Shown in pieces: positions 1-64,000 of a stretch of 64,000 bases of DNA. Position 1 is the first letter of the stretch; each line of letters starts with the position of its first letter. The notes under the pieces were generated by a model. The model worked only from the letters and a program-made list of their open reading frames with translations. It ran no database searches and was not told where the DNA came from. The translations under genes were made by a program, and so were the position numbers. This DNA comes from Sandaracinus amylolyticus (GTDB lineage: Bacteria > Myxococcota_A > Polyangia > Polyangiales > Sandaracinaceae): the NCBI RefSeq assembly GCF_000737325.1, contig NZ_CP011125.1, positions 3,720,001 through 3,784,000 on the forward strand, read 5' to 3'.

Positions 1-2
1 GC

Positions 3-131
3 ACCGACAACCTGCTTTCGACGAAGACGCTGACGGTCACCGATCGGATCGTCCCGCTCGCCTACGTCGAGTTCATCGAAGAGCAGATCGGCTTCGAGAA
101 CCCCGCGCTGCAGGTGCAGGCGGTCGGCTGA
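3..131 (+). CDS. Probable phage tail sheath protein, C-terminal end (partial)
   Basis: An open frame enters from the left edge and stops with TGA at 129-131, giving 42 residues that include the stretch RIVPLAYVEFIEEQIGFENP. The next genes are tail tube, assembly chaperone and tape measure, so this position in contractile-tailed phages is normally the sheath protein. The residues themselves are too few to prove the family; the call rests on gene order. The start lies outside the window. Confidence 0.5.
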   Translation, partial: TDNLLSTKTLTVTDRIVPLAYVEFIEEQIGFENPALQVQAVG

Positions 132-163
132 ACCGCGCGCCGCGCGCGTGAGAGGAGACGACG

Positions 164-640
164 ATGGGCGACACGGTTCGCATCAACGGAGTGCAGATCT
201 CGTGGTCGAGCGTGAAGCTCAAGATCGCGGGGCAGCCCTACTCCGGCATCAAGTCGATCGAGTACGCGGACGGCGTCGAGACGTCGCTCTCGTACGGGAT
301 GGGGAAGCACCACGCGCCGCGCGGTTCGACGCGCGGCAAGTACGTGCCCGAGCCCTTCGTGCTCGACTGCTTCACGAGCACCGCGAAGGCGATCCGCGAG
401 GACCTCAACAAGCTCGCGGGGCGTCGCGGGATCGCGAACGTCCCCGTCGCGATCATTCTGCAGTACGTCGAGCCCGACGACGCCGTCATCACCGTCGAGG
501 CGCTCGACGCGAAGCTGACGAAGAACGAGTCGAGCCACGAGGAGGGCCCCGACGCGCTCTCCGAGAAGCTTTCGTTCCAGCCGATGCGCATCAAGCGCAA
601 CGGGATCGCTCTCTACGACACGACGGAGGCCGGCGCGTGA
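164..640 (+). CDS. Probable phage tail tube protein
   Basis: 158 residues, starting at an ATG six bases after AGGAG (153-157). Tail tube proteins polymerise into the inner tube around the tape measure and below the sheath. The size, the beta-rich look (many alternating hydrophobic residues such as VRINGVQISW) and the place directly between a sheath-like end and a tail assembly chaperone fit a myovirus tube protein (Mu M / P2 FII position). No diagnostic motif is visible, so the function is taken mainly from order. Its TGA overlaps the GTG start of the next gene (GTGA). Confidence 0.65.
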   Translation: MGDTVRINGVQISWSSVKLKIAGQPYSGIKSIEYADGVETSLSYGMGKHHAPRGSTRGKYVPEPFVLDCFTSTAKAIREDLNKLAGRRGIANVPVAIILQYVEPDDAVITVEALDAKLTKNESSHEEGPDALSEKLSFQPMRIKRNGIALYDTTEAGA

Positions 641-1080
641 GCACTGCACACGACGACCTCGACGCACGCCTCGCGAAGGCGCGCGCCGAGATGGAAGAGG
701 TCGATCGCGCGCGCGAGGAGCGCGCGTCGCTCGATGCGAAGCGCGCGCGCGTCGAGGCGGCAGAGCGGGAGGTCGCGGACGCGAAGGCGATCGCCGCGGC
801 CGAGGAGAAGTTCGGCCGCGACAAGATCGCCACGATCAAGACGCCGCTCGGCGTGGTGATCGTGAAGCGCCCGAACCACATGCACTACCGCAAGTTCATC
901 GGCGCGAAGGACATCGGTCCGGACGAGGCAGAGCGGCTCGTGCTCACGTGCCTCGTGCATCCGAGTCGCGCGGCGTTCGAGCAGATCGTCGAGGAGTACC
1001 CGGCGATCCCGACGATCGCGGCGACGCAGGTCGTCGACCTCGCCGCCGGGCGGCAGGAGGAGCTCGCCGGAAAATCCTAG
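637..1080 (+). CDS. Phage tail assembly chaperone, short form (gpG/E-like)
   Basis: 147 residues from a GTG that overlaps the tube gene stop. The first 60 residues are a charged, Ala/Arg/Glu-rich predicted coiled coil; the rest is a compact domain containing IKTPLGVVIVKRP and VHPSRAAFEQIVEEYPAI. The place between tail tube and tape measure is that of tail assembly chaperones, which coat the tape measure protein and help tail polymerisation. In many phages this gene makes a second, longer product by -1 frameshifting near its end, and the sequence here has the needed signals at 1055-1074. The zero-frame product ends at TAG 1078-1080. Confidence 0.7.
   Translation: MSTAHDDLDARLAKARAEMEEVDRAREERASLDAKRARVEAAEREVADAKAIAAAEEKFGRDKIATIKTPLGVVIVKRPNHMHYRKFIGAKDIGPDEAERLVLTCLVHPSRAAFEQIVEEYPAIPTIAATQVVDLAAGRQEELAGKS
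1055..1074 (+). promoter_or_regulatory. Probable programmed -1 ribosomal frameshift signal
   Basis: AGGAGG (1055-1060) lies exactly ten bases before the run A AAA (1071-1074), in the zero frame GGA AAA TCC TAG. This spacing equals that of the stimulatory SD in E. coli dnaX. The Lys tRNA can re-pair on AAA one base back; the P-site GGA to CGG re-pairing is poor, so slippage would depend mainly on the A site. A 7-bp hairpin with a four-base loop lies at 1101-1118, rather far downstream to act as a stimulator. Confidence 0.55.
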
Positions 1081-1277
1081 AGCTGCGGGGGAAGGCGCGC
1101 GGCGATCTCGGGATCGCCGGCGAGTGCCTCCTCGCAGCCCTCGGCCACGAGGACGAGCCCGAGACCGACGACGACCGAGACGCCGCGCACGTGCGCGCTC
1201 TCGTCGGCGCAACGCTGCTCGCAGAGGGACTGCGCGAGCTCGAAGCGATCCGGAAGGCCCTGACCACGACGAAGTGA
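1074..1277 (+). CDS. Frameshift extension of the tail assembly chaperone (GT-type long form)
   Basis: In the -1 frame after codon AAA at 1072-1074 an open frame continues for 67 residues (ILELRGKARGDLG... to ...LEAIRKALTTTK) and stops at 1275-1277, four bases before the tape measure ATG. It has no plausible start of its own near the SD-like AGGAGG (1055-1060): codons 1068-1082 in this frame are CGG, AAA, ATC, CTA, GAG. Read through, the long product would have about 213 residues. The long form of such chaperones typically binds the tape measure. The alternative is an independent short protein from the GTG near 1191. Confidence 0.6.
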   Translation: MLELRGKARGDLGIAGECLLAALGHEDEPETDDDRDAAHVRALVGATLLAEGLRELEAIRKALTTTK

Positions 1278-1281
1278 GCCG

Positions 1282-3105
1282 ATGGCGACCGAGACCGAAA
1301 CCGCGAGATTCGCGCTCGAGCTACAGGACGGGATCAGCGATCCCGCCCGCGACGCCGATGCTGCGCTCTCGGCGCTTCGGCGGAAGATCGACGAGGACAC
1401 GCGCTCGCTTCGACAGATGCAGCAGGCGATGGCACGCCTCCGCGGGAGCTCGCTCGCGAACAGCACCGTCGCGCGCGAGCTGCGCGACCGCATCGCCGCG
1501 CAGCGCCAGTCGCTCGCGCAGGCGCAGGCGCGGTACCTCGAGCTCGGGGGATCGCTCGACGCGCTCGGCGCGAAAGCGGGCAGCGCGAGCGGCGGGCTCG
1601 GGAAGCTGCTCGAGGCGGCGCAAGCGACGCCAGGACCGCTCGGTGGGCTGGTGAGCCGCGTCGGAGCGCTGCGCGCGCTCGTCGCGGGTGGGCCGCTACT
1701 CGCCGGCGTGCTCGGGCTCGCCGCAGGCTTCCTCACCATCGTGGTGGCGTCGACTGCGCTCGTCGGCGCTGTGGGCGCGGCGACGGCCGCGCTGCTGCGT
1801 TACGGGCTCGCGCAGGCCGAGGCGCGACGATCGGAGACGCTGCGCCTCGAGGGGCTGGTGCGCCTCCGCAGCGCGTACGGGCTCGCCGCCGGTTCGGCGA
1901 CCGAGCTGCAGGCCGCGATCGATCGGGTGAGCGACTCGAGCGCGCTCGGGCGGAGCGAGGTCGGCGGCTACGCCGAGCAGCTCTACCGGATGGGTCTGCG
2001 CGGCGGCGCGCTCGAGGAAGCGCTCGACGGCATGGCGATCGCGGGGTCGGCGGGCGGCGAGCGGCTCGCACGCCGATTCGCTGGACTCGCGGTCGGAGCT
2101 GCGCGGATGGGCCGCTCGGTGCGGGCCGTCGCGGACGACTTCCGGGCCCGCTTCGGCGGCGTCGCTGCGGCGCAGGCGCTCGGCTTCGACCGGCAGATGC
2201 TGCGACTCCGACAGAACGTCTCGCGCATCTTCGACGGGCTGAAGATCGAGGGCCTCCTGCGCGCGCTGCGCATGGCGACGTCGCTCTTCTCGCAGTCGAC
2301 GGCGAGCGGGCGCGCGCTCCGACAGATCGCCGAGGTCGTCTTCCAGCCGCTGATCGACGCTGCCGCGAACGGCGGCCCCGTCGTGCGCCGGGTCTTTCAG
2401 GGGATGATCCTGCGCGCGCAGGAGCTCACCATCCTCTTCCTGCGCGCGCGGAACGCGTTCGTGCGCGCGTTCGGCGGGCGCGACGTGCTCGGCGGGCTCG
2501 ACATGCAGTCGCTCGCGCTGCGCGCGGGCGCGCTGCTCGTGACGAGCTTCGTCGCGGCCGTGGTGACGGCGACGATCGCGCTCGCCGGTTTCGCGACGGT
2601 GCTGGGCGTGGTCGCGGCGGGCGTCCTGGTGATGACGGCACCGATCCTCGCGGCGGTCGCTGCGCTCGGCGCGCTCGCGTACGCGGGCGTCACGTACGGC
2701 GAGCAGCTCATGACGGGCCTCGTGAGCGGCATCCAGAAGGGCCGCTCGCTCGTGGTCGCGACGCTCCGCGGCGTGGCAAGCGACGCGACGGCGGCGCTGC
2801 GCTCGGCGCTGCAGATTAGCTCGCCCTCGCGCGTGTTCGCGCAGCTCGGCGTGCAGATCCCGCGCGGCCTCGCGGAGGGCGTCGAGGCGGGCACGTCGGC
2901 CGCGAGCGGTGCGGTCGAGAGTATGGTCTCGGCCGAAGCGCCCCGCGCGGCGGCGCGTGGAGGCTCGTCGATCTCGATCTCGATCGGTGATGTGCACATC
3001 ACCGCCGGGCACACCGACCAGCCGCGCGAACTCGCGCAGAACTTCGTCGACGAGGTCGTGCGCCTGCTCGAGGGCGCGAACATCGAGCTCGGGGGTGCCC
3101 GGTGA
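1282..3105 (+). CDS. Phage tail tape measure protein
   Basis: 607 residues. The tape measure sets tail length and is packed inside the tube. Seen here: an Ala/Arg/Gln-rich helical N-terminal region, a hydrophobic segment at about 139-172, a second long hydrophobic block at about 413-470, and near the C terminus the motif ISSPSRVF (about 511-518) followed by IPRGLAEGVEAG, which is typical of tape measure proteins of contractile and non-contractile phages. It follows the assembly chaperone by four bases and its TGA overlaps the next GTG. The protein is rather short for a tape measure, which predicts a short tail of roughly 90 nm by the usual proportionality. Confidence 0.85.
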   Translation: MATETETARFALELQDGISDPARDADAALSALRRKIDEDTRSLRQMQQAMARLRGSSLANSTVARELRDRIAAQRQSLAQAQARYLELGGSLDALGAKAGSASGGLGKLLEAAQATPGPLGGLVSRVGALRALVAGGPLLAGVLGLAAGFLTIVVASTALVGAVGAATAALLRYGLAQAEARRSETLRLEGLVRLRSAYGLAAGSATELQAAIDRVSDSSALGRSEVGGYAEQLYRMGLRGGALEEALDGMAIAGSAGGERLARRFAGLAVGAARMGRSVRAVADDFRARFGGVAAAQALGFDRQMLRLRQNVSRIFDGLKIEGLLRALRMATSLFSQSTASGRALRQIAEVVFQPLIDAAANGGPVVRRVFQGMILRAQELTILFLRARNAFVRAFGGRDVLGGLDMQSLALRAGALLVTSFVAAVVTATIALAGFATVLGVVAAGVLVMTAPILAAVAALGALAYAGVTYGEQLMTGLVSGIQKGRSLVVATLRGVASDATAALRSALQISSPSRVFAQLGVQIPRGLAEGVEAGTSAASGAVESMVSAEAPRAAARGGSSISISIGDVHITAGHTDQPRELAQNFVDEVVRLLEGANIELGGAR

Positions 3106-3671
3106 CGTTCCGCCCGCTCACCGAGCCGATCGACTACATCGTGCTCGCGGGCCGACGCTCGCCGGGCATCGCGACGATCGAGGGCGCCGACACGCCGCGC
3201 GACTTCGACGAGCGACGTGGCTTCGGCGTGAGCTTCGCTCGCCTGCGCTTCCGCGGCGTGAAGCTCGCGCGCTTCAAGGTGCTGATCGAGCTCGTCACCG
3301 AGCAGGACTGGGACGACTGGCACACCTGGAAGGATCTCGTCGCGCGCCCGGAGATCGAATCCGACCCGCGTCGGCAGAGCTCGTCGATCTTCCCGCGGCT
3401 CACCGCGCCGCCGCTCGACATCGAGCACCCGATCCTCGCGGACCTCGGGATCACCGCGGTCGTGATCGAGAACGCGCTGCAGCCGGTGCAGACCGATCCC
3501 GGCAAGTGGGCGATCGAGATCCGCTGCATCGAGTATCGCGCGCCGATCGTCGCGCTCGAGCAGACGCAGGGCGCGCGTGATCGCCAGGGCGACAACATCG
3601 AGAGCCAGATCGAGCTGAACAGCCGCACAATCGCGGAGCTCTCGAATCCGGCGGGGCTCGCGGGCACATGA
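3102..3671 (+). CDS. Phage tail/baseplate protein in the gpU / gpN position
   Basis: 189 residues from a GTG in a GTGA overlap. I do not recognise the family from the residues. The N-terminal half is beta-rich with several aromatic residues (QDWDDWHTWKDLV at about 69-81), the end is a charged helix. In P2-like phages the gene after the tape measure is U, a tail terminator-type protein, and in Mu it is N; this gene sits in that place directly before the hub-spike protein, so a role in connecting tape measure, tube and baseplate is inferred from order only. Confidence 0.55.
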   Translation: MTFRPLTEPIDYIVLAGRRSPGIATIEGADTPRDFDERRGFGVSFARLRFRGVKLARFKVLIELVTEQDWDDWHTWKDLVARPEIESDPRRQSSSIFPRLTAPPLDIEHPILADLGITAVVIENALQPVQTDPGKWAIEIRCIEYRAPIVALEQTQGARDRQGDNIESQIELNSRTIAELSNPAGLAGT

Positions 3672-4945
3672 CGGCGTTCGCGCACGTCAACGGTCACCCC
3701 GCGATCGCGATCGCGGTGCACGTGCCCGGCGTCGGTCCGTGGTGGGCCGACGTCACGCTCGAAGGCGATCCCGACCTCTCGGGCGCCGTGACGATCGGCA
3801 TCGGCGAGCTCTCGCTCGAGGGCACCGTCGATCCTGGGCACTCGGGCACGCACGGTCTTCAGCGGCGCATGCGCGTCGTTGCTGGTGCTGGCGCGTGGGG
3901 ATCGCTCCTCCGCGCCCGCAGCTACCACAACGATGCGCAGGTCCGCGCGCGCACGGTCGTCGAGGACGCGGCTCGCGAGGCCGGCGAGACGCTCGGCGAC
4001 TTCGCGCCCGCGGCCGAGCGCATCGGCGTCGACTACGTGCGCCAGGCGGGCCCTGCTTCGCGCGCCCTCGAGGACGTGATCGGCGGCGTGCCGTGGTGGG
4101 TGGGCTACGACGGCGTCACCCGCGTGACCTCGCGCGCGAGCGTGGCGGCGGACCCCGCCGCGTACCAGGTGCTCGAGCACGTGCCCGGCGATCGCGTCGT
4201 GGTGCTCGCGGTCGACGATCCGCGCGCCGTGGTGATCGGCTCGGTGCTCTCGCAGGGCCTCGACGAGCCTCAGACGGTGCGCGAGCTCGTGCTCGAGGTC
4301 GCGCCCATCTCGGTGCGCGTGCGCGCGTGGTGCGGCGGCGTCGACGGCGCGCGCGGGCGCATCGCCGGCGCGCTGCGCGGGATCGTGCGGCTCGTGCGCG
4401 ACGAGAAGCTCTTCGGGCTCTGGCGCTACCGCGTCGTGCGCGTGATCGGCACGGCCGAGGACCCGGACGGCGAGCGCCTCGAGCTGCAGGCGGTGCGCCG
4501 CGATGCCGGTCTGCCCGACCTGCTCGCGGTCGACATGTGGCCCGGGATCGCGGGCGCGCACTCGAAGCCCGCGCTCGGCGCCGAGGTGCTCGTCGAGTTC
4601 GTCGAGGGCGACCGGCGCTTGCCGATCGTGGCGCACTTCGGCGGCCGCACCGCGCCCGGCTACGTCCCGCAGCGCCTCGTGCTGAGCGCGTCGAGCGCGG
4701 TGGTGATCGGCAGCCACGACGCCGACGACGCGCCGTCGCTCGCGTCGAAGTCGAACGAGCTGTTCGACAGCATCGCCGCGGCGCTCGACGCGTTCTGCAC
4801 GCCCCTTCCCGTCGCGAACGACGGCGGCGCGGCGCTGCAGACGGCGGTTAGGGCGGTCTGGCCGGGGCGCGCGTCCGGCGCGATCCCGCCGGGTCCTCCG
4901 ACGCCCGCGGCGGACGTTGGCTCGACGAAGGTGGTGATCGAGTGA
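3668..4945 (+). CDS. Phage baseplate hub-spike protein (hub fused to OB-fold spike domain)
   Basis: 425 residues, ATGA overlap with the gene before. The first ~230 residues look like a tail hub (gpD/P-like: AASRALEDVIGGVPWWVGYDG context for binding, then repeated short beta strands). Residues ~235-335 resemble an OB-fold of gpV/gp45-type spikes: GRIAGALRGIVRLV..., LGAEVLVEFVEGDRRLPIVA is a hallmark-like strand pair. The tail (SSAVVIGSHDADDAPSLASK) is like the region after the OB-fold in baseplate assembly proteins. In Mu these are two genes (44 and 45); here they appear as one. The domain split is inferred. Confidence 0.7.
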   Translation: MTAFAHVNGHPAIAIAVHVPGVGPWWADVTLEGDPDLSGAVTIGIGELSLEGTVDPGHSGTHGLQRRMRVVAGAGAWGSLLRARSYHNDAQVRARTVVEDAAREAGETLGDFAPAAERIGVDYVRQAGPASRALEDVIGGVPWWVGYDGVTRVTSRASVAADPAAYQVLEHVPGDRVVVLAVDDPRAVVIGSVLSQGLDEPQTVRELVLEVAPISVRVRAWCGGVDGARGRIAGALRGIVRLVRDEKLFGLWRYRVVRVIGTAEDPDGERLELQAVRRDAGLPDLLAVDMWPGIAGAHSKPALGAEVLVEFVEGDRRLPIVAHFGGRTAPGYVPQRLVLSASSAVVIGSHDADDAPSLASKSNELFDSIAAALDAFCTPLPVANDGGAALQTAVRAVWPGRASGAIPPGPPTPAADVGSTKVVIE

Positions 4946-5418
4946 GCGACCTCGTGCGAGACGCGATCGCGGCCGAGCTCGCGTTGCTCGAGCGAGAACT
5001 GCCGACGCCCGCTGCGCCCTTCGGCTACGGCGCCGACCTCTCGTGCGCGTCGGACCTCACGCCGACGATGGAGAGCGTCGATCCGTTCTCGACGCGCGCG
5101 ATCGCGGAAGCTGCGGCGCGCCGTCTCGACACGCCGCGCGGCTCGTTGGTCGACGATCCGGACTATGGGCTCGACCTCCGCTCGTACCTGAACCGCGGCA
5201 CGACGGCGGCGGACATCAACACGCTCGCCGATCGGGTGCGCACAGAGGTCGCGAAGGACGATCGCATCGCGCGCGTGCGCGTCGTCGTGACGCCGAGCGC
5301 AGACGGTTCCGAGCTCCGCGTCGCGCTGCAGATTCAGCCGGTCGACGCGAACGCTGGCCCGTTCTCCCTGACGCTCGCCGTGACGAGCGCGGGCGTGCTG
5401 ATCGAGGAGCTGCGATGA
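4942..5418 (+). CDS. Phage baseplate wedge protein, gp25/gpW-like
   Basis: 158 residues from GTG in a GTGA overlap. The stretch DYGLDLRSYLNRGTT (about 72-86) followed by a helix with a conserved-looking EVAKDDRIARVRV and two beta strands is the pattern of the gp25/W lysozyme-like wedge family, where a D-x-G-x-D/N-L-R motif is typical. These proteins sit at the sheath-baseplate junction and start sheath assembly. The first ~45 residues are an added N-terminal region. The family usually precedes baseplate J, as it does here. Confidence 0.75.
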   Translation: MSDLVRDAIAAELALLERELPTPAAPFGYGADLSCASDLTPTMESVDPFSTRAIAEAAARRLDTPRGSLVDDPDYGLDLRSYLNRGTTAADINTLADRVRTEVAKDDRIARVRVVVTPSADGSELRVALQIQPVDANAGPFSLTLAVTSAGVLIEELR

Positions 5419-6608
5419 CGCTCGACGAGCTCACGAGACCGCTCACGCCCGCCGAGGTGCGCGAGTTCATCTACGCCGCGATCGCCGCGCGAGGTGGCAG
5501 CCCGACGACGTGGAAGTCCGGCGCGCCGACGCGAACGATCATCGCGGGGCTCGCGATCGTCGTGTCGGGGATGTCGCAGCTCACGGCCGCGATCGCTAAG
5601 AGCGGCTTCCTGGAGCTCGCGGAGGGCGACTGGCTGACGCTCGTCGCGCAGTACGTCTATGGCGTCGAGCGGAGCGCGGGCACGTTCGCGGCCGGCACCG
5701 TCACGATCGACAACACGGGCGGCGGCATCTACGCGCTCGACCCCGGGGACCTGATCGTCATCAACACGACGACGGGCAAGGGCTATCGGAACGTCGCGGC
5801 GGTCTCGATCAACGCGGGCCAGACCGGCGTGGCCGTCGACGTCGAGGCGCTCGAGCTCGGTTCCGACAGCACGTCGCTCGCAGGAGAAATCGACGGCTTC
5901 GGGACCGCTCATCCTGGGCTCACGGTCACGAACGCTGCCGCGCTGATCGGGACGGACCCCGAGGACGACGAGGCGCTGCGTGAACGGTGCCGCGCGAAAA
6001 CCGGAACGTTGTCGCCGAACGGCCCTCGGGACGCCTACGTCTATGTCGCGAAGAGCGCGACGAAGGACGACGGTACGACCGCGGGGGTCACGCGGGTGCG
6101 TACCGTGGCGGACGGCATCGGTGGTGTGACCGTCTACGTCGCGAGCGCGAGCGGGAGTATGCCGGGCAGTGTCGGCGACACGAGCACGGCTCTGGGCGCG
6201 GTCGATGACGCGATTCAGCGTCAGGTCACGCCTCTCGCGATCACCGCGACGACCGTGAGCGCGACGCCCCTGATTGTTCCCGTGACCTACGAAGTGTGGG
6301 TGAGGGACACGTCGGGGCTCTCGAACGCCGAGATCGAAGATCGCGTCGATGATGCGCTCGCGACGTTCATGGCGTCGCAGCCCATCGGCGGGTCGTTGCT
6401 GCCGGGCGAGTCGACGGGTCGCCTGTACAAGACCGCTGTCGAAGCAGCGATCGACGGCGCACTGCGCGCGATCGATGACGCCGACGGCTTCATCCTGCGT
6501 CGCGCCGTGACCGTGCCCGCGGGCGACACTGACCTCGCGAGCAACCAAGCGCCGACCGTCGGCACGCGAACGCCGACGATCCACCAGGTCGCCGAGGGCA
6601 CGCTCTGA
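5415..6608 (+). CDS. Baseplate J family protein
   Basis: 397 residues, ATG at 5415 in an ATGA overlap. Baseplate J proteins form the wedge arms of contractile tails. Visible family features: an N-terminal helix, ELAEGDWLTLVAQYVYGVER (the usual 'A-x-G-x-x-L-D/T-x-x-A' region), a beta-sandwich with a Gly/Thr-rich insert (TIDNTGGGIYALDPGDL), then DDEALRERCRAK, a conserved helix before the second domain (DAYVYVAK...). The end ...VGTRTPTIHQVAEGTL leads directly into the next gene, whose ATG shares one base with the TGA. Confidence 0.85.
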   Translation: MTLDELTRPLTPAEVREFIYAAIAARGGSPTTWKSGAPTRTIIAGLAIVVSGMSQLTAAIAKSGFLELAEGDWLTLVAQYVYGVERSAGTFAAGTVTIDNTGGGIYALDPGDLIVINTTTGKGYRNVAAVSINAGQTGVAVDVEALELGSDSTSLAGEIDGFGTAHPGLTVTNAAALIGTDPEDDEALRERCRAKTGTLSPNGPRDAYVYVAKSATKDDGTTAGVTRVRTVADGIGGVTVYVASASGSMPGSVGDTSTALGAVDDAIQRQVTPLAITATTVSATPLIVPVTYEVWVRDTSGLSNAEIEDRVDDALATFMASQPIGGSLLPGESTGRLYKTAVEAAIDGALRAIDDADGFILRRAVTVPAGDTDLASNQAPTVGTRTPTIHQVAEGTL

Positions 6609-7402
6609 TGGCACGCCTCTCCGCAGTGGGCGCGGTCCGTCGCCTCACGCCGCCGTGGCTCCGACGCACGCACGGCGCGCGCGTGACGGAGGGCATGGCC
6701 GACGCGCTCGATCACCTCGTCGAGCGCGCCGTGCACGGCGTAAAGCTGCGTTTCCCCGGCGCGCCGCCGCGCCCCATCGACGAGGGCGCGCTCGCGCTCA
6801 CCGGCCGAGAGCGACGCATCCGGCGCGGTCCGCGTGAGCCCGCGGCCAGGTACGCCGCGCGACTGCTCACGTGGTGGGACGCGCATCGCACGCGCGGGGG
6901 CCCGTACGCGCTGCTCGAGCAGATGCGCGCGTACTTCCTCGACTCGCTCCGCGTCCGCATGGACGTCGTCTATCACTCGGGCACCCGCCGTTGGATGGAC
7001 GAGGACGGCGCGATCACGCGCGACGCGATCACGTGGAACGCGGACGGCTCGGATCACTGGGCGCGGATCTGGATCTTCCTCTACGTCGACGACGCGCTCG
7101 TCGAGGACGAGCTCGTCACGCACGACGGCGAGGGGCTCGTTACGCACGACGGCGAGGAGCTTGTCGCGCTGTCTGGGTCGCTGATCGTCGGCGGCACCGT
7201 CAGCGACGAGAACGCCGAGGAGATCGTCGCGGTTCCGCGCGAGTGGAGCGCCGCACACGTCGAGCGAACGACGGTCGTCCTGCTCTACGGCGCCGCGCGT
7301 CTCTGGAACTACGCGCAACCGGTCCCGAGCTGGGCCGCATGGGGCGCCTCCGGCGCGACGTGGGGCGGCCCGACGCCCGTGCTTCTCACCATCGAGGGTT
7401 GA
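6608..7402 (+). CDS. Phage tail protein in the gpI / Mu gp48 position
   Basis: 264 residues; start overlaps the J stop by one base. Not recognised by residues. It occupies the place of the gpI/DUF2313-type protein which links baseplate to fibres, and its aromatic-rich end (PVPSWAAWGASGATWGGPTP) resembles the C termini of such proteins. Residues ~168-186 contain a short internal duplication, VTHDGEGLVTHDGEELV. Basic N terminus (WLRRTH, RERRIRRGPR). Function inferred from order. Confidence 0.55.
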   Translation: MARLSAVGAVRRLTPPWLRRTHGARVTEGMADALDHLVERAVHGVKLRFPGAPPRPIDEGALALTGRERRIRRGPREPAARYAARLLTWWDAHRTRGGPYALLEQMRAYFLDSLRVRMDVVYHSGTRRWMDEDGAITRDAITWNADGSDHWARIWIFLYVDDALVEDELVTHDGEGLVTHDGEELVALSGSLIVGGTVSDENAEEIVAVPREWSAAHVERTTVVLLYGAARLWNYAQPVPSWAAWGASGATWGGPTPVLLTIEG

Positions 7403-7405
7403 GCG

Positions 7406-8098
7406 ATGCCGCAGAACATCACCGACACGTCGACGTTCACGGATCCGATCGTGATCCCGGCGGATGCCGATCCCGCCGACCTCACGTACATCGAGACGCT
7501 CGCGCAGGGACTCGCGAACCGGACGCGGTTCCTGCGCGACTACTGCACCGACCAGGGCGTTCAGCTTCCCGCGGCGACCCAGCACATCCGGTACATCGGC
7601 GCGCAGGCGGCGCAGCCGGGCATGGAGACGGACGGCGCGCCACGATGGCGAGCGCGTCTCCTCGGAGCACCGCCGGACAACTTCGACGGCGCGTGGCGAT
7701 CGAACGCGTCGTTCGCCGAGCTGTTCCTCGATCTCACCCCGCGACTTGTGCGCGGCGGGACGCTGATCCGCGTGCGTGCGCTCGTTCGACCGGGCGCCAC
7801 GCTCGCCGCGCGCGGCGGCGCCGGGAACGGCGTGCAGGCCGCGGTGTTCGGCGTCTCGTTCGGCGCCTCGTTCGCGGCGCCGGCGATCACGACGACGCAC
7901 GTGGGCACGACCGACGAGGACGACGGCACGACGAACCTGCAGTGGCTGCAAGTCGACCTCGCGCCCTCCGGCGTCGCGGTGAGCACCTACGCGACCTGGT
8001 ACCTGCGCCTCTACGCGGGCGTCGATGGCGACACGAACCGCGATTTTTTCTACGGCGCGATGGTCGAAGTCGCGTCGCCGACGATCCGCAACGACTGA
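7406..8098 (+). CDS. Putative phage tail fibre-associated protein
   Basis: 230 residues, three bases after the previous stop. No family recognised. It begins with a short region typical of fibre/baseplate adaptors (Thr/Asp-rich, then an ANRTRFLRDYC helix resembling 'ANRT..L' segments at the base of fibres), and continues as a beta-rich domain. The position after the gpI-like gene and before two other beta-rich proteins suggests part of the host-recognition apparatus. Confidence 0.5.
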   Translation: MPQNITDTSTFTDPIVIPADADPADLTYIETLAQGLANRTRFLRDYCTDQGVQLPAATQHIRYIGAQAAQPGMETDGAPRWRARLLGAPPDNFDGAWRSNASFAELFLDLTPRLVRGGTLIRVRALVRPGATLAARGGAGNGVQAAVFGVSFGASFAAPAITTTHVGTTDEDDGTTNLQWLQVDLAPSGVAVSTYATWYLRLYAGVDGDTNRDFFYGAMVEVASPTIRND

Positions 8099-8112
8099 GG
8101 AGAGCGCGCGTC

Positions 8113-9075
8113 ATGGCGAAGCGATTCACCGAGCTCGCGGAGCTCACCACGCCGGCCGACGTCGACGTTCTCGCGCTCGAGGACATCGCGGCCGACGAGA
8201 CGAAGAAGATCACGGTCGCGAACCTGCGCGCTGTGATGCGCGGGACCGCGCTCGAGCTCGTCCCCGCGGACGCGCCCGGTGCCGCGGTCGGGCTCTCGGG
8301 GAACAACCTCGCGGGCTCGTTCGAGGCCAAGTTCTTTCTGAGCGCGCCCGCCGGCGAGCCCGCAGACCCGGCGACGAGCGGCCCGTACTACCTGCACTTC
8401 GACGACGGCGGTTCGAACGAGGAGGACGTCATCGTCATCCGCCGCGTCGGGGCCGTGCGCCATCTCGCGTCGCCGCTGCAGCACGACTACCTCTCGGGAT
8501 CGGCGACGGTCGCGTACGCGGGCCCGGCGACGTCGCCCGCGACGGTGGGCGGCATGCCGGCGACGGCGTTCGCCCGCCTCGAGGCGCTCGACTTCGAGCA
8601 CACGCAGAACCCCGAAGACAACGGCGTCGCGACGCCCGGCAATTCGGGGAAGTGGGCGCACTCGAACCACGTGCACCCGGCCGCCGGCGCCGCCGCGATC
8701 TCCTTCGACCCGACCGGGCTGACGATCCCCGCCACCAACGTGCAGGAGGCGATCGAGCAGGCCATCGCGCCGATCGCGCCGACCACGGAGATCGGCACGT
8801 CGCGATCCGTCGGCACCAGCGATCACGGGCGAACGATCATCTGCTCGGCCGCAGGCGCCGTGACGATCACGGCGCTCGTCGCGGAGCCCGGCACCACCGT
8901 CGCTCTCCTGCAGGCGGGCACCGGGAAGGTCTCGGTCGTCGGCGACACCGGCGTCACCGTCGCGGCAGAGCCCGACTTCGTGCCGAGCTCGCGCGCCGAG
9001 GGCTGCCTCCTCGTGGCTCACTGGCTCGCGAACAACTACCTGCTCGTCACGGGCTCGCTCGAGGACGCCCCGTGA
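8113..9075 (+). CDS. Putative phage tail fibre / structural protein
   Basis: 320 residues; ATG at 8113 after GAGGAGAG (8096-8103). Not recognised with certainty. The N terminus MAKRFTELAELTTPADVDVLALEDIAADETKKITVANL is of the kind seen at the start of phage fibre proteins ('..D.l.i.d....tkkit..nl'). The middle holds a KWAHSNHVHP motif like the G-x-H-x-H of fibre proteins, followed by an Ala/Gly/Thr-rich C-terminal domain. Its TGA overlaps the next GTG. Confidence 0.6.
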   Translation: MAKRFTELAELTTPADVDVLALEDIAADETKKITVANLRAVMRGTALELVPADAPGAAVGLSGNNLAGSFEAKFFLSAPAGEPADPATSGPYYLHFDDGGSNEEDVIVIRRVGAVRHLASPLQHDYLSGSATVAYAGPATSPATVGGMPATAFARLEALDFEHTQNPEDNGVATPGNSGKWAHSNHVHPAAGAAAISFDPTGLTIPATNVQEAIEQAIAPIAPTTEIGTSRSVGTSDHGRTIICSAAGAVTITALVAEPGTTVALLQAGTGKVSVVGDTGVTVAAEPDFVPSSRAEGCLLVAHWLANNYLLVTGSLEDAP

Positions 9076-10226
9076 ACGCCGCGCACCTGCTGCGCATGGG
9101 CGCGGGCGCGATGAACGCGCGCCGGCGCGCCTCCATCGACGGCGTCGTGCTCGATCTGTTCTCGGGCGGAACGGTCACGCGCGCGGGCGTGAAGTACGTG
9201 CAGAGCGACGGCGACTCGCTCGTGCAGGTCGCATCGGGCGTGCGCGCGATCGAGAATCGGGGCGACGGCGCCGGCGACATGCTCAGCATGGAGGGCTCGC
9301 GCTCAAACGTCGTGCGCGGCTCGACGCCGGTCAGCGTGAGCGGGCTCGCGAGCAACCTCGCGACCCCGACCTTCGCCGCCGTCGATGGCCCGCTCGGGCC
9401 GATGACCGCAGCGACCTACGCGTTCACGGCGAGCACCGACTCGCGGGTCATCTACGCGTGGGGCAGCGTGCCCGCCGACAACGTGCTCGCGCACCTGAGC
9501 TGCTGGGTACGCGCGCAGAGCGGAACCCAGACAGTCCGCCTCGTCATGCGCACGAAGGCCGCGACCTACGTCTACTCGCCCGACTTCGTGATCGGGACGA
9601 CGTGGACGCGCATCAGTTGGGACGTGAGCGTCGGCGCCGGCGCGTCCGCACCGACGACTGGGCTGGCCACGGGCTCAGACGGGCTCGCGCGTACCGTCGA
9701 GGTCGCCTGCTTTCAGGCTGAGGGCAACTCGACGACGACCTTCGGGTTTCCGTCGTCGTACATCGCGAACCCAGGAACGTCGTTCACCACGCGCGTCGCG
9801 GATCGGCTCACGTACGCCGTGGGCGAGTACCCGGCGAGCTTCCTGACCGACGGCTTCGAGATGACGGTCCGCCCCGACGGCTCCAGCTCGGAGATCGTCG
9901 CTACGTCGTCGAACATCGCGCTCGCGGCGATCGGCTCCACGACGTACCTCCTGTTTCAGATCAGCGCGGGCAACCTCCGCCCGATCATGGTCGTCAACAA
10001 CGTCGCCCGGATCACCGGCGCCAACATCACGTTCTCGCGCGGACAGGCGGTCACGGTGGCGCTGCGGCCCTCCGCCGGAACGCTGACCGTCGCGGGCGCG
10101 ACGACCGGGAACGGCCTCAACACCGGCACCGGCGAGGCGTGGCCGAGCGGGACGCTCGACATCGGCCGCACGAGCGTGGGCGGCAACCTCAACGGGCGTA
10201 TCGCCCGATACATGGTGGGGCTCTGA
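9072..10226 (+). CDS. Putative receptor-binding tail protein with LamG/carbohydrate-binding-like domains
   Basis: 384 residues from GTG in a GTGA overlap. Ser/Thr/Gly-rich, strongly beta. Residues ~90-220 look like a carbohydrate-binding module of phage fibres (AATYAFTAST, SCWVRAQSGTQTVRLVMRT, then CFQAEGNSTTTFGFPSSYI, a phrase common in phage fibre CBM-like domains), and the end (NGRIARYMVGL) looks like a concanavalin A/LamG-like strand. It probably binds the host surface. Assignment is by pattern, not by search. Confidence 0.6.
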   Translation: MNAAHLLRMGAGAMNARRRASIDGVVLDLFSGGTVTRAGVKYVQSDGDSLVQVASGVRAIENRGDGAGDMLSMEGSRSNVVRGSTPVSVSGLASNLATPTFAAVDGPLGPMTAATYAFTASTDSRVIYAWGSVPADNVLAHLSCWVRAQSGTQTVRLVMRTKAATYVYSPDFVIGTTWTRISWDVSVGAGASAPTTGLATGSDGLARTVEVACFQAEGNSTTTFGFPSSYIANPGTSFTTRVADRLTYAVGEYPASFLTDGFEMTVRPDGSSSEIVATSSNIALAAIGSTTYLLFQISAGNLRPIMVVNNVARITGANITFSRGQAVTVALRPSAGTLTVAGATTGNGLNTGTGEAWPSGTLDIGRTSVGGNLNGRIARYMVGL

Positions 10227-10705
10227 TGCCGCGCCGCGGGACGCTGATCGCGTACGTGCGGCGCGACGACGCCGTCGCCGAGGTTCCCACGGTGCTCGTG
10301 CCGACGTCGTGGTACCTCGAGCGCGCCGATCGCATCGGCGCGATCACGCTCGCGAGCGTGTGGCCGCTCGGGCGCGAGGGCTCGTCGGTGATCGGCGGCG
10401 CGCTGCGCGAGCACCGCGACGTGTTCTTTCACGCGTGGTTGCTGGTCGCGCACGCATCGCTCCCGCGCGCGCTGTTCGTGCTGACAGGGCACCCGTTCGT
10501 GCTGCAGCACCTCGCCGACATGGTCGCGGCCGACGCGCTGTCGTGGACGCGCACCTGGGCGAGCCTCGTCGATCTGCGCGCCGACGCGACGACGCTCGCG
10601 CAGCAGGTCCGGGCGCAATGGCCCGTGGAGCACATCGACGGCGGGCTCGTGCGGATCCTCGCACGCGTCGCGGGGTTCGAAGACGACGACGCGGAGGGCG
10701 CGTGA
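10226..10705 (+). CDS. Hypothetical phage protein
   Basis: 159 residues, ATG shares one base with the preceding TGA. No family recognised. It has alternating hydrophobic segments and a conserved-looking Trp-rich middle (VWPLGREG, HAWLLVAHASL, SWTRTWASLV). It sits between the receptor-binding protein and a small membrane protein and may be a fibre chaperone or structural accessory, but nothing in the residues proves this. Confidence 0.55.
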   Translation: MPRRGTLIAYVRRDDAVAEVPTVLVPTSWYLERADRIGAITLASVWPLGREGSSVIGGALREHRDVFFHAWLLVAHASLPRALFVLTGHPFVLQHLADMVAADALSWTRTWASLVDLRADATTLAQQVRAQWPVEHIDGGLVRILARVAGFEDDDAEGA

Positions 10706-11103
10706 TGGACGACGTGTTGGGGGTCGCGCGGGAGTGGGGCTCGTGGGCGGGCGTGGTGATGGGCGTGCTGGCGCTGCTGCGCTCGTACGCCTCGACGTCG
10801 CAGCGCACCATCCGGCAACTCGCGACGTGGCTCGACGAGGCGCGCGGCGAGATCACGGCGCTGCGCGGCGAGCTCGCGGCGGCCAAGGGCCAGATCGCGC
10901 GGCTCGCCGGCGAGGTCGAGCGGCTCACGCCGTTCGAGGCTCGCGCGCAGTCGCTCGCGCGGGAGCTGCGCGAGACGCACGCCGCGATCTCGGCGGGAGG
11001 CGGCGCGGAGCAGCGGGCGATCTCGCTCGTGCGCGAACCGTCGCCGGGCATTGGGGCAGAGGTGATCGAGATGCCGCGCGCGGCGCTGCGCGAGGAGAGG
11101 TGA
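10705..11103 (+). CDS. Small membrane-anchored coiled-coil phage protein (DUF2730-like)
   Basis: 132 residues; ATG shares one base with the preceding TGA. One hydrophobic segment at about 8-27 (GSWAGVVMGVLALLRSY) is followed by a helical region with heptad-like Leu/Ala spacing (LRGELAAAKGQIARLAGEVERL). Phage proteins with one N-terminal membrane segment plus coiled coil occur in lysis regions (spanin i-type) and as DUF2730 proteins of Mu-like phages. The place right before the next membrane protein supports a lysis role, but this is inference. Confidence 0.5.
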   Translation: MDDVLGVAREWGSWAGVVMGVLALLRSYASTSQRTIRQLATWLDEARGEITALRGELAAAKGQIARLAGEVERLTPFEARAQSLARELRETHAAISAGGGAEQRAISLVREPSPGIGAEVIEMPRAALREER

Positions 11104-11110
11104 GAGAGCC

Positions 11111-11944
11111 ATGACGAAGAGACTGTTGGACCTGCAGCGGGTGACGCCCGGCGCGTGGGCCGTGCTCGCGGTGCTGATCGCATCGTGCGCGGCGATCGTG
11201 ATCTGGGCGCCGCCGCACTTCTGGGATTCGCTCGCGCGCGCCGACCCGCGCCACATCGCGGGCGTGATCTCCCTCGTCGGCGGCTCGTTCGTCGCGCTGC
11301 TCGTGCAGTGGAAGCGCGAGACCGCAGACGGGCCTGGGCTGTCGAGTGCTCGGCGCTGGGAACAGCCGGGGTACGACGACGAGGACCCGACGAACCCGCA
11401 GACCCCGACTGCACTCGATCGTCGCGATCGGCCGCCGGGTGATCGGCCGTCTCGTCGCGCGGGCGGCTCGTCGATCGCATCGCTCGTCGCGGTCGCGTTC
11501 CTCGGCGTAGTCGGTCTCGCGCTGCTCGTGAGCGGCTGCGGCGCGAGCGCGGTGCGCATCCACGCGACCAGCGCGACGATCGCCACGCACGCCGCGAGCG
11601 CGGCGCGCGTCGAGCTGCTGCGCGCCGTCGACGAAGCGATCGCTCGGTGCCAGGCGCGACCCGAGGTCGAGCGCGCTGCGTGCCTCGAGCAGGCGGAACG
11701 CCAGCACCGCGACGCAGGCGTCGCGCTCGACGCGGCCGTGATGGCGATCGCCGACTACCGCGAGGCCGTCGAGGTCGCGCACCTGGCGGAAGACCAGGAG
11801 CTCGTCGCGGTCGTGCTCTCGCGCGCGAAGGCGCACGCGTCGGCGCAGTGGTCGCGCGCGCTCGAGCTCGCGACCGCGCTCGGCGCGAACCTACCCAGCG
11901 ATCTCGATGCGCTCGCGCTCGCGAGCGGTGGAGGTGCCCGATGA
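11111..11944 (+). CDS. Holin-like membrane protein with internal lipobox-like segment (lysis module)
   Basis: 277 residues. Hydrophobic segments at about 13-33 and 48-66 look like a small holin. After a Pro/Asp/Arg-rich linker (80-118) a third segment at 122-142 ends in LLVSGCGAS, which is a lipobox pattern with Cys143, followed by an Ala-rich helical region containing two further Cys residues. The end resembles an Rz1/o-spanin-like or lipoprotein part joined to a holin-like part. Whether it is one protein, or the second part starts internally, cannot be decided; no ATG/GTG lies directly before the third segment in this frame. Confidence 0.5.
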   Translation: MTKRLLDLQRVTPGAWAVLAVLIASCAAIVIWAPPHFWDSLARADPRHIAGVISLVGGSFVALLVQWKRETADGPGLSSARRWEQPGYDDEDPTNPQTPTALDRRDRPPGDRPSRRAGGSSIASLVAVAFLGVVGLALLVSGCGASAVRIHATSATIATHAASAARVELLRAVDEAIARCQARPEVERAACLEQAERQHRDAGVALDAAVMAIADYREAVEVAHLAEDQELVAVVLSRAKAHASAQWSRALELATALGANLPSDLDALALASGGGAR

Positions 11945-12282
11945 GCTCGCCCGTCGACATCGCGATCGGTCTCGGAACCGCGCTGCTGCCTCCGCTCATC
12001 GAGGAGATCAAGGCGGCGCTCGAGGAGGGCCTCGACGAGAAGGCCGCCACCGAGCGCGCGCTCGAGCGCATGCGCGCCGCGGCGCTGCCCGCGCCGGTGA
12101 GCGCGGAGATCGCTGCGCGGTTCGCGGCCGCGCGCGCCGCCCTCCCCGACGCGCAGCCGGCGCCCCGTGCCCTCTCGGTCGCGAGCACCCGCGCGCTCCA
12201 GCGCCTCGTCGCCGGCGGCGCCCTCTCGCATCAGGAGCGCGCCGCGATCCGCGAGGCGCTCGGGGACGCGCTCGGCCGATGA
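11941..12282 (+). CDS. Small helical hypothetical phage protein
   Basis: 113 residues; ATGA overlap with the previous gene. Ala/Glu/Leu-rich and almost entirely helical (IEEIKAALEEGLDEKAATERALERM). No signal peptide, only a weak N-terminal hydrophobic stretch. Family not recognised. It is placed between the holin-like gene and the probable lytic enzyme and shares their overlaps, so it probably belongs to the same transcription unit. Confidence 0.5.
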   Translation: MSSPVDIAIGLGTALLPPLIEEIKAALEEGLDEKAATERALERMRAAALPAPVSAEIAARFAAARAALPDAQPAPRALSVASTRALQRLVAGGALSHQERAAIREALGDALGR

Positions 12283-13085
12283 AGGCGCCGATCGGCTCCC
12301 CGATGGACGTCTACGTCCCGCACCCGCGGGGCGTGGGCGTCTTCCTCGCGAGCGGCGACGTCGCGCGGATGGCCGCGAGCCCGATGAAGCTCGGGCGCGA
12401 GGCCGAGTTGCTCGTCGCCGCGCGCGCTCGGTGGGTCGCGATCTGGGTCGAGAGCCCCGACGGCGCGCCCCGCCGCGCCTCGCTGGCGACCGTGCAGCGC
12501 GTCGCGGATGGCCTGCGCGGGTTCGGGCTCGGCGTGAGCGTGTGGAGCTTCCCGCGGCCCGGCGAGGCCGCGCGCGCGGGGCAGCACCTCGGGCGCATCG
12601 CGACGGCGATCGGCGCCGAGCTCGCGATCCTCGACGTCGAGGATCCGGACGGCGCGCGCGGGCCGCTCGACTGGGAAGCCGACCACGCGCGCATGCTCGT
12701 CGACGCGACGATCGAGGAGCTCCGCGAGCGCACGATGCTCGCGGTCACCTCGTACCCGGGGCGCGTCGGTCACGGGCTGCCCTGGGGCGAGCTCGCTGCG
12801 GGGATCGGGATGCCGCAGGTCTACGGGACCGCGGATCGTCCACAGAGCGCCGCCGCTGCGGTGCGCTCGTGGCGCGACGTGCACGGCGCAGTGATCCCGA
12901 TCACGTCGCTGCGATCGCCCGGCGCGCAGCACGCGAACGTCGACGCCGCGCAGCTCCGCGCGCGCATGAGCGCGATCGCGCTCGAGGACGTCACCGCGAT
13001 CGCGCTGTGGTCGTGGGCGCTGCTGCGCGTCTCGCTCGAGCACCGCGCGGCGGTCGCGGCGTGGTCCGACGCGCGCGCGTGGTGA
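12279..13085 (+). CDS. TIM-barrel glycoside-hydrolase-like protein, possible endolysin
   Basis: 268 residues; ATGA overlap. Successive strand-like segments read as a (beta/alpha) barrel: RWVAIWVES, LGVSVWSFPRP, ELAILDVEDPDGA (about 113-122, two acidic residues at the strand end as in GH25-type lysozymes), MLAVTSYP, IGMPQVYG, and VTAIALWSWALL. This ordering is like GH25/GH-like phage lysins that cut peptidoglycan. No cell-wall binding domain is visible. Last gene of the + strand phage block; it ends one base before the convergent lipoprotein gene. The enzymatic role is inferred. Confidence 0.55.
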   Translation: MKAPIGSPMDVYVPHPRGVGVFLASGDVARMAASPMKLGREAELLVAARARWVAIWVESPDGAPRRASLATVQRVADGLRGFGLGVSVWSFPRPGEAARAGQHLGRIATAIGAELAILDVEDPDGARGPLDWEADHARMLVDATIEELRERTMLAVTSYPGRVGHGLPWGELAAGIGMPQVYGTADRPQSAAAAVRSWRDVHGAVIPITSLRSPGAQHANVDAAQLRARMSAIALEDVTAIALWSWALLRVSLEHRAAVAAWSDARAW

Positions 13086-13718
13086 TCACGGCGGCGTGAA
13101 CTGGCAGTGTCCGAGCCCCAGAGAATTGCCAGCGAGCAGGGTCGTCGTGTCGCAGTGATACGCGCTGCCCTCGACATCCGGGCATGCCACGCCGCCGGGA
13201 ACGCAATAGCGACGGCACACGGTCACACAGAACAACCCCGCACGGCAGTCGCTGTCATCGTCGCACGTCTCGTCCTCTCGCTGAGGCCCCGAGGGCACGC
13301 ACTCGGGTGGACCGATCCCGGGGCTGCGTCCGCCGACCTCTGACAGCCGACACGCATCGCCCGTGTCGCATCCCGACTGCGGCACCACGTTGCACTCCGG
13401 CGGCGGCCCCGAGTCGCGACCTCCATCCCGCCCCGCGTCGGGTCGCGCGCCATCCACGCCCGCGTCGCGCGCGCTGGCGTCGATCTCGGGCCCCGCGTCG
13501 AGCGCGCCAGCGTCGTTGACGGCGCCACCGCCACCGTCCATCACGCCGCACTCGCAGGGGCCGAGACTCTCGCCCTCGTCGTCGCAGACCTGCTCGCCGC
13601 TCGCGCCCCCCGAGCAGATACATGCGCGGCTCTCGCCTGGGGCGCACACGGGCGGCGCTGGGTCCGGCGACGAGCACGCGGCGAGCAGCAGCAGGGCGAC
13701 GGCGAGGGCGGGGCGCAT
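13086..13718 (-). CDS. Cys-rich lipoprotein with Asp/Gly-rich linker
   Basis: 210 residues. Signal peptide of lipoprotein type, MRPALAVALLLLAAC, lipobox LLAAC with Cys15. Two short Cys-rich domains (CAPGESRACICSGG at about 25-55 and CDDDSDCRAGLFCVTVCRRYC at about 150-172) are joined by an Ala/Asp/Gly-rich low-complexity linker (DAGRDGGRDSG). This build is common among secreted proteins of Sandaracinus-like myxobacteria. Function unknown. It looks like a host-lineage gene rather than a phage gene and ends exactly where the phage block ends. Confidence 0.75.
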   Translation of the reverse strand: MRPALAVALLLLAACSSPDPAPPVCAPGESRACICSGGASGEQVCDDEGESLGPCECGVMDGGGGAVNDAGALDAGPEIDASARDAGVDGARPDAGRDGGRDSGPPPECNVVPQSGCDTGDACRLSEVGGRSPGIGPPECVPSGPQREDETCDDDSDCRAGLFCVTVCRRYCVPGGVACPDVEGSAYHCDTTTLLAGNSLGLGHCQFTPP

Positions 13719-13857
13719 CGGGAGATCGAGCCAGGTTCCGCTCGGCGACGCAACGACCTACCCGAGCTGGGCGTGCCGGTGACTTCCACCGTGAGCTCGC
13801 GGCGTGATCAGGACGAACTCGCGCGCTCCAGGTGGGTCGGAACGGAGGCTGATGAAA

Positions 13858-14310
13858 TCAGCGCGGGCCCCTCTTCTCGTCCTCCTCGCTCCAGTGAAGG
13901 AGGATGTAGAAGCCTTCGTCGCCAAGGCGCGCCTCGCGAACACGAACGTCGCGCTGCACGGCTCGAAGCACGGCGTCGTCGTCGCCGGGCTTCCGCGCGA
14001 CCTCCATTCCATGGCCCAGCGCCTTTCGTCGTGCGAGTTGCAGTCGCTCCGTCGAGTCCTTCGCTACTGGGTAGGTGTCGCGGAGCGTGCGTATGCTGCC
14101 CTCAAGGAAGAGCCGCACAAAGTTGACGCGCTGTCGAAGGGCTTCGTGAACGATCTCCGTTGCACGGTCGACGACCTCGGCGCCGCGCTCCGATTGCTTC
14201 TGAGCACGCGTCGCTAGCGCGTTCGCGCGCTTCGCGATCATGGCGCCCCAGATTGATGTCGTGATCGCCGCGATGCTGAGCAGCATCGTGACCCAGTCGC
14301 TCGTGTCCAT
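13858..14310 (-). CDS. Small membrane protein, third gene of the hicAB operon
   Basis: 150 residues starting at ATG 14310. One N-terminal hydrophobic segment (about 7-24, MLLSIAAITTSIWGAMIA), then a basic helical cytoplasmic-type region (KRANALATRAQKQSERGAEVV...). No known family seen. It begins only ten bases after the hicB stop and so is very probably transcribed with hicAB. A longer reading from 14415 would lie over the hicB end and has a Ser/Arg-rich start, so the later ATG was chosen. Confidence 0.6.
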   Translation of the reverse strand: MDTSDWVTMLLSIAAITTSIWGAMIAKRANALATRAQKQSERGAEVVDRATEIVHEALRQRVNFVRLFLEGSIRTLRDTYPVAKDSTERLQLARRKALGHGMEVARKPGDDDAVLRAVQRDVRVREARLGDEGFYILLHWSEEDEKRGPR

Positions 14311-14320
14311 CTCGATGGCC

Positions 14321-14734
14321 TCACTCGCGCGCGAGCTGCGCGACGCGTGCCTGTGACACGCCGAGCGCGACGCCCGCGTCGCGCGTCGTGAAGCCGAGCT
14401 CGTCGACGAGCACACGGACGGCTTCGCGAGAGCGCTCCGACGCCTTCGTCTGGGCGCTCTCTGCCGCCTCGCGCGCCTTCTGGTAGGCGTCGACGGCGCG
14501 GCGCGCCTTCACCGGAAGGCGCACGTCGTCGACGATCTCGACGTCGTCCGCATCGTGGCGGAACAGGCCGAGGGCCTCGCGGATGCGCTCGCGCGCCTGC
14601 GCGATGCCGCGCCCCTGCGAGAGGCAGCCGGGAACCTCAGGAACCGTGACGGTCCACCAACCAGGCTCGCCGGCGGGTTCGTACACGGCCGTCACGCGCG
14701 CGACGCTCTGCTTGGTCTTCTGCTTGCGGGTCAT
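14321..14734 (-). CDS. hicB: HicB family antitoxin
   Basis: 137 residues. The N-terminal half (TAVYEPAGEPGWWTVTVPEVPGC, then GRGIAQARERIREALGLF) is the partial RNase H-fold of HicB antitoxins, which block the HicA toxin. The C-terminal end (GFTTRDAGVALGVSQARVAQLARE) reads as a helix-turn-helix, the DNA-binding part that represses the hicA promoter. The ATG at 14734 is 71 bases downstream of the hicA stop. Toxin-first order is usual in this family. Confidence 0.9.
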   Translation of the reverse strand: MTRKQKTKQSVARVTAVYEPAGEPGWWTVTVPEVPGCLSQGRGIAQARERIREALGLFRHDADDVEIVDDVRLPVKARRAVDAYQKAREAAESAQTKASERSREAVRVLVDELGFTTRDAGVALGVSQARVAQLARE

Positions 14735-14805
14735 CGTGTTCTCCGAGTCGTGAACGAGGCAACGAGCGAAGGCGAGCGGGGCAGAACGGGAGGAGCCCGA
14801 GGGAC

Positions 14806-15012
14806 TCACGCCCCCCGAAGCCACCCCTTCCCGAGGCATGGTTCCATCGTCTTCTCGATGGCGTGGAGGGTGCCGACCTTGATGTCCTCCCCCTTGTGGC
14901 TCGGGACGACGACGGTGCACGTCCCGATCTTCCACACGCGGTGCGACCCCTTCTGCCGGGCCATCGTCGCACCGCGCGACTTGAGAATCCGTTCGACTTC
15001 ACTCGCCTTCAT
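14806..15012 (-). CDS. hicA: HicA family toxin (mRNA interferase)
   Basis: 68 residues, the usual small size. Double-stranded RNA-binding-like fold: MKASEVERILKSRG, then KGSHRVWK with the catalytic His (His24) in the conserved G-S-H context, VVPSHKGEDIKVGTL, and a C-terminal helix. HicA cleaves mRNA in the cell and is neutralised by HicB, encoded next. Either ATG 15018 or ATG 15012 could start it; MKASEV at 15012 matches the family start. The -10 box (15020-15025) lies so close that the message is probably leaderless. Confidence 0.9.
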   Translation of the reverse strand: MKASEVERILKSRGATMARQKGSHRVWKIGTCTVVVPSHKGEDIKVGTLHAIEKTMEPCLGKGWLRGA

Positions 15013-15040
15013 GAGCATGAGTATAGCTCTACTCATGCTC
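15013..15040. promoter_or_regulatory. Inverted repeat, probable HicB operator
   Basis: Perfect inverted repeat GAGCATGAGTA - TAGCTC - TACTCATGCTC, 11-base arms and a six-base spacer. It lies between and over the -35 and -10 boxes of the hicA promoter, exactly where a repressor would block RNA polymerase. A further half-site CTACTCA is seen at 15052-15058. HicB proteins with a C-terminal helix-turn-helix are known to autoregulate. Confidence 0.75.
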
Positions 15041-15047
15041 TCGTCAA
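15020..15047 (-). promoter_or_regulatory. hicA promoter (sigma-70-like)
   Basis: On the minus strand: TTGACG (15047-15042), 16 bases, TATACT (15025-15020). The predicted start of transcription falls on or one base before the ATG at 15012, so the transcript would have no leader. Confidence 0.7.
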
Positions 15048-15126
15048 TAGGTCTACTCAAGATTGTTCGATCCGCGCGCGAGACGCAACCCGTCAGTCGC
15101 GAGTCGCCAGCTCCGACGGCGCATCC

Positions 15127-15468
15127 GTGCCGCTCGCGAGCGACCTCAACCCCAATCGCGCCGAGCGCTGCGCGGGCTGCGGCGAGCCCCTTGGCCTCGG
15201 GCCGTGGTGGTGCATAGAGACGCAGCCATTCCACGAGCGCTGCGCGCCGTGGGAGTCGCGCGCGTTCCCGCTGTCGCACGAGATCCGCCGGCTGCGCTTG
15301 CTGCGTCGGAAGCTCACGCGCGCGATCGCGGCGATCGATGCGGTCGGGGTTGCGCTGCGCGCCGCGGAGCGCCGGTGGCCCGACAGCGCGCTCGACCTTC
15401 TCTCCGCGTCGCACAAGGCGATCGAGGGCCTCGACGCGCGCATGCGCGAGCTCGGGTGGCGTCGCTGA
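15127..15468 (+). CDS. Small zinc-finger-like hypothetical protein
   Basis: 113 residues from GTG 15127; no better start is visible. The N-terminal part has a possible metal site, CAGCG...C...HERC (Cys18, Cys21, then Cys and His-x-x-Cys), the rest is a basic helical region (RRLRLLRRKLTRAIAAIDAVG) with a second helix. Divergent from hicA. Not recognised as a known family; small phage or mobile-element proteins often look like this. Confidence 0.5.
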   Translation: MPLASDLNPNRAERCAGCGEPLGLGPWWCIETQPFHERCAPWESRAFPLSHEIRRLRLLRRKLTRAIAAIDAVGVALRAAERRWPDSALDLLSASHKAIEGLDARMRELGWRR

Positions 15469-15728
15469 AGCGCGGCCCGCTCCGCTATCCTCGCGCCCCT
15501 CCCGGTCACATCTTCAAGGCGCCCGCTCTAGTGTGGACGTCGGGCCACGCGCGAGATCGGTCGCACTCGCGATATCTCGAGCAGAAGCTCCCGCGTCCAT
15601 CAGCCGTCGACGCGCGGCGATGCGGCGGGCCAACTGCGACCGGCGCTTCTTGCGAGGGACGACACCACGCGCGCGGCGCGGGAGCAACGCGAGCAGGCTC
15701 CGCCGCGGTTCGCGCGCGCGGCGACGCG

Positions 15729-16115
15729 ATGCCCCTTGACCGTTCGAAGTTGATGGCCACGGTGCCGCCCATGACGATCATCAAGCGGGGGACCCCGCAA
15801 CCCAGCCCGGTCCAGTCTCAAAGCCATGTCACGATCGAAGTGCCGCTCGACCCGGAACCACATCCGGTTTGGATGCTGCTCTTCAACTACCACGTCGCGG
15901 CGCAGGCCCCGTTCGGCGACCGGCCGCTCGCGATGAACGGTCGGATCTATTTCACGATGCCTGTCGCCGAAGGCGAAGAAGGTCTCAGGCGACGCATGGG
16001 CATCATCGACGCGACGCTCGACGCGCTGAACCAGGCCGTCGAATCGGCGCGCGCGGCATCGAACGCGGAAGACAACGCCCGGCGCGAGCTTCTGGCCAAG
16101 GCGTCGGAGCTCTGA
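15729..16115 (+). CDS. Hypothetical protein
   Basis: 128 residues; ATG 15729, with ATG 15753 as an alternative (MATVPPMTIIKRGTPQPS). Middle part beta-like (VTIEVPLDPEPHPVWMLLFNYHV), followed by a C-terminal helix (IIDATLDALNQAVESARAASN). No known domain. The 260 bases between the previous gene and this one (15469-15728) show no ORF with good features. It is on + while its neighbours on the right are on minus. Confidence 0.55.
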   Translation: MPLDRSKLMATVPPMTIIKRGTPQPSPVQSQSHVTIEVPLDPEPHPVWMLLFNYHVAAQAPFGDRPLAMNGRIYFTMPVAEGEEGLRRRMGIIDATLDALNQAVESARAASNAEDNARRELLAKASEL

Positions 16116-16294
16116 ACGAGCCCTGTCGCGACGCCCTCGCGTCACGCAGTCTTTCTCCCGTTGGGGTGAGGGTCGCGAGTTTCGCCTCGGCGCGGAGGCT
16201 AGAGCACGGGCGCGTTCGCGAGCCGCCCGTTTCCTTCGCCTTCCTGCTTGCGTCATCGCGGAGCGTACCGTGCCGCGCCTCGCGGGCGCCGCGC

Positions 16295-16489
16295 CTACTC
16301 CGCAAGCAGCGCCCGTCGTAACTGCGAGCGCAACTCGCGCGCTTCGGGCCGCGTGAGCCGGATGACTCGATCCTCCCCGAGCTGCACGATCACGATCTCG
16401 ATCACGTCGTCGCGCGAGAGGTCGCACTCCCACGCGACGACCTGGTCCTCGGGCTCCAGCTTCGTCAGACGACGGCGCAGGATCTCCAT
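16295..16489 (-). CDS. Small hypothetical protein
   Basis: 64 residues from ATG 16489, MEILRRRLTKLEPEDQVVAWECD..., ending in a helix RPEARELRSQLRRALLAE. Tightly composed of charged residues and short beta segments. No family recognised. It follows the HEPN-like gene on the same strand by about 50 bases and could be its partner; this is inference. A longer frame to 16666 overlaps the upstream gene and looks like a shadow. Confidence 0.45.
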   Translation of the reverse strand: MEILRRRLTKLEPEDQVVAWECDLSRDDVIEIVIVQLGEDRVIRLTRPEARELRSQLRRALLAE

Positions 16490-16539
16490 GGGCGACGTTT
16501 CGGGCGGGCGCGGGCGGCGTTGCCTCGTACCGACCGCCG

Positions 16540-17835
16540 TCAACCGGCGATGCCGCCCTGCCGAGACGCACGAAGAGAAGGGTCCGAGAGCGCGTACCAC
16601 CGGACGCACTGTTGCGCGGCGGCTCGCACCAAGCTGGCGAACGCGTCGAGATCCGCAGCCGGACACTCGGTGCCGCGGGTCGTGTAGTTGGCCTTCGCGT
16701 GCGAGAGCTGATTGCGAGTTGCGCTAAGCCGTTCTGCGAAGTCCGACAGCGCCTTCTCGGCGTCACTCGAAAGCTTTTCGTCACTCAGTTTGTGGAGCAG
16801 GGTGCAGAACGGCGGCGCGACGCGGCGGAGATCGGCAGCGTCGCAGCATGTGCGAATCGTCAACTCGAGCGCCCGACGATCCTCCCCGTATTCGCGCTGT
16901 CGCTCGACGACCGACTTTAGCTCCGACATGAACTTCGCGTCGGGAGCGAGGGCGTGCGGACTCATGAGCTTGGAGCGGATCTGTTGAAATCCCTCCAGAC
17001 GCACGACCGTGACTGCGACGTACTCGATGACCTTAGCGAATCCGACTACTCGCTGACTCGGATCGACGGCTCCGAGCGCCTGGACGAACAGCGACGTGAG
17101 GTCGGGGATGCCTGGACCCGTGAGAATGGGGCGGAGTCTCTCGCCGCGCTCGATGATCGCGTCGAAGCCGTCCTCCGCTCCCCATTCGGCCGGCGCCGGA
17201 CGCGCCGCTGGCACGAAATCCATCCCGCACGACGAGGCCAGCTCAAACAGGTATGCGTTCACTACGGCATCAAGCTGTGAGTCCGTCGCATTCGGCGGAT
17301 GATCGACGCGAACGTAGGTCTCGCCGGAGTGATACGGTGGGAAGTACTTGTCGTAGTCGTGTGCCGTAGCGATCGCGAGCGCGACCGGCGTTGCTCCGAC
17401 CATGACGCTGCACTTGAAAGTGCGTCCGTCAACATCGCACTTCGACTCGAAATAGCCCTTCGCAGAAACGATTCCCGGCGCTTCGGCCATGAAAGTGATC
17501 GCCGCGCCATCCTGAGGTTCGACGAACACGAAAGAGACGGCCTCGCCGCGGAGGATCTTGCGATCCAGCCACTTCCCTGACGCGGCGGACACGAACCATT
17601 GCACGTCCTGCGCTTCAAGGAGGATCTCGTCAGCCCTCGGCACACTGATCATCACCGTGGAGTCGGAGAGCACGGCGACCAGCTCGGGGGCATCAACTTC
17701 CGCCTCAAGCGCAGCCTCAGCGAAGGACAACTCGTCCAGTCCCATCCGCTTGAGGCGCGCATTCGCGTCGGAGAGCTCCTTACGGAGCTTCTCTTCTGGA
17801 ACGCTGACCCGAGACAGTGTGTATTCGTTCGTCAT
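16540..17835 (-). CDS. HEPN-motif protein, candidate RNase / defence protein
   Basis: 431 residues, unknown as a whole. Near the C terminus it has RNQLSH (Arg374 to His379), which is the R-x4-6-H motif of HEPN RNase domains, inside a helical region (DAEKALSDFAERLSATRNQLSHAKANYTTRG). N-terminal ~250 residues are mixed alpha/beta. HEPN proteins cut RNA and are common in abortive-infection systems (for example ApeA) and toxins. Codon use is visibly less GC-biased than in the neighbours, as for transferred genes. It follows a DEDDh exonuclease gene by 61 bases on the same strand. Confidence 0.6.
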   Translation of the reverse strand: MTNEYTLSRVSVPEEKLRKELSDANARLKRMGLDELSFAEAALEAEVDAPELVAVLSDSTVMISVPRADEILLEAQDVQWFVSAASGKWLDRKILRGEAVSFVFVEPQDGAAITFMAEAPGIVSAKGYFESKCDVDGRTFKCSVMVGATPVALAIATAHDYDKYFPPYHSGETYVRVDHPPNATDSQLDAVVNAYLFELASSCGMDFVPAARPAPAEWGAEDGFDAIIERGERLRPILTGPGIPDLTSLFVQALGAVDPSQRVVGFAKVIEYVAVTVVRLEGFQQIRSKLMSPHALAPDAKFMSELKSVVERQREYGEDRRALELTIRTCCDAADLRRVAPPFCTLLHKLSDEKLSSDAEKALSDFAERLSATRNQLSHAKANYTTRGTECPAADLDAFASLVRAAAQQCVRWYALSDPSLRASRQGGIAG

Positions 17836-17896
17836 CGTTCAGCCGACACTGTATTTCGCCGCAGACCGTGGTGTCGAGACCGCGGATACCACGCGC

Positions 17897-18481
17897 TCAC
17901 GCTCGAGCGCCATGGACCAACGTGAGCGGCGGACGCCAGCCCGCGAAACGCTGAAGCAAGGCGCGCAGCACTGCGAGCGTGCGGTGCACGTCGCCGCGCG
18001 CCGTGTGAGCGCCCGCGATCTCAATCCCGAGGTGCGCGCAGATCGCGTCGAGACGCAGTGACTCGACAGCGCCAGCCTGCAGCAGTGGCCACGCGAGCGT
18101 GCCCGTGTCCACGCGGTGGTGGTGGACCTCGAGATCGCCGAGCGCGGCGCGCCGGCACGCGCCGTTCACGAACCCGAGATCGAAATCGATGTTGTGCCCC
18201 GCGAGCACGCACCCGCGCGTGAGCTCGTGGACGTCGTGCATCGCGGCGCCGATCCCGATCGCGCCGTCCCAGCGCGCCGCATCGAAGCCGTTCACCGCGT
18301 GCGCGTCGGGGGTGAGCCGCTCCGGGTGTGCGGGGCGCACGCGCGCCGCGTACTCGCGTTCCACCGTCAGGGTGACCGGGTCGACGCGCAGCACGGCGAC
18401 GTCGATGATCTCGTTGCGGGTGTGATCGAGCCCGGTCGTCTCGGTGTCGAGGATCGCGAGGGGTCGGAGCAGCTTGCTCAT
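17897..18481 (-). CDS. DEDDh-family 3'-5' exonuclease (DnaQ-like)
   Basis: 194 residues from ATG 18481. Exo I: ILDTETTG (Asp12, Glu14); Exo II: LAGHNIDFD; Exo III: HTARGDVHRT with His and Asp in the H-x4-D pattern. These residues bind the two catalytic metal ions in proofreading-type and RNase T-type exonucleases. No polymerase or other domain is attached. The substrate (DNA or RNA) cannot be told from sequence. It is separated by 122 bases from the divergent tcmP gene. Confidence 0.85.
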   Translation of the reverse strand: MSKLLRPLAILDTETTGLDHTRNEIIDVAVLRVDPVTLTVEREYAARVRPAHPERLTPDAHAVNGFDAARWDGAIGIGAAMHDVHELTRGCVLAGHNIDFDLGFVNGACRRAALGDLEVHHHRVDTGTLAWPLLQAGAVESLRLDAICAHLGIEIAGAHTARGDVHRTLAVLRALLQRFAGWRPPLTLVHGARA

Positions 18482-18603
18482 GCGGTCCCGACGTCTCCGG
18501 GTCGGGTCGACTGACGAGGCAGCGAAGCACCCCTCGGGGTGAAGAACGCTCGACTTCCTTGCCCCGTGTTTGCTCCCTGCGGATCCTTCCGTTGGGAGGG
18601 ACC

Positions 18604-19779
18604 ATGAACGACCGAACGCACTTCGAGGACTACCGACCCCAAACAGCTGCAAAGCACTCGATCCTCGAGAAGTACATCTTCGCGTTCTTCAACATCGTGA
18701 AGAACAGCGCGGTCGGCGAGGCGCCGAAGAACCTCGTGTATGTCGACGGTTTCGCAGGCCGGGGCACATACGACAACGGAGACGGAACCGTGTCGCCCGG
18801 ATCGCCGTTGCGGGCGCTCGAGCGGATCGCGTCACACCGCGATCTCGCGGCGAAGGTCTCGACGATCTTCATCGAGAAAAACAAGGCCAACTACAACGAC
18901 CTGACGCAGGAACTCGCGCGTTTCTACGCAGGCCACCCGCATATCAGAGAGCCGCAGCACTCGAACGGCACGTTCGCAGAGACGATGACCACGATGCTCG
19001 ACGAGATTGAAGCCAAGCCGGACCATACGATCGCGCCCGCCTTCATTTTCGTGGATCCGTGTGGCGTTGATGGTGTCGATTTCAAAGTGATCGAGCGGAT
19101 TCTTAAGGCGCAGCGACAGTCCGAGTTCTTCATCTTCTTCAACATCGATGGTGTCCGTCGCCTGCTGGGAGCAGCCGACCACATCAAGATGCGGACTCTG
19201 ACGATGCTGCTCGGTTCCGAGGTCCGCGCGAAGCAACTCTCCGAGCAGTTCGCAGCGCTTGACGTTCCCGAGAAGCGCGAAGAGGCCGTCATCGCCTACT
19301 ACGAGTCGCTGCTGACGTCCGAGACGCCGGCGAAGTACGTGGTCCCGTTCCGCATTGAGTTCGAAGGTCGTAGGGCGACGAGCCACTACCTCATCCACGC
19401 GGCGCAGCACCGTCGCGGCTTCGCGATCATGAAGGACGTGATGTGGAACGTCGGCCAGACGGCGGAGGGCAAGGGCGGACTCGAGTTCGTGCAGTCCGGC
19501 ATGAGGATGCTGTTCACGCCGCAGTGGGACAGCATCAAGCGGAGCGTTCTCGAGGAACTGAAGACCGGCCCGCAGATCGTCTCGTATTTCTACAACGACC
19601 TGCCCGAGCGGCCGGACAACCGTCTGGCGAGACCCGCGTATCGCAACGCTCTGCTGGAACTCGAGAGCGAGCGGAAGATCGTGGTCCTCGACAAAGACGG
19701 GCGCACGCCGAAGCCCAACCGGCCGAAGCGCCACGGCAGGATCACCCTGGGCGAGAACTACTGGGTCAGGCTGCCGTAG
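18604..19779 (+). CDS. tcmP: Three-Cys-motif partner protein TcmP
   Basis: 391 residues; ATG after GGAGGG (18596-18601). A Rossmann-methyltransferase-like pattern is visible: YVDGFAGRGTYDNG (about 46-59, motif I position) and IFVDPCGVDG (148-156, motif IV position, reminiscent of the DPPY of DNA methyltransferases). The TcmP family is named after its association with a three-Cys-motif protein, which is indeed encoded convergently next door with a 14-base overlap at the 3' ends. Biochemical role unknown. Composition is less GC-rich than its neighbours, as expected of a mobile gene. Confidence 0.85.
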   Translation: MNDRTHFEDYRPQTAAKHSILEKYIFAFFNIVKNSAVGEAPKNLVYVDGFAGRGTYDNGDGTVSPGSPLRALERIASHRDLAAKVSTIFIEKNKANYNDLTQELARFYAGHPHIREPQHSNGTFAETMTTMLDEIEAKPDHTIAPAFIFVDPCGVDGVDFKVIERILKAQRQSEFFIFFNIDGVRRLLGAADHIKMRTLTMLLGSEVRAKQLSEQFAALDVPEKREEAVIAYYESLLTSETPAKYVVPFRIEFEGRRATSHYLIHAAQHRRGFAIMKDVMWNVGQTAEGKGGLEFVQSGMRMLFTPQWDSIKRSVLEELKTGPQIVSYFYNDLPERPDNRLARPAYRNALLELESERKIVVLDKDGRTPKPNRPKRHGRITLGENYWVRLP

Positions 19780-20521
19780 CCCTTATCGGCGGCATCTCGT
19801 CATAGGTCCGTCCGTCCAGCGATCGACCAGCGGACTTCTTTCGCACCCCGCCCCATTGCTTGAAGAAGAACGGGACCGCGGCACGCTGACACTTGGCGTG
19901 GATCTCTCGAACCCACTCGGGCTCGAGATGGCGTGCCGCAGGGCCGGATTCGCCGCCGACGATCACCCACTGGATCCCAGCGACGTCCAGATCGGGCAGG
20001 CCTTCAAGTAGAGGCTCGAGGGACAAGAAGCGCACCTTCGCCGGAACGCTCACGAGATGCTCGATCCGCGGCAGGTACCGCTGCGACTCCACGCTCACGC
20101 CCATCCAAACGTTCGACGGCCACGGGAGCCGGCCAGCGAGCTCAGCGAGTCGTTCCGACCGCTTCGTGAGCACCTGGAACGTGTGCCAGTGTGCTCGCTC
20201 CATCGTGGCGAACACCTCGCGGATGAAGTCGAGCGGCACGCTCTCGTGGAACAGGTCAGACATTGAGTTCACGAACACGAGGCGCGGCCGTCGCCAGTGC
20301 AGCGGCTCGTCGAGCGCCTCGCGCACGAGCTTCACGGTCCCCGTCCACTGCGGACCCTTGCGACTGAGGCGGGTGAGTCCTTCGTACGCTCCACCGGGCG
20401 CGCTGAAACGATGTGCCATCCGCTCGGCGTAACAGCGCTCGCACCCAGGAGAGACGCGGCTGCATCCGCGCACCGGGTTCCAGGTGGACTCGGTCCATTC
20501 GATCGACGAGATCGTGCTCAT
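19766..20521 (-). CDS. Three-Cys-motif protein (DUF5131 / phage Gp37-Gp68 family)
   Basis: 251 residues from ATG 20521. The N-terminal segment WNPVRGCSRVSPGCERCYAE holds Cys20, Cys27 and Cys30, a C-x6-C-x2-C motif like that of radical-SAM enzymes. Further features: VFVNSMSDLFHESVP, VLTKRSERL, VGVSVESQ, LSLEPLLEGL and VIVGGESGP, the usual sequence landmarks of this family. It pairs with TcmP. Function unknown; an iron-sulfur radical enzyme is a reasonable guess. An 11-base palindrome TGTACTGTACA lies upstream at 20582-20592. Confidence 0.85.
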   Translation of the reverse strand: MSTISSIEWTESTWNPVRGCSRVSPGCERCYAERMAHRFSAPGGAYEGLTRLSRKGPQWTGTVKLVREALDEPLHWRRPRLVFVNSMSDLFHESVPLDFIREVFATMERAHWHTFQVLTKRSERLAELAGRLPWPSNVWMGVSVESQRYLPRIEHLVSVPAKVRFLSLEPLLEGLPDLDVAGIQWVIVGGESGPAARHLEPEWVREIHAKCQRAAVPFFFKQWGGVRKKSAGRSLDGRTYDEMPPIRATAA

Positions 20522-20789
20522 GCAGCGCCTCCGGGCGGAGCCTACTAGCGTCACGCAGCGACCGCACCACGGGGCGCCGGTTGTACTGTACATCGGTTCA
20601 GCAGTGGCGCACCAGTGCTCACGGCTTCCGCGTCACGGACCCGGGCTCGTCTGGATCTGTGACGGTCGTAACGGCCTGCGAAACGGGCTCCGATCCGCCC
20701 TGATTCGCGCGGGCGGCCCTCCGAGTAGAGAGATTGCCGATCCGCGTAGAATCGGGCTGCATCGGCTCACGCCGCGACGCGCGCCTCTC
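20522..20789. other. Intergenic region upstream of the three-Cys-motif gene
   Basis: 268 bases without a convincing gene. It should contain the minus-strand promoter of the three-Cys-motif gene. The palindrome TGTAC-T-GTACA at 20582-20592 is the only clear element. Several short ORFs cross it but none has a good start or composition. Confidence 0.4.
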
Positions 20790-20809
20790 TTCGACTCCCG
20801 GCGCCTCCA
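20790..20809 (+). other. tRNA/tmRNA 3'-end-like sequence, possible attachment site (attR)
   Basis: TTCGACTCCCGGCGCCTCCA reads as T-loop (TTCGACT), 3' T-stem strand (CCCGG), 3' acceptor strand (CGCCTCC) and discriminator A of a tRNA or tmRNA, but no matching 5' part is present upstream. Such truncated 3' ends are left at the far side of elements that integrate into tRNA/tmRNA genes. Orientation and place (right end of the phage/cargo block) fit an attR. The intact gene would lie left of the window. No search could be run. Confidence 0.4.
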
Positions 20810-20868
20810 GACACAATCGCCCGAGAGACCGCCGAATCGTAGGCGGTCGTCACAAAGGGCGTAGCAAG

Positions 20869-20908
20869 CGGCCTCGGTTCCTCGATGGAACCGGGGCCGT
20901 TCGCTTTT
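20869..20908 (+). terminator. Intrinsic terminator with no complete gene upstream
   Basis: Stem CGGCCTCGGTTCC / GGAACCGGGGCCG (13 pairs including one G-U), loop TCGAT, followed by TTCGCTTTT. No + strand gene precedes it for 1 kb. It lies 60 bases after the tRNA/tmRNA-like 3' end and is best explained as the former terminator of that RNA gene, cut off by integration. Confidence 0.7.
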
Positions 20909-21010
20909 CAGCTCAGCGCGTGCCGCGTCCCCGCCGGATCGTCGTGCACGACGCTGAAATCGCGCTGGCACCACCGCGATCGCCCGATCCCGCCGTCAGC
21001 GCCTCGAAGG

Positions 21011-21230
21011 GCGACCGAAGTCGGCCGACCCTGGATTTGAAATCCAGGCTCGACGATCGGGATCGTGTCCCCGGGCGATTCTGAGCCGTCGCGGGACGAT
21101 CGAAGTCATCGATCCTGGATTTCAAATCCAGGGGACGGCGATCGCGATCGTCCTCGAACGATTCTGCGAGGCCGCGGCACGACTGAAGTCGTCTGACACG
21201 CAGCGTGAGACGATCGAGGTCGTTCCGCGC
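21011..21230. repeat. Degenerate ~84-base repeats with a 19-base palindrome core
   Basis: Two related units start at about 21011 and 21095. Each has a 'CGA-C/T-CGAAGTC' start, the palindrome CCTGGATTT-G/C-AAATCCAGG (21030-21048 and 21114-21132), a GATCGxGATCGT block and a CGATTCTG block. Fragments of two more units (CGACTGAAGTCGTC at about 21179, CGATCGAGGTCGTT at about 21210) follow. No gene is seen in 20910-21363. The elements could be transcribed hairpins, protein binding sites or a REP-like intergenic repeat. Confidence 0.6.
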
Positions 21231-21363
21231 GACCGCAGGCGCTCTCTCAACGAACCGTGCGCTGCAGGCGCTCCGTCGCGACAGTCGAGGCGCTGGACGC
21301 TCATCTCCCGCTCGTACACGGACGTGATGCTCGTTCGCATGGCGCGCGAGCATCACGCCGCGC

Positions 21364-22131
21364 TCACTCCGCGGCGATGCTCGCGCGCGCTCGGTCGCAC
21401 TCCTCGCAGCGCGCGCCCGCGCCGCACAGGAACGTGAGCGGGTCGCTCGCGAGCCGCTCGAGCGCGATGCGCACGACGTCGCGCGCATCGCACAGCCGCG
21501 CGTGCGCGCTTCCGACGGGTCCTTCGCGCTGCAGATCGCGCGCGCGCAGCCACGCATCCATCTTCCGGAAGCCGATGCAACAGTGATCGCTCTCGGGGAT
21601 CATCACGGTCGTCGCCGCTCCGTCGAGCTCGACGACGCACGGGTGCTCGACCGAGTACGGCACACGCGCGATCGACTCCGCGAGGTGCAGCGTCGTGCTC
21701 TCGCTGTGCTCGACGCCGAGCAGCAGCACCTGCCCGCCGAGCTCGTGCACGCGACCCACCGGGCTGTCGACGCCGTGCGGCGGCGAGAGCGGCTGCGGGG
21801 CACAGATCGCGTGCGCCTGTGGTCCTTCGGCGGCGAACGACGCACCCGGGTGCGTGCTCCGCACGACGCCCGGCTCGCGCCAGAAGGTCTCCGCCACGAT
21901 GCCCATGTCGAGCGTCGGCGTCGACGTGGGATCGAACACGCTCTCGCCGTCGGTCATCGTGGGCATCACGAGCGTGCCCGCGCGGCCGATCGCATCGCGC
22001 AGCGCGGCGATCAGTCCGCGCGGTCCGCCCTCGATCGGACGCACCGCGCGGAACGACGTGTGGACCAGCAGCACGCCGCCCTCGCGCACGCCGAGCGCAC
22101 GGAGCTGCGTCAGGACTTGCTCGCGCTTCAT
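21364..22131 (-). CDS. AAC(3) family N-acetyltransferase
   Basis: 255 residues. Landmarks of the antibiotic acetyltransferase (AAC(3)-like) family: LLVHTSFRAV (21-30), LIAALRDAIG, GTLVMPTMTD, REPGVVRSTHPGASFAA (86-101), GVEHSESTTLH (139-149, with the acetyl-CoA/catalytic His region) and ESDHCCIG. Members acetylate the 3-amino group of aminoglycosides, but many chromosomal ones have other substrates. The C terminus has an added Cys cluster, CGAGARCEEC. It diverges from the methyltransferase gene; a palindrome lies between them. Confidence 0.85.
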   Translation of the reverse strand: MKREQVLTQLRALGVREGGVLLVHTSFRAVRPIEGGPRGLIAALRDAIGRAGTLVMPTMTDGESVFDPTSTPTLDMGIVAETFWREPGVVRSTHPGASFAAEGPQAHAICAPQPLSPPHGVDSPVGRVHELGGQVLLLGVEHSESTTLHLAESIARVPYSVEHPCVVELDGAATTVMIPESDHCCIGFRKMDAWLRARDLQREGPVGSAHARLCDARDVVRIALERLASDPLTFLCGAGARCEECDRARASIAAE

Positions 22132-22161
22132 CGCCGTCCCGTTCGCTCGAGGACGTCACGA

Positions 22162-22176
22162 CGTTACTCGGTAACG
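22162..22176. promoter_or_regulatory. Palindrome between divergent genes, possible repressor site
   Basis: CGTTAC-TCG-GTAACG in the 74-base gap between the AAC(3)-like gene and the methyltransferase gene. Its form is like operators of TetR-type repressors. No regulator gene is adjacent. Confidence 0.35.
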
Positions 22177-22205
22177 CGACGCGCATCGCGCGCGTATGCG
22201 TCTCC

Positions 22206-22955
22206 ATGCAGCCGCGCCTCTACGACGAGCTCGTGCCCTGGTACCGCCTGATCGATCCACCCGCCGATCACGCGCCCGAGGTCGCGAGCTTCGTCGACGC
22301 GATCGAGCGCGCCGCGCGACGCCCGCTCGAGACCGCGCTCGAGCTCGGCGCGGGCGCGGGAAACAACGCCGTGCACATGAAGCGTCGCTTCCGCTGCACG
22401 CTGAGCGACGTCTCCGCGCCGATGCTCGCACTCAGCCGCGAGCTCAACCCGGAGTGCGAGCACGTGCTCGGCGACATGCGCACGCTGCGCCTCGATCGCG
22501 TCTTCGACGCGGTGCTCGTGCACGACGCGATCATGTACATGACGAGCGAGGCCGACCTCGCCGCGGCCGTGCGCACCGCGTTCGTGCACACGGCGCCGGG
22601 CGGCGTCGCGGTGTTCGCGCCCGACGTGTACCGCGAGACGTTCCGCGATCACACGGAGCTGCTGTCGGAGGACCTCGGCGCTCGCTCGATGCGCGGCATC
22701 GAGTGGACGTGGGATCCCGATCCCTCCGACGACACCTTCGTCACCGAGTACGCGTTCGTGCTGCGCGACACGTCGACGAACGAGGTGCGCGCCGTGCACG
22801 ATCGCCACGTCGAGGGCCTGTTCGCGCAGGCGACGTGGCGACGCGTGCTGGAGCGCGCCGGCTATCGGGTCGCGACGTTCGCGCGGCCGCTCGACTCCGA
22901 ATCGGACACGAACGAGGGCGCGTTCGACGAGTGCTTCGTCTGTCTGCGCCCCTGA
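22206..22955 (+). CDS. Class I SAM-dependent methyltransferase
   Basis: 249 residues from ATG 22206. Motif I ALELGAGAGNNAVHM (about 43-57, Gly-rich SAM loop), then CTLSDVSAPMLALSRE (motif II with acidic residue), GDMRTLRLDRVFDAVLVHDAIMYM (motif III/IV) and GGVAVFAPD. A UbiE/biosynthetic-type methyltransferase fold; the C-terminal ~80 residues form the substrate lid. The substrate is unknown. Divergent from the AAC(3)-like gene, seven bases before the convergent VOC gene. Confidence 0.85.
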   Translation: MQPRLYDELVPWYRLIDPPADHAPEVASFVDAIERAARRPLETALELGAGAGNNAVHMKRRFRCTLSDVSAPMLALSRELNPECEHVLGDMRTLRLDRVFDAVLVHDAIMYMTSEADLAAAVRTAFVHTAPGGVAVFAPDVYRETFRDHTELLSEDLGARSMRGIEWTWDPDPSDDTFVTEYAFVLRDTSTNEVRAVHDRHVEGLFAQATWRRVLERAGYRVATFARPLDSESDTNEGAFDECFVCLRP

Positions 22956-22961
22956 CGCGCG

Positions 22962-23378
22962 TCACTGCGGCTGGATCGCGGCGGGGTCCATCCACATGAC
23001 CTCCCAGTGGTGCCCGTCGACGTCGTAGAAGCTCCAGCCGTACATGAAGCCCATGTCCATCTTGGTCATCGCGTGGCGGCCGCCCGCGGCGACCGCCTTC
23101 TCGACGATCTGATCGACCTCTTCGCGGCTGGTGCACGAGAGCGCGAAGAGCCCCTCGCTGGCCTTCGACGTGTCGCAGATCGCGTTCTTCGTGAACTGCG
23201 AGAACTTGCTCTCGGTGAGCAGCATCACGAACGCCTGCTCGCTGACGACCATGCAGGCCGCGGTCTCGTCGGTGAACTGCTTGTTGAACTCGAAGCCGAG
23301 CTTCGAGAAGAACTGCATCGAGCGCGGGAGATCACGGACCGAGAGGTTCACGAAGAGCATGCGCGAGTTGCCAGCCAT
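22962..23378 (-). CDS. VOC family protein (glyoxalase/bleomycin resistance fold)
   Basis: 138 residues. LFVNLSVRDLPRSMQFFSKLGFEFN is the first beta-alpha-beta unit of the vicinal oxygen chelate fold; GFMYGWSFYDVDGHHWEVMWMDP is the closing unit, with His and Glu that bind metal in this family. The reaction is not known. The gene lies 73 bases downstream of the SigG-type sigma factor gene on the same strand and is probably co-transcribed and controlled by it. Confidence 0.9.
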   Translation of the reverse strand: MAGNSRMLFVNLSVRDLPRSMQFFSKLGFEFNKQFTDETAACMVVSEQAFVMLLTESKFSQFTKNAICDTSKASEGLFALSCTSREEVDQIVEKAVAAGGRHAMTKMDMGFMYGWSFYDVDGHHWEVMWMDPAAIQPQ

Positions 23379-23451
23379 GGTTGCCTTCCTTTCGAGGTTC
23401 GTAGATTGGACAGCTCGGCCGCGCGAGACTCATCGGCCGCGCGCAAAAAAA

Positions 23452-24441
23452 TCAGCGCAGCTCGGCCGGTAGCCCGAGCCGCGGGAAGAGCGTCTCGACG
23501 TCGAGGAAGAACGTCATCTCCGCGATGCGCTCGCCCTCGAGCTCGAGCACGAGGAGCGCCCACGGCGTGAAGCGCGTGCCGTCCTCGCTCGGCTTGTACT
23601 GCGCGAACGCGGGCGAGCCGCAGACCTCGACCGGCACGAGGCGCGAGCGCGCGCACGCCGCGCCGCGACCGACCATCCAGGCCGCGACGTTCGCGGGCCC
23701 TTCGATCCACAGCGAGTGCGGCGGCATCGACATCGCGACGTCCGCGTGGAGCAGCTGCGTCAGCGCGTCCATGTCGTAGCGCTCGAACGCTTCGACGAAG
23801 CGATCGACGAGCGAGGACTGTGCGTCCGTGAGCGGCGCTCGCGCGGTCTCGAGGTCGCGCGTCGCGAGCGTCGCGCGCGCCCGCTGCAGCGCGCTGTTCA
23901 CCGCGGCGACCGTCGTCTCGAGGCTCTCGGCGACGTCGGACGCCTGCCAGCCGAGCACCTCCATGAGCAAAAGCACCGCGCGCTGCTTCGGCGGCAGGTG
24001 CTGCAGCGCGGCGACGAACGCGAGGCGGATGCTCTGCCGCAGCGCGACGAGCTGCGCGGGATCGACGTCGGTCGGGAGCGCGCGCGCATCCGCGATCGGC
24101 TCGACCCACTGCGACGCGGGCAGCGCGGTGAGCGGCGCGTCGAGCGACGCGGGCGGCCCGAGATCCATCGAGCGCGAGCGACGCGCGCGATCCTCGAGCA
24201 TGTCGAGGCACACGCGCGTCGCGATGCGATAGAGCCACGTGCGCAGCGACGAGCGACCCTCGAAGCGATCGATCGCGCGCCACGCGCGCACCATCGTCTC
24301 CTGGACGGCGTCGTCGGCCTCGGCGGCCGACGCGAGCATGCGGTAGCAGTGCCCGGTCAGCGCGGTGCGGTGCTGCTCGAACGAGCGGACCATCACCAGG
24401 GCGTCGGCCGGGTGCGTCTTCGGCGTCGAGGGCTCGGTCAT
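23452..24441 (-). CDS. SigG-type ECF sigma factor with C-terminal SnoaL-like domain
   Basis: 329 residues from ATG 24441. Sigma region 2: HRTALTGHCYRMLASAAEADDAVQETMVRAWRAIDRFEGRSS-type segment (split here: LTGHCYRMLASAAEADD, QETMVRAWRAIDRFEGRSS) and LRTWLYRIATRVCLDML; region 4: LPPKQRAVLLLMEVLGWQ. These match the TIGR02960/SigG subfamily. Residues ~205-329 form a SnoaL/NTF2-like domain that in such sigma factors tunes activity without a separate anti-sigma factor. Followed by the VOC gene. Confidence 0.9.
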   Translation of the reverse strand: MTEPSTPKTHPADALVMVRSFEQHRTALTGHCYRMLASAAEADDAVQETMVRAWRAIDRFEGRSSLRTWLYRIATRVCLDMLEDRARRSRSMDLGPPASLDAPLTALPASQWVEPIADARALPTDVDPAQLVALRQSIRLAFVAALQHLPPKQRAVLLLMEVLGWQASDVAESLETTVAAVNSALQRARATLATRDLETARAPLTDAQSSLVDRFVEAFERYDMDALTQLLHADVAMSMPPHSLWIEGPANVAAWMVGRGAACARSRLVPVEVCGSPAFAQYKPSEDGTRFTPWALLVLELEGERIAEMTFFLDVETLFPRLGLPAELR

Positions 24442-24797
24442 CGCGGGCGATATACCAGGTCCGACGCCGAGCGAACGACGCGGTGGTGAGTCGCCGGTCG
24501 GCGCTTCCCGACCACGGGCTCCATCGGCGTGGATGTTCGCGAACGGCGCGCGCCGAGCTGTCACGACCGGGGAAGGTCTCCTCAGGGAGCTCCGCCAGTG
24601 GGTGTTCCCACGCACAGAATTGCGGGCTCCCGGTGCGTCTCGGCGCGGCCCGATCCGTGCTGACGCGGCGCGTCGCGGGGGGCGGCGCTGGATGGGCTGG
24701 GGGGCTCGCGCCGCTCCCCCGCGATTTCTTTGCCGGAGTGGTCCCGGACGGGAGCGCGCGAATCGCGCGGACGGTCGGGAACGGCGGGCGACCCGAT
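24442..24797. other. 356-base region without a gene
   Basis: It lies between the start of the sigma factor gene and the end of the kinase gene, both on the minus strand, so it should hold the sigma gene promoter and the kinase 3' region. Only a small hairpin GTGGG-TGTT-CCCAC (about 24598-24611) is visible. No open frame here has credible composition. Confidence 0.4.
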
Positions 24798-26081
<1,284 letters not shown>

Positions 26082-26219
26082 GGGGATCCCTCGAGCGCGC
26101 CCGACTCTGCCCTCCCTCCGGGCGCGAATCCACGACGTAGGCCCCTGAATTAACGGTTAAACGGTGCAGCATTCGCTCGGCGCTGGATCTGAGCGCGCGA
26201 CCATCTCCAGAATCGCGGG

Positions 26220-27113
26220 ATGCGCCGGTGCTTCGTGCTCGTCTCTCTCGCGCTCGTGTCGATCGCGGGCTGTGCGTCGTTCCCGCAGCGGCTCGAGCAC
26301 ACGACGGTTCGAAGCAGCGCGCTGCGCGACACCTACGCGGAGTACGCGGTCTACGTGCCGCCCGACTTCACGCAGGACGAGCGCCTGCCGCTCGTGCTCT
26401 TCCTCCACGGCGGCGGCGACGGGCCCGACTGCTTCGATCGACACGGCGTCTCGCAGCGGCTCGATCGGGGCATGCGCGATGGATCGATCCCGCGCGCCGT
26501 CATCGCGATCCCGCAGGGCGACCTCGGGTTCTGGGCGAACTGGTACGACGGATCGCGCAGCTACGAGGACTGGGCGATCGACGAGGTGCTCCCGCGGGTC
26601 GCGCGACGTCATCACACGCAGGCGTGCCCCGAGGGCTGTCATCTGATGGGCGTGTCGATGGGGGCGGAAGGCGCGATCCGCATCGCGCTCCATCGACCGG
26701 GCGCGTTCGCGAGCGTCACGTCGATCAGCGGGCCCTCGATGGACACCGAGCGGCGCATCGCGTTCACGAACGATCGGCTCGTGAGCACGTTCGTGCCGAC
26801 GCTGCACGTGTTCGGGCCGCCCGAGCCGCGCTCGCGCGTGGAGCGCGACGACCCGTTCGTGCAGTGGCGCACGCCCGACGCGCTCGGTCGCACGCGGTTG
26901 ATGATCGCGTGGGGGGAGTCCGATCGCGACGTCGTGCGCGACGGGGGCGAAGCGCTGCGCGCGCATCTCGAGGCGCACGGCGTGCCTCACGTCGCGCACG
27001 TGTTCCCCGGCGAGCACGGCTGGGACGCGTGGGGACCGGTGATCGAAGAAGCGCTGCGCGTGCAGCTCGGCGCGGGACAGCTCGAGCGCGCTCAGATCAC
27101 GCCGCGCCAGTGA
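26220..27113 (+). CDS. Lipoprotein alpha/beta hydrolase (esterase-like)
   Basis: 297 residues; ATG 26220. Lipoprotein signal CFVLVSLALVSIAGCAS. Alpha/beta hydrolase landmarks: LVLFLHGGGDGPD (oxyanion region), nucleophile elbow MGVSMGAEGA (G-x-S-x-G), and late EHGWDAW with the probable catalytic His. This is similar to esterase D / feruloyl-esterase-like proteins. It would act at the outer or inner membrane. Convergent with the aldo/keto reductase gene, overlapping by 22 bases. Confidence 0.85.
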   Translation: MRRCFVLVSLALVSIAGCASFPQRLEHTTVRSSALRDTYAEYAVYVPPDFTQDERLPLVLFLHGGGDGPDCFDRHGVSQRLDRGMRDGSIPRAVIAIPQGDLGFWANWYDGSRSYEDWAIDEVLPRVARRHHTQACPEGCHLMGVSMGAEGAIRIALHRPGAFASVTSISGPSMDTERRIAFTNDRLVSTFVPTLHVFGPPEPRSRVERDDPFVQWRTPDALGRTRLMIAWGESDRDVVRDGGEALRAHLEAHGVPHVAHVFPGEHGWDAWGPVIEEALRVQLGAGQLERAQITPRQ

Positions 27114-27976
27114 TCGTCGCGCGCGCGGAACGCGTCGCGGATCGCGCGGACGTGATCGGGATCGAGCGGACCGCGTGACGCGGCATCGAGCGAGCGCACG
27201 AGGTTCTCGAGCCTCGCGGTGCCGACGATCGCGCTCGAGACACCGGGCGCGAACGCGCTGAAGCGCAGCGCGAGCTCGGGCCAGGGCAGGGCGCGCGGAT
27301 CGATCGACATCGCGCGCAAGCGATCGAAGTACGTCGCGGTGTCGGGCGCGTCGGGGCGATGCTCGAGCGCGAACGCGGCGTTCGCGAGCGGGCGCTTCGC
27401 GAGCACGCCGATGCCGCGCTCCGCGGCGCGCGGCAGCGCGTCGTCGAGCACGCGCTGGTCCGCGACGCTGACGCTGTGCTGCACGACGTCGAAGGCGCCC
27501 GAGTCGATCGCCCACGCGAGCTCTTCGTTCTCGCCGGAGTAGCCCGCGCAGCGGATCTTCCCCGCGCGCTTCGCGTCGTGGAGCGCGTCGATCACGTCGC
27601 GTCGCTCGAGCACGTCGCGCGGGCACGAGTGGAGGAACACGAGCTCGATGCGATCGGTGCGCAGACGACCGAGCGCGTTCTCGATGCCGCGGCGCACGCA
27701 CTCGCCGGTCCAGTCGGGCACTCCGTCGACGTCGTAGCCGACCTTCGTCGAGAGCACGAAGGCGTCGCGTCGCGTCGCGAGGAATCGCCCGATGCGCTCC
27801 TCGGAGAGCCCGTACGAGCGCGCGGTGTCGATCAGCGTGACGCCGCCATCGAGCGCGCCGTGCAGGAGGCGCTCGACCTCGCGCGCGTCCTGCGATGGGT
27901 CTCCGATGCGACCTGCACCGAGGCCGACGATCGAGACATCGAGGCCGGTGCGACCGAGCGCGCGCCGTGCGATCAC
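27092..27976 (-). CDS. Aldo/keto reductase family protein
   Basis: 294 residues. RALGRTGLDVSIVGLGAGRIG at the N terminus (split as RALGRTGLDVSIVGLG), TLIDTARSYGLSEERIG (catalytic Asp and Tyr), VLSTKVGY (Lys), ELVFLHS (His) complete the AKR tetrad, and GVSSAIVGTARLENL is the NADPH-binding end. Reaction: NAD(P)H-dependent reduction of an aldehyde or ketone, exact substrate unknown. Its ATG overlaps the stop of the VWA gene (ATGA), so it is in that operon. Confidence 0.9.
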   Translation of the reverse strand: MIARRALGRTGLDVSIVGLGAGRIGDPSQDAREVERLLHGALDGGVTLIDTARSYGLSEERIGRFLATRRDAFVLSTKVGYDVDGVPDWTGECVRRGIENALGRLRTDRIELVFLHSCPRDVLERRDVIDALHDAKRAGKIRCAGYSGENEELAWAIDSGAFDVVQHSVSVADQRVLDDALPRAAERGIGVLAKRPLANAAFALEHRPDAPDTATYFDRLRAMSIDPRALPWPELALRFSAFAPGVSSAIVGTARLENLVRSLDAASRGPLDPDHVRAIRDAFRARDDHWRGVI

Positions 27977-29355
27977 AGCGGGCCTTGTAGCACGCGCACC
28001 GCGCGCTCGTGCTCGGCGCGGATCGCGCGCGGCGCCTCGTCGGACGCGGCCTCGGGGGGCGGAGGTGCGGCGCTCGGCGCGGTCGCTGCGACGCTGGGCA
28101 GGTACATCTCGACGCTGCGCATGCCCTGCGCCTGCTCGGCGAGCGATGCATCGCCGCTGCTCTGCGCCTCGGCCTCGGCGCGCAGCGCGGCCTGCGCGAG
28201 GATGACGCGCGCCTCGTCGAGCTCGCCACCGCGCGCGAGACGGATCGCCTCGACCGTCACCGCGGCCGCCATCATGCGCGCTGCGTCGCGCTCGACCGAC
28301 TCGTCGCGACCACGCGCGAGATCCGCCTCGTCCGCGGTCGCGCGCGCACCGAGGAAGAGACGACGCTCGAGACGGCCGGCCTCCGCGACCGCATCGTCGA
28401 ACGTGAGCACCGCGTCCATCAGCTCGACCATCGCGCCCGTGCGACGACCCTCCGCGCGGAGCCGCACGATCACGTCGCGCGTCTCGCCCTCCGCGACGTC
28501 GCCGAGCGCGACGCGCACCGAGCCGTCCATGCCGACCTGGGGCTGACCGACGACGCTCTCGACGCGCACGCCCGGGCCGGGGCGGATCTCGATCGAGAGG
28601 TTGCGCGCGAGGACGTGTCGCATGCGGAGCACCTCGTCCTGGAAGACGCGCGCGACCGCGCTCGACTCCTCGACGAAGTGGAACCGCCCTCCGCTTCGCT
28701 GCGCGATCGCGGCGAGCAGCGTCTCGTCGTACTCGGTGCCCAGACCGAGCGCGGTGATCGCGATGCCGCGCTCGCCAGCGGCCTGCGCGAGCGGCTCGAT
28801 GGTCGTCGGGTCGTTGGGCACGCCGTCGCTGAGCAGGACGACGCGGTTGATGCCCTGCGGATCGTAGTGGCGCATCACCTCCTCGAGCCCGGCGCGCATG
28901 CCGCCGCCGAGGTCGGTGGTGCCGGTCGCGCGCAGCGCCGAGACCTGCTCCCGCAGCTCCTCGATGCGGCCGCGATCGATCTGCGTCGACGGCAGCACGA
29001 TCTCGGTCGACGAGTGGAACGCGACGACCGCGAGGCGATCACCGTCGTGCATCGCGTCGAGCAGCGCGGCGGTGGCGGCGCGCGCGTCGTCGATCGGTCG
29101 GCCCTCCATCGAGCCCGACGTGTCGACCACGAGCGCGAGGTTGATCGGCGGGCGATGCAGGCCCTCGGGCGTGACCGTGCCGACGCGCAGGCGCGCGACG
29201 ATCTCGCTCGACTGCGCGGCGGGCACGAACGTGTTGCCGAGCGCGCCTTCGAGCACGATCGCCTCCGGGTCCTCGCGATCCCCACCGTGCTGCGCACCCC
29301 CGCATGCGATCAGCGCGCACGCGACGAACAGTGATCCGAGCGTCCTCGTCGTCAT
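27973..29355 (-). CDS. VWA domain lipoprotein
   Basis: 460 residues. Lipoprotein signal LFVACALIACGGAQ. A von Willebrand factor A domain at about 70-240: ALVVDTSGSMEG holds the D-x-S-x-S metal-ion site, with TGTTDLGGG and LLSDGVPND as the further MIDAS residues. After it a beta-rich domain (250-350) and a helical, Ala/Glu-rich end. Such proteins bind ligands or other proteins at the cell envelope. It lies between a M23 peptidase gene and an aldo/keto reductase gene. Confidence 0.9.
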   Translation of the reverse strand: MTTRTLGSLFVACALIACGGAQHGGDREDPEAIVLEGALGNTFVPAAQSSEIVARLRVGTVTPEGLHRPPINLALVVDTSGSMEGRPIDDARAATAALLDAMHDGDRLAVVAFHSSTEIVLPSTQIDRGRIEELREQVSALRATGTTDLGGGMRAGLEEVMRHYDPQGINRVVLLSDGVPNDPTTIEPLAQAAGERGIAITALGLGTEYDETLLAAIAQRSGGRFHFVEESSAVARVFQDEVLRMRHVLARNLSIEIRPGPGVRVESVVGQPQVGMDGSVRVALGDVAEGETRDVIVRLRAEGRRTGAMVELMDAVLTFDDAVAEAGRLERRLFLGARATADEADLARGRDESVERDAARMMAAAVTVEAIRLARGGELDEARVILAQAALRAEAEAQSSGDASLAEQAQGMRSVEMYLPSVAATAPSAAPPPPEAASDEAPRAIRAEHERAVRVLQGPL

Positions 29356-29413
29356 CCCGAGCCCTCCTCCGTGATCCGTGGAGGGCGTGCGACGGGCGAG
29401 CGCGCGCGAAGGT

Positions 29414-29923
29414 CTATCGTTGCGAAGCGGTGAATCGACGCGCCGGCAGGAGCGTCACCGGATCGACTGCCGCGAGACCGAGCGCGAGCGGTCGCGCCTC
29501 GAAGTGCAGGTGCGGCGGCGTCGTGCGTGCGTTGCCGGTGTTGCCCACCGTGCCGAGCACGTCGCCCTCGCGCACCCACTGGCCGACCGCGAGACCGGGC
29601 GCCCACGCGTCGAGGTGCGCGTAGTAACAGAGCACGCCGCGGCGTCCGAGCGTGTGCACCACGCGACCGCCCAGCGAGTACGTGCCTACGTGGACGACGA
29701 GCCCGTCGTGCGCCGCGACGACCGGAGTCCCGCGCGCGGCGAAGACGTCGACGCCCTGGTGGCGTCGCCCGCCGGAGCGCGGCGCGCCGAACGTCGAGTG
29801 GAACGCGCGGGCTCCGCGGACCGGCGAGCCGAGCGGGACGGGGTCGAGGAAGTAGGCGCCGAGGGCGACGAGCCAGGCGCAGAGAACGAGCGCCGCGAGC
29901 GCGCGTCCGAGTCGTTTCCGCAT
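29414..29923 (-). CDS. M23 family metallopeptidase, membrane anchored
   Basis: 169 residues. N-terminal hydrophobic segment (about 7-26) as signal anchor. LytM/M23 motifs: RRHQGVDVFA (H-x3-D zinc site), YYAHLDAW and PPHLHFEARP (H-x-H). These residues bind zinc in lysostaphin-type endopeptidases that cut peptidoglycan cross-bridges. All are present, so it should be active. 58 bases before the VWA gene, 57 after the dnaJ-like gene, on the same strand. Confidence 0.9.
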   Translation of the reverse strand: MRKRLGRALAALVLCAWLVALGAYFLDPVPLGSPVRGARAFHSTFGAPRSGGRRHQGVDVFAARGTPVVAAHDGLVVHVGTYSLGGRVVHTLGRRGVLCYYAHLDAWAPGLAVGQWVREGDVLGTVGNTGNARTTPPHLHFEARPLALGLAAVDPVTLLPARRFTASQR

Positions 29924-29980
29924 GCGCGATCGTTGCGCGCGGCGCGCGCGAGACCGCGTCGAGGACGAGGAGATTTCGCG

Positions 29981-30916
29981 TCATCGCGCACGGAACTGGC
30001 TCGCTTTCTGGAGCTCCTCGAAGAGCTCCTTCTCGCGCGGCGTGAGCGACTCCGGCACGACGATCTGCACCGTCGCGTAGAGGTCGCCGCGCGCACCTTC
30101 CTTGCGGGGATAGCCCTTCTCGCGAAGGCGGATGTTCCGGCCCGACGACGTGCCCGGCGGCACCTTCAAGCGGACCTCGCCGTCGAGCGTCACGAGGGGC
30201 ACCGTCGCGCCGAGCGCGGCTTCCCACGGCGTGATCGGGAGCGTCACGTGGAGGTCGTCGCCCTCGAGGCGATAACGCGCGTCGGGGACGACCTTCACCT
30301 CGAGGAAGAGATCGCCGGGCGGCGCGCCCGGGCTGCCCTGACCGCCCTTGCCCGCGAGGCGGATCCGCTGTCCGGTGCGCACACCGCCCGGGATGCGGAC
30401 GGTGAGGCGCTGGGTCTGACCCGTCTCGGGATCGCGGATGCCGAGGTCGCGCGCGCCCCCCGCGAACGCGTCCGACACACCGATCTCCAGCACGGTCTCG
30501 CGATCGTCACCGCGGCGCGGCCCACGCGGGCGACGGCGCGCGCCGCGCATGCCCTCGACCTGTCCGCCGAAGAACTGCTCGAAGATCGAGCCGAGATCGT
30601 TCGGATCGAAGCCCTGACCTCCGAAGCCGCCGAGGTCGCCGAAGTCGAAGCGCACGTTCTCGGTGCCGGGCGGGGGCTGGCGGCCTTCGGAGATCGCCTT
30701 CCACGCGGGCCCGTACTTGTCGTAGAGGCTGCGCTTCTCGGGATCCTTGAGGACGTCGTACGCCTCGTTGATCGACTTGAAGCGGTCCTCGGCGCCCGGC
30801 TCTTTGTTGACGTCCGGGTGGTACTGGCGCGCGAGCTTCTTGTACGCCTTCTGAAGCTCGTCTTGCGTCGTGGAACGCGAGACACCGAGCGCCTCGTAGT
30901 AGTCCTTGTAGCTCAC
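29981..30916 (-). CDS. DnaJ-class co-chaperone (CbpA-like)
   Basis: 311 residues from GTG 30916, ten bases after a GGAG. J domain: YYEALGVSRSTTQDELQKAY, HPDVN (the HPD loop), FKSINEAYDVLKDPEKRSLYD. Then a Gly/Phe-rich linker (GDLGGFGGQGFDPNDLG) and the C-terminal peptide-binding domains (VRIPGGVRTGQRIRLAGKG; VKVPPGTSSGRNIRLREKG). There is no zinc-finger domain, so it is the CbpA (type II) form. It stimulates the ATPase of DnaK. dnaK is not in this window. Confidence 0.95.
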   Translation of the reverse strand: MSYKDYYEALGVSRSTTQDELQKAYKKLARQYHPDVNKEPGAEDRFKSINEAYDVLKDPEKRSLYDKYGPAWKAISEGRQPPPGTENVRFDFGDLGGFGGQGFDPNDLGSIFEQFFGGQVEGMRGARRRPRGPRRGDDRETVLEIGVSDAFAGGARDLGIRDPETGQTQRLTVRIPGGVRTGQRIRLAGKGGQGSPGAPPGDLFLEVKVVPDARYRLEGDDLHVTLPITPWEAALGATVPLVTLDGEVRLKVPPGTSSGRNIRLREKGYPRKEGARGDLYATVQIVVPESLTPREKELFEELQKASQFRAR

Positions 30917-31001
30917 AGGCTGCTTTCTCCGCCCTGTCGGCCAAAGGTGTCCACGACACCAACGGACACAAGGGGCGGACTGTGCTCGCGCCCGCGCAGC
31001 A

Positions 31002-31241
31002 TCACGAGGGCCCGATCGTGGGCGGCTCGACCGGCGGAGGGTCCGCCATCGGACCCTCGGGCTCGTCGGGCGCGACGTCACGCACGATCGGTGTCGGCGT
31101 CGGTGCGGACGGCGCTTGCGAAGAGGGCGCGGGCTGCGCGGCGGGGCTCGGACCGGACGACGACGACGACGAAGGCGGCGGGGCGCTCGAGCTCCCGCAC
31201 GAGGCGAGCGCGGCGAGCACGAGGGCGATCGCGATCCTCAC
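31002..31241 (-). CDS. Small Pro/Ser-rich lipoprotein
   Basis: 79 residues from GTG in a GTGA overlap with the histidine kinase stop. Lipobox ALASC (Cys15), followed by a Ser/Pro/Ala/Thr low-complexity region. No folded domain. Probably surface- or periplasm-exposed spacer. Last gene of the six-gene operon that starts at 35430. Confidence 0.6.
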   Translation of the reverse strand: MRIAIALVLAALASCGSSSAPPPSSSSSSGPSPAAQPAPSSQAPSAPTPTPIVRDVAPDEPEGPMADPPPVEPPTIGPS

Positions 31242-32716
31242 GCGCGCACGCTACCACGCGCTCCGAGCGGGAGCGTGATCACGAAGCGCGCGCCGGGCGT
31301 GGTGTGCTCGTCGAGCCGCACACGCCCGCCGTGCGCTTCGGCGACGCTCTTCACGATCGAGAGCCCGAGGCCGGTGCCGTTGCGCTCCGCGTCGGTCGTG
31401 AAGAAGCGCTCGAAGATGCGCGCGCGGTGCTCGGGCGCGACGCCTGACCCGTGATCGCGCACCGCGAGGTGGATCGCGTCGCGCGCGAGCTCGATCGTGA
31501 TCGACACCGGCCGTCCCGGCGGGGAGAAGCGGATCGCGTTCTCGACGAGGTTGAGCAGCGCGCGCTCGAGATCGTTCTCGCGGCCGCGGAGTGGCGGGAG
31601 CGTCGCGGGCGCGTGCACCTCGACGCGTGGATCTGGGCTCTGCGTGCGCTCGACGACGCGCGTGATCAGCGCAGCGAGATCGACATCGCCCATCGGCTCG
31701 CGTGAGGCCTCGATGCGCGAGAGCTCCAGCAGTCGCGAGACGAGACGATCGAGGCGATCCGCGTCGAGCTGGATGTTCCGCAGGAAGCGCTCGCGCGTCT
31801 CGGGATCGTCCGACGCGCCTTCGCCGAGCAGCTCCGCCGCGCCGCGGATCGAGGTGAGCGGGGACTTGAACTCGTGCGCGACGTCGGCCGCGAACTCCGA
31901 GATGTAGCGGAGGCGCCGATCGAGCTCCGCGGTCATCGTCGCGAACGCGTGCGAGAGATCGCGGATCTCGCCGCTGCCGCCGACCGGCACGACGACGTCG
32001 CGCTCTCCCGCGGCGATGCGACGCGCGGCGCGCGCGAGGCGCGTGAGCGGGCGCGAGATCGACCACGCGAGCACGAGCGTGAGCAGCGCGGTGAGGAACA
32101 CCGCGACGCCCATCACGACGGTGAGCCCCGCGCGGATCTTGTAGAGCTCCTCGAGCACCGGCTGCGTGGATCGCGTGACGTAGATCGCGCCGGTGACACT
32201 GCCGCGATGACGGATGGGCTCCGTCACGAAGAGGATCACCGACGGATGCTCGGCGCGCAGGCGCGTGTACGCGGAGGGTCGTCCCGCGAGCGCCTCGCGC
32301 ACCTCGCGGCGATCGGCGACCAGCGGCCAGCGATCTCCCTCGTCGCTCCATCGCGCGACGCGCGCGCTCGATCGACGGATGTCGTTCGAGAGATCGTAGA
32401 TCTCCTGCGGTACGACGGTGGGCGGCAGCGGCTCGGGCCCTTCGGGCGGGCCCCACGCGTGCGAGTCGATGCGGACGACGGCGCGCTCGTCGAGCACGCG
32501 GACGCGCGTGCGTGTGGTGCGCGCCGCGTCGACGAGGATGCGCATCACGCGCGGCGACTCGAGCTCGCGACCCGAGGCGATCGCGTCCTCGGCGATCTCT
32601 CTCGCGAGCACCGCCTGGTTGCGCATGTCGCGCTCGAGCGAGAGGAGGAGCTGGCGCTCGTGGATGCGCGCGAACTCGAGCCCCGCCCACGGCACGAGCA
32701 GCACGAGCACGTTCAC
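31238..32716 (-). CDS. Two-component sensor histidine kinase
   Basis: 492 residues from GTG 32716. Order: membrane segment, periplasmic sensor (about 30-190), second membrane segment (about 196-221), HAMP, HisKA with AHEFKSPLTS (His281), and HATPase with NLVENAIRFS (N box), DHGSGVAPE (G1), GTGLGLSIVKS (G2). All catalytic boxes are present. The true start may be 23 codons earlier: the frame stays open to CTG 32785, which forms a CTGA overlap with the response regulator stop and gives a proper basic N terminus (RGPLTLTRRISGG) before the first membrane segment. Confidence 0.93.
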   Translation of the reverse strand: MNVLVLLVPWAGLEFARIHERQLLLSLERDMRNQAVLAREIAEDAIASGRELESPRVMRILVDAARTTRTRVRVLDERAVVRIDSHAWGPPEGPEPLPPTVVPQEIYDLSNDIRRSSARVARWSDEGDRWPLVADRREVREALAGRPSAYTRLRAEHPSVILFVTEPIRHRGSVTGAIYVTRSTQPVLEELYKIRAGLTVVMGVAVFLTALLTLVLAWSISRPLTRLARAARRIAAGERDVVVPVGGSGEIRDLSHAFATMTAELDRRLRYISEFAADVAHEFKSPLTSIRGAAELLGEGASDDPETRERFLRNIQLDADRLDRLVSRLLELSRIEASREPMGDVDLAALITRVVERTQSPDPRVEVHAPATLPPLRGRENDLERALLNLVENAIRFSPPGRPVSITIELARDAIHLAVRDHGSGVAPEHRARIFERFFTTDAERNGTGLGLSIVKSVAEAHGGRVRLDEHTTPGARFVITLPLGARGSVRA

Positions 32717-32781
32717 GAGGAGCAGCCGCGCGAGGATGCCGCCGGAGATGCGCCTCGTGAGCGTGAGCGGCCCGCGGATCG

Positions 32782-33480
32782 TCAGGCTCCCGCGGCCTTG
32801 TAGCCGACGCCGTGCACCGTCGCGATCGGGTCGCCGCCGAGCGCGCGGAACTTCGCGCGGATGCGCCGCACGTGGGTGTCGATCGTGCGCTCGGTGACGA
32901 GGTTGTCGTACGCGTACGCGCGCTTCATGAGCTGTCCGCGCGACAGCACGATGCCGGGGCGCTCGATCAGCGCGGCGAGCATGCCCAGCTCGGTCGGCGT
33001 GAGCGCGACGAGCTCGCTGCCGTAGCGCACCTCGTGGCGCTCGAGATCGATCGTGATCGCGCCGTGGCGCAGGCGCGTGCCCTTCGGGGTCGGAGCGGGC
33101 GTGCTCTCGGCGGGCCCTTCGATGCGGCGCAGCACCGCCTTCACGCGCGCGACGAGCTCGCGCGGCGAGAACGGCTTCGTGAGGTAGTCGTCGCCGCCGA
33201 GCTCGAGCCCGAGCACGCGATCGATCTCGTCGCTGCGCGCCGAGAGGAACAGGATCGGCACGCGCGACGCGGCGCGGATCTCGCGACAGAGCGTGAGGCC
33301 GTCGACGTCGGGGAGCATCACGTCGAGCACGACGAGCTCGACGTCGCCGCGACCGAACGCCTCGCGCGCGCTCTTGCCGTCGCCCGCGACGGTGACGCGA
33401 TGGCCCTCGCGCGCGAGCGCGTACTGCACGACCTCGCGGATGCGTGCCTCGTCGTCGACGACCAGGATGTGACGGCTCAA
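32782..33480 (-). CDS. OmpR/PhoB-type response regulator
   Basis: 232 residues starting with TTG 33480 in a TTGA overlap. Receiver domain 1-120: acidic pair VVDDEARI, phospho-acceptor VLDVMLPDVDG (Asp53), LSARSDEIDR and TKPFS (Lys about 103). Winged helix at about 135-230: LTPTELGMLAALIERPG and RTIDTHVRRIRAKF. It controls transcription when phosphorylated by the kinase encoded next. The target genes are not known. Confidence 0.95.
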   Translation of the reverse strand: MSRHILVVDDEARIREVVQYALAREGHRVTVAGDGKSAREAFGRGDVELVVLDVMLPDVDGLTLCREIRAASRVPILFLSARSDEIDRVLGLELGGDDYLTKPFSPRELVARVKAVLRRIEGPAESTPAPTPKGTRLRHGAITIDLERHEVRYGSELVALTPTELGMLAALIERPGIVLSRGQLMKRAYAYDNLVTERTIDTHVRRIRAKFRALGGDPIATVHGVGYKAAGA

Positions 33481-34166
33481 GCGCGCGCCTCCGCTTCGGT
33501 CCGCTCTCGATCTACCACGGACGCGCTCGGGCCTTCCTCGGTGACGTCGAGCGCGGCGCCGAGCCCTTCGACACGCGCCCAGAGCTCCGAGACGACCTCG
33601 TCGGGGGCCGCGCCCGCGACGTGCGCGAGCACGATCTGACTGCGCAGGGCCTCGAGCGCGCCCTCGAGCTCGACGAGCGCGCGATGGTCCTGGTCGCGCG
33701 CGTGCACGAGGCGCGCGACTCCGTCGCGGTGGAGGCGCGCGGTCGCCATCGCGCGCGACGTCGCGCCGCTGCGCTCGAGCTCGAGGAGGCGCGACTCGGC
33801 TGCTCGGAGATCGAACCCGGGTCGCGCGAGCGCGTCGTCGAGCCGAGCGATGCGCGCCATCGCGCGGTCGATGTCGGCGCGGATGCGCGTGGCAGCGTCG
33901 CGCGAGAGCAGCGGTGCGAGCGCGGTGCCCTCGGCCGCGACCAGCGCCTCGTCGAGCACCGCGTGCAGACGTCGCGCGAGCGGAGCGCGCGTGGTGTCGC
34001 GCTCCGGCGGCGCCAGCGCGATCGGCGCCCAGAGCGGCCACAATGCCCACGCGACGAGCGCGGAGGCGAGCCGCATCGGCAGCGCGCCCTGCTGGCGACG
34101 CGCGACCACCGTCGCTGCGATCGCGCCGACCACGAGATACAGCGCGAGGAGCTGGAGCGGGCTCAT
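33477..34166 (-). CDS. Membrane-anchored coiled-coil protein of the two-component operon
   Basis: 229 residues from ATG 34166 in an ATGA overlap. One N-terminal hydrophobic segment (MSPLQLLALYLVVGAIAATVV) and a second (about 36-55, LASALVAWALWPLWAPIALA), then a long helical cytoplasmic region with Ala/Arg/Asp/Leu heptads (DLRAAESRLLELERSG...). No family recognised. It might pass signals from the membrane proteins to the kinase, an inference from operon position only. Confidence 0.7.
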   Translation of the reverse strand: MSPLQLLALYLVVGAIAATVVARRQQGALPMRLASALVAWALWPLWAPIALAPPERDTTRAPLARRLHAVLDEALVAAEGTALAPLLSRDAATRIRADIDRAMARIARLDDALARPGFDLRAAESRLLELERSGATSRAMATARLHRDGVARLVHARDQDHRALVELEGALEALRSQIVLAHVAGAAPDEVVSELWARVEGLGAALDVTEEGPSASVVDRERTEAEARA

Positions 34167-34828
34167 CGCGCCTCGTCGTAGCGACCGGTCGCGGAGAGGC
34201 CCGAGCGCGCGAGCGCGTCGGCGAAGCTGCCTTCGCGCGCCCGCACGAACGGCACGTCCTCGGTGCGCGGCCGCACCAGCCACGGCCGGAGGATCCAGCT
34301 CGTCTGACCCGAGACGAGCAAGAACACGCTCGCGATCGCGACGGCGCTCGCGAGCTGTGCGAGCCCGCTACCGCCGAGCCCGCGCAGCAACACGGCGAGC
34401 GCGGCGATGCCCGAGAGCGCGAACGCGAGCGTCGCGGCGAGCGCGGTCGCGTGGTAGGCGAGCCCGCGATCGATCGCGAGCCAGAGCGCGGGCGCGAGCG
34501 CGAAGAGCACCAGCGCACCGCGCGCCGCCGACGCGAGGCTGAGCGCGACCACGCTCCGGAACGTCCAGCGCTGTCCGAGCGCGACACCGATCGCGTGGAA
34601 CGCAGGCACTCCGATGGCGAGCGTCGCGCAGAGCGCGAGTGGGAGCTTCAGCGCCGCGTACGCGATCTGCAGCCCGCCGCGGAACGAGCCGACGACGCCT
34701 CCGAACGCCGCCGCACCGCACACGATCGCGGCGAGCGACGTCGCGACCAGCGCGCGCAACGACTCGCCCTCGGTCGCGCGACGCGCGGCCTCGGCGGGAC
34801 GACGCAGGATGAGCTGCAGCTCGCTCAC
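34163..34828 (-). CDS. Multi-pass membrane protein
   Basis: 221 residues from GTG in a GTGA overlap. About five hydrophobic segments (ALVATSLAAIVCGAAAFGGVV; LKLPLALCATLAIGVPAFHAIGV; ALSLASAARGALVLFALAPALWLAI; ALAATLAFALSGIAALAVLL; LASAVAIASVFLLV) and a charged C-terminal tail (RPRTEDVPFVRAREG). No known family seen. It is related in general build to the next gene upstream, so both may be parts of one complex. Confidence 0.7.
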   Translation of the reverse strand: MSELQLILRRPAEAARRATEGESLRALVATSLAAIVCGAAAFGGVVGSFRGGLQIAYAALKLPLALCATLAIGVPAFHAIGVALGQRWTFRSVVALSLASAARGALVLFALAPALWLAIDRGLAYHATALAATLAFALSGIAALAVLLRGLGGSGLAQLASAVAIASVFLLVSGQTSWILRPWLVRPRTEDVPFVRAREGSFADALARSGLSATGRYDEAR

Positions 34829-35430
34829 GATGCACCTCCGAGGAGCACGGGGAGCAGCGCGCCCCAGACCCGCGTCGCGAGCGCGGTCGCGAACACCGCG
34901 AACCCGGCGAGCCCTCCGATCGCGATCGCGCGCGTGCGGAGATCGGCGTCGCCCAGCGCGCGCACGATCTCGCGCAGCACGTGTCCGAGCCCGACGACGC
35001 CGGCGAGCGCGAGCCCGGCGCGCGTGGTGAGCGCGGCGGCATCGGTGCTCTCGCTCGTCACGACGAAGAGCGCGATCGCGGGCGCCAGACCTGCGAGCAC
35101 CAGCCCGCTCGCGCCGATGCCGCGCGCGGCGGCCGCCGCGGTCGAGCGTGGATCGAGCGGCGCATCGGCGAGCGCGAGCAGCACGAACAGGCTCGGCACA
35201 CCCAGCGCGACCACCGCGAGGAGCGCGAGCGGGATCCCCGCCGCGTGCACTGCCATCGAGAGCACACCTTCGCGCGCGCCCATCGCGAGCCCCGCGATCG
35301 ACGCGAGCGCGAGCCCGACCGCGCCGCGTCGCGCGATCTCGATCACGTCCGCGCGGTCGATCGCGGCGTGCGCTCCCTGCTCGTTCGTTCGCGGATCGAC
35401 CGCCGCGAAGTCCCCCGTCGTGCTCGTCAC
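34825..35430 (-). CDS. Multi-pass membrane protein, first gene of the operon
   Basis: 201 residues from ATG? codon at 35430 on the minus strand (first in the run). About five hydrophobic segments, starting with AVGLALASIAGLAMG and ending with GLAGFAVFATALATRVWGALLPVLL. Hydrophilic N terminus (TGDFAAVDPRTNEQG). No family recognised. It begins a chain of six genes, all overlapping by four bases, which ends with response regulator, kinase and lipoprotein. Confidence 0.7.
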   Translation of the reverse strand: MTSTTGDFAAVDPRTNEQGAHAAIDRADVIEIARRGAVGLALASIAGLAMGAREGVLSMAVHAAGIPLALLAVVALGVPSLFVLLALADAPLDPRSTAAAAARGIGASGLVLAGLAPAIALFVVTSESTDAAALTTRAGLALAGVVGLGHVLREIVRALGDADLRTRAIAIGGLAGFAVFATALATRVWGALLPVLLGGAS

Positions 35431-35538
35431 CGCGACCTCCTCGCCGTCATGCGAGCAAGGTCGCGCGCGGCCGAGGAGCGAGCGGGGAGGGCGCTTCGAG
35501 ATCGCGAGGAGAGAAGATGGCGAAATCGTGGCGGCGGC

Positions 35539-35913
35539 TCAGTCGCGCGCGAGGAAGGCGCGGGCCTCGCCCTCGTCGAGCGTGATCAGCTCGCGCTCGC
35601 GCGAGCCCGCCTCCTCGTACACCGAGCGACGCTGCTGCATCGCGACCGTCGGCGAGTCGGTCAGCACCGCGCGCCGCAGGAACCCGGGCAGCGACGCCGC
35701 CGCGCGCCGCAGCTCGGTGAAGAGCGACGCGGACTCGATGTCGAGCGGGGTGAGCCCGCGGAGATCGCCGAGCACCTTGAACGGCTCACCGCCCGTCGCG
35801 GCGAGCGCCGACGAATGCGCGCGCGAGAGCGCCCGCATCTGCGGGGCCGTCACCTGGTGCACCAGTCGAAGCGTCATCAACCGCGTCGACGGGTCGAACT
35901 CGATGCTCCACAT
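35539..35913 (-). CDS. STAS/SpoIIAA-like hypothetical protein
   Basis: 124 residues from ATG 35913 (MWSIEFDPSTRLMTLRLVHQV). The alternating beta and helix segments, RLMTLRLVHQVTAPQMRALSR and KVLGDLRGLTPLDIESASLF, resemble SpoIIAA-like proteins that bind membranes or partner proteins. No catalytic residues are visible. An ATG nine codons earlier (35940) is possible. Lies 108 bases upstream of the two-component operon on the same strand. Confidence 0.7.
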   Translation of the reverse strand: MWSIEFDPSTRLMTLRLVHQVTAPQMRALSRAHSSALAATGGEPFKVLGDLRGLTPLDIESASLFTELRRAAASLPGFLRRAVLTDSPTVAMQQRRSVYEEAGSRERELITLDEGEARAFLARD

Positions 35914-36010
35914 GATTGCTGCTGCCCACGGGAACGGCACCGAGACGAACGCCCGACCAGCTCGTGCGAGCGGGTCGGGCGTCGGTCACATCGATCGCAC
36001 GAGAACGCGA

Positions 36011-37381
36011 TCACTGGCAGGCGGCCGGGACCTCGCGGCCGAGCGCCTGCAGGCCGGCACGCCAGCCGTCGATCGCCGACTGGCAGCCCGTCTCCGCGCC
36101 CGCCGGCATGCTGTTGTACATGCCGCAGTCGACGACGCCGGGCGTGCCCATCGCCGAGAGATAGGCGTTGCAGCACTCGGCCGCGCGGCCGCAGACGCTG
36201 CCGCCGCCGCCCGCACCGGGGTCGGCGGGAACGGTCGTGCCGTCGGGCGCGACCACCGGCGTCGGCGCCATCGCGGCCATGCCGCCGCAGACGACGTTGT
36301 AGACGATGCTCGACACGCAGCAGAACATGAAGAGCACGCCGCAGCCGATCGCGACGTACTTGCCGGTGTTGCTCTTCGCGGGGCCACCGGGCGCCGCGGG
36401 CGCCCCGCCCATCGGGGGCTGAGGACCACCCGGCGGGCCTCCACCGAAGCCACCCGGGGGCGCGCCCGGAGGCGGCGCACCGAAGCCACCGCCCGGCGGC
36501 GGACCGCCCGGAGGCGCGCCGAAGCCACCCGGCGGCGGACCGCCCGGAGGCGCGCCGAAGCCTCCACCCGGCGGCGGTGCACCGAAGCCACCACCCGGCG
36601 GCGGGGTGCCCGGACCACCGCCCGGAGGCGCGCCGAAGCCACCACCCGGAGGCGGTGCGCCGAAGCCACCACCCGGCGGCGGGGTGCCCGGACCACCGCC
36701 CGGAGGCGCGCCGAAGCCACCACCCGGAGGCGGCGCACCGAAGCCGCCCGGCGCGTTGCTGCTCGGCGGCGGCGCCCCGAACCCGCCGGACGCGTCACTC
36801 GGCGGGGGCGCGCCGAAGCCACCCGGAGGCGGCGCACCGAAGCCACCGCTCGGCGGCTGCGCGCCGAAGCCACCGCTCGGCGGCGGCGCCCCGAACCCAC
36901 CGCCCGGCGGCGGCGTGCCCGGCCCACCGCCCGGAGGCGCACCGAAGCCACCGCCCGGAGGCGGCGCGCCGAAGCCACCGCCCGCGCTCGGCGGCGGCGC
37001 CCCGAAGCCACCACCCGCGCTCGGGGGCGGCGCGCCGAATCCACCACCCGGAGGCGGCGCCCCCGGAGGCGCGCCCGGCGGCGGCGTCATCGGGCCCAGC
37101 ATGGTCGCCTGGAACGCGAGGTTCTGCTTCTGTCCCCCGGCCTCGGCGGGCGGTGCGCCCTGCGGCGGCGGCGGTCCCGGCGGCGCGCCCTGCGGCGGCG
37201 GTCCCGGCGGCGCGCCACCGGCGGCCGGAGCACCCGGCTTCGGCGGCGTCACGCCCGTCATCATCATCGTGCCCTTGAACTTCGAGCCGGCTGCCTTGGG
37301 CTTCAGGCCGGTGCCGCACGCGACGCACTGGGTCGCCGTGTCGGTGTTCGGTTTTCCGCAGTTGGGACAGAAGACGGTCAC
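36011..37381 (-). CDS. Zinc-ribbon membrane protein with long Pro/Gly-rich repeat
   Basis: 456 residues from GTG 37381, which has GGAGG six bases upstream. Order: N-terminal zinc ribbon FCPNCGKPN...QCVACG (about 3-25); Lys-rich KFKGTMMMTG; a ~230-residue Pro/Gly region made of PPPGGGFGAP-like units (about 100-320); a membrane segment (YVAIGCGVLFMFCCVSSIVY, about 345-365); and a small Cys-rich C-terminal domain with CNAYLSAMG and CGMYNSMP. Zinc ribbon plus disordered Pro/Gly region is a common build among myxobacterial membrane proteins of unknown role. Confidence 0.75.
   Translation of the reverse strand: MTVFCPNCGKPNTDTATQCVACGTGLKPKAAGSKFKGTMMMTGVTPPKPGAPAAGGAPPGPPPQGAPPGPPPPQGAPPAEAGGQKQNLAFQATMLGPMTPPPGAPPGAPPPGGGFGAPPPSAGGGFGAPPPSAGGGFGAPPPGGGFGAPPGGGPGTPPPGGGFGAPPPSGGFGAQPPSGGFGAPPPGGFGAPPPSDASGGFGAPPPSSNAPGGFGAPPPGGGFGAPPGGGPGTPPPGGGFGAPPPGGGFGAPPGGGPGTPPPGGGFGAPPPGGGFGAPPGGPPPGGFGAPPGGPPPGGGFGAPPPGAPPGGFGGGPPGGPQPPMGGAPAAPGGPAKSNTGKYVAIGCGVLFMFCCVSSIVYNVVCGGMAAMAPTPVVAPDGTTVPADPGAGGGGSVCGRAAECCNAYLSAMGTPGVVDCGMYNSMPAGAETGCQSAIDGWRAGLQALGREVPAACQ
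36420..37090. repeat. Tandem Gly/Pro codon repeats (GGGFGAPP-type)
   Basis: Within the zinc-ribbon protein gene. About two dozen units built on P-P-P-G-G-G-F-G-A-P with variants (SAGGGFGAPPP, GGPPGGGFGAP). On the + strand the unit reads 'GGCGCACCGAAGCCACC-ACCCGG-AGGC'. The repeats are near identical in places, so this stretch is prone to length changes and to assembly errors. Confidence 0.85.
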
Positions 37382-37719
37382 TTGCGCCTCCAGGAGGACC
37401 AATGCTTCATGACTGAGAAGCGTCCCCCTCGCTGGATCGAAGGTCCCTCGACAGCGCTCCGGGCCTCGATCGCGCCGAAGACTACACGCACGTCGACACC
37501 GATGGGAAGCCTGTTCTCGCGCGCGGGCGTCCTCGCTTGACAGCCTCATTGGAGCGGCCTAGCGTCCGCCCGCCCGAAGGCCCCTCTCGCGCATTTGTGC
37601 GAGCGCGCCTCTCGCGAGCGAGCGCGAGCTCCGAGGAGCCGCGCGACCTCGCGGCGGAGGGCATGCGTTTCCTAGAAGCAGCCTCACTCACCGAGGCGAG
37701 TGGCCGGGCACGGAGCACG
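37382..37719. other. 338-base intergenic region with the complex I operon promoter
   Basis: Between divergent genes. Contains the ribosome binding site of the zinc-ribbon gene at its left edge and the promoter TTGACA-17-TAGCGT (37537-37565) for the nuo genes. The stretch 37566-37719 would be a leader of about 150 bases. No convincing gene is seen; an in-frame extension upstream of NuoE lacks codon character. Confidence 0.5.
37537..37565 (+). promoter_or_regulatory. Probable promoter of the nuo operon
   Basis: TTGACA (37537-37542), 17 bases, TAGCGT (37560-37565). The -35 is perfect, the -10 weak. Confidence 0.5.
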
Positions 37720-38265
37720 ATGGCGTTCACCCTCTCCGCAGAGCACGAGAAGATCGTCGACGAGCTGATCGCGCGGTACCCGACGAAGCAGGCCGCGTGC
37801 ATCCCGGTGCTCCACCTCTGCCAGCGCCAGGTCGGCTGGGTGAGCCCCGACGTGGTCGCCTACGTCGCGACGCGGCTCGGAATGGCCGCGAGCGAGGTGC
37901 AAGGCGTCGTCACGTTCTACACGATGTACGCGCAGCATCCGCCCGGGAAGCACACCGTCTGGGTCTGCAGGACGCTCTCCTGCGAGCTGATGGGCGCGAA
38001 GACGATCCAGGAGCACCTGGAGCATCGCCTCGGCTGCCACGCGGGCGAGACCAGCGCGGACGGCACGTTCACGCTGAAGAAGGCGGAGTGCCTCGCGGCC
38101 TGCGGCTACGGCCCGATGGTGCAGATCGACGATCAGTTCTTCGAGAACCTGACCGTCGAGAAGCTCGACGCGCTGCTCGATCGCATCGCGCGAGGCGAGA
38201 CGCCCACCCAGGAAGAGACCGCCTGGTACCCGAACGCCGCCGCCGCGACGACCAGCGGCAGCTGA
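37720..38265 (+). CDS. nuoE: NADH-quinone oxidoreductase subunit E
   Basis: 181 residues from ATG 37720 (GGAG five bases upstream). Thioredoxin-like [2Fe-2S] protein of the NADH dehydrogenase module: the four cluster ligands are Cys83, Cys88, Cys124 and Cys128 (CRTLSC and CLAAC patterns). The N-terminal helix region HEKIVDELIARYPTKQAACIP and GMAASEVQGVVTFYTMY are typical. First gene of the partial complex I operon. Confidence 0.97.
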   Translation: MAFTLSAEHEKIVDELIARYPTKQAACIPVLHLCQRQVGWVSPDVVAYVATRLGMAASEVQGVVTFYTMYAQHPPGKHTVWVCRTLSCELMGAKTIQEHLEHRLGCHAGETSADGTFTLKKAECLAACGYGPMVQIDDQFFENLTVEKLDALLDRIARGETPTQEETAWYPNAAAATTSGS

Positions 38266-38305
38266 ACCTCCCTCGCTCTTCCTCTACGCGACCGGCCGGA
38301 GAGTC

Positions 38306-39696
<1,391 letters not shown>

Positions 39697-39700
<4 letters not shown>

Positions 39701-40401
39701 GCACCAGCGGCGAGCTCCTCTTCCTGGTCTGCGGGTTCGCGGCGACGATCGCCGCGGTCCTGACCGTCACGATGCGCAACCCGCTGCGCTCGGCGATCGC
39801 GCTGCTCGTGCACGTGATCTCGCTGGCGGGTCTGTACCTGACGCTGCACGCGCACCTGCTCGCGGCGATCCAGCTGATCGTCTACGCGGGCGCGATCGTC
39901 GTGCTCTTCGTCTTCGTCATCATGCTGATCGGGCCAGGCGCGATGGAGCATCGCGCCGACACCCGCGGCTGGGTGATGAAGACGATCGGCGGCGGTCTGA
40001 TCGTGCTGTTCGCGGGCGCGATCACGTTCTCGGTCGGCGAGGCCACCGCGCCCGAGGTCGCGATCGCGACGTGCGACGGCAGCGATCCGGCGTGCCGCGA
40101 GTTCGGCAGCGTCGAGGCGCTCTCGGACTCGATCTACCGGCAGGCGGCGGTGCCCTTCGAGCTCGTGTCGATGCTGCTGCTCGTCGCGATCATCGCGGCG
40201 ATCGGCACGGCGCGCGGTCGCACCGCGGCGCAGAAGGACGAGGCCGATCCCGTCGAGGCGCGCCGCATGGCGCTGCGCCCGTTCGCGAACGACGCGGAAG
40301 CGCCTTCGCTGAACCCCGCGAAGATCTCGACGGTGGGCCAGGGCCCGCCGCATCCGCTCGAGATCGGCAACGAGAGCGACGGCGAGACGCCGGCCGAGTG
40401 A
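39697..40401 (+). CDS. nuoJ: NADH-quinone oxidoreductase subunit J
   Basis: 234 residues with five predicted membrane segments. NuoJ landmarks: MRNPLRSAIALLVHVISLAGLYL (the pi-helix-bearing TM3 lies near LLAAIQLIVYAGAIVVLFVFVIML). Part of the proton-pumping membrane arm next to NuoH, A and K. The hydrophilic C terminus of about 60 residues is longer than in E. coli. Confidence 0.95.
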
Positions 40402-40420
40402 GAGGCAGAGGGAGCAGACG

Positions 40421-40729
40421 ATGGAGATCGGGCTCGGTACCTACCTCGCGCTCGCCGCGGTGCTCTTCGGCATCGGCGCGCTCGGGTTCCTCACGCGCCG
40501 CAACATGCTGCTCCAGCTCATGTCGATCGAGATCATGCTGAACTCGGTCAACCTGACGCTGGTCGCGTTCAACCGGTGGAATCCGGAGTCTCACGTGGGC
40601 CAGGTGTTCGCGTTCTTCGTCATCGCAGTGGCCGCGGCGGAAGCCGCAGTGGGCCTCGCGATCCTGATCAGCCTCTTCCGCCTGAAGAAGTCGGTCGAGA
40701 GCGATCGCGCCGACCTGCTTCGTCACTGA
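40421..40729 (+). CDS. nuoK: NADH-quinone oxidoreductase subunit K
   Basis: 102 residues with three membrane segments, the usual size. Landmarks: LGFLTRRNMLLQLMSIEIMLNSVNL, with the conserved Glu of TM2 (MSIEIMLN) that takes part in proton translocation, and VFAFFVIAVAAAEAAVGLAI with the second Glu. RBS GGGAGC about eight bases before the ATG. Confidence 0.97.
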   Translation: MEIGLGTYLALAAVLFGIGALGFLTRRNMLLQLMSIEIMLNSVNLTLVAFNRWNPESHVGQVFAFFVIAVAAAEAAVGLAILISLFRLKKSVESDRADLLRH

Positions 40730-40753
40730 CGTCTACGGAGCCGAGAGCCGACC

Positions 40754-43615
40754 ATGGACTTCGACTTCTCCTTGCCGACGAACCCGGCGCCGATGCTGCT
40801 GTGGATCGTCCTGCTGCCGCTGCTCGGCGCGATCATCAACGGCTTCTTCGGTCGCGGCGCGGCCAAGGGCCTGGTGAGCGGCGTCGCCGTCGGCACCGTC
40901 GCGACCTCGTTCCTGCTCGCGCTCTACTGCTTCACGATGCTCGTCCTCGCGGGCGAGGGTGAGCACGCGGGCAACACGGCGATCACGCTCGACCTCTACC
41001 GCTGGTTCTCGGTGACGGTCGGCGAGGACTCGGTGCCCGTGAACGTGCGGTTCACGATGGATCACCTGTCCGGGATCATGACCGTGATGGTCACGGGCAT
41101 CGCGTCGCTCATCCATCTGTACTCGACCGAGTACATGGGCGACGACCCGTCGTACCCGAGGTTCATGACGTATCTGAACCTCTTCACGGCCTCGATGCTG
41201 ATCCTCGTGCTCGGCTCGAACCTGCCGCTGATGTTCGTCGGCTGGGAAGGCGTCGGGCTCTGCTCGTACCTGCTGATCGGGTTCTGGTGGGAGAACCCGG
41301 CGTACGCGGCCGCGGGGCGCAAGGCGTTCGTCGTCAACCGCATCGGCGACTTCGGCGTGCTCATCGGCACGTTCCTGCTGCTCGGCTCGGCGCACACGTT
41401 CGAGTTCGCCGAGATCAACGCGGGCGTGATCGAGTACGGCCAGCGTCAGGTCGAGCTCGGCGGGTTCCCGATCGGGATCACGATCGCGGGCGCGGCGGCA
41501 TTCTTCCTGTTCATCGGGTGCACCGGCAAGAGCGCGCAGCTGCCGCTCTACGTGTGGCTCCCCGACGCGATGGCCGGTCCGACGCCGGTCTCCGCGCTCA
41601 TCCACGCCGCGACGATGGTCACCGCGGGCGTGTACCTGTGCTGCCGTCTCTCGCCCGTCTTCATGATGAGCGAGAACGTGATGGCGCTGATCGCCGTCAC
41701 CGGCGCGCTCACTGCGCTGCTCGGCGCGTCGATCGGCGTCGTGCAGACGCAGATGAAGCGCATCCTCGCGTACTCCACCGTCAGCCAGCTGGGCTTCATG
41801 TTCGCGGCGGTCGGCATGGGCGCGTTCGCGGCCGGCATCTTCCACGTCTTCACGCACGCGTTCTTCAAGGCCTGCCTCTTCCTCGGCGCGGGCTCGGTGA
41901 TGCACGCGATCCACGCGCACGGCGACGCGGACATCCGCTGGCTCGGCGGCATGAAGAAGTACATGCCGCGCACGCGCGCGACGTTCCTGATCTCGTGCCT
42001 CGCGATCGCGGGCTTCCCGCTGACGAGCGGCTTCTTCTCGAAGGACGAGATCCTCTTCGGCGCGCTCGAGGGCTCGGCGCACCTCGGGTGGGTCGGCTAC
42101 GCGGTCTTCGTGATGCTCGCGGTCGCGGCGTTCCTGACCGCGTTCTACATGTTCCGCCTCTACTTCCTCACGTTCGAGGGAGAGTTCCGCGGCGGTCACG
42201 CGCCCGGCGATCACGGGCACGGGCACGGTGACGAGCACCACGCGGAGCCGCACGAGTCGGGCGACGCGGTGACGATCCCGCTGATGGTGCTCGCGGCCGG
42301 CGCGCTCATCGTCGGCTTCCTCGGGCTGCCGCACTGGCTCGGCGACGTCCTGCACGTGCACTGGAACCTCTGGTCGCCGTGGCTCACGGGGCACGAGGGC
42401 GAGCACGGCGCGGTCGCGGCGTTCGCGGCCGGTGCACACGAAGGCGGGCTGAGCCCGACGATGCTCGGCGTGATCGCGATGTCGGTCGGCACCGCGGTCG
42501 GTCTCGGCGGCATCGGGCTCGCGTACTCGTGGTTCGGCAAGGCCGACGCGATCGCGCCGGAGCGCGAGACGCTCATCGTGCGCATCGCGGTGATCGCGGG
42601 AGGCGTCATCGGCGTCGCGCTCTGTGTGCTGCTCGGCCTCGAGATCGCGCAGACGACCCACACCGCGGCGATCGTCGCGATGGTGCTCGGCCTGATCGTG
42701 CTCGGCGCGATGTCGCTCTTCGCGCTCTACGTCGGCGCGAACCCGCGCGTCGACACGTACCGCTGGGCGATGGACAAGTGGCGCGTCGACGAGCTCTACG
42801 GGAAGACCATCGTGGGGCCGCTCCGCGGCACCTCGGTCGTCTCGGCGAACATCGACCGCATCTTCGTCGACGGCCTGCTCACGTGGGTGCCGGCGCAGGC
42901 TGCGCGCGGGATCGGCTGGGTGCTCACGCGCGCCCAGAACGGCGTGATCTACGCGTACACGATCGGCCTCACGGTCGGCGCGGCCGGGCTGATCTGGTGG
43001 TTCACGTACCCGCACACGAGCCTCGTCGGCGAGGCGCAGGACGCGAACGTCGTCTGGACCGCGGATCGCGGCCCCGGGTACGAGTACCGCTGGGACTTCG
43101 ACAGCGACGGCGACTGGGACACCGACTGGTCGACCGAGAGCACGGCGACGCACTCGTACGGCGGCGACGACGCGTTCTACGGCCTCGTCGCGGTGCTCGA
43201 GGCGGGCGCGCTCGACGTCGAGCCGATCGAGATCGAGCTCTCGGAGGAGCCCGCGAGCGTGCCGGTCGATCGACTGCCCGTCGAGTGGGCGCGCGCGCCC
43301 GGCGAGGGCGAGGACGCGCCGCGCGATCCCGCGCCGCCGACCGTGCGCCTCGAGGGCGGCCAGGTCGTGCTCGCCGCGAACGACGCGGTGGTGCGCGGCG
43401 GGACGCAAACCGACGAGGATCGCGAGGCGGGCACGTTCCGCCTCTCGCCCGGAGACACCGCGCGCATCGGGCTCGCGGGCCTCCGCATCGCCGTGCGAGC
43501 GCGCGCGACCGTCCAGGTGCGCAACGCGTTCGGCAACTTCACCCGCGCGCGCGAGGAGCTGACCCTCCGCGTGCCCCACACCGAGCTCGAGCCGATCGCG
43601 AGGACCGAGCGATGA
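40754..43615 (+). CDS. nuoL: NADH-quinone oxidoreductase subunit L with C-terminal extension
   Basis: 953 residues, much longer than the usual 610-750. Core: HLYSTEYMG, GWEGVGLCSYLLIGFWW (Glu in TM5), LPDAMAGPTPVSALIHAATMVTAG (TM7-8 with Lys and broken helices), HAFFKACLFLGAG. A His-rich loop (DHGHGHGDEHH) follows at about 485-497. The long amphipathic HL helix region and last TM are present up to about 765. After WFTYPHTSL, residues ~770-953 are an added hydrophilic domain, beginning with YEYRWDFDSDGDWDTD, PKD-like or calcium-binding in look. Confidence 0.95.
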   Translation: MDFDFSLPTNPAPMLLWIVLLPLLGAIINGFFGRGAAKGLVSGVAVGTVATSFLLALYCFTMLVLAGEGEHAGNTAITLDLYRWFSVTVGEDSVPVNVRFTMDHLSGIMTVMVTGIASLIHLYSTEYMGDDPSYPRFMTYLNLFTASMLILVLGSNLPLMFVGWEGVGLCSYLLIGFWWENPAYAAAGRKAFVVNRIGDFGVLIGTFLLLGSAHTFEFAEINAGVIEYGQRQVELGGFPIGITIAGAAAFFLFIGCTGKSAQLPLYVWLPDAMAGPTPVSALIHAATMVTAGVYLCCRLSPVFMMSENVMALIAVTGALTALLGASIGVVQTQMKRILAYSTVSQLGFMFAAVGMGAFAAGIFHVFTHAFFKACLFLGAGSVMHAIHAHGDADIRWLGGMKKYMPRTRATFLISCLAIAGFPLTSGFFSKDEILFGALEGSAHLGWVGYAVFVMLAVAAFLTAFYMFRLYFLTFEGEFRGGHAPGDHGHGHGDEHHAEPHESGDAVTIPLMVLAAGALIVGFLGLPHWLGDVLHVHWNLWSPWLTGHEGEHGAVAAFAAGAHEGGLSPTMLGVIAMSVGTAVGLGGIGLAYSWFGKADAIAPERETLIVRIAVIAGGVIGVALCVLLGLEIAQTTHTAAIVAMVLGLIVLGAMSLFALYVGANPRVDTYRWAMDKWRVDELYGKTIVGPLRGTSVVSANIDRIFVDGLLTWVPAQAARGIGWVLTRAQNGVIYAYTIGLTVGAAGLIWWFTYPHTSLVGEAQDANVVWTADRGPGYEYRWDFDSDGDWDTDWSTESTATHSYGGDDAFYGLVAVLEAGALDVEPIEIELSEEPASVPVDRLPVEWARAPGEGEDAPRDPAPPTVRLEGGQVVLAANDAVVRGGTQTDEDREAGTFRLSPGDTARIGLAGLRIAVRARATVQVRNAFGNFTRAREELTLRVPHTELEPIARTER

Positions 43616-45294
43616 GCCGCCTTCTCTCGCTACTGCTTCTGATCCCGCTCTTCGGAGCGCTCGTGATCGCGTTCATGCCGCGCCAGTGGCTGAACGGGAT
43701 CCGCCGCGCGAGCATCTTCTTCATGCTCGTCGAGCTGTTCGTCTCGACGTGGCTGCTCGACGGCGACTACTCGACCGGCGCGTACCAGTTCGTCGAGCGT
43801 CAGGAGTGGATCCCGAGCTTCGGCATCCACTACGAGCTCGGCGTCGACGGCATCTCTCTGTGGCTGCTCCTGCTGACCACGTTGCTGACGCCGATCGCGC
43901 TCTGGGTCTCGTGGGGCTCGGTCTCGACGAAGATCAAGGAGTACGCGGTCAGCTTCCTGCTGCTCGAAGTGGGCATGATCGGCGCGTTCGTCGCGCTCGA
44001 CCTGTTCCTCTTCTACGTGTTCTGGGAGCTGATGCTGATCCCGATGTACCTGATCATCGGGATCTGGGGCGGGAAGGACCGCATCTACGCCGCGGTCAAG
44101 TTCTTCCTCTACACGTTCGTCGGCTCGCTGCTGATGCTCGTCGCGATCCTCTACGTCGCGACGCGCTACCACCAGCTCGCGCTCGAGGCGGGGCTGCCCG
44201 CCGAGATGCAGTGGTCGTTCTCGCTCGAGCACCTGCGCCACGTGGTGCTGACGTTCGACGAGCAGATCTGGCTGTTCGCCGCGTTCGCGCTCGCGTTCGC
44301 GATCAAGGTCCCGATGTTCCCGCTCCACACCTGGCTGCCGGACGCGCACGTCCAGGCGCCGACGGGCGGCTCGGTGATCCTGGCGGCGGTGCTCCTGAAG
44401 CTCGGCGGCTACGGCTTCCTGCGCTTCGCGATGCCGCTCTTCCCGTACGCGTCGCACTGGGTCGGGCCGAGCCTCGCGGTGTTCGCGGTGATCGGCATCG
44501 TCTACGGCGCGATCTGCGCGTGGGTGCAGCGCGACGTGAAGAAGCTCGTCGCGTACTCCTCGGTGAGCCACCTCGGCTTCGTGATGCTCGGCATCTTCGC
44601 GATGACGACGGGCAGCGTGAGCGGCGCGGTGCTGCAGATGATCGCGCACGGCGTGTCGACCGGCGCGCTCTTCATCCTCGTCGGCGTCGTCTACGACCGT
44701 CGGCACACGCGCGACCTCGCCGACTTCGGCGGCCTCGCGAAGGTGATGCCCTGGTACGCGGTGTTCTTCGTGATCATCACGATGAGCTCGGTCGGTCTGC
44801 CCGGGACCAACGGCTTCATCGGCGAGTTCATGATCCTGAGCGGCACGTTCGTGTCGGATCAGCTCTCGGTCTGGGAGAAGCTCTTCGCGTTCTTCGCGGC
44901 GACCGGCGTGATCCTCGCGGCCGTCTACATGCTCCACGCGGTCCTCAAGATGTTCTGGGGCCCGGTGGACAAGAAGGACAACGAGGGCCTGCCCGACGTG
45001 AACCGTCGCGAGGTGATCGCGCTCGTGCCGCTCGTCATCGCGGTGTTCTGGATGGGCCTCTTCCCGAGCACGATGCTCGACTCGATCGAGCCGACCGTCG
45101 ACCAGATGATCACGGAGTACAACGCGCGCTGGAACGCCGACTGGCGCGACGACTCGCCGCGCCTGATCCCGTTCCCCGAGCTCGCGCCGGCCGAAGGCGA
45201 GGGCGCGGAGGGCGAGGCTGCGCCCGAGGGTGAAGCGGCGGAAGCGCCGAGCGTCGACACCGTGCGTGTGGCCGCTGTCGGAGGTGCGCGATGA
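43612..45294 (+). CDS. nuoM: NADH-quinone oxidoreductase subunit M
   Basis: 560 residues, ATG in an ATGA overlap. Antiporter-like subunit: DLFLFYVFWELMLIPMYLIIG (Glu in TM5), FPLHTWLPDAHVQAPTGGSVILA (TM7-8 Lys/His region), KKLVAYSSVSHLGFVMLG. Fourteen or so membrane segments. The C-terminal ~55 residues are an added acidic/Pro-rich tail (EGEGAEGEAAPEGEAAEAP). Confidence 0.97.
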   Translation: MSRLLSLLLLIPLFGALVIAFMPRQWLNGIRRASIFFMLVELFVSTWLLDGDYSTGAYQFVERQEWIPSFGIHYELGVDGISLWLLLLTTLLTPIALWVSWGSVSTKIKEYAVSFLLLEVGMIGAFVALDLFLFYVFWELMLIPMYLIIGIWGGKDRIYAAVKFFLYTFVGSLLMLVAILYVATRYHQLALEAGLPAEMQWSFSLEHLRHVVLTFDEQIWLFAAFALAFAIKVPMFPLHTWLPDAHVQAPTGGSVILAAVLLKLGGYGFLRFAMPLFPYASHWVGPSLAVFAVIGIVYGAICAWVQRDVKKLVAYSSVSHLGFVMLGIFAMTTGSVSGAVLQMIAHGVSTGALFILVGVVYDRRHTRDLADFGGLAKVMPWYAVFFVIITMSSVGLPGTNGFIGEFMILSGTFVSDQLSVWEKLFAFFAATGVILAAVYMLHAVLKMFWGPVDKKDNEGLPDVNRREVIALVPLVIAVFWMGLFPSTMLDSIEPTVDQMITEYNARWNADWRDDSPRLIPFPELAPAEGEGAEGEAAPEGEAAEAPSVDTVRVAAVGGAR

Positions 45295-46799
45295 TCGAGT
45301 TCTTCGGACCGGTGGTCCCGCTCCTGCCGCTGCTCTTCGTCGCGCTCGCAGGGCTCGCGCTCATGGTGGTCGACGCGTTCGTGAAGACGGGCGCGGAGCT
45401 CGCGATGGGCACCTTCGTGATCCTCGCGCTGGGCGCGGGGCTCGCGCTCGGCCTGTGGGACGTGCCGGTGACCGCGGAGAGCGCGGCGCTGCTCGGCCGC
45501 TGGGCGGCGGCGGACAAGCTCGCGCTCTTCATCGACGTCGCGGTGTGCGGCGGCGCGGCGCTCGCGGCGCTGCTCGCGGGCGGCTACCTGCGCGAGCACG
45601 GCCTCGAGCGCGGTGAGTTCTACGTCATCCTGATCTTCAGCACGTTCGGCGCGATGGCCCTCGGCCGCTCGAACGACGTGCTCACGCTCTTCGTCGCGCT
45701 CGAGACGCTCTCGCTCGGTGCGTACGGCATGGTGGCGTTCCGCCGCCAGAGCCCGCGCGCGGCCGAGGGCGCGATGAAGTACTTCCTGCTCGGCAGCTTC
45801 GCGTCGGCGATCCTGCTCTACGGCTCGGCGCTGATCTACGGCGCGACCGGGCACACCGACTTCCCGAGCATCGCGGCGGCGGTCGAGGCGGGCGACGCGG
45901 ACCTGCCGCTGACGCTCGTGGCGATGGCGCTCCTGCTCGTCGGCCTCGCGTTCAAGGTGAGCGCGGTGCCGTTCCACATGTGGACGCCCGACGCGTACGA
46001 GGGCGCGGTCACCCCCGCGACGACGTTCATGGCGGTCGCGGTGAAGGCGGCGGTCGTGGGCGTGCTCATCCGCGTGTTCTTCGTCGCGTTCGGCGACGAC
46101 ATGCTCACCGCGGACGCGGCTGGCTGGCCGCCGGCGATCGCAGGCCTCGCGGCGATCACGATGATCGTCGGCAACCTCGCGGCGATCGTGCAGAAGAGCG
46201 TCAAGCGCATGCTCGCGTACTCGTCGATCGCGCACGCGGGGTACATCCTCGTCGGCGTCGCGGCGGCGGGCGTGACCGGCGAAGGCCGCGGCTGGGACGA
46301 GGGCGCGCTCTCGTCGGTCCTCTACTACGTGCTCGCGTACACCGTCTCGAACGTGCTCGCGTTCGGCTCGCTCATCTGGGCCGGCTCGCGCGGCAAGGAA
46401 GCGGTGAGCTACGAAGATCTCGCCGGGCTCGGCCGCCGTCATCCGATCGTCGCCGTGCCCTTCGTGCTCGGCGTGCTCTCGCTGATGGGCTTCCCGCCGA
46501 CCGCGGGGTTCTTCGGCAAGTACTACGTGCTCCAGGCCGCCGTCGCCGCGGGTGGCGGCATGGTGTGGCTCGCGGTGCTCCTCGTGCTCACGAGCGCGAT
46601 CGGCGCGTACTACTACCTGCGCGTCATCGTCTTCCTGTTCATGAAGCAGCCCGAGCCGGGCGCGCCCGTCGCGGTGCCGATGCGCTCGTGGTACGTCGCG
46701 GCGGCGCTCGTGCTCTCGGGGTACTTCGTGCTGCGCATGGGCATCGCGCCCGGCGCGTACCTGGACCTCGCGCTCCAGGCGGCGCAGAACCTCGGTTGA
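45291..46799 (+). CDS. nuoN: NADH-quinone oxidoreductase subunit N
   Basis: 502 residues in an ATGA overlap. Antiporter-like subunit: LFVALETLSLGAYGMVAF (Glu in TM5), KVSAVPFHMWTPDAYEGAVTPATTF, KRMLAYSSIAHAGYILVG, and GFPPTAGFFGKYYVLQAAV. Fourteen membrane segments. Last nuo gene; its TGA overlaps the ATG of the lipoprotein gene by one base. Confidence 0.97.
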   Translation: MIEFFGPVVPLLPLLFVALAGLALMVVDAFVKTGAELAMGTFVILALGAGLALGLWDVPVTAESAALLGRWAAADKLALFIDVAVCGGAALAALLAGGYLREHGLERGEFYVILIFSTFGAMALGRSNDVLTLFVALETLSLGAYGMVAFRRQSPRAAEGAMKYFLLGSFASAILLYGSALIYGATGHTDFPSIAAAVEAGDADLPLTLVAMALLLVGLAFKVSAVPFHMWTPDAYEGAVTPATTFMAVAVKAAVVGVLIRVFFVAFGDDMLTADAAGWPPAIAGLAAITMIVGNLAAIVQKSVKRMLAYSSIAHAGYILVGVAAAGVTGEGRGWDEGALSSVLYYVLAYTVSNVLAFGSLIWAGSRGKEAVSYEDLAGLGRRHPIVAVPFVLGVLSLMGFPPTAGFFGKYYVLQAAVAAGGGMVWLAVLLVLTSAIGAYYYLRVIVFLFMKQPEPGAPVAVPMRSWYVAAALVLSGYFVLRMGIAPGAYLDLALQAAQNLG

Positions 46800-47647
46800 T
46801 GACGAAGAAGATCGCGCTCGCGCTGCTGCTGTTCGCGTCGCTGGGCGGCTGCCAGTGCGGCGGCGAGCGCGAGCCCGAGGAGCCTTCGACCGAGACCGAG
46901 CCCTCGACCGGCTCGTACGGCGACACGCCGACCGGGATCGTCGAAGGCATCGTGCGCCTCGCGGATAGCACCGAGCTCCCGACGTACCCGCAGAACCCGC
47001 TGGTCGTGCCGGGGCGCACCGCGATCCCCGAGGGCTGCACGCCGCCGCGCGAGATCGATCGCACGCCGGTCGTGGTCGCCGACGAGACGGGCGGCCTCGC
47101 GGGGCTGTCGATCGTGGGCACCGGCACCGATGACGAGCGCTGGCCCACGCGCCCGCCGGTCACGCACGAGATCACGATCCGTGACTGCCGCATCCAGCCG
47201 TCGATCGTCGTGGCGACGCGCGGCGATCAGGTGCGGCTCTCGAACGACACCGACTATCCGTTCTTCCCCGAGCTCGGCGAGGGCGTGCTCCAGGCGCTCC
47301 TCCGCGCGGAGCCGCGGATGATCACGCTCGACCAAGGCGGCGTGCGGACCATCCAGTGCGGCTTCGCCGCGCCCTGCGGGCGCATGGAGCTCATCACGCT
47401 CTATCACCCGGTGCACACGGTCTCGCAGCCGAACGGCCGGTTCCGCCTCGAGATCCCGTCGGGCCAGGACGTGCGCATCACCGCGTGGCACCCGCTCTTC
47501 CACGAGGCGCACGTGACGACGCGCGTCGAGCCCGGCGAGACACGCCAGGTCGAGCTCACGATCCGCCCGTCGCCGATGGTCGCGCCGCCGACGGAGCCGC
47601 GCGGCGAGCCCGCGGACGTCGCACCGCAGCCGAACGTCCCGTTCTGA
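46799..47647 (+). CDS. Lipoprotein downstream of nuoN, carboxypeptidase-regulatory-like
   Basis: 282 residues from ATG 46799. Lipobox LFASLGGC (Cys18). Middle region: GIVEGIVRLADSTELP and VRLSNDTDYPFFP, and GRFRLEIPSGQDVRITAWHPLFHEAHVTTRVEPGETRQVEL, which read as beta-sandwich units of the carboxypeptidase-regulatory type or plastocyanin-like fold. His and Cys residues are scattered but no copper-site pattern is clear. The tight coupling with nuoN suggests co-expression with complex I. Confidence 0.75.
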   Translation: MTKKIALALLLFASLGGCQCGGEREPEEPSTETEPSTGSYGDTPTGIVEGIVRLADSTELPTYPQNPLVVPGRTAIPEGCTPPREIDRTPVVVADETGGLAGLSIVGTGTDDERWPTRPPVTHEITIRDCRIQPSIVVATRGDQVRLSNDTDYPFFPELGEGVLQALLRAEPRMITLDQGGVRTIQCGFAAPCGRMELITLYHPVHTVSQPNGRFRLEIPSGQDVRITAWHPLFHEAHVTTRVEPGETRQVELTIRPSPMVAPPTEPRGEPADVAPQPNVPF

Positions 47648-47671
47648 AGAAGCAGCGCGCGGGAAGCTCAG

Positions 47672-48601
47672 TCAGTCGGTCGCGCCGAGGCGCTTCGGGA
47701 CCGACACGCGATCGCCGTCGCGCACCGCGACCACGTCGCCCTCGGGCCACACGCTCTTCGCCTCTTCGACGAAGGGCTTGGTCGACCCGTAGCGCTGCGA
47801 GAAGTGCGTGAGCACGAGCCGCCGCGCGCCCGCCTCGCGCGCGATGATGCCCGCCTGCTTCGCGGTGAGGTGCCCGTGCGCGCGCGCTTCGCGCTCCTCG
47901 CTCGAGAGATACGTGGACTCGCAGAGCACGAGGTCCGCGCCGCGCGCGAGCTCGATCGCCGAGTCGCACATGCGGGTGTCCATGATCATCGCGAAGCCCT
48001 GGCCGGGCTTGAACAGGCTCACGTCGTCGAGCTTCACGATGCGCCCGTCGATCTCGATCGAGCCGTCGCGGATGAGCTGCTTGATCGCGGGGCCCTTCAC
48101 GCCCGCGGCGGCGAGCTTCTCGGGCAGCATCGTGCGCCCGTCGCGCTCCTGCAGGCGATACCCGAAGCACTCGACGCCGTGGTCGAGCCGACGCGCCGTG
48201 ATCGTCAGCTTGTCGGTCTCGTGGATCACGCCCTCGCCGCGGATCGGACGCGGCGCGACCTTGCCGACCTCGTGATAGATCGACGCGTAGCGCATGCGCT
48301 CGTAGAAGACCTGCCCCGACGCCGGAAAGTGCACGTCGATCTCGTGCGGGACGCGATCGAGGCTGATGCGCTGGTGGAGCCCGGCGAGCCCGAGGCAGTG
48401 ATCGCCGTGGAAGTGCGTGACGAGGATGCGCGTCACCTGCGTGACCGTCACCTCGGCGTAGATCATCTGCCGCTGCGTGCCCTCGCCGGGATCGAAGAGG
48501 AGCCCTTCCTCGTCCCAGCGGAGCAGGTAGCCGTTGTGGTTCCGATAGCGGGTCGGAACCTGGCTCGAGGTGCCGAGGACGATGAGCTCGCGGGCGGACA
48601 T
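47672..48601 (-). CDS. rnz: Ribonuclease Z
   Basis: 309 residues from ATG 48601. Metallo-beta-lactamase fold: LIVLGTSSQVPTRYRNHNGYLL, FDPGEGTQRQM, THFHGDHCLGLAGL (H63-x-H-x-D-H, zinc ligands), and LTHFSQRY near the end. tRNA 3' endonuclease that matures tRNA 3' ends. Length is usual for a short-form RNase Z. Convergent with the lipoprotein gene, divergent from the Bax inhibitor-1-like gene. Confidence 0.95.
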   Translation of the reverse strand: MSARELIVLGTSSQVPTRYRNHNGYLLRWDEEGLLFDPGEGTQRQMIYAEVTVTQVTRILVTHFHGDHCLGLAGLHQRISLDRVPHEIDVHFPASGQVFYERMRYASIYHEVGKVAPRPIRGEGVIHETDKLTITARRLDHGVECFGYRLQERDGRTMLPEKLAAAGVKGPAIKQLIRDGSIEIDGRIVKLDDVSLFKPGQGFAMIMDTRMCDSAIELARGADLVLCESTYLSSEEREARAHGHLTAKQAGIIAREAGARRLVLTHFSQRYGSTKPFVEEAKSVWPEGDVVAVRDGDRVSVPKRLGATD

Positions 48602-48746
48602 CGGGTGCTTCGCGGGGCGCCTTTGGTGACACCCGAGCGTCTCACGCGCAAGGACGCGGCGTGCTCCGCTTGACCGCTCCGGGAACACGCTCGAAGCTCT
48701 GCGCGTAGAACTCGGGCCTCGATCCGAGGCGGAGGCGCAGGGCGTC

Positions 48747-49460
48747 ATGCAACAGAGCTTCGACGGTTACGCAGGTGGGTTCACGGCGGCGCAGGCGTCC
48801 GTCGAGGATCGCGCAGGGTTCATCTTCCGCACGTACGTGCACCTCGTCGGCGCGATCTTCGCGTTCGTGTTCCTCGAGGCCGCGCTGTTCATGACGGGCA
48901 TCGCGCAGATGGTCTCGGAGACCATCCTGGGCACCGGCCGCTTCGGCTGGCTCGCGGTGCTCGGCGGCTTCATCGCGGTGAGCTGGATCGCCGACCGCTG
49001 GGCCCGCAGCGACGCCGGGCAGGCGATGCAGTACGCGGGGCTCGGCCTCTACGTCGTCGCGGAGGCAGTGATCTTCATGCCGCTTCTCTACATCGCGACG
49101 CTCATCGATCCCTCGGCGATCCCGACCGCGGGCCTCGTGACGCTCGTGCTCTTCGGCGGGCTCACCGGCATCGTGTTCCTCACGCGCCACGACTTCTCGT
49201 TCCTGCGCGGAATCCTCGGCGTCGCGGCGCTCGGCGCGTTCGGCGTGATCATCTGCAGCGCGCTCTTCGGGTTCACGCTCGGCGTGCTCTTCTCGGGCGC
49301 GATGGTCGTGCTCGCGGGCGGCTACATCCTCTACTACACGTCGAACGTGCTGCATCACTACCGCGTCGATCAGCACGTCGCGGCGGCGCTGGCGCTCTTC
49401 TCGTCGGTGGCGCTGCTCTTCTGGTACGTGCTCCGGATCTTCCTCGCCTCGCGGCGCTGA
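48747..49460 (+). CDS. Bax inhibitor-1/YccA family membrane protein
   Basis: 237 residues with seven predicted membrane segments. Typical start (ASVEDRAGFIFRTYVHLVGAI), central GLYVVAEAVIFMPLLY, and the end GYILYYTSNVLHHYRVDQHVAAALALFSSVALLFWYVL, which matches the last conserved part of the BI-1/YccA family (usual 'l.Y.Ts.il......d...aal.ly.d.v.lF...L'). Function in bacteria is poorly known (possible pH-dependent calcium leak). Followed by a hairpin at 49484-49520. Confidence 0.9.
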   Translation: MQQSFDGYAGGFTAAQASVEDRAGFIFRTYVHLVGAIFAFVFLEAALFMTGIAQMVSETILGTGRFGWLAVLGGFIAVSWIADRWARSDAGQAMQYAGLGLYVVAEAVIFMPLLYIATLIDPSAIPTAGLVTLVLFGGLTGIVFLTRHDFSFLRGILGVAALGAFGVIICSALFGFTLGVLFSGAMVVLAGGYILYYTSNVLHHYRVDQHVAAALALFSSVALLFWYVLRIFLASRR

Positions 49461-49483
49461 TTCTCGCGGCGGCGTCACCCCAC

Positions 49484-49520
49484 GACGGGCCTCGATCCGC
49501 ACTGCGGATCGGGGCCCGTC
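49484..49520 (+). terminator. Strong hairpin after the Bax inhibitor-1-like gene
   Basis: 17-pair stem with one G-U (arms GACGGGCCTCGATCCGC and GCGGATCGGGGCCCGTC), loop ACT. No T run follows, so termination is probable but not certain. Confidence 0.5.
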
Positions 49521-49594
49521 GCGTTCCGTCGCGAGACGATTCGTGAACGACCCCCGTTGACGAATCGTTGGATTTGCAACGATGCTTCGCGCCC

Positions 49595-50701
49595 GTGAAG
49601 TGGCTTATCCTCTTGGCGTGCGTCGCGGTCGTCGGGTGTGGGAGCCCCTCGGGTGACCCACCCGACGCCAGCGTCGAGCGCGACGCCGGGCCCGTCGAGG
49701 TCGGCGACCCGCTCACCTGGGCGCTCGACGAGGCGGGCCCGTTCCGCGTCGGCTACCAGCGCTTCGAGCACACGTATCGTCCGGACGGCCTCGACGCCGA
49801 CCGCACCATCGCGGTGCACGTCTGGTACCCCACGCTCGACACCAGCGGCGCGCCCGCGATGTACGGCGGCCTCGTGCGCGACCGCGACGTGCTCACCGAC
49901 GCGACGCCCGCCGAGCCTGCGCACGCGTCGGGCCGCTACCCGGTGCACGTCTACTCGCACGGCCACCGCGGCTTCGCGGGGGTCAGCGCGTTCCTGCACC
50001 GTCGGCTCGCGTCGCACGGGTGGATCACGATCGCGCCCGATCACACCGGCAACACGCTGCTCGACAACGTCGATCCCCGGCCCGTCGCGCTCTACTACCT
50101 GCGCTCGCTCGACGTGCGCGCCGCGGTCGACGCGTTCGTCGCGCGCGACGAGCTCGACGCCGACACCGATCACCTGCTGCTCAGCGGGCACAGCTTCGGC
50201 ACGCACACCGCGTGGGCGAGCGCGGGCGCGACGTTCGACGTCGATCGCATCGAGAGCGAGAGCTGCACGACCGAGACGCCGTGCACCGAGGAGCAGCTCG
50301 ACGTGTTCCGCGCCGGCGTGCGCGACCCGCGCATCGTCGCCGCGGTGCCGATGGCGGGCATCGTGTCGAGCGACTGGTTCGGCGAGACCGGCCACACGAC
50401 GGTCTCGATCCCGCTGCTCGCGATGACGGGCAGCGCCGACGCGAACACGATGTCGGGCGCCGAGGTGCAATTCGAGCGCGCGAGCGCGCTCGCGGACTTC
50501 ACGTGGATCGACGTCGAGGGGGCGTGCCACGAGTTCTTCGGGCTCGGGTGCGACGATCCGGCGGGCGAGCAGGAGCGCGTCGTCGCGACGTACGTGCTCG
50601 CGCTCGGTCGACGTCACGTGCTCGGCGATCAGAGCGTCACGGCGGTGCTCGAGGGGACGAGCGCGGTGTCGGACCGCGTGACGCTGCGACGGGGGGAGTG
50701 A
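49595..50701 (+). CDS. Lipoprotein alpha/beta hydrolase (PAF-acetylhydrolase-like)
   Basis: 368 residues from GTG 49595, chosen because it gives a clean lipoprotein signal (KWLILLACVAVVGCGS); the frame is open to TTG 49568. Asp/Gly/Pro linker, then HVWYPT, VYSHGHRGFAG, nucleophile LLSGHSFGTHTA (G-x-S-x-G) and CHEFFGL with the possible catalytic His. Resembles dienelactone-hydrolase/PAF-acetylhydrolase-like secreted enzymes. First of a four-gene run with a DUF1592/DUF1552 pair, one base apart. Confidence 0.85.
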   Translation: MKWLILLACVAVVGCGSPSGDPPDASVERDAGPVEVGDPLTWALDEAGPFRVGYQRFEHTYRPDGLDADRTIAVHVWYPTLDTSGAPAMYGGLVRDRDVLTDATPAEPAHASGRYPVHVYSHGHRGFAGVSAFLHRRLASHGWITIAPDHTGNTLLDNVDPRPVALYYLRSLDVRAAVDAFVARDELDADTDHLLLSGHSFGTHTAWASAGATFDVDRIESESCTTETPCTEEQLDVFRAGVRDPRIVAAVPMAGIVSSDWFGETGHTTVSIPLLAMTGSADANTMSGAEVQFERASALADFTWIDVEGACHEFFGLGCDDPAGEQERVVATYVLALGRRHVLGDQSVTAVLEGTSAVSDRVTLRRGE

Positions 50702-50702
50702 C

Positions 50703-52355
50703 ATGCAGCGCCTGGACTGGAGGAAGAGCGCGCTGGTCGCGCTCGCGGTGCTCGCGATGGGATGCGCAGGCGACGACGAGCTGGAGCCCGCGGGGCCCTC
50801 GCGCTCGTTCGTGCAGCCGTTCGACCCAGGGCCGCGCGTGATGCAGCGCCTCACGCGCGCGCAGTACGTCAACGCGGTGCGCGATCTCTTCGGCGAGGAC
50901 GTCGTCGTGGTCGCGAGCGCGCTCGAGCCGGACGCGGTGCGCGACGGCTTCTTCGCGATCGGTGCGGCGCAGACGAGCGTCTCGTCGCGCGGCGTCGAGC
51001 AGTACGAGCGCGCTGCGTACCAGATCGCCTCGCAGGTCCTCGCGCCCGAGCGACGCGAGCGCATCGTGTCGTGCGCGCCGAGCGCGGCAGCCGACGAGAC
51101 GTGCGCGCGCGAAGTGCTCGCACCGCTCGCGCAGCGCGCGTGGCGTCGTCCGGTGATCGACGAAGAGCTCACTGCGCTGGTCGGCGTCGCCGTCGAGGCC
51201 GCGACGGTGCTCGAGGACTTCCACGCCGGCCTCGAGTACGCGCTCGCGGCGATCCTCCAGTCGCCCGACTTCCTCTATCGACCGCAGACCGGCGTGATCG
51301 ACGAGGGGGACCCGTCGCGCGGAACGCTCGACGCGTACGAGCTCGCGACACGCCTCTCGTTCTTCTTCTGGAACACGATCCCCGACGACGCGCTGCTCGC
51401 CGCCGCGCAGTCGGGCGCGCTCGACGATCCCGAAGGGCTCGACGCGGAGATCGATCGCCTGCTCGAGTCGCCGCGTGCGCGCGCGGGCATCCGCGCGTTC
51501 GCCGACGACTGGCTGCAGCTCGGCGCGCTCGAGGATCTCTCGAAGGACCCGATGGTGTTCACCGCAGCGAGCCCGGATCTCGGTCCCGCCGCGCGCGAAG
51601 GAACGCTCCGCACGATCGAGCACTTCGTCTTCGATCTCGACGGCGACTACCGCGACCTCATGACGACGCGCGAGACCTTCGTCGATCGTCGCCTCGCCGC
51701 GCTCTACGTGGTGCGCGCGCCGGCGAGCGAAGGCTTCGGCCTCGTCGAGCTCCCCGAGAGCTCGGCGCGTCGCGGCTTGCTCGGACAGGCGAGCATCCTC
51801 GCGATGTGGGCGCATCCGGTCTCGACCTCGCCCACGCTGCGCGGCCGCTTCGTCCGCGAGGCGCTGCTCTGTCAGCAGGTGCTGCCGCCGCCGGTCGGGG
51901 TGGACACCGCGATCCCCGAGCCTTCGGCCGACGCGCGCACGCTGCGCGAGCGCCTCGCCTCGCATCGCGAGAACGAGTTCTGCGCGGGCTGTCACGCGCA
52001 GCTCGATCCGATCGGCCTCGGCCTCGAGCAGTTCGACGGAGTCGGTCGCTTCCGCACGCGCGACGAGGACGTGCCGATCGACGCGAGCGGCGAGCTCGAC
52101 GGAGTCGCCTTCGCCGATGCGTCGGAGCTCGCGCTCGCGCTGCGCGGCCATCCCGCGCTCGTGCCCTGCTTCGTCGATCGCATGATGACGTACGCGGGCG
52201 GCCACGTGCTCACCGATGGCGAGGACGCCGCGCACCAGGCGCTCACGATCGAGCTCGCGCGCGAGGGCTATCGCGTGCGCGGCCTGATGCGCGCGATCGC
52301 GCGCCACCCGTTCTTCCGTGGGGTCTCGATGGTCAGCGAGGAGGGCACGCCGTGA
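50703..52355 (+). CDS. DUF1592 domain-containing lipoprotein with CxxCH motif
   Basis: 550 residues. Lipoprotein signal LAVLAMGCAG. DUF1587/1592/1588/1585 order seen: RLTRAQYVNAVRDLFG (N-terminal), RAWRRPVIDEEL, YELATRLSFFFWNTIPDDAL (DUF1592), GLLGQASILAMWAHPVSTSPTLRGRFV (DUF1588) and FCAGCHAQLDPIGLGLEQFD with the CAGCH cytochrome c-like site. Exported protein of unknown role, found with DUF1552 proteins in Myxococcota and Planctomycetota. Its stop overlaps the next GTG. Confidence 0.9.
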   Translation: MQRLDWRKSALVALAVLAMGCAGDDELEPAGPSRSFVQPFDPGPRVMQRLTRAQYVNAVRDLFGEDVVVVASALEPDAVRDGFFAIGAAQTSVSSRGVEQYERAAYQIASQVLAPERRERIVSCAPSAAADETCAREVLAPLAQRAWRRPVIDEELTALVGVAVEAATVLEDFHAGLEYALAAILQSPDFLYRPQTGVIDEGDPSRGTLDAYELATRLSFFFWNTIPDDALLAAAQSGALDDPEGLDAEIDRLLESPRARAGIRAFADDWLQLGALEDLSKDPMVFTAASPDLGPAAREGTLRTIEHFVFDLDGDYRDLMTTRETFVDRRLAALYVVRAPASEGFGLVELPESSARRGLLGQASILAMWAHPVSTSPTLRGRFVREALLCQQVLPPPVGVDTAIPEPSADARTLRERLASHRENEFCAGCHAQLDPIGLGLEQFDGVGRFRTRDEDVPIDASGELDGVAFADASELALALRGHPALVPCFVDRMMTYAGGHVLTDGEDAAHQALTIELAREGYRVRGLMRAIARHPFFRGVSMVSEEGTP

Positions 52356-53695
52356 CGCGCTTCCATCTCGATCGGCGCACGATGCTGAAGGGCATGCTCG
52401 GTGGCGCCGCGGTCTCGATCGCGCTGCCCACGCTCGATGCGTTCCTGAACGACTCGGGCACCGCGTACGCCGACTGCGGCACGCTCCCCGTGCGCTTCGG
52501 CTGGTGGTTCTTCGGCAACGGCGTGATCCCCGAGCTCTGGGTCCCGCAGGGCACCGGCCGCTCGTACGTGCTGCCCGAGCAGACCGCGCCGCTCGAGCCG
52601 CTGCGCGAGAAGCTCACGTTCGTCACCGGCACGCGCGTGATGACGCCCAACACGAACCCGCACGGCTCGGGGCCCGCGGGCCTCCTCGCGGGCGGCGACG
52701 TCGGCGGCGTGAACTTCGGCGAGTCGGTCTCGAGCTATCCCGGCCCGACGATCGATCAGATCGTCGCCGAGGCCGACGGCTTCCGCGGGGCGACGCGCTT
52801 CCGCTCGCTCGAGCTCGGCGTGCAGCGCTCCACCGTGAGCATCTCGCACAGCGGGCCCGACGCGCTGAACCCGCCCGAGTGCTCGCCCGCCGCGCTCTTC
52901 GAGCGCCTCTTCGGCGTCGGCTTCCGCGAGCCGGGCGAGATGACCGAGCCCGATCCGCGCCTCGCGCTCCGACGCAGCGTGCTCGACGCGGTCACCGGCC
53001 AAGCGCGCCGCCTGCAGTCGCGCGTCGGCGCGCGCGATCGCCGGCGCATCGAGGAGCACCTCGACGGCATCCGCGCGATCGAGACGCAGATCGCGCGCCT
53101 CCAGGAGGACCCTCCGAACCTCGCCGCGTGCATGCGCCCGACCGCGCCCGCGAGCGAGTTCCCCGACCTCGAAGGCCGCCCGCAGATGAGCGCGATCTCG
53201 CGCGTGATGAGCGACCTCTGCGCGATGGCGCTCGCGTGCGATCAGACCCGCGTCTTCAGCGTGATGTTCAGCCAGCCGGTGAACAACACGCTGTTCCTCG
53301 ACACCACCGCGGGCCACCACCAGCTCACGCACGACGAGCCGGGCAACCCGCAGACCGAGGTCAACCGCGTCGTCACCTTCATCCACGAGGAGATGGCGTA
53401 CTTCCTCTCGGCGCTCGATCGCATCGTCGAGGGCGACGGAACGCTCCTCGATCACTGCGCCGTGCTGTGCACGACCGACGTCTCGTTCGGGCGCACCCAC
53501 TCGATCGAGAACTACCCGCTGATCATCGCGGGCAGCGCGTGCGGCGCGCTGCGCACCGGCATCCACCACGCCGCGCCCGGCGAGAACGCGACGAAGGTGA
53601 GCCTCTCGCTGATGCGCGCGGTCGGGCTCAACGCCGGCGAGTTCGGCTTCGGCGTGGGGCGCGCGACCGACGGGCTCTCGGAGATCGAGGTGTGA
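52352..53695 (+). CDS. DUF1552 domain-containing protein, Tat-like signal
   Basis: 447 residues from GTG in a GTGA overlap. N terminus has RRTMLKGMLGGAAVSIALPTL, a twin-arginine-type signal. Family landmarks: WWFFGNGVIPELWVP, GPTIDQIVAE, SHSGPDALNPPECSP, GHHQLTHD and LCTTDVSFGRTHS, part of the sulfatase-like/alkaline phosphatase-fold DUF1552. It is always found with DUF1592 partners. Enzyme reaction unknown. Confidence 0.9.
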   Translation: MTRFHLDRRTMLKGMLGGAAVSIALPTLDAFLNDSGTAYADCGTLPVRFGWWFFGNGVIPELWVPQGTGRSYVLPEQTAPLEPLREKLTFVTGTRVMTPNTNPHGSGPAGLLAGGDVGGVNFGESVSSYPGPTIDQIVAEADGFRGATRFRSLELGVQRSTVSISHSGPDALNPPECSPAALFERLFGVGFREPGEMTEPDPRLALRRSVLDAVTGQARRLQSRVGARDRRRIEEHLDGIRAIETQIARLQEDPPNLAACMRPTAPASEFPDLEGRPQMSAISRVMSDLCAMALACDQTRVFSVMFSQPVNNTLFLDTTAGHHQLTHDEPGNPQTEVNRVVTFIHEEMAYFLSALDRIVEGDGTLLDHCAVLCTTDVSFGRTHSIENYPLIIAGSACGALRTGIHHAAPGENATKVSLSLMRAVGLNAGEFGFGVGRATDGLSEIEV

Positions 53696-54555
53696 GCGTG
53701 CTGCGCGCGATCGTCATCCTCGGCGCGCTCGCGCTCGCATCGTGCGCGCCCGACGAGATGGAGCCCACCGGCCCGCGCGCGTGCGAGAGCGCGCTGCCCG
53801 AGCAGTCCGGCATCATCCGCTGGATGGCCTTCGAGGTCGCCGAGGACGGCGTCAGCGAGGGCTTCGATCTCGACGAGAGCTTCGGGCCTCCGCTCGAGGC
53901 GAGCGCGTGCCGCGCGCGCGACTTCGTCGACGACGAGGGCCGCGAGGGCATCGACAACCAGCTCACGCCGATCATCCCGGCGCTCGAGAACCAGGTGGGC
54001 GAGGGCACGCTCGACGCGCTCCTCCAGAGCTCGATCAGCAACGGTCAGCTCCTCATCGGGATCACGCTCGAGGGGCTCGACGATCCGCGGAACGACGACT
54101 GCGTGACCCTGGTCGTACGCACGCTCACCGGCGCGCCGCTGCTCGGCACCGACGGCCAGCTGCTCGACGGCCAGACGCTGCAGGTCTCGCCCGAGGCGCG
54201 CACCGCGCGCTACGAAGGCGCGGTGCTGCGTGACGGAGTGCTCGAGACGGGCCCGTTCGAGCTCGCGCTGCCGGTCTCGATCCTCGACGCGCGGTTCGTG
54301 CTCGACCTGCACGGCGCGCGCGTGCGCGTGCGCATCCACGAGGACGGCTCGATGAGCGGCGTCTTCGCGGGCGGGATCTCGAACGACCAGATGATCGAGA
54401 TCGCGAGCGGGCTGAACATCCCCTCCGACCTGATGAGCACGGTCGCGACGTTCATCCGCCTGATCGCCGACCTCGCGCCGGTCGACGGCAAGTGCACGCA
54501 GTTCAGCGCGTCGATGGTGTTCGAGGCGGGGTTGGGCTTCGTCGACCCCCTGTGA
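53692..54555 (+). CDS. Lipoprotein following the DUF1592/DUF1552 pair
   Basis: 287 residues from GTG 53692 (GTGA overlap; GTG 53698 is also possible). Lipobox ALALASCAP. Mature part has no recognised domain: Glu/Asp-rich with a beta-rich C-terminal half (LPVSILDARFVLDLHGARVRVRIHEDGSMSGVFAGGIS). Likely a substrate-binding or structural partner of the pair upstream. Confidence 0.75.
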   Translation: MSVLRAIVILGALALASCAPDEMEPTGPRACESALPEQSGIIRWMAFEVAEDGVSEGFDLDESFGPPLEASACRARDFVDDEGREGIDNQLTPIIPALENQVGEGTLDALLQSSISNGQLLIGITLEGLDDPRNDDCVTLVVRTLTGAPLLGTDGQLLDGQTLQVSPEARTARYEGAVLRDGVLETGPFELALPVSILDARFVLDLHGARVRVRIHEDGSMSGVFAGGISNDQMIEIASGLNIPSDLMSTVATFIRLIADLAPVDGKCTQFSASMVFEAGLGFVDPL

Positions 54556-54582
54556 TTCGCGCCGCCTTCGCCGCTCACCCCG

Positions 54583-54611
54583 TTGGACTCGGTGCGTGCG
54601 CGTGGTATACC
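54583..54611 (+). promoter_or_regulatory. Promoter of the rpsB operon
   Basis: TTGGAC (54583-54588), 17 bases, TATACC (54606-54611). Good sigma-70-like match; predicts transcription from about 54618 and a leader of about 170 bases. Confidence 0.7.
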
Positions 54612-54617
54612 GCGCGC

Positions 54618-54786
54618 CGCTCTGGCGGGACCTCTCGCTGGGCCGGGGCGCCCCGAGGCGCTCCGTAACTACTCACATCTCCCCGAATCTACTCGGCTTT
54701 TCGAGTGGTCGTAACGGGACGGCCCGGTGCCCATCTCACGATGGGTCGCCGCCCCGGGGAGGTGGAGGAGCCAACCGGAGATCCAC
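54618..54786 (+). ncRNA. Leader of rpsB, possible S2 autoregulatory region
   Basis: About 170 untranslated bases with a hairpin CCCATC-TCAC-GATGGG (54730-54745) and Gly-rich purine blocks before the RBS (GGAG 54777-54780). In E. coli, ribosomal protein S2 represses its own mRNA through the leader; a similar control is inferred from the length and structure. Confidence 0.4.
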
Positions 54787-55671
<885 letters not shown>

Positions 55672-55715
55672 GCCCGAGCAGATTCGCACGGAAGATCGAG
55701 AGAGAGGTTAGAGAC

Positions 55716-56396
55716 ATGGCGAACGTCACCGCTCAGCAGGTGAAGGCGCTCCGCGATCGCACGGGCGCCGGCATGAACGACTGCCGCATGGCCCTCATCG
55801 AGGCCGACGGCAACGAAGAGAAGGCCGTCGAGATCATCCAGAAGAAGGGTCTCGCGAAGGCGGCCAAGAAGGCGGGCGCGATCGCGGCCGAGGGCCTGAT
55901 CCACTCGTACATCCACTCGAACGCGCGCATCGGCGTGCTCGTCGAGGTGAACTGCCAGACCGACTTCGTGGCGCGCGGCGACGAGTTCAAGTCGTTCGTG
56001 AACGAGGTCGCGCTGCAGATCGCGTCGAGCTCGCCGCTCTACGTGCGCCGCGAGGAAGTGGCGCAGGCGGACCAGGACAAGCAGCTCGCGATCTTCCGCG
56101 GTCAGATGGAAGAGGAAGAGCAGAAGACCGGGAAGAAGCGCCCGGAGGCGGCGGTCGCGAAGATCCTCGAGGGCAAGCTGGACAAGTGGTTCAGCGAGGT
56201 GTGCCTCGACGAGCAGGAGCTCGTCACCCGCGAGGACAAGAAGACCGTGAAGGGCGTCGCCGAGGAGCTGACCGCCAAGATCGGCGAGAAGATCTCGGTG
56301 CGCCGCTTCGTGCGCTACGAGCTCGGCGAGGGCATCGAGAAGAAGGCGACGGACCTCGCCGCCGAGGTCGCGGAGCAGCTCAAGGGAATGAGCTGA
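55716..56396 (+). CDS. tsf: Elongation factor Ts
   Basis: 226 residues. N-terminal UBA-like helix ALRDRTGAGMNDCRMALIEADG, then VEVNCQTDFVARGDEF (EF-Tu-binding TDFVAR), and the C-terminal dimerization/coiled-coil part (KISVRRFVRYELGEG). It recycles EF-Tu. It is shorter than the E. coli protein (283), as in several groups that have a reduced second half. Confidence 0.97.
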   Translation: MANVTAQQVKALRDRTGAGMNDCRMALIEADGNEEKAVEIIQKKGLAKAAKKAGAIAAEGLIHSYIHSNARIGVLVEVNCQTDFVARGDEFKSFVNEVALQIASSSPLYVRREEVAQADQDKQLAIFRGQMEEEEQKTGKKRPEAAVAKILEGKLDKWFSEVCLDEQELVTREDKKTVKGVAEELTAKIGEKISVRRFVRYELGEGIEKKATDLAAEVAEQLKGMS

Positions 56397-56428
56397 TCCG
56401 AGCTCGGGCCAGTCGCGTAGACCGAGGT

Positions 56429-56463
56429 GGCCTTCGCCGTTCGGACGACGAACGGTGAAGGCC
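56429..56463 (+). terminator. Hairpin between tsf and pyrH
   Basis: Stem GGCCTTCGCCGTTCG / CGAACGGTGAAGGCC (one non-standard pair), loop GACGA. No T run, so it may be a processing or attenuation structure rather than a full stop. The remainder of 56397-56619 shows nothing else. Confidence 0.4.
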
Positions 56464-56619
56464 ATCGCGCGGCGTGAGACTCCTGCTCAGCGGCCGCCGG
56501 TCGCGAGCACCCCCCGGCGCGTACTCCGGTACGTGAGGAGGGAGCGCAGCGAGCGGTGGTCGAACAGCAGGCGTATCGCGCCGCGTCCTCCCCGGTGGAT
56601 CTCCCTCTACAGGTGAAGA

Positions 56620-57354
56620 ATGAGCGGTCTTCGTTACCGGCGCGTGATGCTGAAGCTCTCGGGTGAGGCCCTCGCGGGCTCCGAGGGCGGGTTCGGAATC
56701 GATCAGCCCACGCTGCAGGTCCTCGCGACGGAAGTCGCGGAGGCGCACGCGCTCGGCGCGGAGTGCGGCGTGGTGATCGGCGGCGGCAACATCTTCCGCG
56801 GCCTCAAGGGCAGCGCGCAGGGGATGGACCGCGCGACCGCCGACTACATGGGAATGCTCGCGACGGTGATCAACAGCCTCGCGCTGCAGGACACGCTCGA
56901 GCGCCTCAAGGTGCCGACGCGCGTGCTGAGCGCGCTGGAGATCCGCCAGGTCGCGGAGCCGTACATCCGCCGCCGCGCGATCCGCCACCTCGAGAAGGGG
57001 CGCGTCGTCATCTTCGCGGCGGGCACCGGCAACCCGTTCTTCTCGACCGATACCGCCGCTGCCCTGCGCAGCATGGAGATCGGCGCCGAGCTGCTATGCA
57101 AGGCGACGAAGGTCGAGGGCGTCTACGACAAGGACCCCGCGAAGCACGCGGACGCGGTGATGCTCCGTCGCCTCACGTACGATCGCTGCCTGAGCGATCG
57201 CATCGGCGTGATGGACTCGACCGCGATGGCGCTCGCGCGCGAGAACAAGCTCCCGATCCGCGTCTTCGCGCTGCTGAAGCGCGGCAACATCAAGCGCGTC
57301 CTGCTCGGCGAAGACGTCGGCACGCTGGTGACGGAGACCGGCCAGGAGTCGTAG
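56620..57354 (+). CDS. pyrH: UMP kinase
   Basis: 244 residues. Amino acid kinase fold: [82 protein letters not shown]. Phosphorylates UMP to UDP. Length is typical. It follows tsf as in most bacteria and precedes frr by 35 bases. Confidence 0.98.
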
Positions 57355-57389
57355 ACTCCACGCTCTTACGCGCTCGGAGGAGATTCGTC

Positions 57390-57953
57390 ATGGGCATGAT
57401 CGAGGACACGATGGAGGAGCTGCGCTCCAGCATCGCGAAGGCGCACGAAGCGCTGCGCCGCGAGCTGAGCCGCATCCGCACCGGCCGCGCCACCGCGGAC
57501 CTGCTCGACTCGATCCGCGTCGACTATTACGGCACGCCGACGCCGCTCGCGCAGATGGCGAGCGTGTCGGTCCCGGAGCCGCGCATGCTCACGGTGAAGC
57601 CGTGGGATCGTTCGCAGCTGCGCCCGATCGAGAAGGCGATCGTGGACAGCCCGCTCGGGCTCACGCCGCAGAACGACGGCGAGATCATCCGCATCCCGAT
57701 GCCGCCGCTGACCGAGCAGCGCCGCAAGGAGCTCGCGAAGCTCGCGCGTAGTCACCTCGAGGACGCGAAGATCGCGATCCGCAAGGCCCGCCACGAGTGC
57801 CGCGACATGCTCGCGCAGATCGAGAAGGACGGCGACGCGAGCGCGGACGAGGTCGATCGCGCGACGAAGTCGATGGAGGACGTCGTCAAGGACGGCACCG
57901 CCAAGGCCGACGAGATCGTCGCCGCGAAGGAGAAGGACATCCTCACGGTCTGA
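57390..57953 (+). CDS. frr: Ribosome recycling factor
   Basis: 187 residues; RBS GGAGGAG eight bases before the ATG. Three-helix bundle with LRRELSRIRTGRATADLLDSI, VDYYGTPTPL, IRIPMPPLTEQRRKEL and RKARHECRDML. It splits the post-termination ribosome with EF-G. Last gene of the rpsB-tsf-pyrH-frr group; a good intrinsic terminator follows. Confidence 0.98.
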   Translation: MGMIEDTMEELRSSIAKAHEALRRELSRIRTGRATADLLDSIRVDYYGTPTPLAQMASVSVPEPRMLTVKPWDRSQLRPIEKAIVDSPLGLTPQNDGEIIRIPMPPLTEQRRKELAKLARSHLEDAKIAIRKARHECRDMLAQIEKDGDASADEVDRATKSMEDVVKDGTAKADEIVAAKEKDILTV

Positions 57954-57978
57954 GCACCTCGACCGCGAGGATCCCGTA

Positions 57979-58019
57979 CGAGGGCCGTCGGGCTTCGCGC
58001 TCGGCGGCCCTCGGTTTTT
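57979..58019 (+). terminator. Intrinsic terminator after frr
   Basis: Stem CGAGGGCCG / CGGCCCTCG with a 17-base loop (itself partly paired), followed by GTTTTT (58014-58019). Confidence 0.75.
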
Positions 58020-58043
58020 CGGCTCGCGTGAGCGAGAGGCGCG

Positions 58044-59006
58044 ATGGCGAGAGATCGCACGACGACGCGGACGCTCTTCCTCGACGCGGACGGCGCGCCG
58101 AGGCTGTGCGCGCTCGAGCGGCGCGGGACGCGTCTTCGCGTGCGCGAGGGCGAGGTGGGCGCGACCCCTTCGGTGCACGAGCGAGAGCTGTCCACGTGGC
58201 GCGCGTGCGCGGCGGAGGTGAACCGGCTCGTCGATGCACGCGTCGCCGAGGGGTGGCGCGAGACGCGCGACGAGCACGAGCTCGGCGACGTCTGCCTCGT
58301 GCTGCTCCGACGCGGTGCGATCGTGTGCCCTGCGTGTCCCGCAAGGCTCGAAGCGCAGCGAATCGTCGGAGGGCCGAGCGCGACGTTCGACGTCGATGCG
58401 ATCGACGAGAGCGAGCGTCTCGTCGCCCAGGTCTGGGTCGCGTGCGGCGTGTGCACGAGCGTCGTCGCGGTGCGGAGCGACGCGCGCGCGAACGTGGTGC
58501 ACGGGCCCGATGACGTCGCGCGGGCGCGGCAGCTGCTCGAGTCGGCGATCGCGGGCGGTCGCGTGCGCGAAGCGATCGTCGAGCTCGGGGCGCGCGGAGT
58601 CTCCCCGCTGCTGCTCCGTGCGCCCGTCTGCTTCGAGCTCGTGCGGCCCATCCTGGTCGGCGCGCGATGCGAGCTCCTGTGCGACGTCGTCATCGCGCCG
58701 CGCGCCGAGCTGCCCTCGGGGCGCATCGTCCTCCGGCTCGGATGGCCGCGGCGAGGCGCTCGCAAGTTGCGCGCGGCGTCGCCCACCGGCGCGAACGGCG
58801 GCGCGCATCGACGTACGACCGACGAGCGCGGTCGCTTCGAGTACGTGATCGAGCGCGGCACCGAGCTCGACGTCGTCGCGAGCGAGGGCACGCAGCTCGT
58901 CGTCGCGGTGCCGCGCGCGCTCGAGCTGCCGGGGCTCGGCGAGCGGAGCTGGTCGCGCGTCGACGCGCTCCTCGCGGAGCCCGCTTTCCTCGCCCCGATC
59001 GCCTAG
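58044..59006 (+). CDS. Hypothetical protein with CxxC pairs
   Basis: 320 residues. N-terminal ~50 residues (TTRTLFLDADGAPRLCALERRGTRLRVREGEVGA) look like a small beta domain with WGR-like features; CPACPAR (95-101) and CGVCTSVV are C-x2-C pairs, probably one zinc ribbon. The C-terminal half has a helical part and a beta-rich end. No known family. Convergent with the tyrA-like gene, overlapping by four bases. Confidence 0.65.
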   Translation: MARDRTTTRTLFLDADGAPRLCALERRGTRLRVREGEVGATPSVHERELSTWRACAAEVNRLVDARVAEGWRETRDEHELGDVCLVLLRRGAIVCPACPARLEAQRIVGGPSATFDVDAIDESERLVAQVWVACGVCTSVVAVRSDARANVVHGPDDVARARQLLESAIAGGRVREAIVELGARGVSPLLLRAPVCFELVRPILVGARCELLCDVVIAPRAELPSGRIVLRLGWPRRGARKLRAASPTGANGGAHRRTTDERGRFEYVIERGTELDVVASEGTQLVVAVPRALELPGLGERSWSRVDALLAEPAFLAPIA

Positions 59007-60046
59007 CCCTGCACGCGGCGCGAGAAGCGCAGCACCGCGCGGAACACGTCCTCGACGCTCTGCGCGTCGATCTGCAGCTCGTTCGCCCACTCGCGTCGCG
59101 CCGCGAGCACCTGCGCCTCGCGCGTCGGGTCGTGCACCGGCTTGCCATCGCGCGCTTTCGCGGCGCGCGCGCGACGGCTCAGCTCCGCGCGGCGCGCGAG
59201 CCGCTCGACGATCTCGCGATCGAGCTCGTCGATCAGATCACGCGCTTCGACGAGCTCGGCCGATTGCTCGACCGGCGACTCGGGGATCGCGAGCGTCGCG
59301 TCGCGCGTCGCGGGCGCGGCCTTCGCGATGCTCGCGTCGAGCGCGGTGAGCGCGTCGATCAAGCGGCGTCGCGCGTCCGTCGCGTACGGGTTCTCGGCCT
59401 GGATCGCCGCGAACAGATGACCCGCGTCGCCGCGCACCGACTCGATCGTCCGCGCCATCGCCTGGAACGACGGCGGCGCGTTGGGCACGCGCGGATCGAC
59501 GCCTGCGTCGAGCATGCCCTTCGCGACGAAGAACGCGAGCGCGTGCGTGTCGGCCATCGCCTTGTCGTGCGCGTGCGCGTCCTGCTCGAGCGTCCAACAT
59601 CCGACGCGCTCGTAGAGCGCGCGCGCCTGCGCCGCGGTGCCGGGGTGCATCGGGTTCGGGCAGATCACGACGCGCAGCGGGCGCTCCGCGTGCGCGAGCG
59701 AGACGGGACCGAAGAGCGGGTGCGTGCCGATCCACGGGATCTCGGTCCCGAAGATCTCGCGCATCGCCTCGATCGGGTGGACCTTCACGCTGCCCACGTC
59801 GAGCACGAGCTGCTCGGGCGTCACGTGCGGACGCAGCGCGCGCAGCACGTCGGGCATCACGCCGACCGGCACCGACACGATCACCGCGTCCGCGCCCTTC
59901 GCGGCCTCTTCGATCGACGACGCGCGACGCTCGGCGGGCATCTCGGCGTGCGGATCGTACGCGCGGACCTCGAAGCCCGACTCGACCATCAGATCCGAGA
60001 GCGCGCGGCCGAAGCGGCCGTGCCCGAGCATCGCGATCCTGCGCAT
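59003..60046 (-). CDS. tyrA: Prephenate dehydrogenase fused to chorismate mutase
   Basis: 347 residues from ATG 60046. Residues 1-245: dehydrogenase with GHGRFGRALS (NAD-binding G-x-G-x-x-G), VIVSVPVGVMPDVL, DVGSVKVHPIEAM, GTHPLFGP (catalytic His region). Residues 255-347: chorismate mutase type II helices (LVEARDLIDELDREIVERLARRAELSRRARAAK, and the late HDPTREAQVLAARRE). Tyrosine biosynthesis. In E. coli TyrA the mutase is first; here it is last. Confidence 0.9.
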   Translation of the reverse strand: MRRIAMLGHGRFGRALSDLMVESGFEVRAYDPHAEMPAERRASSIEEAAKGADAVIVSVPVGVMPDVLRALRPHVTPEQLVLDVGSVKVHPIEAMREIFGTEIPWIGTHPLFGPVSLAHAERPLRVVICPNPMHPGTAAQARALYERVGCWTLEQDAHAHDKAMADTHALAFFVAKGMLDAGVDPRVPNAPPSFQAMARTIESVRGDAGHLFAAIQAENPYATDARRRLIDALTALDASIAKAAPATRDATLAIPESPVEQSAELVEARDLIDELDREIVERLARRAELSRRARAAKARDGKPVHDPTREAQVLAARREWANELQIDAQSVEDVFRAVLRFSRRVQG

Positions 60047-60129
60047 GAGGGCGCGAATGATAGCGCCACCCCCGCGCGCTGCCCGTCGTGGCGCGCGCGC
60101 GTTCGAGTGGGTGGCTCCAGACGCACGAA

Positions 60130-60160
60130 GCCCGTCGATCGAACGTGTCGATCGACGGGC
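60130..60160. terminator. Hairpin between tyrA-like gene and lipoprotein gene
   Basis: 13-pair perfect stem GCCCGTCGATCGA / TCGATCGACGGGC with loop ACGTG. It may end the minus-strand lipoprotein transcript, although only a weak T run follows. Confidence 0.45.
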
Positions 60161-60248
60161 TCCCGCTGCGTCGTTCACCGCCGGCAGCGCGAAGCGGCCG
60201 GGGGTCGAGAGGGGGGCCTTCGCCCGACCGGGCACAGCCCCCCGGGGA

Positions 60249-60746
60249 TCACGGCGCCGCGACGACCTGCGACGGGTACTGCCCCGCCTGCTCCGAGAAG
60301 CCGAGCGTGTAGCTCGCCCACGTGTCGCCGGTCGAGTAGCCGCCGACGTACACCTGGTACTGGCCGGGCGCCGCGTTCGCGATCTCGACGATCGGGTTCA
60401 GGCTGTTGCCGGGATCACCCGAGTCGTCGTTGCACACCACGGTGCCGTCGGGGCGACGAACCGCGAGCGTCGTGTCGGCCTCGGGGCCGCCGTTGACCAG
60501 CACGCGGAGCATCGGGATCGCCGCGCCCACCGTCACGGTGTGCTGCGCCGACGTCGGGAACTGACCGATGCAGTCGCCGCCGAGCGCCGAGCCCGCCTGC
60601 GGGCCGCCCGCGGTGCCGCGCAGTGTCGTCGCCGCGAAGCCGGGGCCGCTCAGGGTCACCGCCGCGCTCGCCGAGTCCGAGCCACCGCTGCACGCGGCCA
60701 GACCCACACATCCAAGAGCCATCACGACCGAACGGATCTTCATCAT
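60249..60746 (-). CDS. Small lipoprotein with pre-peptidase-C-like beta domain
   Basis: 165 residues from ATG 60746. Lipobox GCVGLAACSGG. The mature part (VTVGAAIPMLRVLVNGGPEADTTLAVRRPDGTVVCNDDSG, then PGQYQVYVGGYSTGD) has the repeat of beta strands and the 'D.tL.v..pdG...c.DD' theme of bacterial pre-peptidase C-terminal domains, here as a stand-alone secreted protein. Confidence 0.75.
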   Translation of the reverse strand: MMKIRSVVMALGCVGLAACSGGSDSASAAVTLSGPGFAATTLRGTAGGPQAGSALGGDCIGQFPTSAQHTVTVGAAIPMLRVLVNGGPEADTTLAVRRPDGTVVCNDDSGDPGNSLNPIVEIANAAPGQYQVYVGGYSTGDTWASYTLGFSEQAGQYPSQVVAAP

Positions 60747-60900
60747 TCGCTTCCTCTCGTCTGCGACGCGGGTTGCCGCGCCGGGCTGCGTTTCGAGCAG
60801 CACGTGTGCCGCGGGCGAAGATACTCTTTTCGGGGCGATTCTTTCCCACTCGAATGACGTTTCGAGTGCGATCCCGTCCCGCCGCGCAAGCGTTGCTCGA

Positions 60901-63849
60901 TCAGAAGGGCACGCCCAGGTGGGCGTAGAACTGGTCGATCCCGCCCTCACCGAGCCCTCGTGCATACCCGATTCGCAACGAGAATCCGAGGATGTAGAAG
61001 AGCGTGAAGTCGACGTGGAGCTCCGCGCCCACCCCCACGCGGAACCGGGAGAAGTCGATCTCCCCGAAGAACGCGTCGCCGGCGTCGGCGAACACCGTCG
61101 CCCAGAGCCGGTTCAAGTACACCGGCAGCGTGAGGATGCCGCGGTTGAACCGGTAGATCGGGAACCGGTACTCGAGCTGCGCGAGGTGGAACTGGCTGCC
61201 GACGCGATCGTTCGGCAGGTACCCGCGCAGCGCCGAGCCGCCGAGGATCACGGGGCTGTTGAACCCTTCGATCAGCGGCACCGTCGGGAACCCGCCGACC
61301 CCGAAGATCCCGAGGCGATCGAGATCGCCGCCGCTGATCCCGCCCGCGTAGCGGAACGCGAGCACGTGGTGCTCGAGCCACGGCATCGGCAGGTAGCGCG
61401 TGAACGACCACGTCAGCGTCAGCACGCGGAACTGGCTGCCGATCGCGGGATCCGACACCGACGCGCCGATGCCGAGCGCTTGCCCGTTCGACGGGCTGAT
61501 GTCGTAGCCGTAGCGCTCGACGTCGCTGTACGACCAACCGAAGCGCAGCGTGGAGAAGAAGCCGGTCTCGGGCAGGAGCGGCGGCGGGAAGTTGGGATCG
61601 AGCGGCTCCGTGGTGAACGGCGCGCCGGCCTCGGTCCACGTCAGCGCGTACGACGTCGAGATCGTGTTGCCGCGGAACGCGCGCGGGAACGAGTACGCGA
61701 CGCCGACGTCGCCGCCCCACGCGTCCTGGATCCACGGCACGTCCTCGCCGCCGATCTGCAGGCCTCCGACGCGCGTCACGCGACGGAACCCGCGCACGCT
61801 GATCGAGAGCGGCAGGCGGTTGTACGAGTACCCCGCGTCGATCGACATGTTGCCGCGCTCGAGCCCGAAGCCGATGCGCGCGCTCCACGAGTGGAACGCC
61901 GCGACGTCCTCGCCCGCGATCGTGATGCCGAGCGTCGTGCCGAACGAGTCGGGCGTGAGATCGAGGAAGTACGAGCGCGGGTAGAGCGTGGGCAGCGCGT
62001 CGTAGTCCTCGCTCTCCGCGGTCCAGATCGGCGCGGTGTCGCTCGCGATCGGGCGCGTGTCGATGTACGGGGGCGCCTCGCGGAAGCCGGTGAGCTCGGT
62101 GTCGATCGCGAACAGATCGAAGCCGTACGACGTGTAGCCGACGTACGTGATGCGACGGCCATCGCCCGCGATCGCCGGCTGATACGCGCCGGCGATCACG
62201 TTCGTCAGCTGCCGCAGCGATCCGCTCGCGAGCTCGTACGCGTAGAGGTTCGCGATGCCGGTGCGATCCGACGAGAACACGACGCGCGTTCCGTCCGGCG
62301 AGAACGTGGGCCCGGTGTCGGACGCGCGATCGTGCGTGAGGTCCTCGATGCGCCCGGTCGCGACGTCGACGAGCACCACGTCGCGATACCCGCCGTCGCG
62401 CCACGTCGACGCGACCACCAGGCGTCCGTCGGGCGAGAAGCGCGGCGTGTACCACTGCTGGAAGCGCGCTCCCGGCGTCAGCTCGCGCATCGTGCCGGTC
62501 ACGTCCGCGAGCTCCGCGATCATCAGCCGCGTCGTGCCCGCGCGCGACATCGTGAAGACCACGTACCGACCGTCGGGCGAGAGGTCGGGCTCGCGCGCGC
62601 GCAATCCGTCGGTGAGGCGCGTCTCCTCGCCGGTCTCGAGATCGCGGCGGACGAGATCGGAGAAGAAGTAGATGTCGCGGTGCGCGTCGGATCGCGAGAA
62701 CACGATCGTGCGCCCATCGGGATGCACCGCGGCTTCACCGCCCGCGTTCACGCGCGCGAGCACGTCGCGCCGCTCTCCTGTGATCGGATCGACGATCACG
62801 ATCTCGCCGCGCGATCGGTTGTCGGCGCGCAGGTACATCAAGCGCCCGTCGCGCAGGTAGCGTGGTGCGCGCGCGATCTCGCCGTGCGTCGTGAGGCGCG
62901 TGCCCTCGCGACGACCGAGCGCGTCGACCTCGCGCTGCTGCTCGCGATAGTGCGCGCGACGCTCGTCGAGGAACCCGTCCCACAGCTCGATGAACGTCGA
63001 GCCCGTCGCGCGCTGCGCGACGCGGTTGATCCCGTACGGGATCACCGATGCGCCGTACTCGTGTGCGATGGTCGCGAGCGCGACGCGCCCGTGCCGCTCC
63101 GCGATGTAGCGGACGAAGAAGGATCCGTAGAGATACGCAGCGTTCCCGTGAGGCCAGCGATCCGCGCTCGAGCTGACCTGATCGAGGTCCCAGAAGCGGT
63201 CCTCGAGCGCATCCATCCGCAGGTACATGTCCCACTGCGAGCTGCGCAGGCGTCCGCCCGACGTGTGCTCGGTCTCCTCGTGCACCGCGAGGCCCTCGAG
63301 GAACCACCGCGGCTGCACGTGGTTCGGCATGTAGACCTTGCCGAGCAGCAGGTTGATGAACGACGGCAGGCCGCTCGCGTTGTCGAGGTGGAGGATGTGC
63401 GTGTGCTCGTGCGTGACGAGCGTCGTCAGCCAGTCGTCGTAGTCGGCGAGCGGTGAGAGATCGTCGGGCGCCTCCGCGAACAGGCGGATGGTGTCGTAGG
63501 GCAGGGCGGTCGCAGATCCGTTCGCCGCGTCGGCGTCGTCGGTGATGACGATCTGCACGCGCTCGCGCGGAGCGAACGCCAGCACCGTCGAGAGCGTCGA
63601 GTGCGCGCGCTCGGCGACCGCCGCGACGCGACGCGCGAGGTACCCGAGCGGCTCGTGGTAGTGGATGACGAAGTGCGGTGTGCGGATCGTCCGCCAGTCG
63701 AGGAACGGATCGCGCAGCTGCGCGCGCGTCGCGGTCGGGGTGGCCGAGATCGCCACCATCAGCGCTGCTCCCAGCGCGGCGACGAGCGCTGGGAACCCAG
63801 CGAGACACCGCCGGTTTCGCGTGGTGCGACGTCCGATGCGGTGGGTCAC
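60901..63849 (-). CDS. Outer-membrane protein: zinc peptidase-like, beta-propeller and barrel domains
   Basis: 982 residues from GTG 63849, giving a good signal peptide (LAGFPALVAALGAALMVAIS); the frame is open to TTG 63915. Part 1 (about 45-290): peptidase MA-like domain with THEHTHILH (His147, Glu148, His151) and WFLEGLAVHEE (third zinc ligand). Part 2 (about 320-600): TolB/WD40-like PD40 repeats (RFSPDGRLVVAS, TFSPDGTRVVFSSDR). Part 3 (about 650-982): BamA/surface-antigen-like barrel ending in phenylalanine (HLGVPF). Such proteins are typical of myxobacterial outer membranes. Confidence 0.85.
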   Translation of the reverse strand: MTHRIGRRTTRNRRCLAGFPALVAALGAALMVAISATPTATRAQLRDPFLDWRTIRTPHFVIHYHEPLGYLARRVAAVAERAHSTLSTVLAFAPRERVQIVITDDADAANGSATALPYDTIRLFAEAPDDLSPLADYDDWLTTLVTHEHTHILHLDNASGLPSFINLLLGKVYMPNHVQPRWFLEGLAVHEETEHTSGGRLRSSQWDMYLRMDALEDRFWDLDQVSSSADRWPHGNAAYLYGSFFVRYIAERHGRVALATIAHEYGASVIPYGINRVAQRATGSTFIELWDGFLDERRAHYREQQREVDALGRREGTRLTTHGEIARAPRYLRDGRLMYLRADNRSRGEIVIVDPITGERRDVLARVNAGGEAAVHPDGRTIVFSRSDAHRDIYFFSDLVRRDLETGEETRLTDGLRAREPDLSPDGRYVVFTMSRAGTTRLMIAELADVTGTMRELTPGARFQQWYTPRFSPDGRLVVASTWRDGGYRDVVLVDVATGRIEDLTHDRASDTGPTFSPDGTRVVFSSDRTGIANLYAYELASGSLRQLTNVIAGAYQPAIAGDGRRITYVGYTSYGFDLFAIDTELTGFREAPPYIDTRPIASDTAPIWTAESEDYDALPTLYPRSYFLDLTPDSFGTTLGITIAGEDVAAFHSWSARIGFGLERGNMSIDAGYSYNRLPLSISVRGFRRVTRVGGLQIGGEDVPWIQDAWGGDVGVAYSFPRAFRGNTISTSYALTWTEAGAPFTTEPLDPNFPPPLLPETGFFSTLRFGWSYSDVERYGYDISPSNGQALGIGASVSDPAIGSQFRVLTLTWSFTRYLPMPWLEHHVLAFRYAGGISGGDLDRLGIFGVGGFPTVPLIEGFNSPVILGGSALRGYLPNDRVGSQFHLAQLEYRFPIYRFNRGILTLPVYLNRLWATVFADAGDAFFGEIDFSRFRVGVGAELHVDFTLFYILGFSLRIGYARGLGEGGIDQFYAHLGVPF

Positions 63850-63904
63850 CGCGGGGCAGCGTTCCGTGCGTCCGCAGCCCCGGTCAAGACGGTTCGCCTC
63901 GTCC

Positions 63905-63934
63905 TTGACCTCCAAAGCGCGAAAGTCATAGGCT
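63905..63934 (+). promoter_or_regulatory. Possible promoter of the gene at the right edge
   Basis: TTGACC (63905-63910), 18 bases, TAGGCT (63929-63934), ten bases before ATG 63945. Confidence 0.35.
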
Positions 63935-63944
63935 ATTTCGAGCG

Positions 63945-64000
63945 ATGGAGCCCCCCGTTCCGAAGGTGACGCCGCCTCCTCCGACGAGGCCAGCGAAGCA
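63945..64000 (+). CDS. Start of a gene at the right edge (partial)
   Basis: ATG followed by MEPPVPKVTPPPPTRPAKQ to the window end. The Pro/Lys-rich start is a low-complexity N terminus; the product is not recognisable. Diverges from the outer-membrane protein gene. Confidence 0.4.
   Translation, partial: MEPPVPKVTPPPPTRPAK

Follow-up and report, generated by a model that had tools for sequence, protein, structure and literature searches.

The tail assembly chaperone gene of a prophage in a 10.3 Mb genome is very probably expressed through a programmed -1 ribosomal frameshift of the phage lambda G/GT type. Judged by its genes, this prophage, which IMG/VR lists as a 39 kb virus, is Mu-headed and contractile-tailed. 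Genome size, GC content and style suggest a myxobacterial host. The 64 kb stretch of DNA that we analysed (the window) opens within its sheath gene (DUF2586). The genes upstream are those for terminase, a Mu-type portal, an S49 protease, a Mu gpT-like capsid protein and the neck, and those downstream encode the tape measure and gp25-like and J-like baseplate proteins. In support of the frameshift, both frames are coding, their junction is conserved, the slippery codons are under selection, the product has a predicted chaperone fold and the gene lies between those for the tail tube and the tape measure, as in G/GT-type systems (Table 1).

Table 1. Features of the chaperone locus in window coordinates.
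Feature	Position	Strand	Basis
Tail tube protein	164..640	+	phrog_4579 tail protein, 3e-6; after the DUF2586 sheath gene
Tail assembly chaperone, zero-frame product, 147 aa, GpG-like	637..1080	+	Weak DUF6848 match; predicted fold
AGGAGG, putative SD-like upstream stimulator	1055..1060	+	Host 16S 3' end carries CACCTCCTT
Slippery site C_GGA_AAA	1068..1074 (core A_AAA 1071-1074)	+	Aligned junctions, 30 loci
Zero-frame stop codon TAG	1078..1080	+	ORF reading
Predicted stem-loop, putative downstream stimulator	1082..1138	+	7-nt spacer from slippery site
-1-frame extension, 67 aa, T-like domain	1074..1277	+	Kept in all homologous loci; predicted three-helix domain
Tape measure protein	1282..3105	+	phrog_5493 tape measure, 5.5e-14, plus others

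The chaperone ORF starts at a GTG that shares bases with the tube gene's stop codon, and it ends CAG GAG GAG CTC GCC GGA AAA TCC TAG. Its AGGAGG lies 7 nt from C_GGA_AAA and exactly ten bases upstream of A_AAA, as an earlier note on this DNA had stated. The same note placed the A_AAA immediately before a stop codon; the stop is indeed near, but one codon (TCC) intervenes. The -1 frame was correctly described as open to four bases before the tape measure gene, ending in TGA (1275-1277) ahead of the ATG at 1282, and as having no start of its own nearby, with no ATG, GTG or TTG between GTG 948 and GTG 1191. The predicted fusion product has 146 + 67 = 213 aa. Openness alone is weak evidence for coding here, because the genome is 71% GC and the open stretch of the -1 frame begins upstream of position 600. 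The combination AGGAGG-N(4-14)-AAAA occurs once in the window, against 0.04 occurrences expected by chance.

Searches of the window's class and of 379 genomes of its phylum yielded, once near-copies had been merged, 30 distinct -1 loci, all of which belong to the window's class. In each of them the zero-frame chaperone ends at a slippery site near its own stop codon, and a -1-frame extension of 45-106 aa follows at the junction (30/30), with the common pattern R.D..AG.CL.A...G ... VGA.L.AE. The window extension scores 52 bits against a profile built from the extensions of the other loci, whereas the other two frames and five shuffles reach at most 6.6 bits with the same profile. Within close pairs, most substitutions hit third codon positions of the -1 frame (for example 5, 2 and 23 over the three positions for loci L003 and L007), and AlphaFold predicts the window extension to be a confident three-helix domain (pLDDT 95.9). 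The second frame is thus conserved coding sequence that lacks a start of its own and reaches the tape measure gene, in line with the gpG/gpGT-type -1 frameshift that the earlier note had proposed at this position. Neither of the two observations that would speak against such a shift, a normal start codon for the second frame in homologues or unconserved -1-frame residues, was made in the 30 loci. Alignment with related loci, which the note had suggested, confirms a conserved frame junction but not a conserved exact SD spacing.

The extension domain is listed in none of the libraries that we searched, probably because it has no start codon. A PHROG search with the window extension gave no match, and comparison of its fold among viral proteins gave no clear match. 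Single-protein scans of genome and viral contigs returned an identical copy only, or nothing; the identical copy in IMG/VR may come from the same genome.

The AlphaFold model of the zero-frame product (pLDDT 95.2) resembles a chaperone in its fold. Its best PDB matches are 3FGX (Z 9.5), yqbN 3KLU (Z 5.1) and the HK97 chaperone 2OB9 (Z 4.8), with Foldseek E values of 0.02-0.04 for 3FGX and 2OB9, and these comparisons of a model give moderate support to a tail chaperone fold. The match to the three structures extends over about 75-92 residues; unlike them, the window protein adds a 57-residue N-terminal helix, and sequence identity is 11-18%. Pfam DUF6848 (PF20941) matches 7 of 15 chaperone members (best 3.7e-10), a sequence relationship which suggests that the DUF6848 proteins are tail assembly chaperones. 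One lineage (L021, L029, L051, L062, L063, L065 and L067) has two tandem chaperone-domain matches per ORF and the site G_GGG_GGG.

For the comparison of slippery sites, we located the A site through AAA or AAG codons near the stop, a procedure that fixes Lys but leaves free both the choice between AAA and AAG and the third base of the P-site codon. The site is G_GGA_AAR in 16 of the 30 loci, A_AAA_AAR in five and G_GGG_GGG in one, so that 22/30 satisfy the X_XXY_YYZ rule. Six more, the window among them, have a bare A_AAA with a mismatched P site (C_GGA_AAA in the window, C_CGA_AAA in L020 and L034, G_CGA_AAA in L030, C_GCA_AAA in L024 and G_GAA_AAA in L073), which brings the loci with a canonical heptamer or an A_AAA core to 28/30; the remaining two sites are G_GGG_AAA and G_GGG_GAA. 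The third base of the P-site codon is A in 27/30 loci, compared with a background of 7% (p 4e-28). The Lys codon is AAA in 23/28, compared with 19/178 (11%) in the background (p 1e-14 for AAA over AAG), and the P-site Gly codon is GGA in 17/20, compared with 31/305 (p 4e-13). Because codon choice at the junction runs against codon bias, it is the nucleotides that are selected, and not the residues alone.

In the window, the A site re-pairs fully in the -1 frame but the P site (GGA to CGG) does not, and C_GGA_AAA breaks the classical heptamer rule. The earlier note had seen only a four-base site unlike the classical heptamers. That view is not supported: in the aligned sequences the form that looks ancestral is G_GGA_AAR, the classical heptamer of lambda, and the window site is a one-base variant of it. 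Since its nearest relatives, L003 and L007, have G_GGA_AAG, the heptamer of the window was probably lost when the preceding Ala codon changed from GCG to GCC. The bare-tetramer loci do not group on a tree that has few firm branches and predates L073. In E. coli, G_GG.A_AA.G ranks among the most efficient heptamers (PMC4066793); in such measurements A-site re-pairing matters most, A_AA.A comes last among the six tetramers with activity, and tetramers are barely shifty without a stimulator. PRFect lists relaxed motifs in annotated phage frameshifts, including one named 'twofour', a name that fits GGAAAA.

Candidate stimulators lie on both sides of the site. The end of the host 16S rRNA pairs with the AGGAGG. 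Averaged over the loci, the anti-SD energy is strongest 4-7 nt upstream of the heptamer (-4.9 versus -1.3 kcal/mol in the background), and SD-like elements are commoner near the site than elsewhere in the gene (permutation p below 1e-4), with strong versions in only about half of the loci. Selection for the SD across the family was considered and rejected: when the same residues are recoded synonymously, the strength is equal (p 0.29), and the element may therefore be a by-product of the encoded Glu and Lys residues.

Downstream of the site the window has a strong predicted stem-loop that was absent from the earlier account. The stretch 1079-1144 has an MFE of -40.7 (z -2.96, or -3.43 when computed on a slightly different stretch) and a p of 0.00025 against synonymous recoding; a fold of this quality is reached by about 1% of the window's 66-nt stretches. 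When the region is folded together with upstream sequence, other pairings are preferred; with the upstream part covered by a ribosome, the modelled stem-loop is what one would expect to form in front of it. At the same position across loci, the mean z is about the lowest of 72 offsets (-0.96 at +3, -0.99 at +12), and z falls below -2 in 8/26 loci. A hairpin common to the family was rejected, because the synonymous null shows a bias wherever it is applied along the sequence and the excess is only modest. The window's SD and hairpin are among the strongest of the locus set. A compensation of bare tetramers by a stronger SD or hairpin was also considered and set aside: the window and L030 are suggestive only, L020 and L024 do not fit, and the loci are too few.

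From these features we infer the ribosomal shift itself, its efficiency and the roles of the stimulators and the extension. The majority of ribosomes would terminate at the TAG and release the 147-aa chaperone. A minority would slip back one base at GGA_AAA, where tRNA-Lys would re-pair perfectly (AAA to AAA) and tRNA-Gly imperfectly, and would read on to 1277 to give the 213-aa fusion. Slipping is probably stimulated by AGGAGG on one side and the hairpin on the other, which may compensate for the defect in the first half of the heptamer. If the proteins work as in lambda, the tape measure protein would be coated by the chaperone part, while tube subunits would be recruited by the 67-aa extension.

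An alternative reading of the P-site mismatch is that the window copy has lost the frameshift, the change from GCG to GCC having left a decaying prophage that makes the short chaperone only. The intact heptamer of the nearest relatives and the weakness of the A_AAA tetramer in E. coli fit such a loss. However, the window retains GGA and AAA against codon bias, neither its extension nor any tail gene examined is damaged, and its SD and hairpin have the strength described above. Five other loci also keep only A_AAA and are scattered on the tree (which lacks L073). We therefore consider a loss very unlikely.

Slightly less probable still is that the extension is a separate protein, made by AGGAGG-driven re-initiation at a non-standard start. 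An SD just before a gene end can aid coupled re-initiation (review PMC5009743), and ATC 1074 and CTG 1083 lie 13 and 22 nt after the AGGAGG. Against this, the aligned loci have no ATG, GTG or TTG near the junction, with few exceptions such as L034 and L030, about half of them have no strong SD, and the selection for G_GGA_AAR or A_AAA codons would be left unexplained. Joining of the frames by transcriptional slippage, a sequencing error or a frameshift mutation, for which the overlap of the frames and the A residues where they meet might speak, is hardly credible, as the run has only four A compared with about nine in reported bacterial slippage runs (review PMC5009743), the same arrangement recurs in 30 loci from many genomes and the IMG/VR copy, though possibly from the same genome, is identical.

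The proposed -1 frameshift is of an ordinary kind that lambda and numerous further phages use, and its closest counterpart is lambda gpG/gpGT (PMC7618472, PMC5009743), which slips at G_GGA_AAG (PMC7618472). Both lie between the tube and tape measure genes, have a -1 extension without its own start and slip on an A-site Lys codon, and most relatives of the window locus use the same G_GGA_AAR heptamer. The window differs from lambda in its C_GGA_AAA site with imperfect P-site re-pairing, its strong SD-like sequence and its predicted downstream hairpin, and no library that we searched reveals a relation of its sequence to gpG. The earlier note had called the site dnaX-like, which is apt for the layout: E. 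coli dnaX (A_AAA_AAG, SD and stem-loop; PMC5009743) likewise combines an upstream SD, here 10 nt from A_AAA, a tRNA-Lys slip and a stem-loop, here a prediction, a few nucleotides after the site. It is not apt for the heptamer, A_AAA_AAG being replaced by C_GGA_AAA in the window, or for the output, as the dnaX shift gives a shorter product and the window shift a longer one. Tail chaperone frameshifts of Mu-like and FluMu phages (-2 in Mu) are ascribed to Xu et al. 2004, as cited in PMC2628397. Going by that citation, they share with the window the Mu-like head genes upstream and a frameshift before the tape measure, but the shift is -1 in the window and its class, not -2. No frameshift site was found in the Mu-like phage KS10 in the paper describing it, so not every relative must have one.

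The details of interest are the bare tetramer and the frame change in distant relatives. It is conceivable, although we are inclined to doubt it, that the window represents a natural frameshift on a bare A_AAA, in which the SD and a strong hairpin replace the broken P-site half, that this state arose repeatedly from G_GGA_AAR, and that in distant relatives the chaperone family has changed its frameshift from -1 to +1 (or -2), or the reverse. The loci form a sizeable group of frameshifted tail chaperones, apparently not annotated before, in prophages of one myxobacterial class. Their natural series of sites, including bare A_AAA, G_GGG_GGG and the +1/-2 sites of distant relatives, suits tests of the weight of P-site re-pairing in bacterial -1 frameshifting.

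In L049, L055 and L056, from another family of the same phylum, the second-frame extension is in the +1 (or -2) frame and not in -1. The zero frame of L056 ends ACC TTT TGA, which is prfB-like, and that of L049 ends GAA AAA AAG CTG TGA. The direction of the frameshift thus seems, on sequence grounds, to have switched within the chaperone family. Thermus phage Riverbug (PQ109080; L040 2432-2897) has a similar arrangement, with an extension that carries on in +1 near CGA TTT CTG; its record annotates only a 31-aa ORF. Prophage sequence with Mu-type head genes, an MT-A70 methyltransferase gene and replication-initiation and DnaC-like genes was seen at L038 4770-17999 and window 1-10226, and a DUF5131 (Gp88-like) gene at 19766-20593 on the minus strand (4.6e-97).
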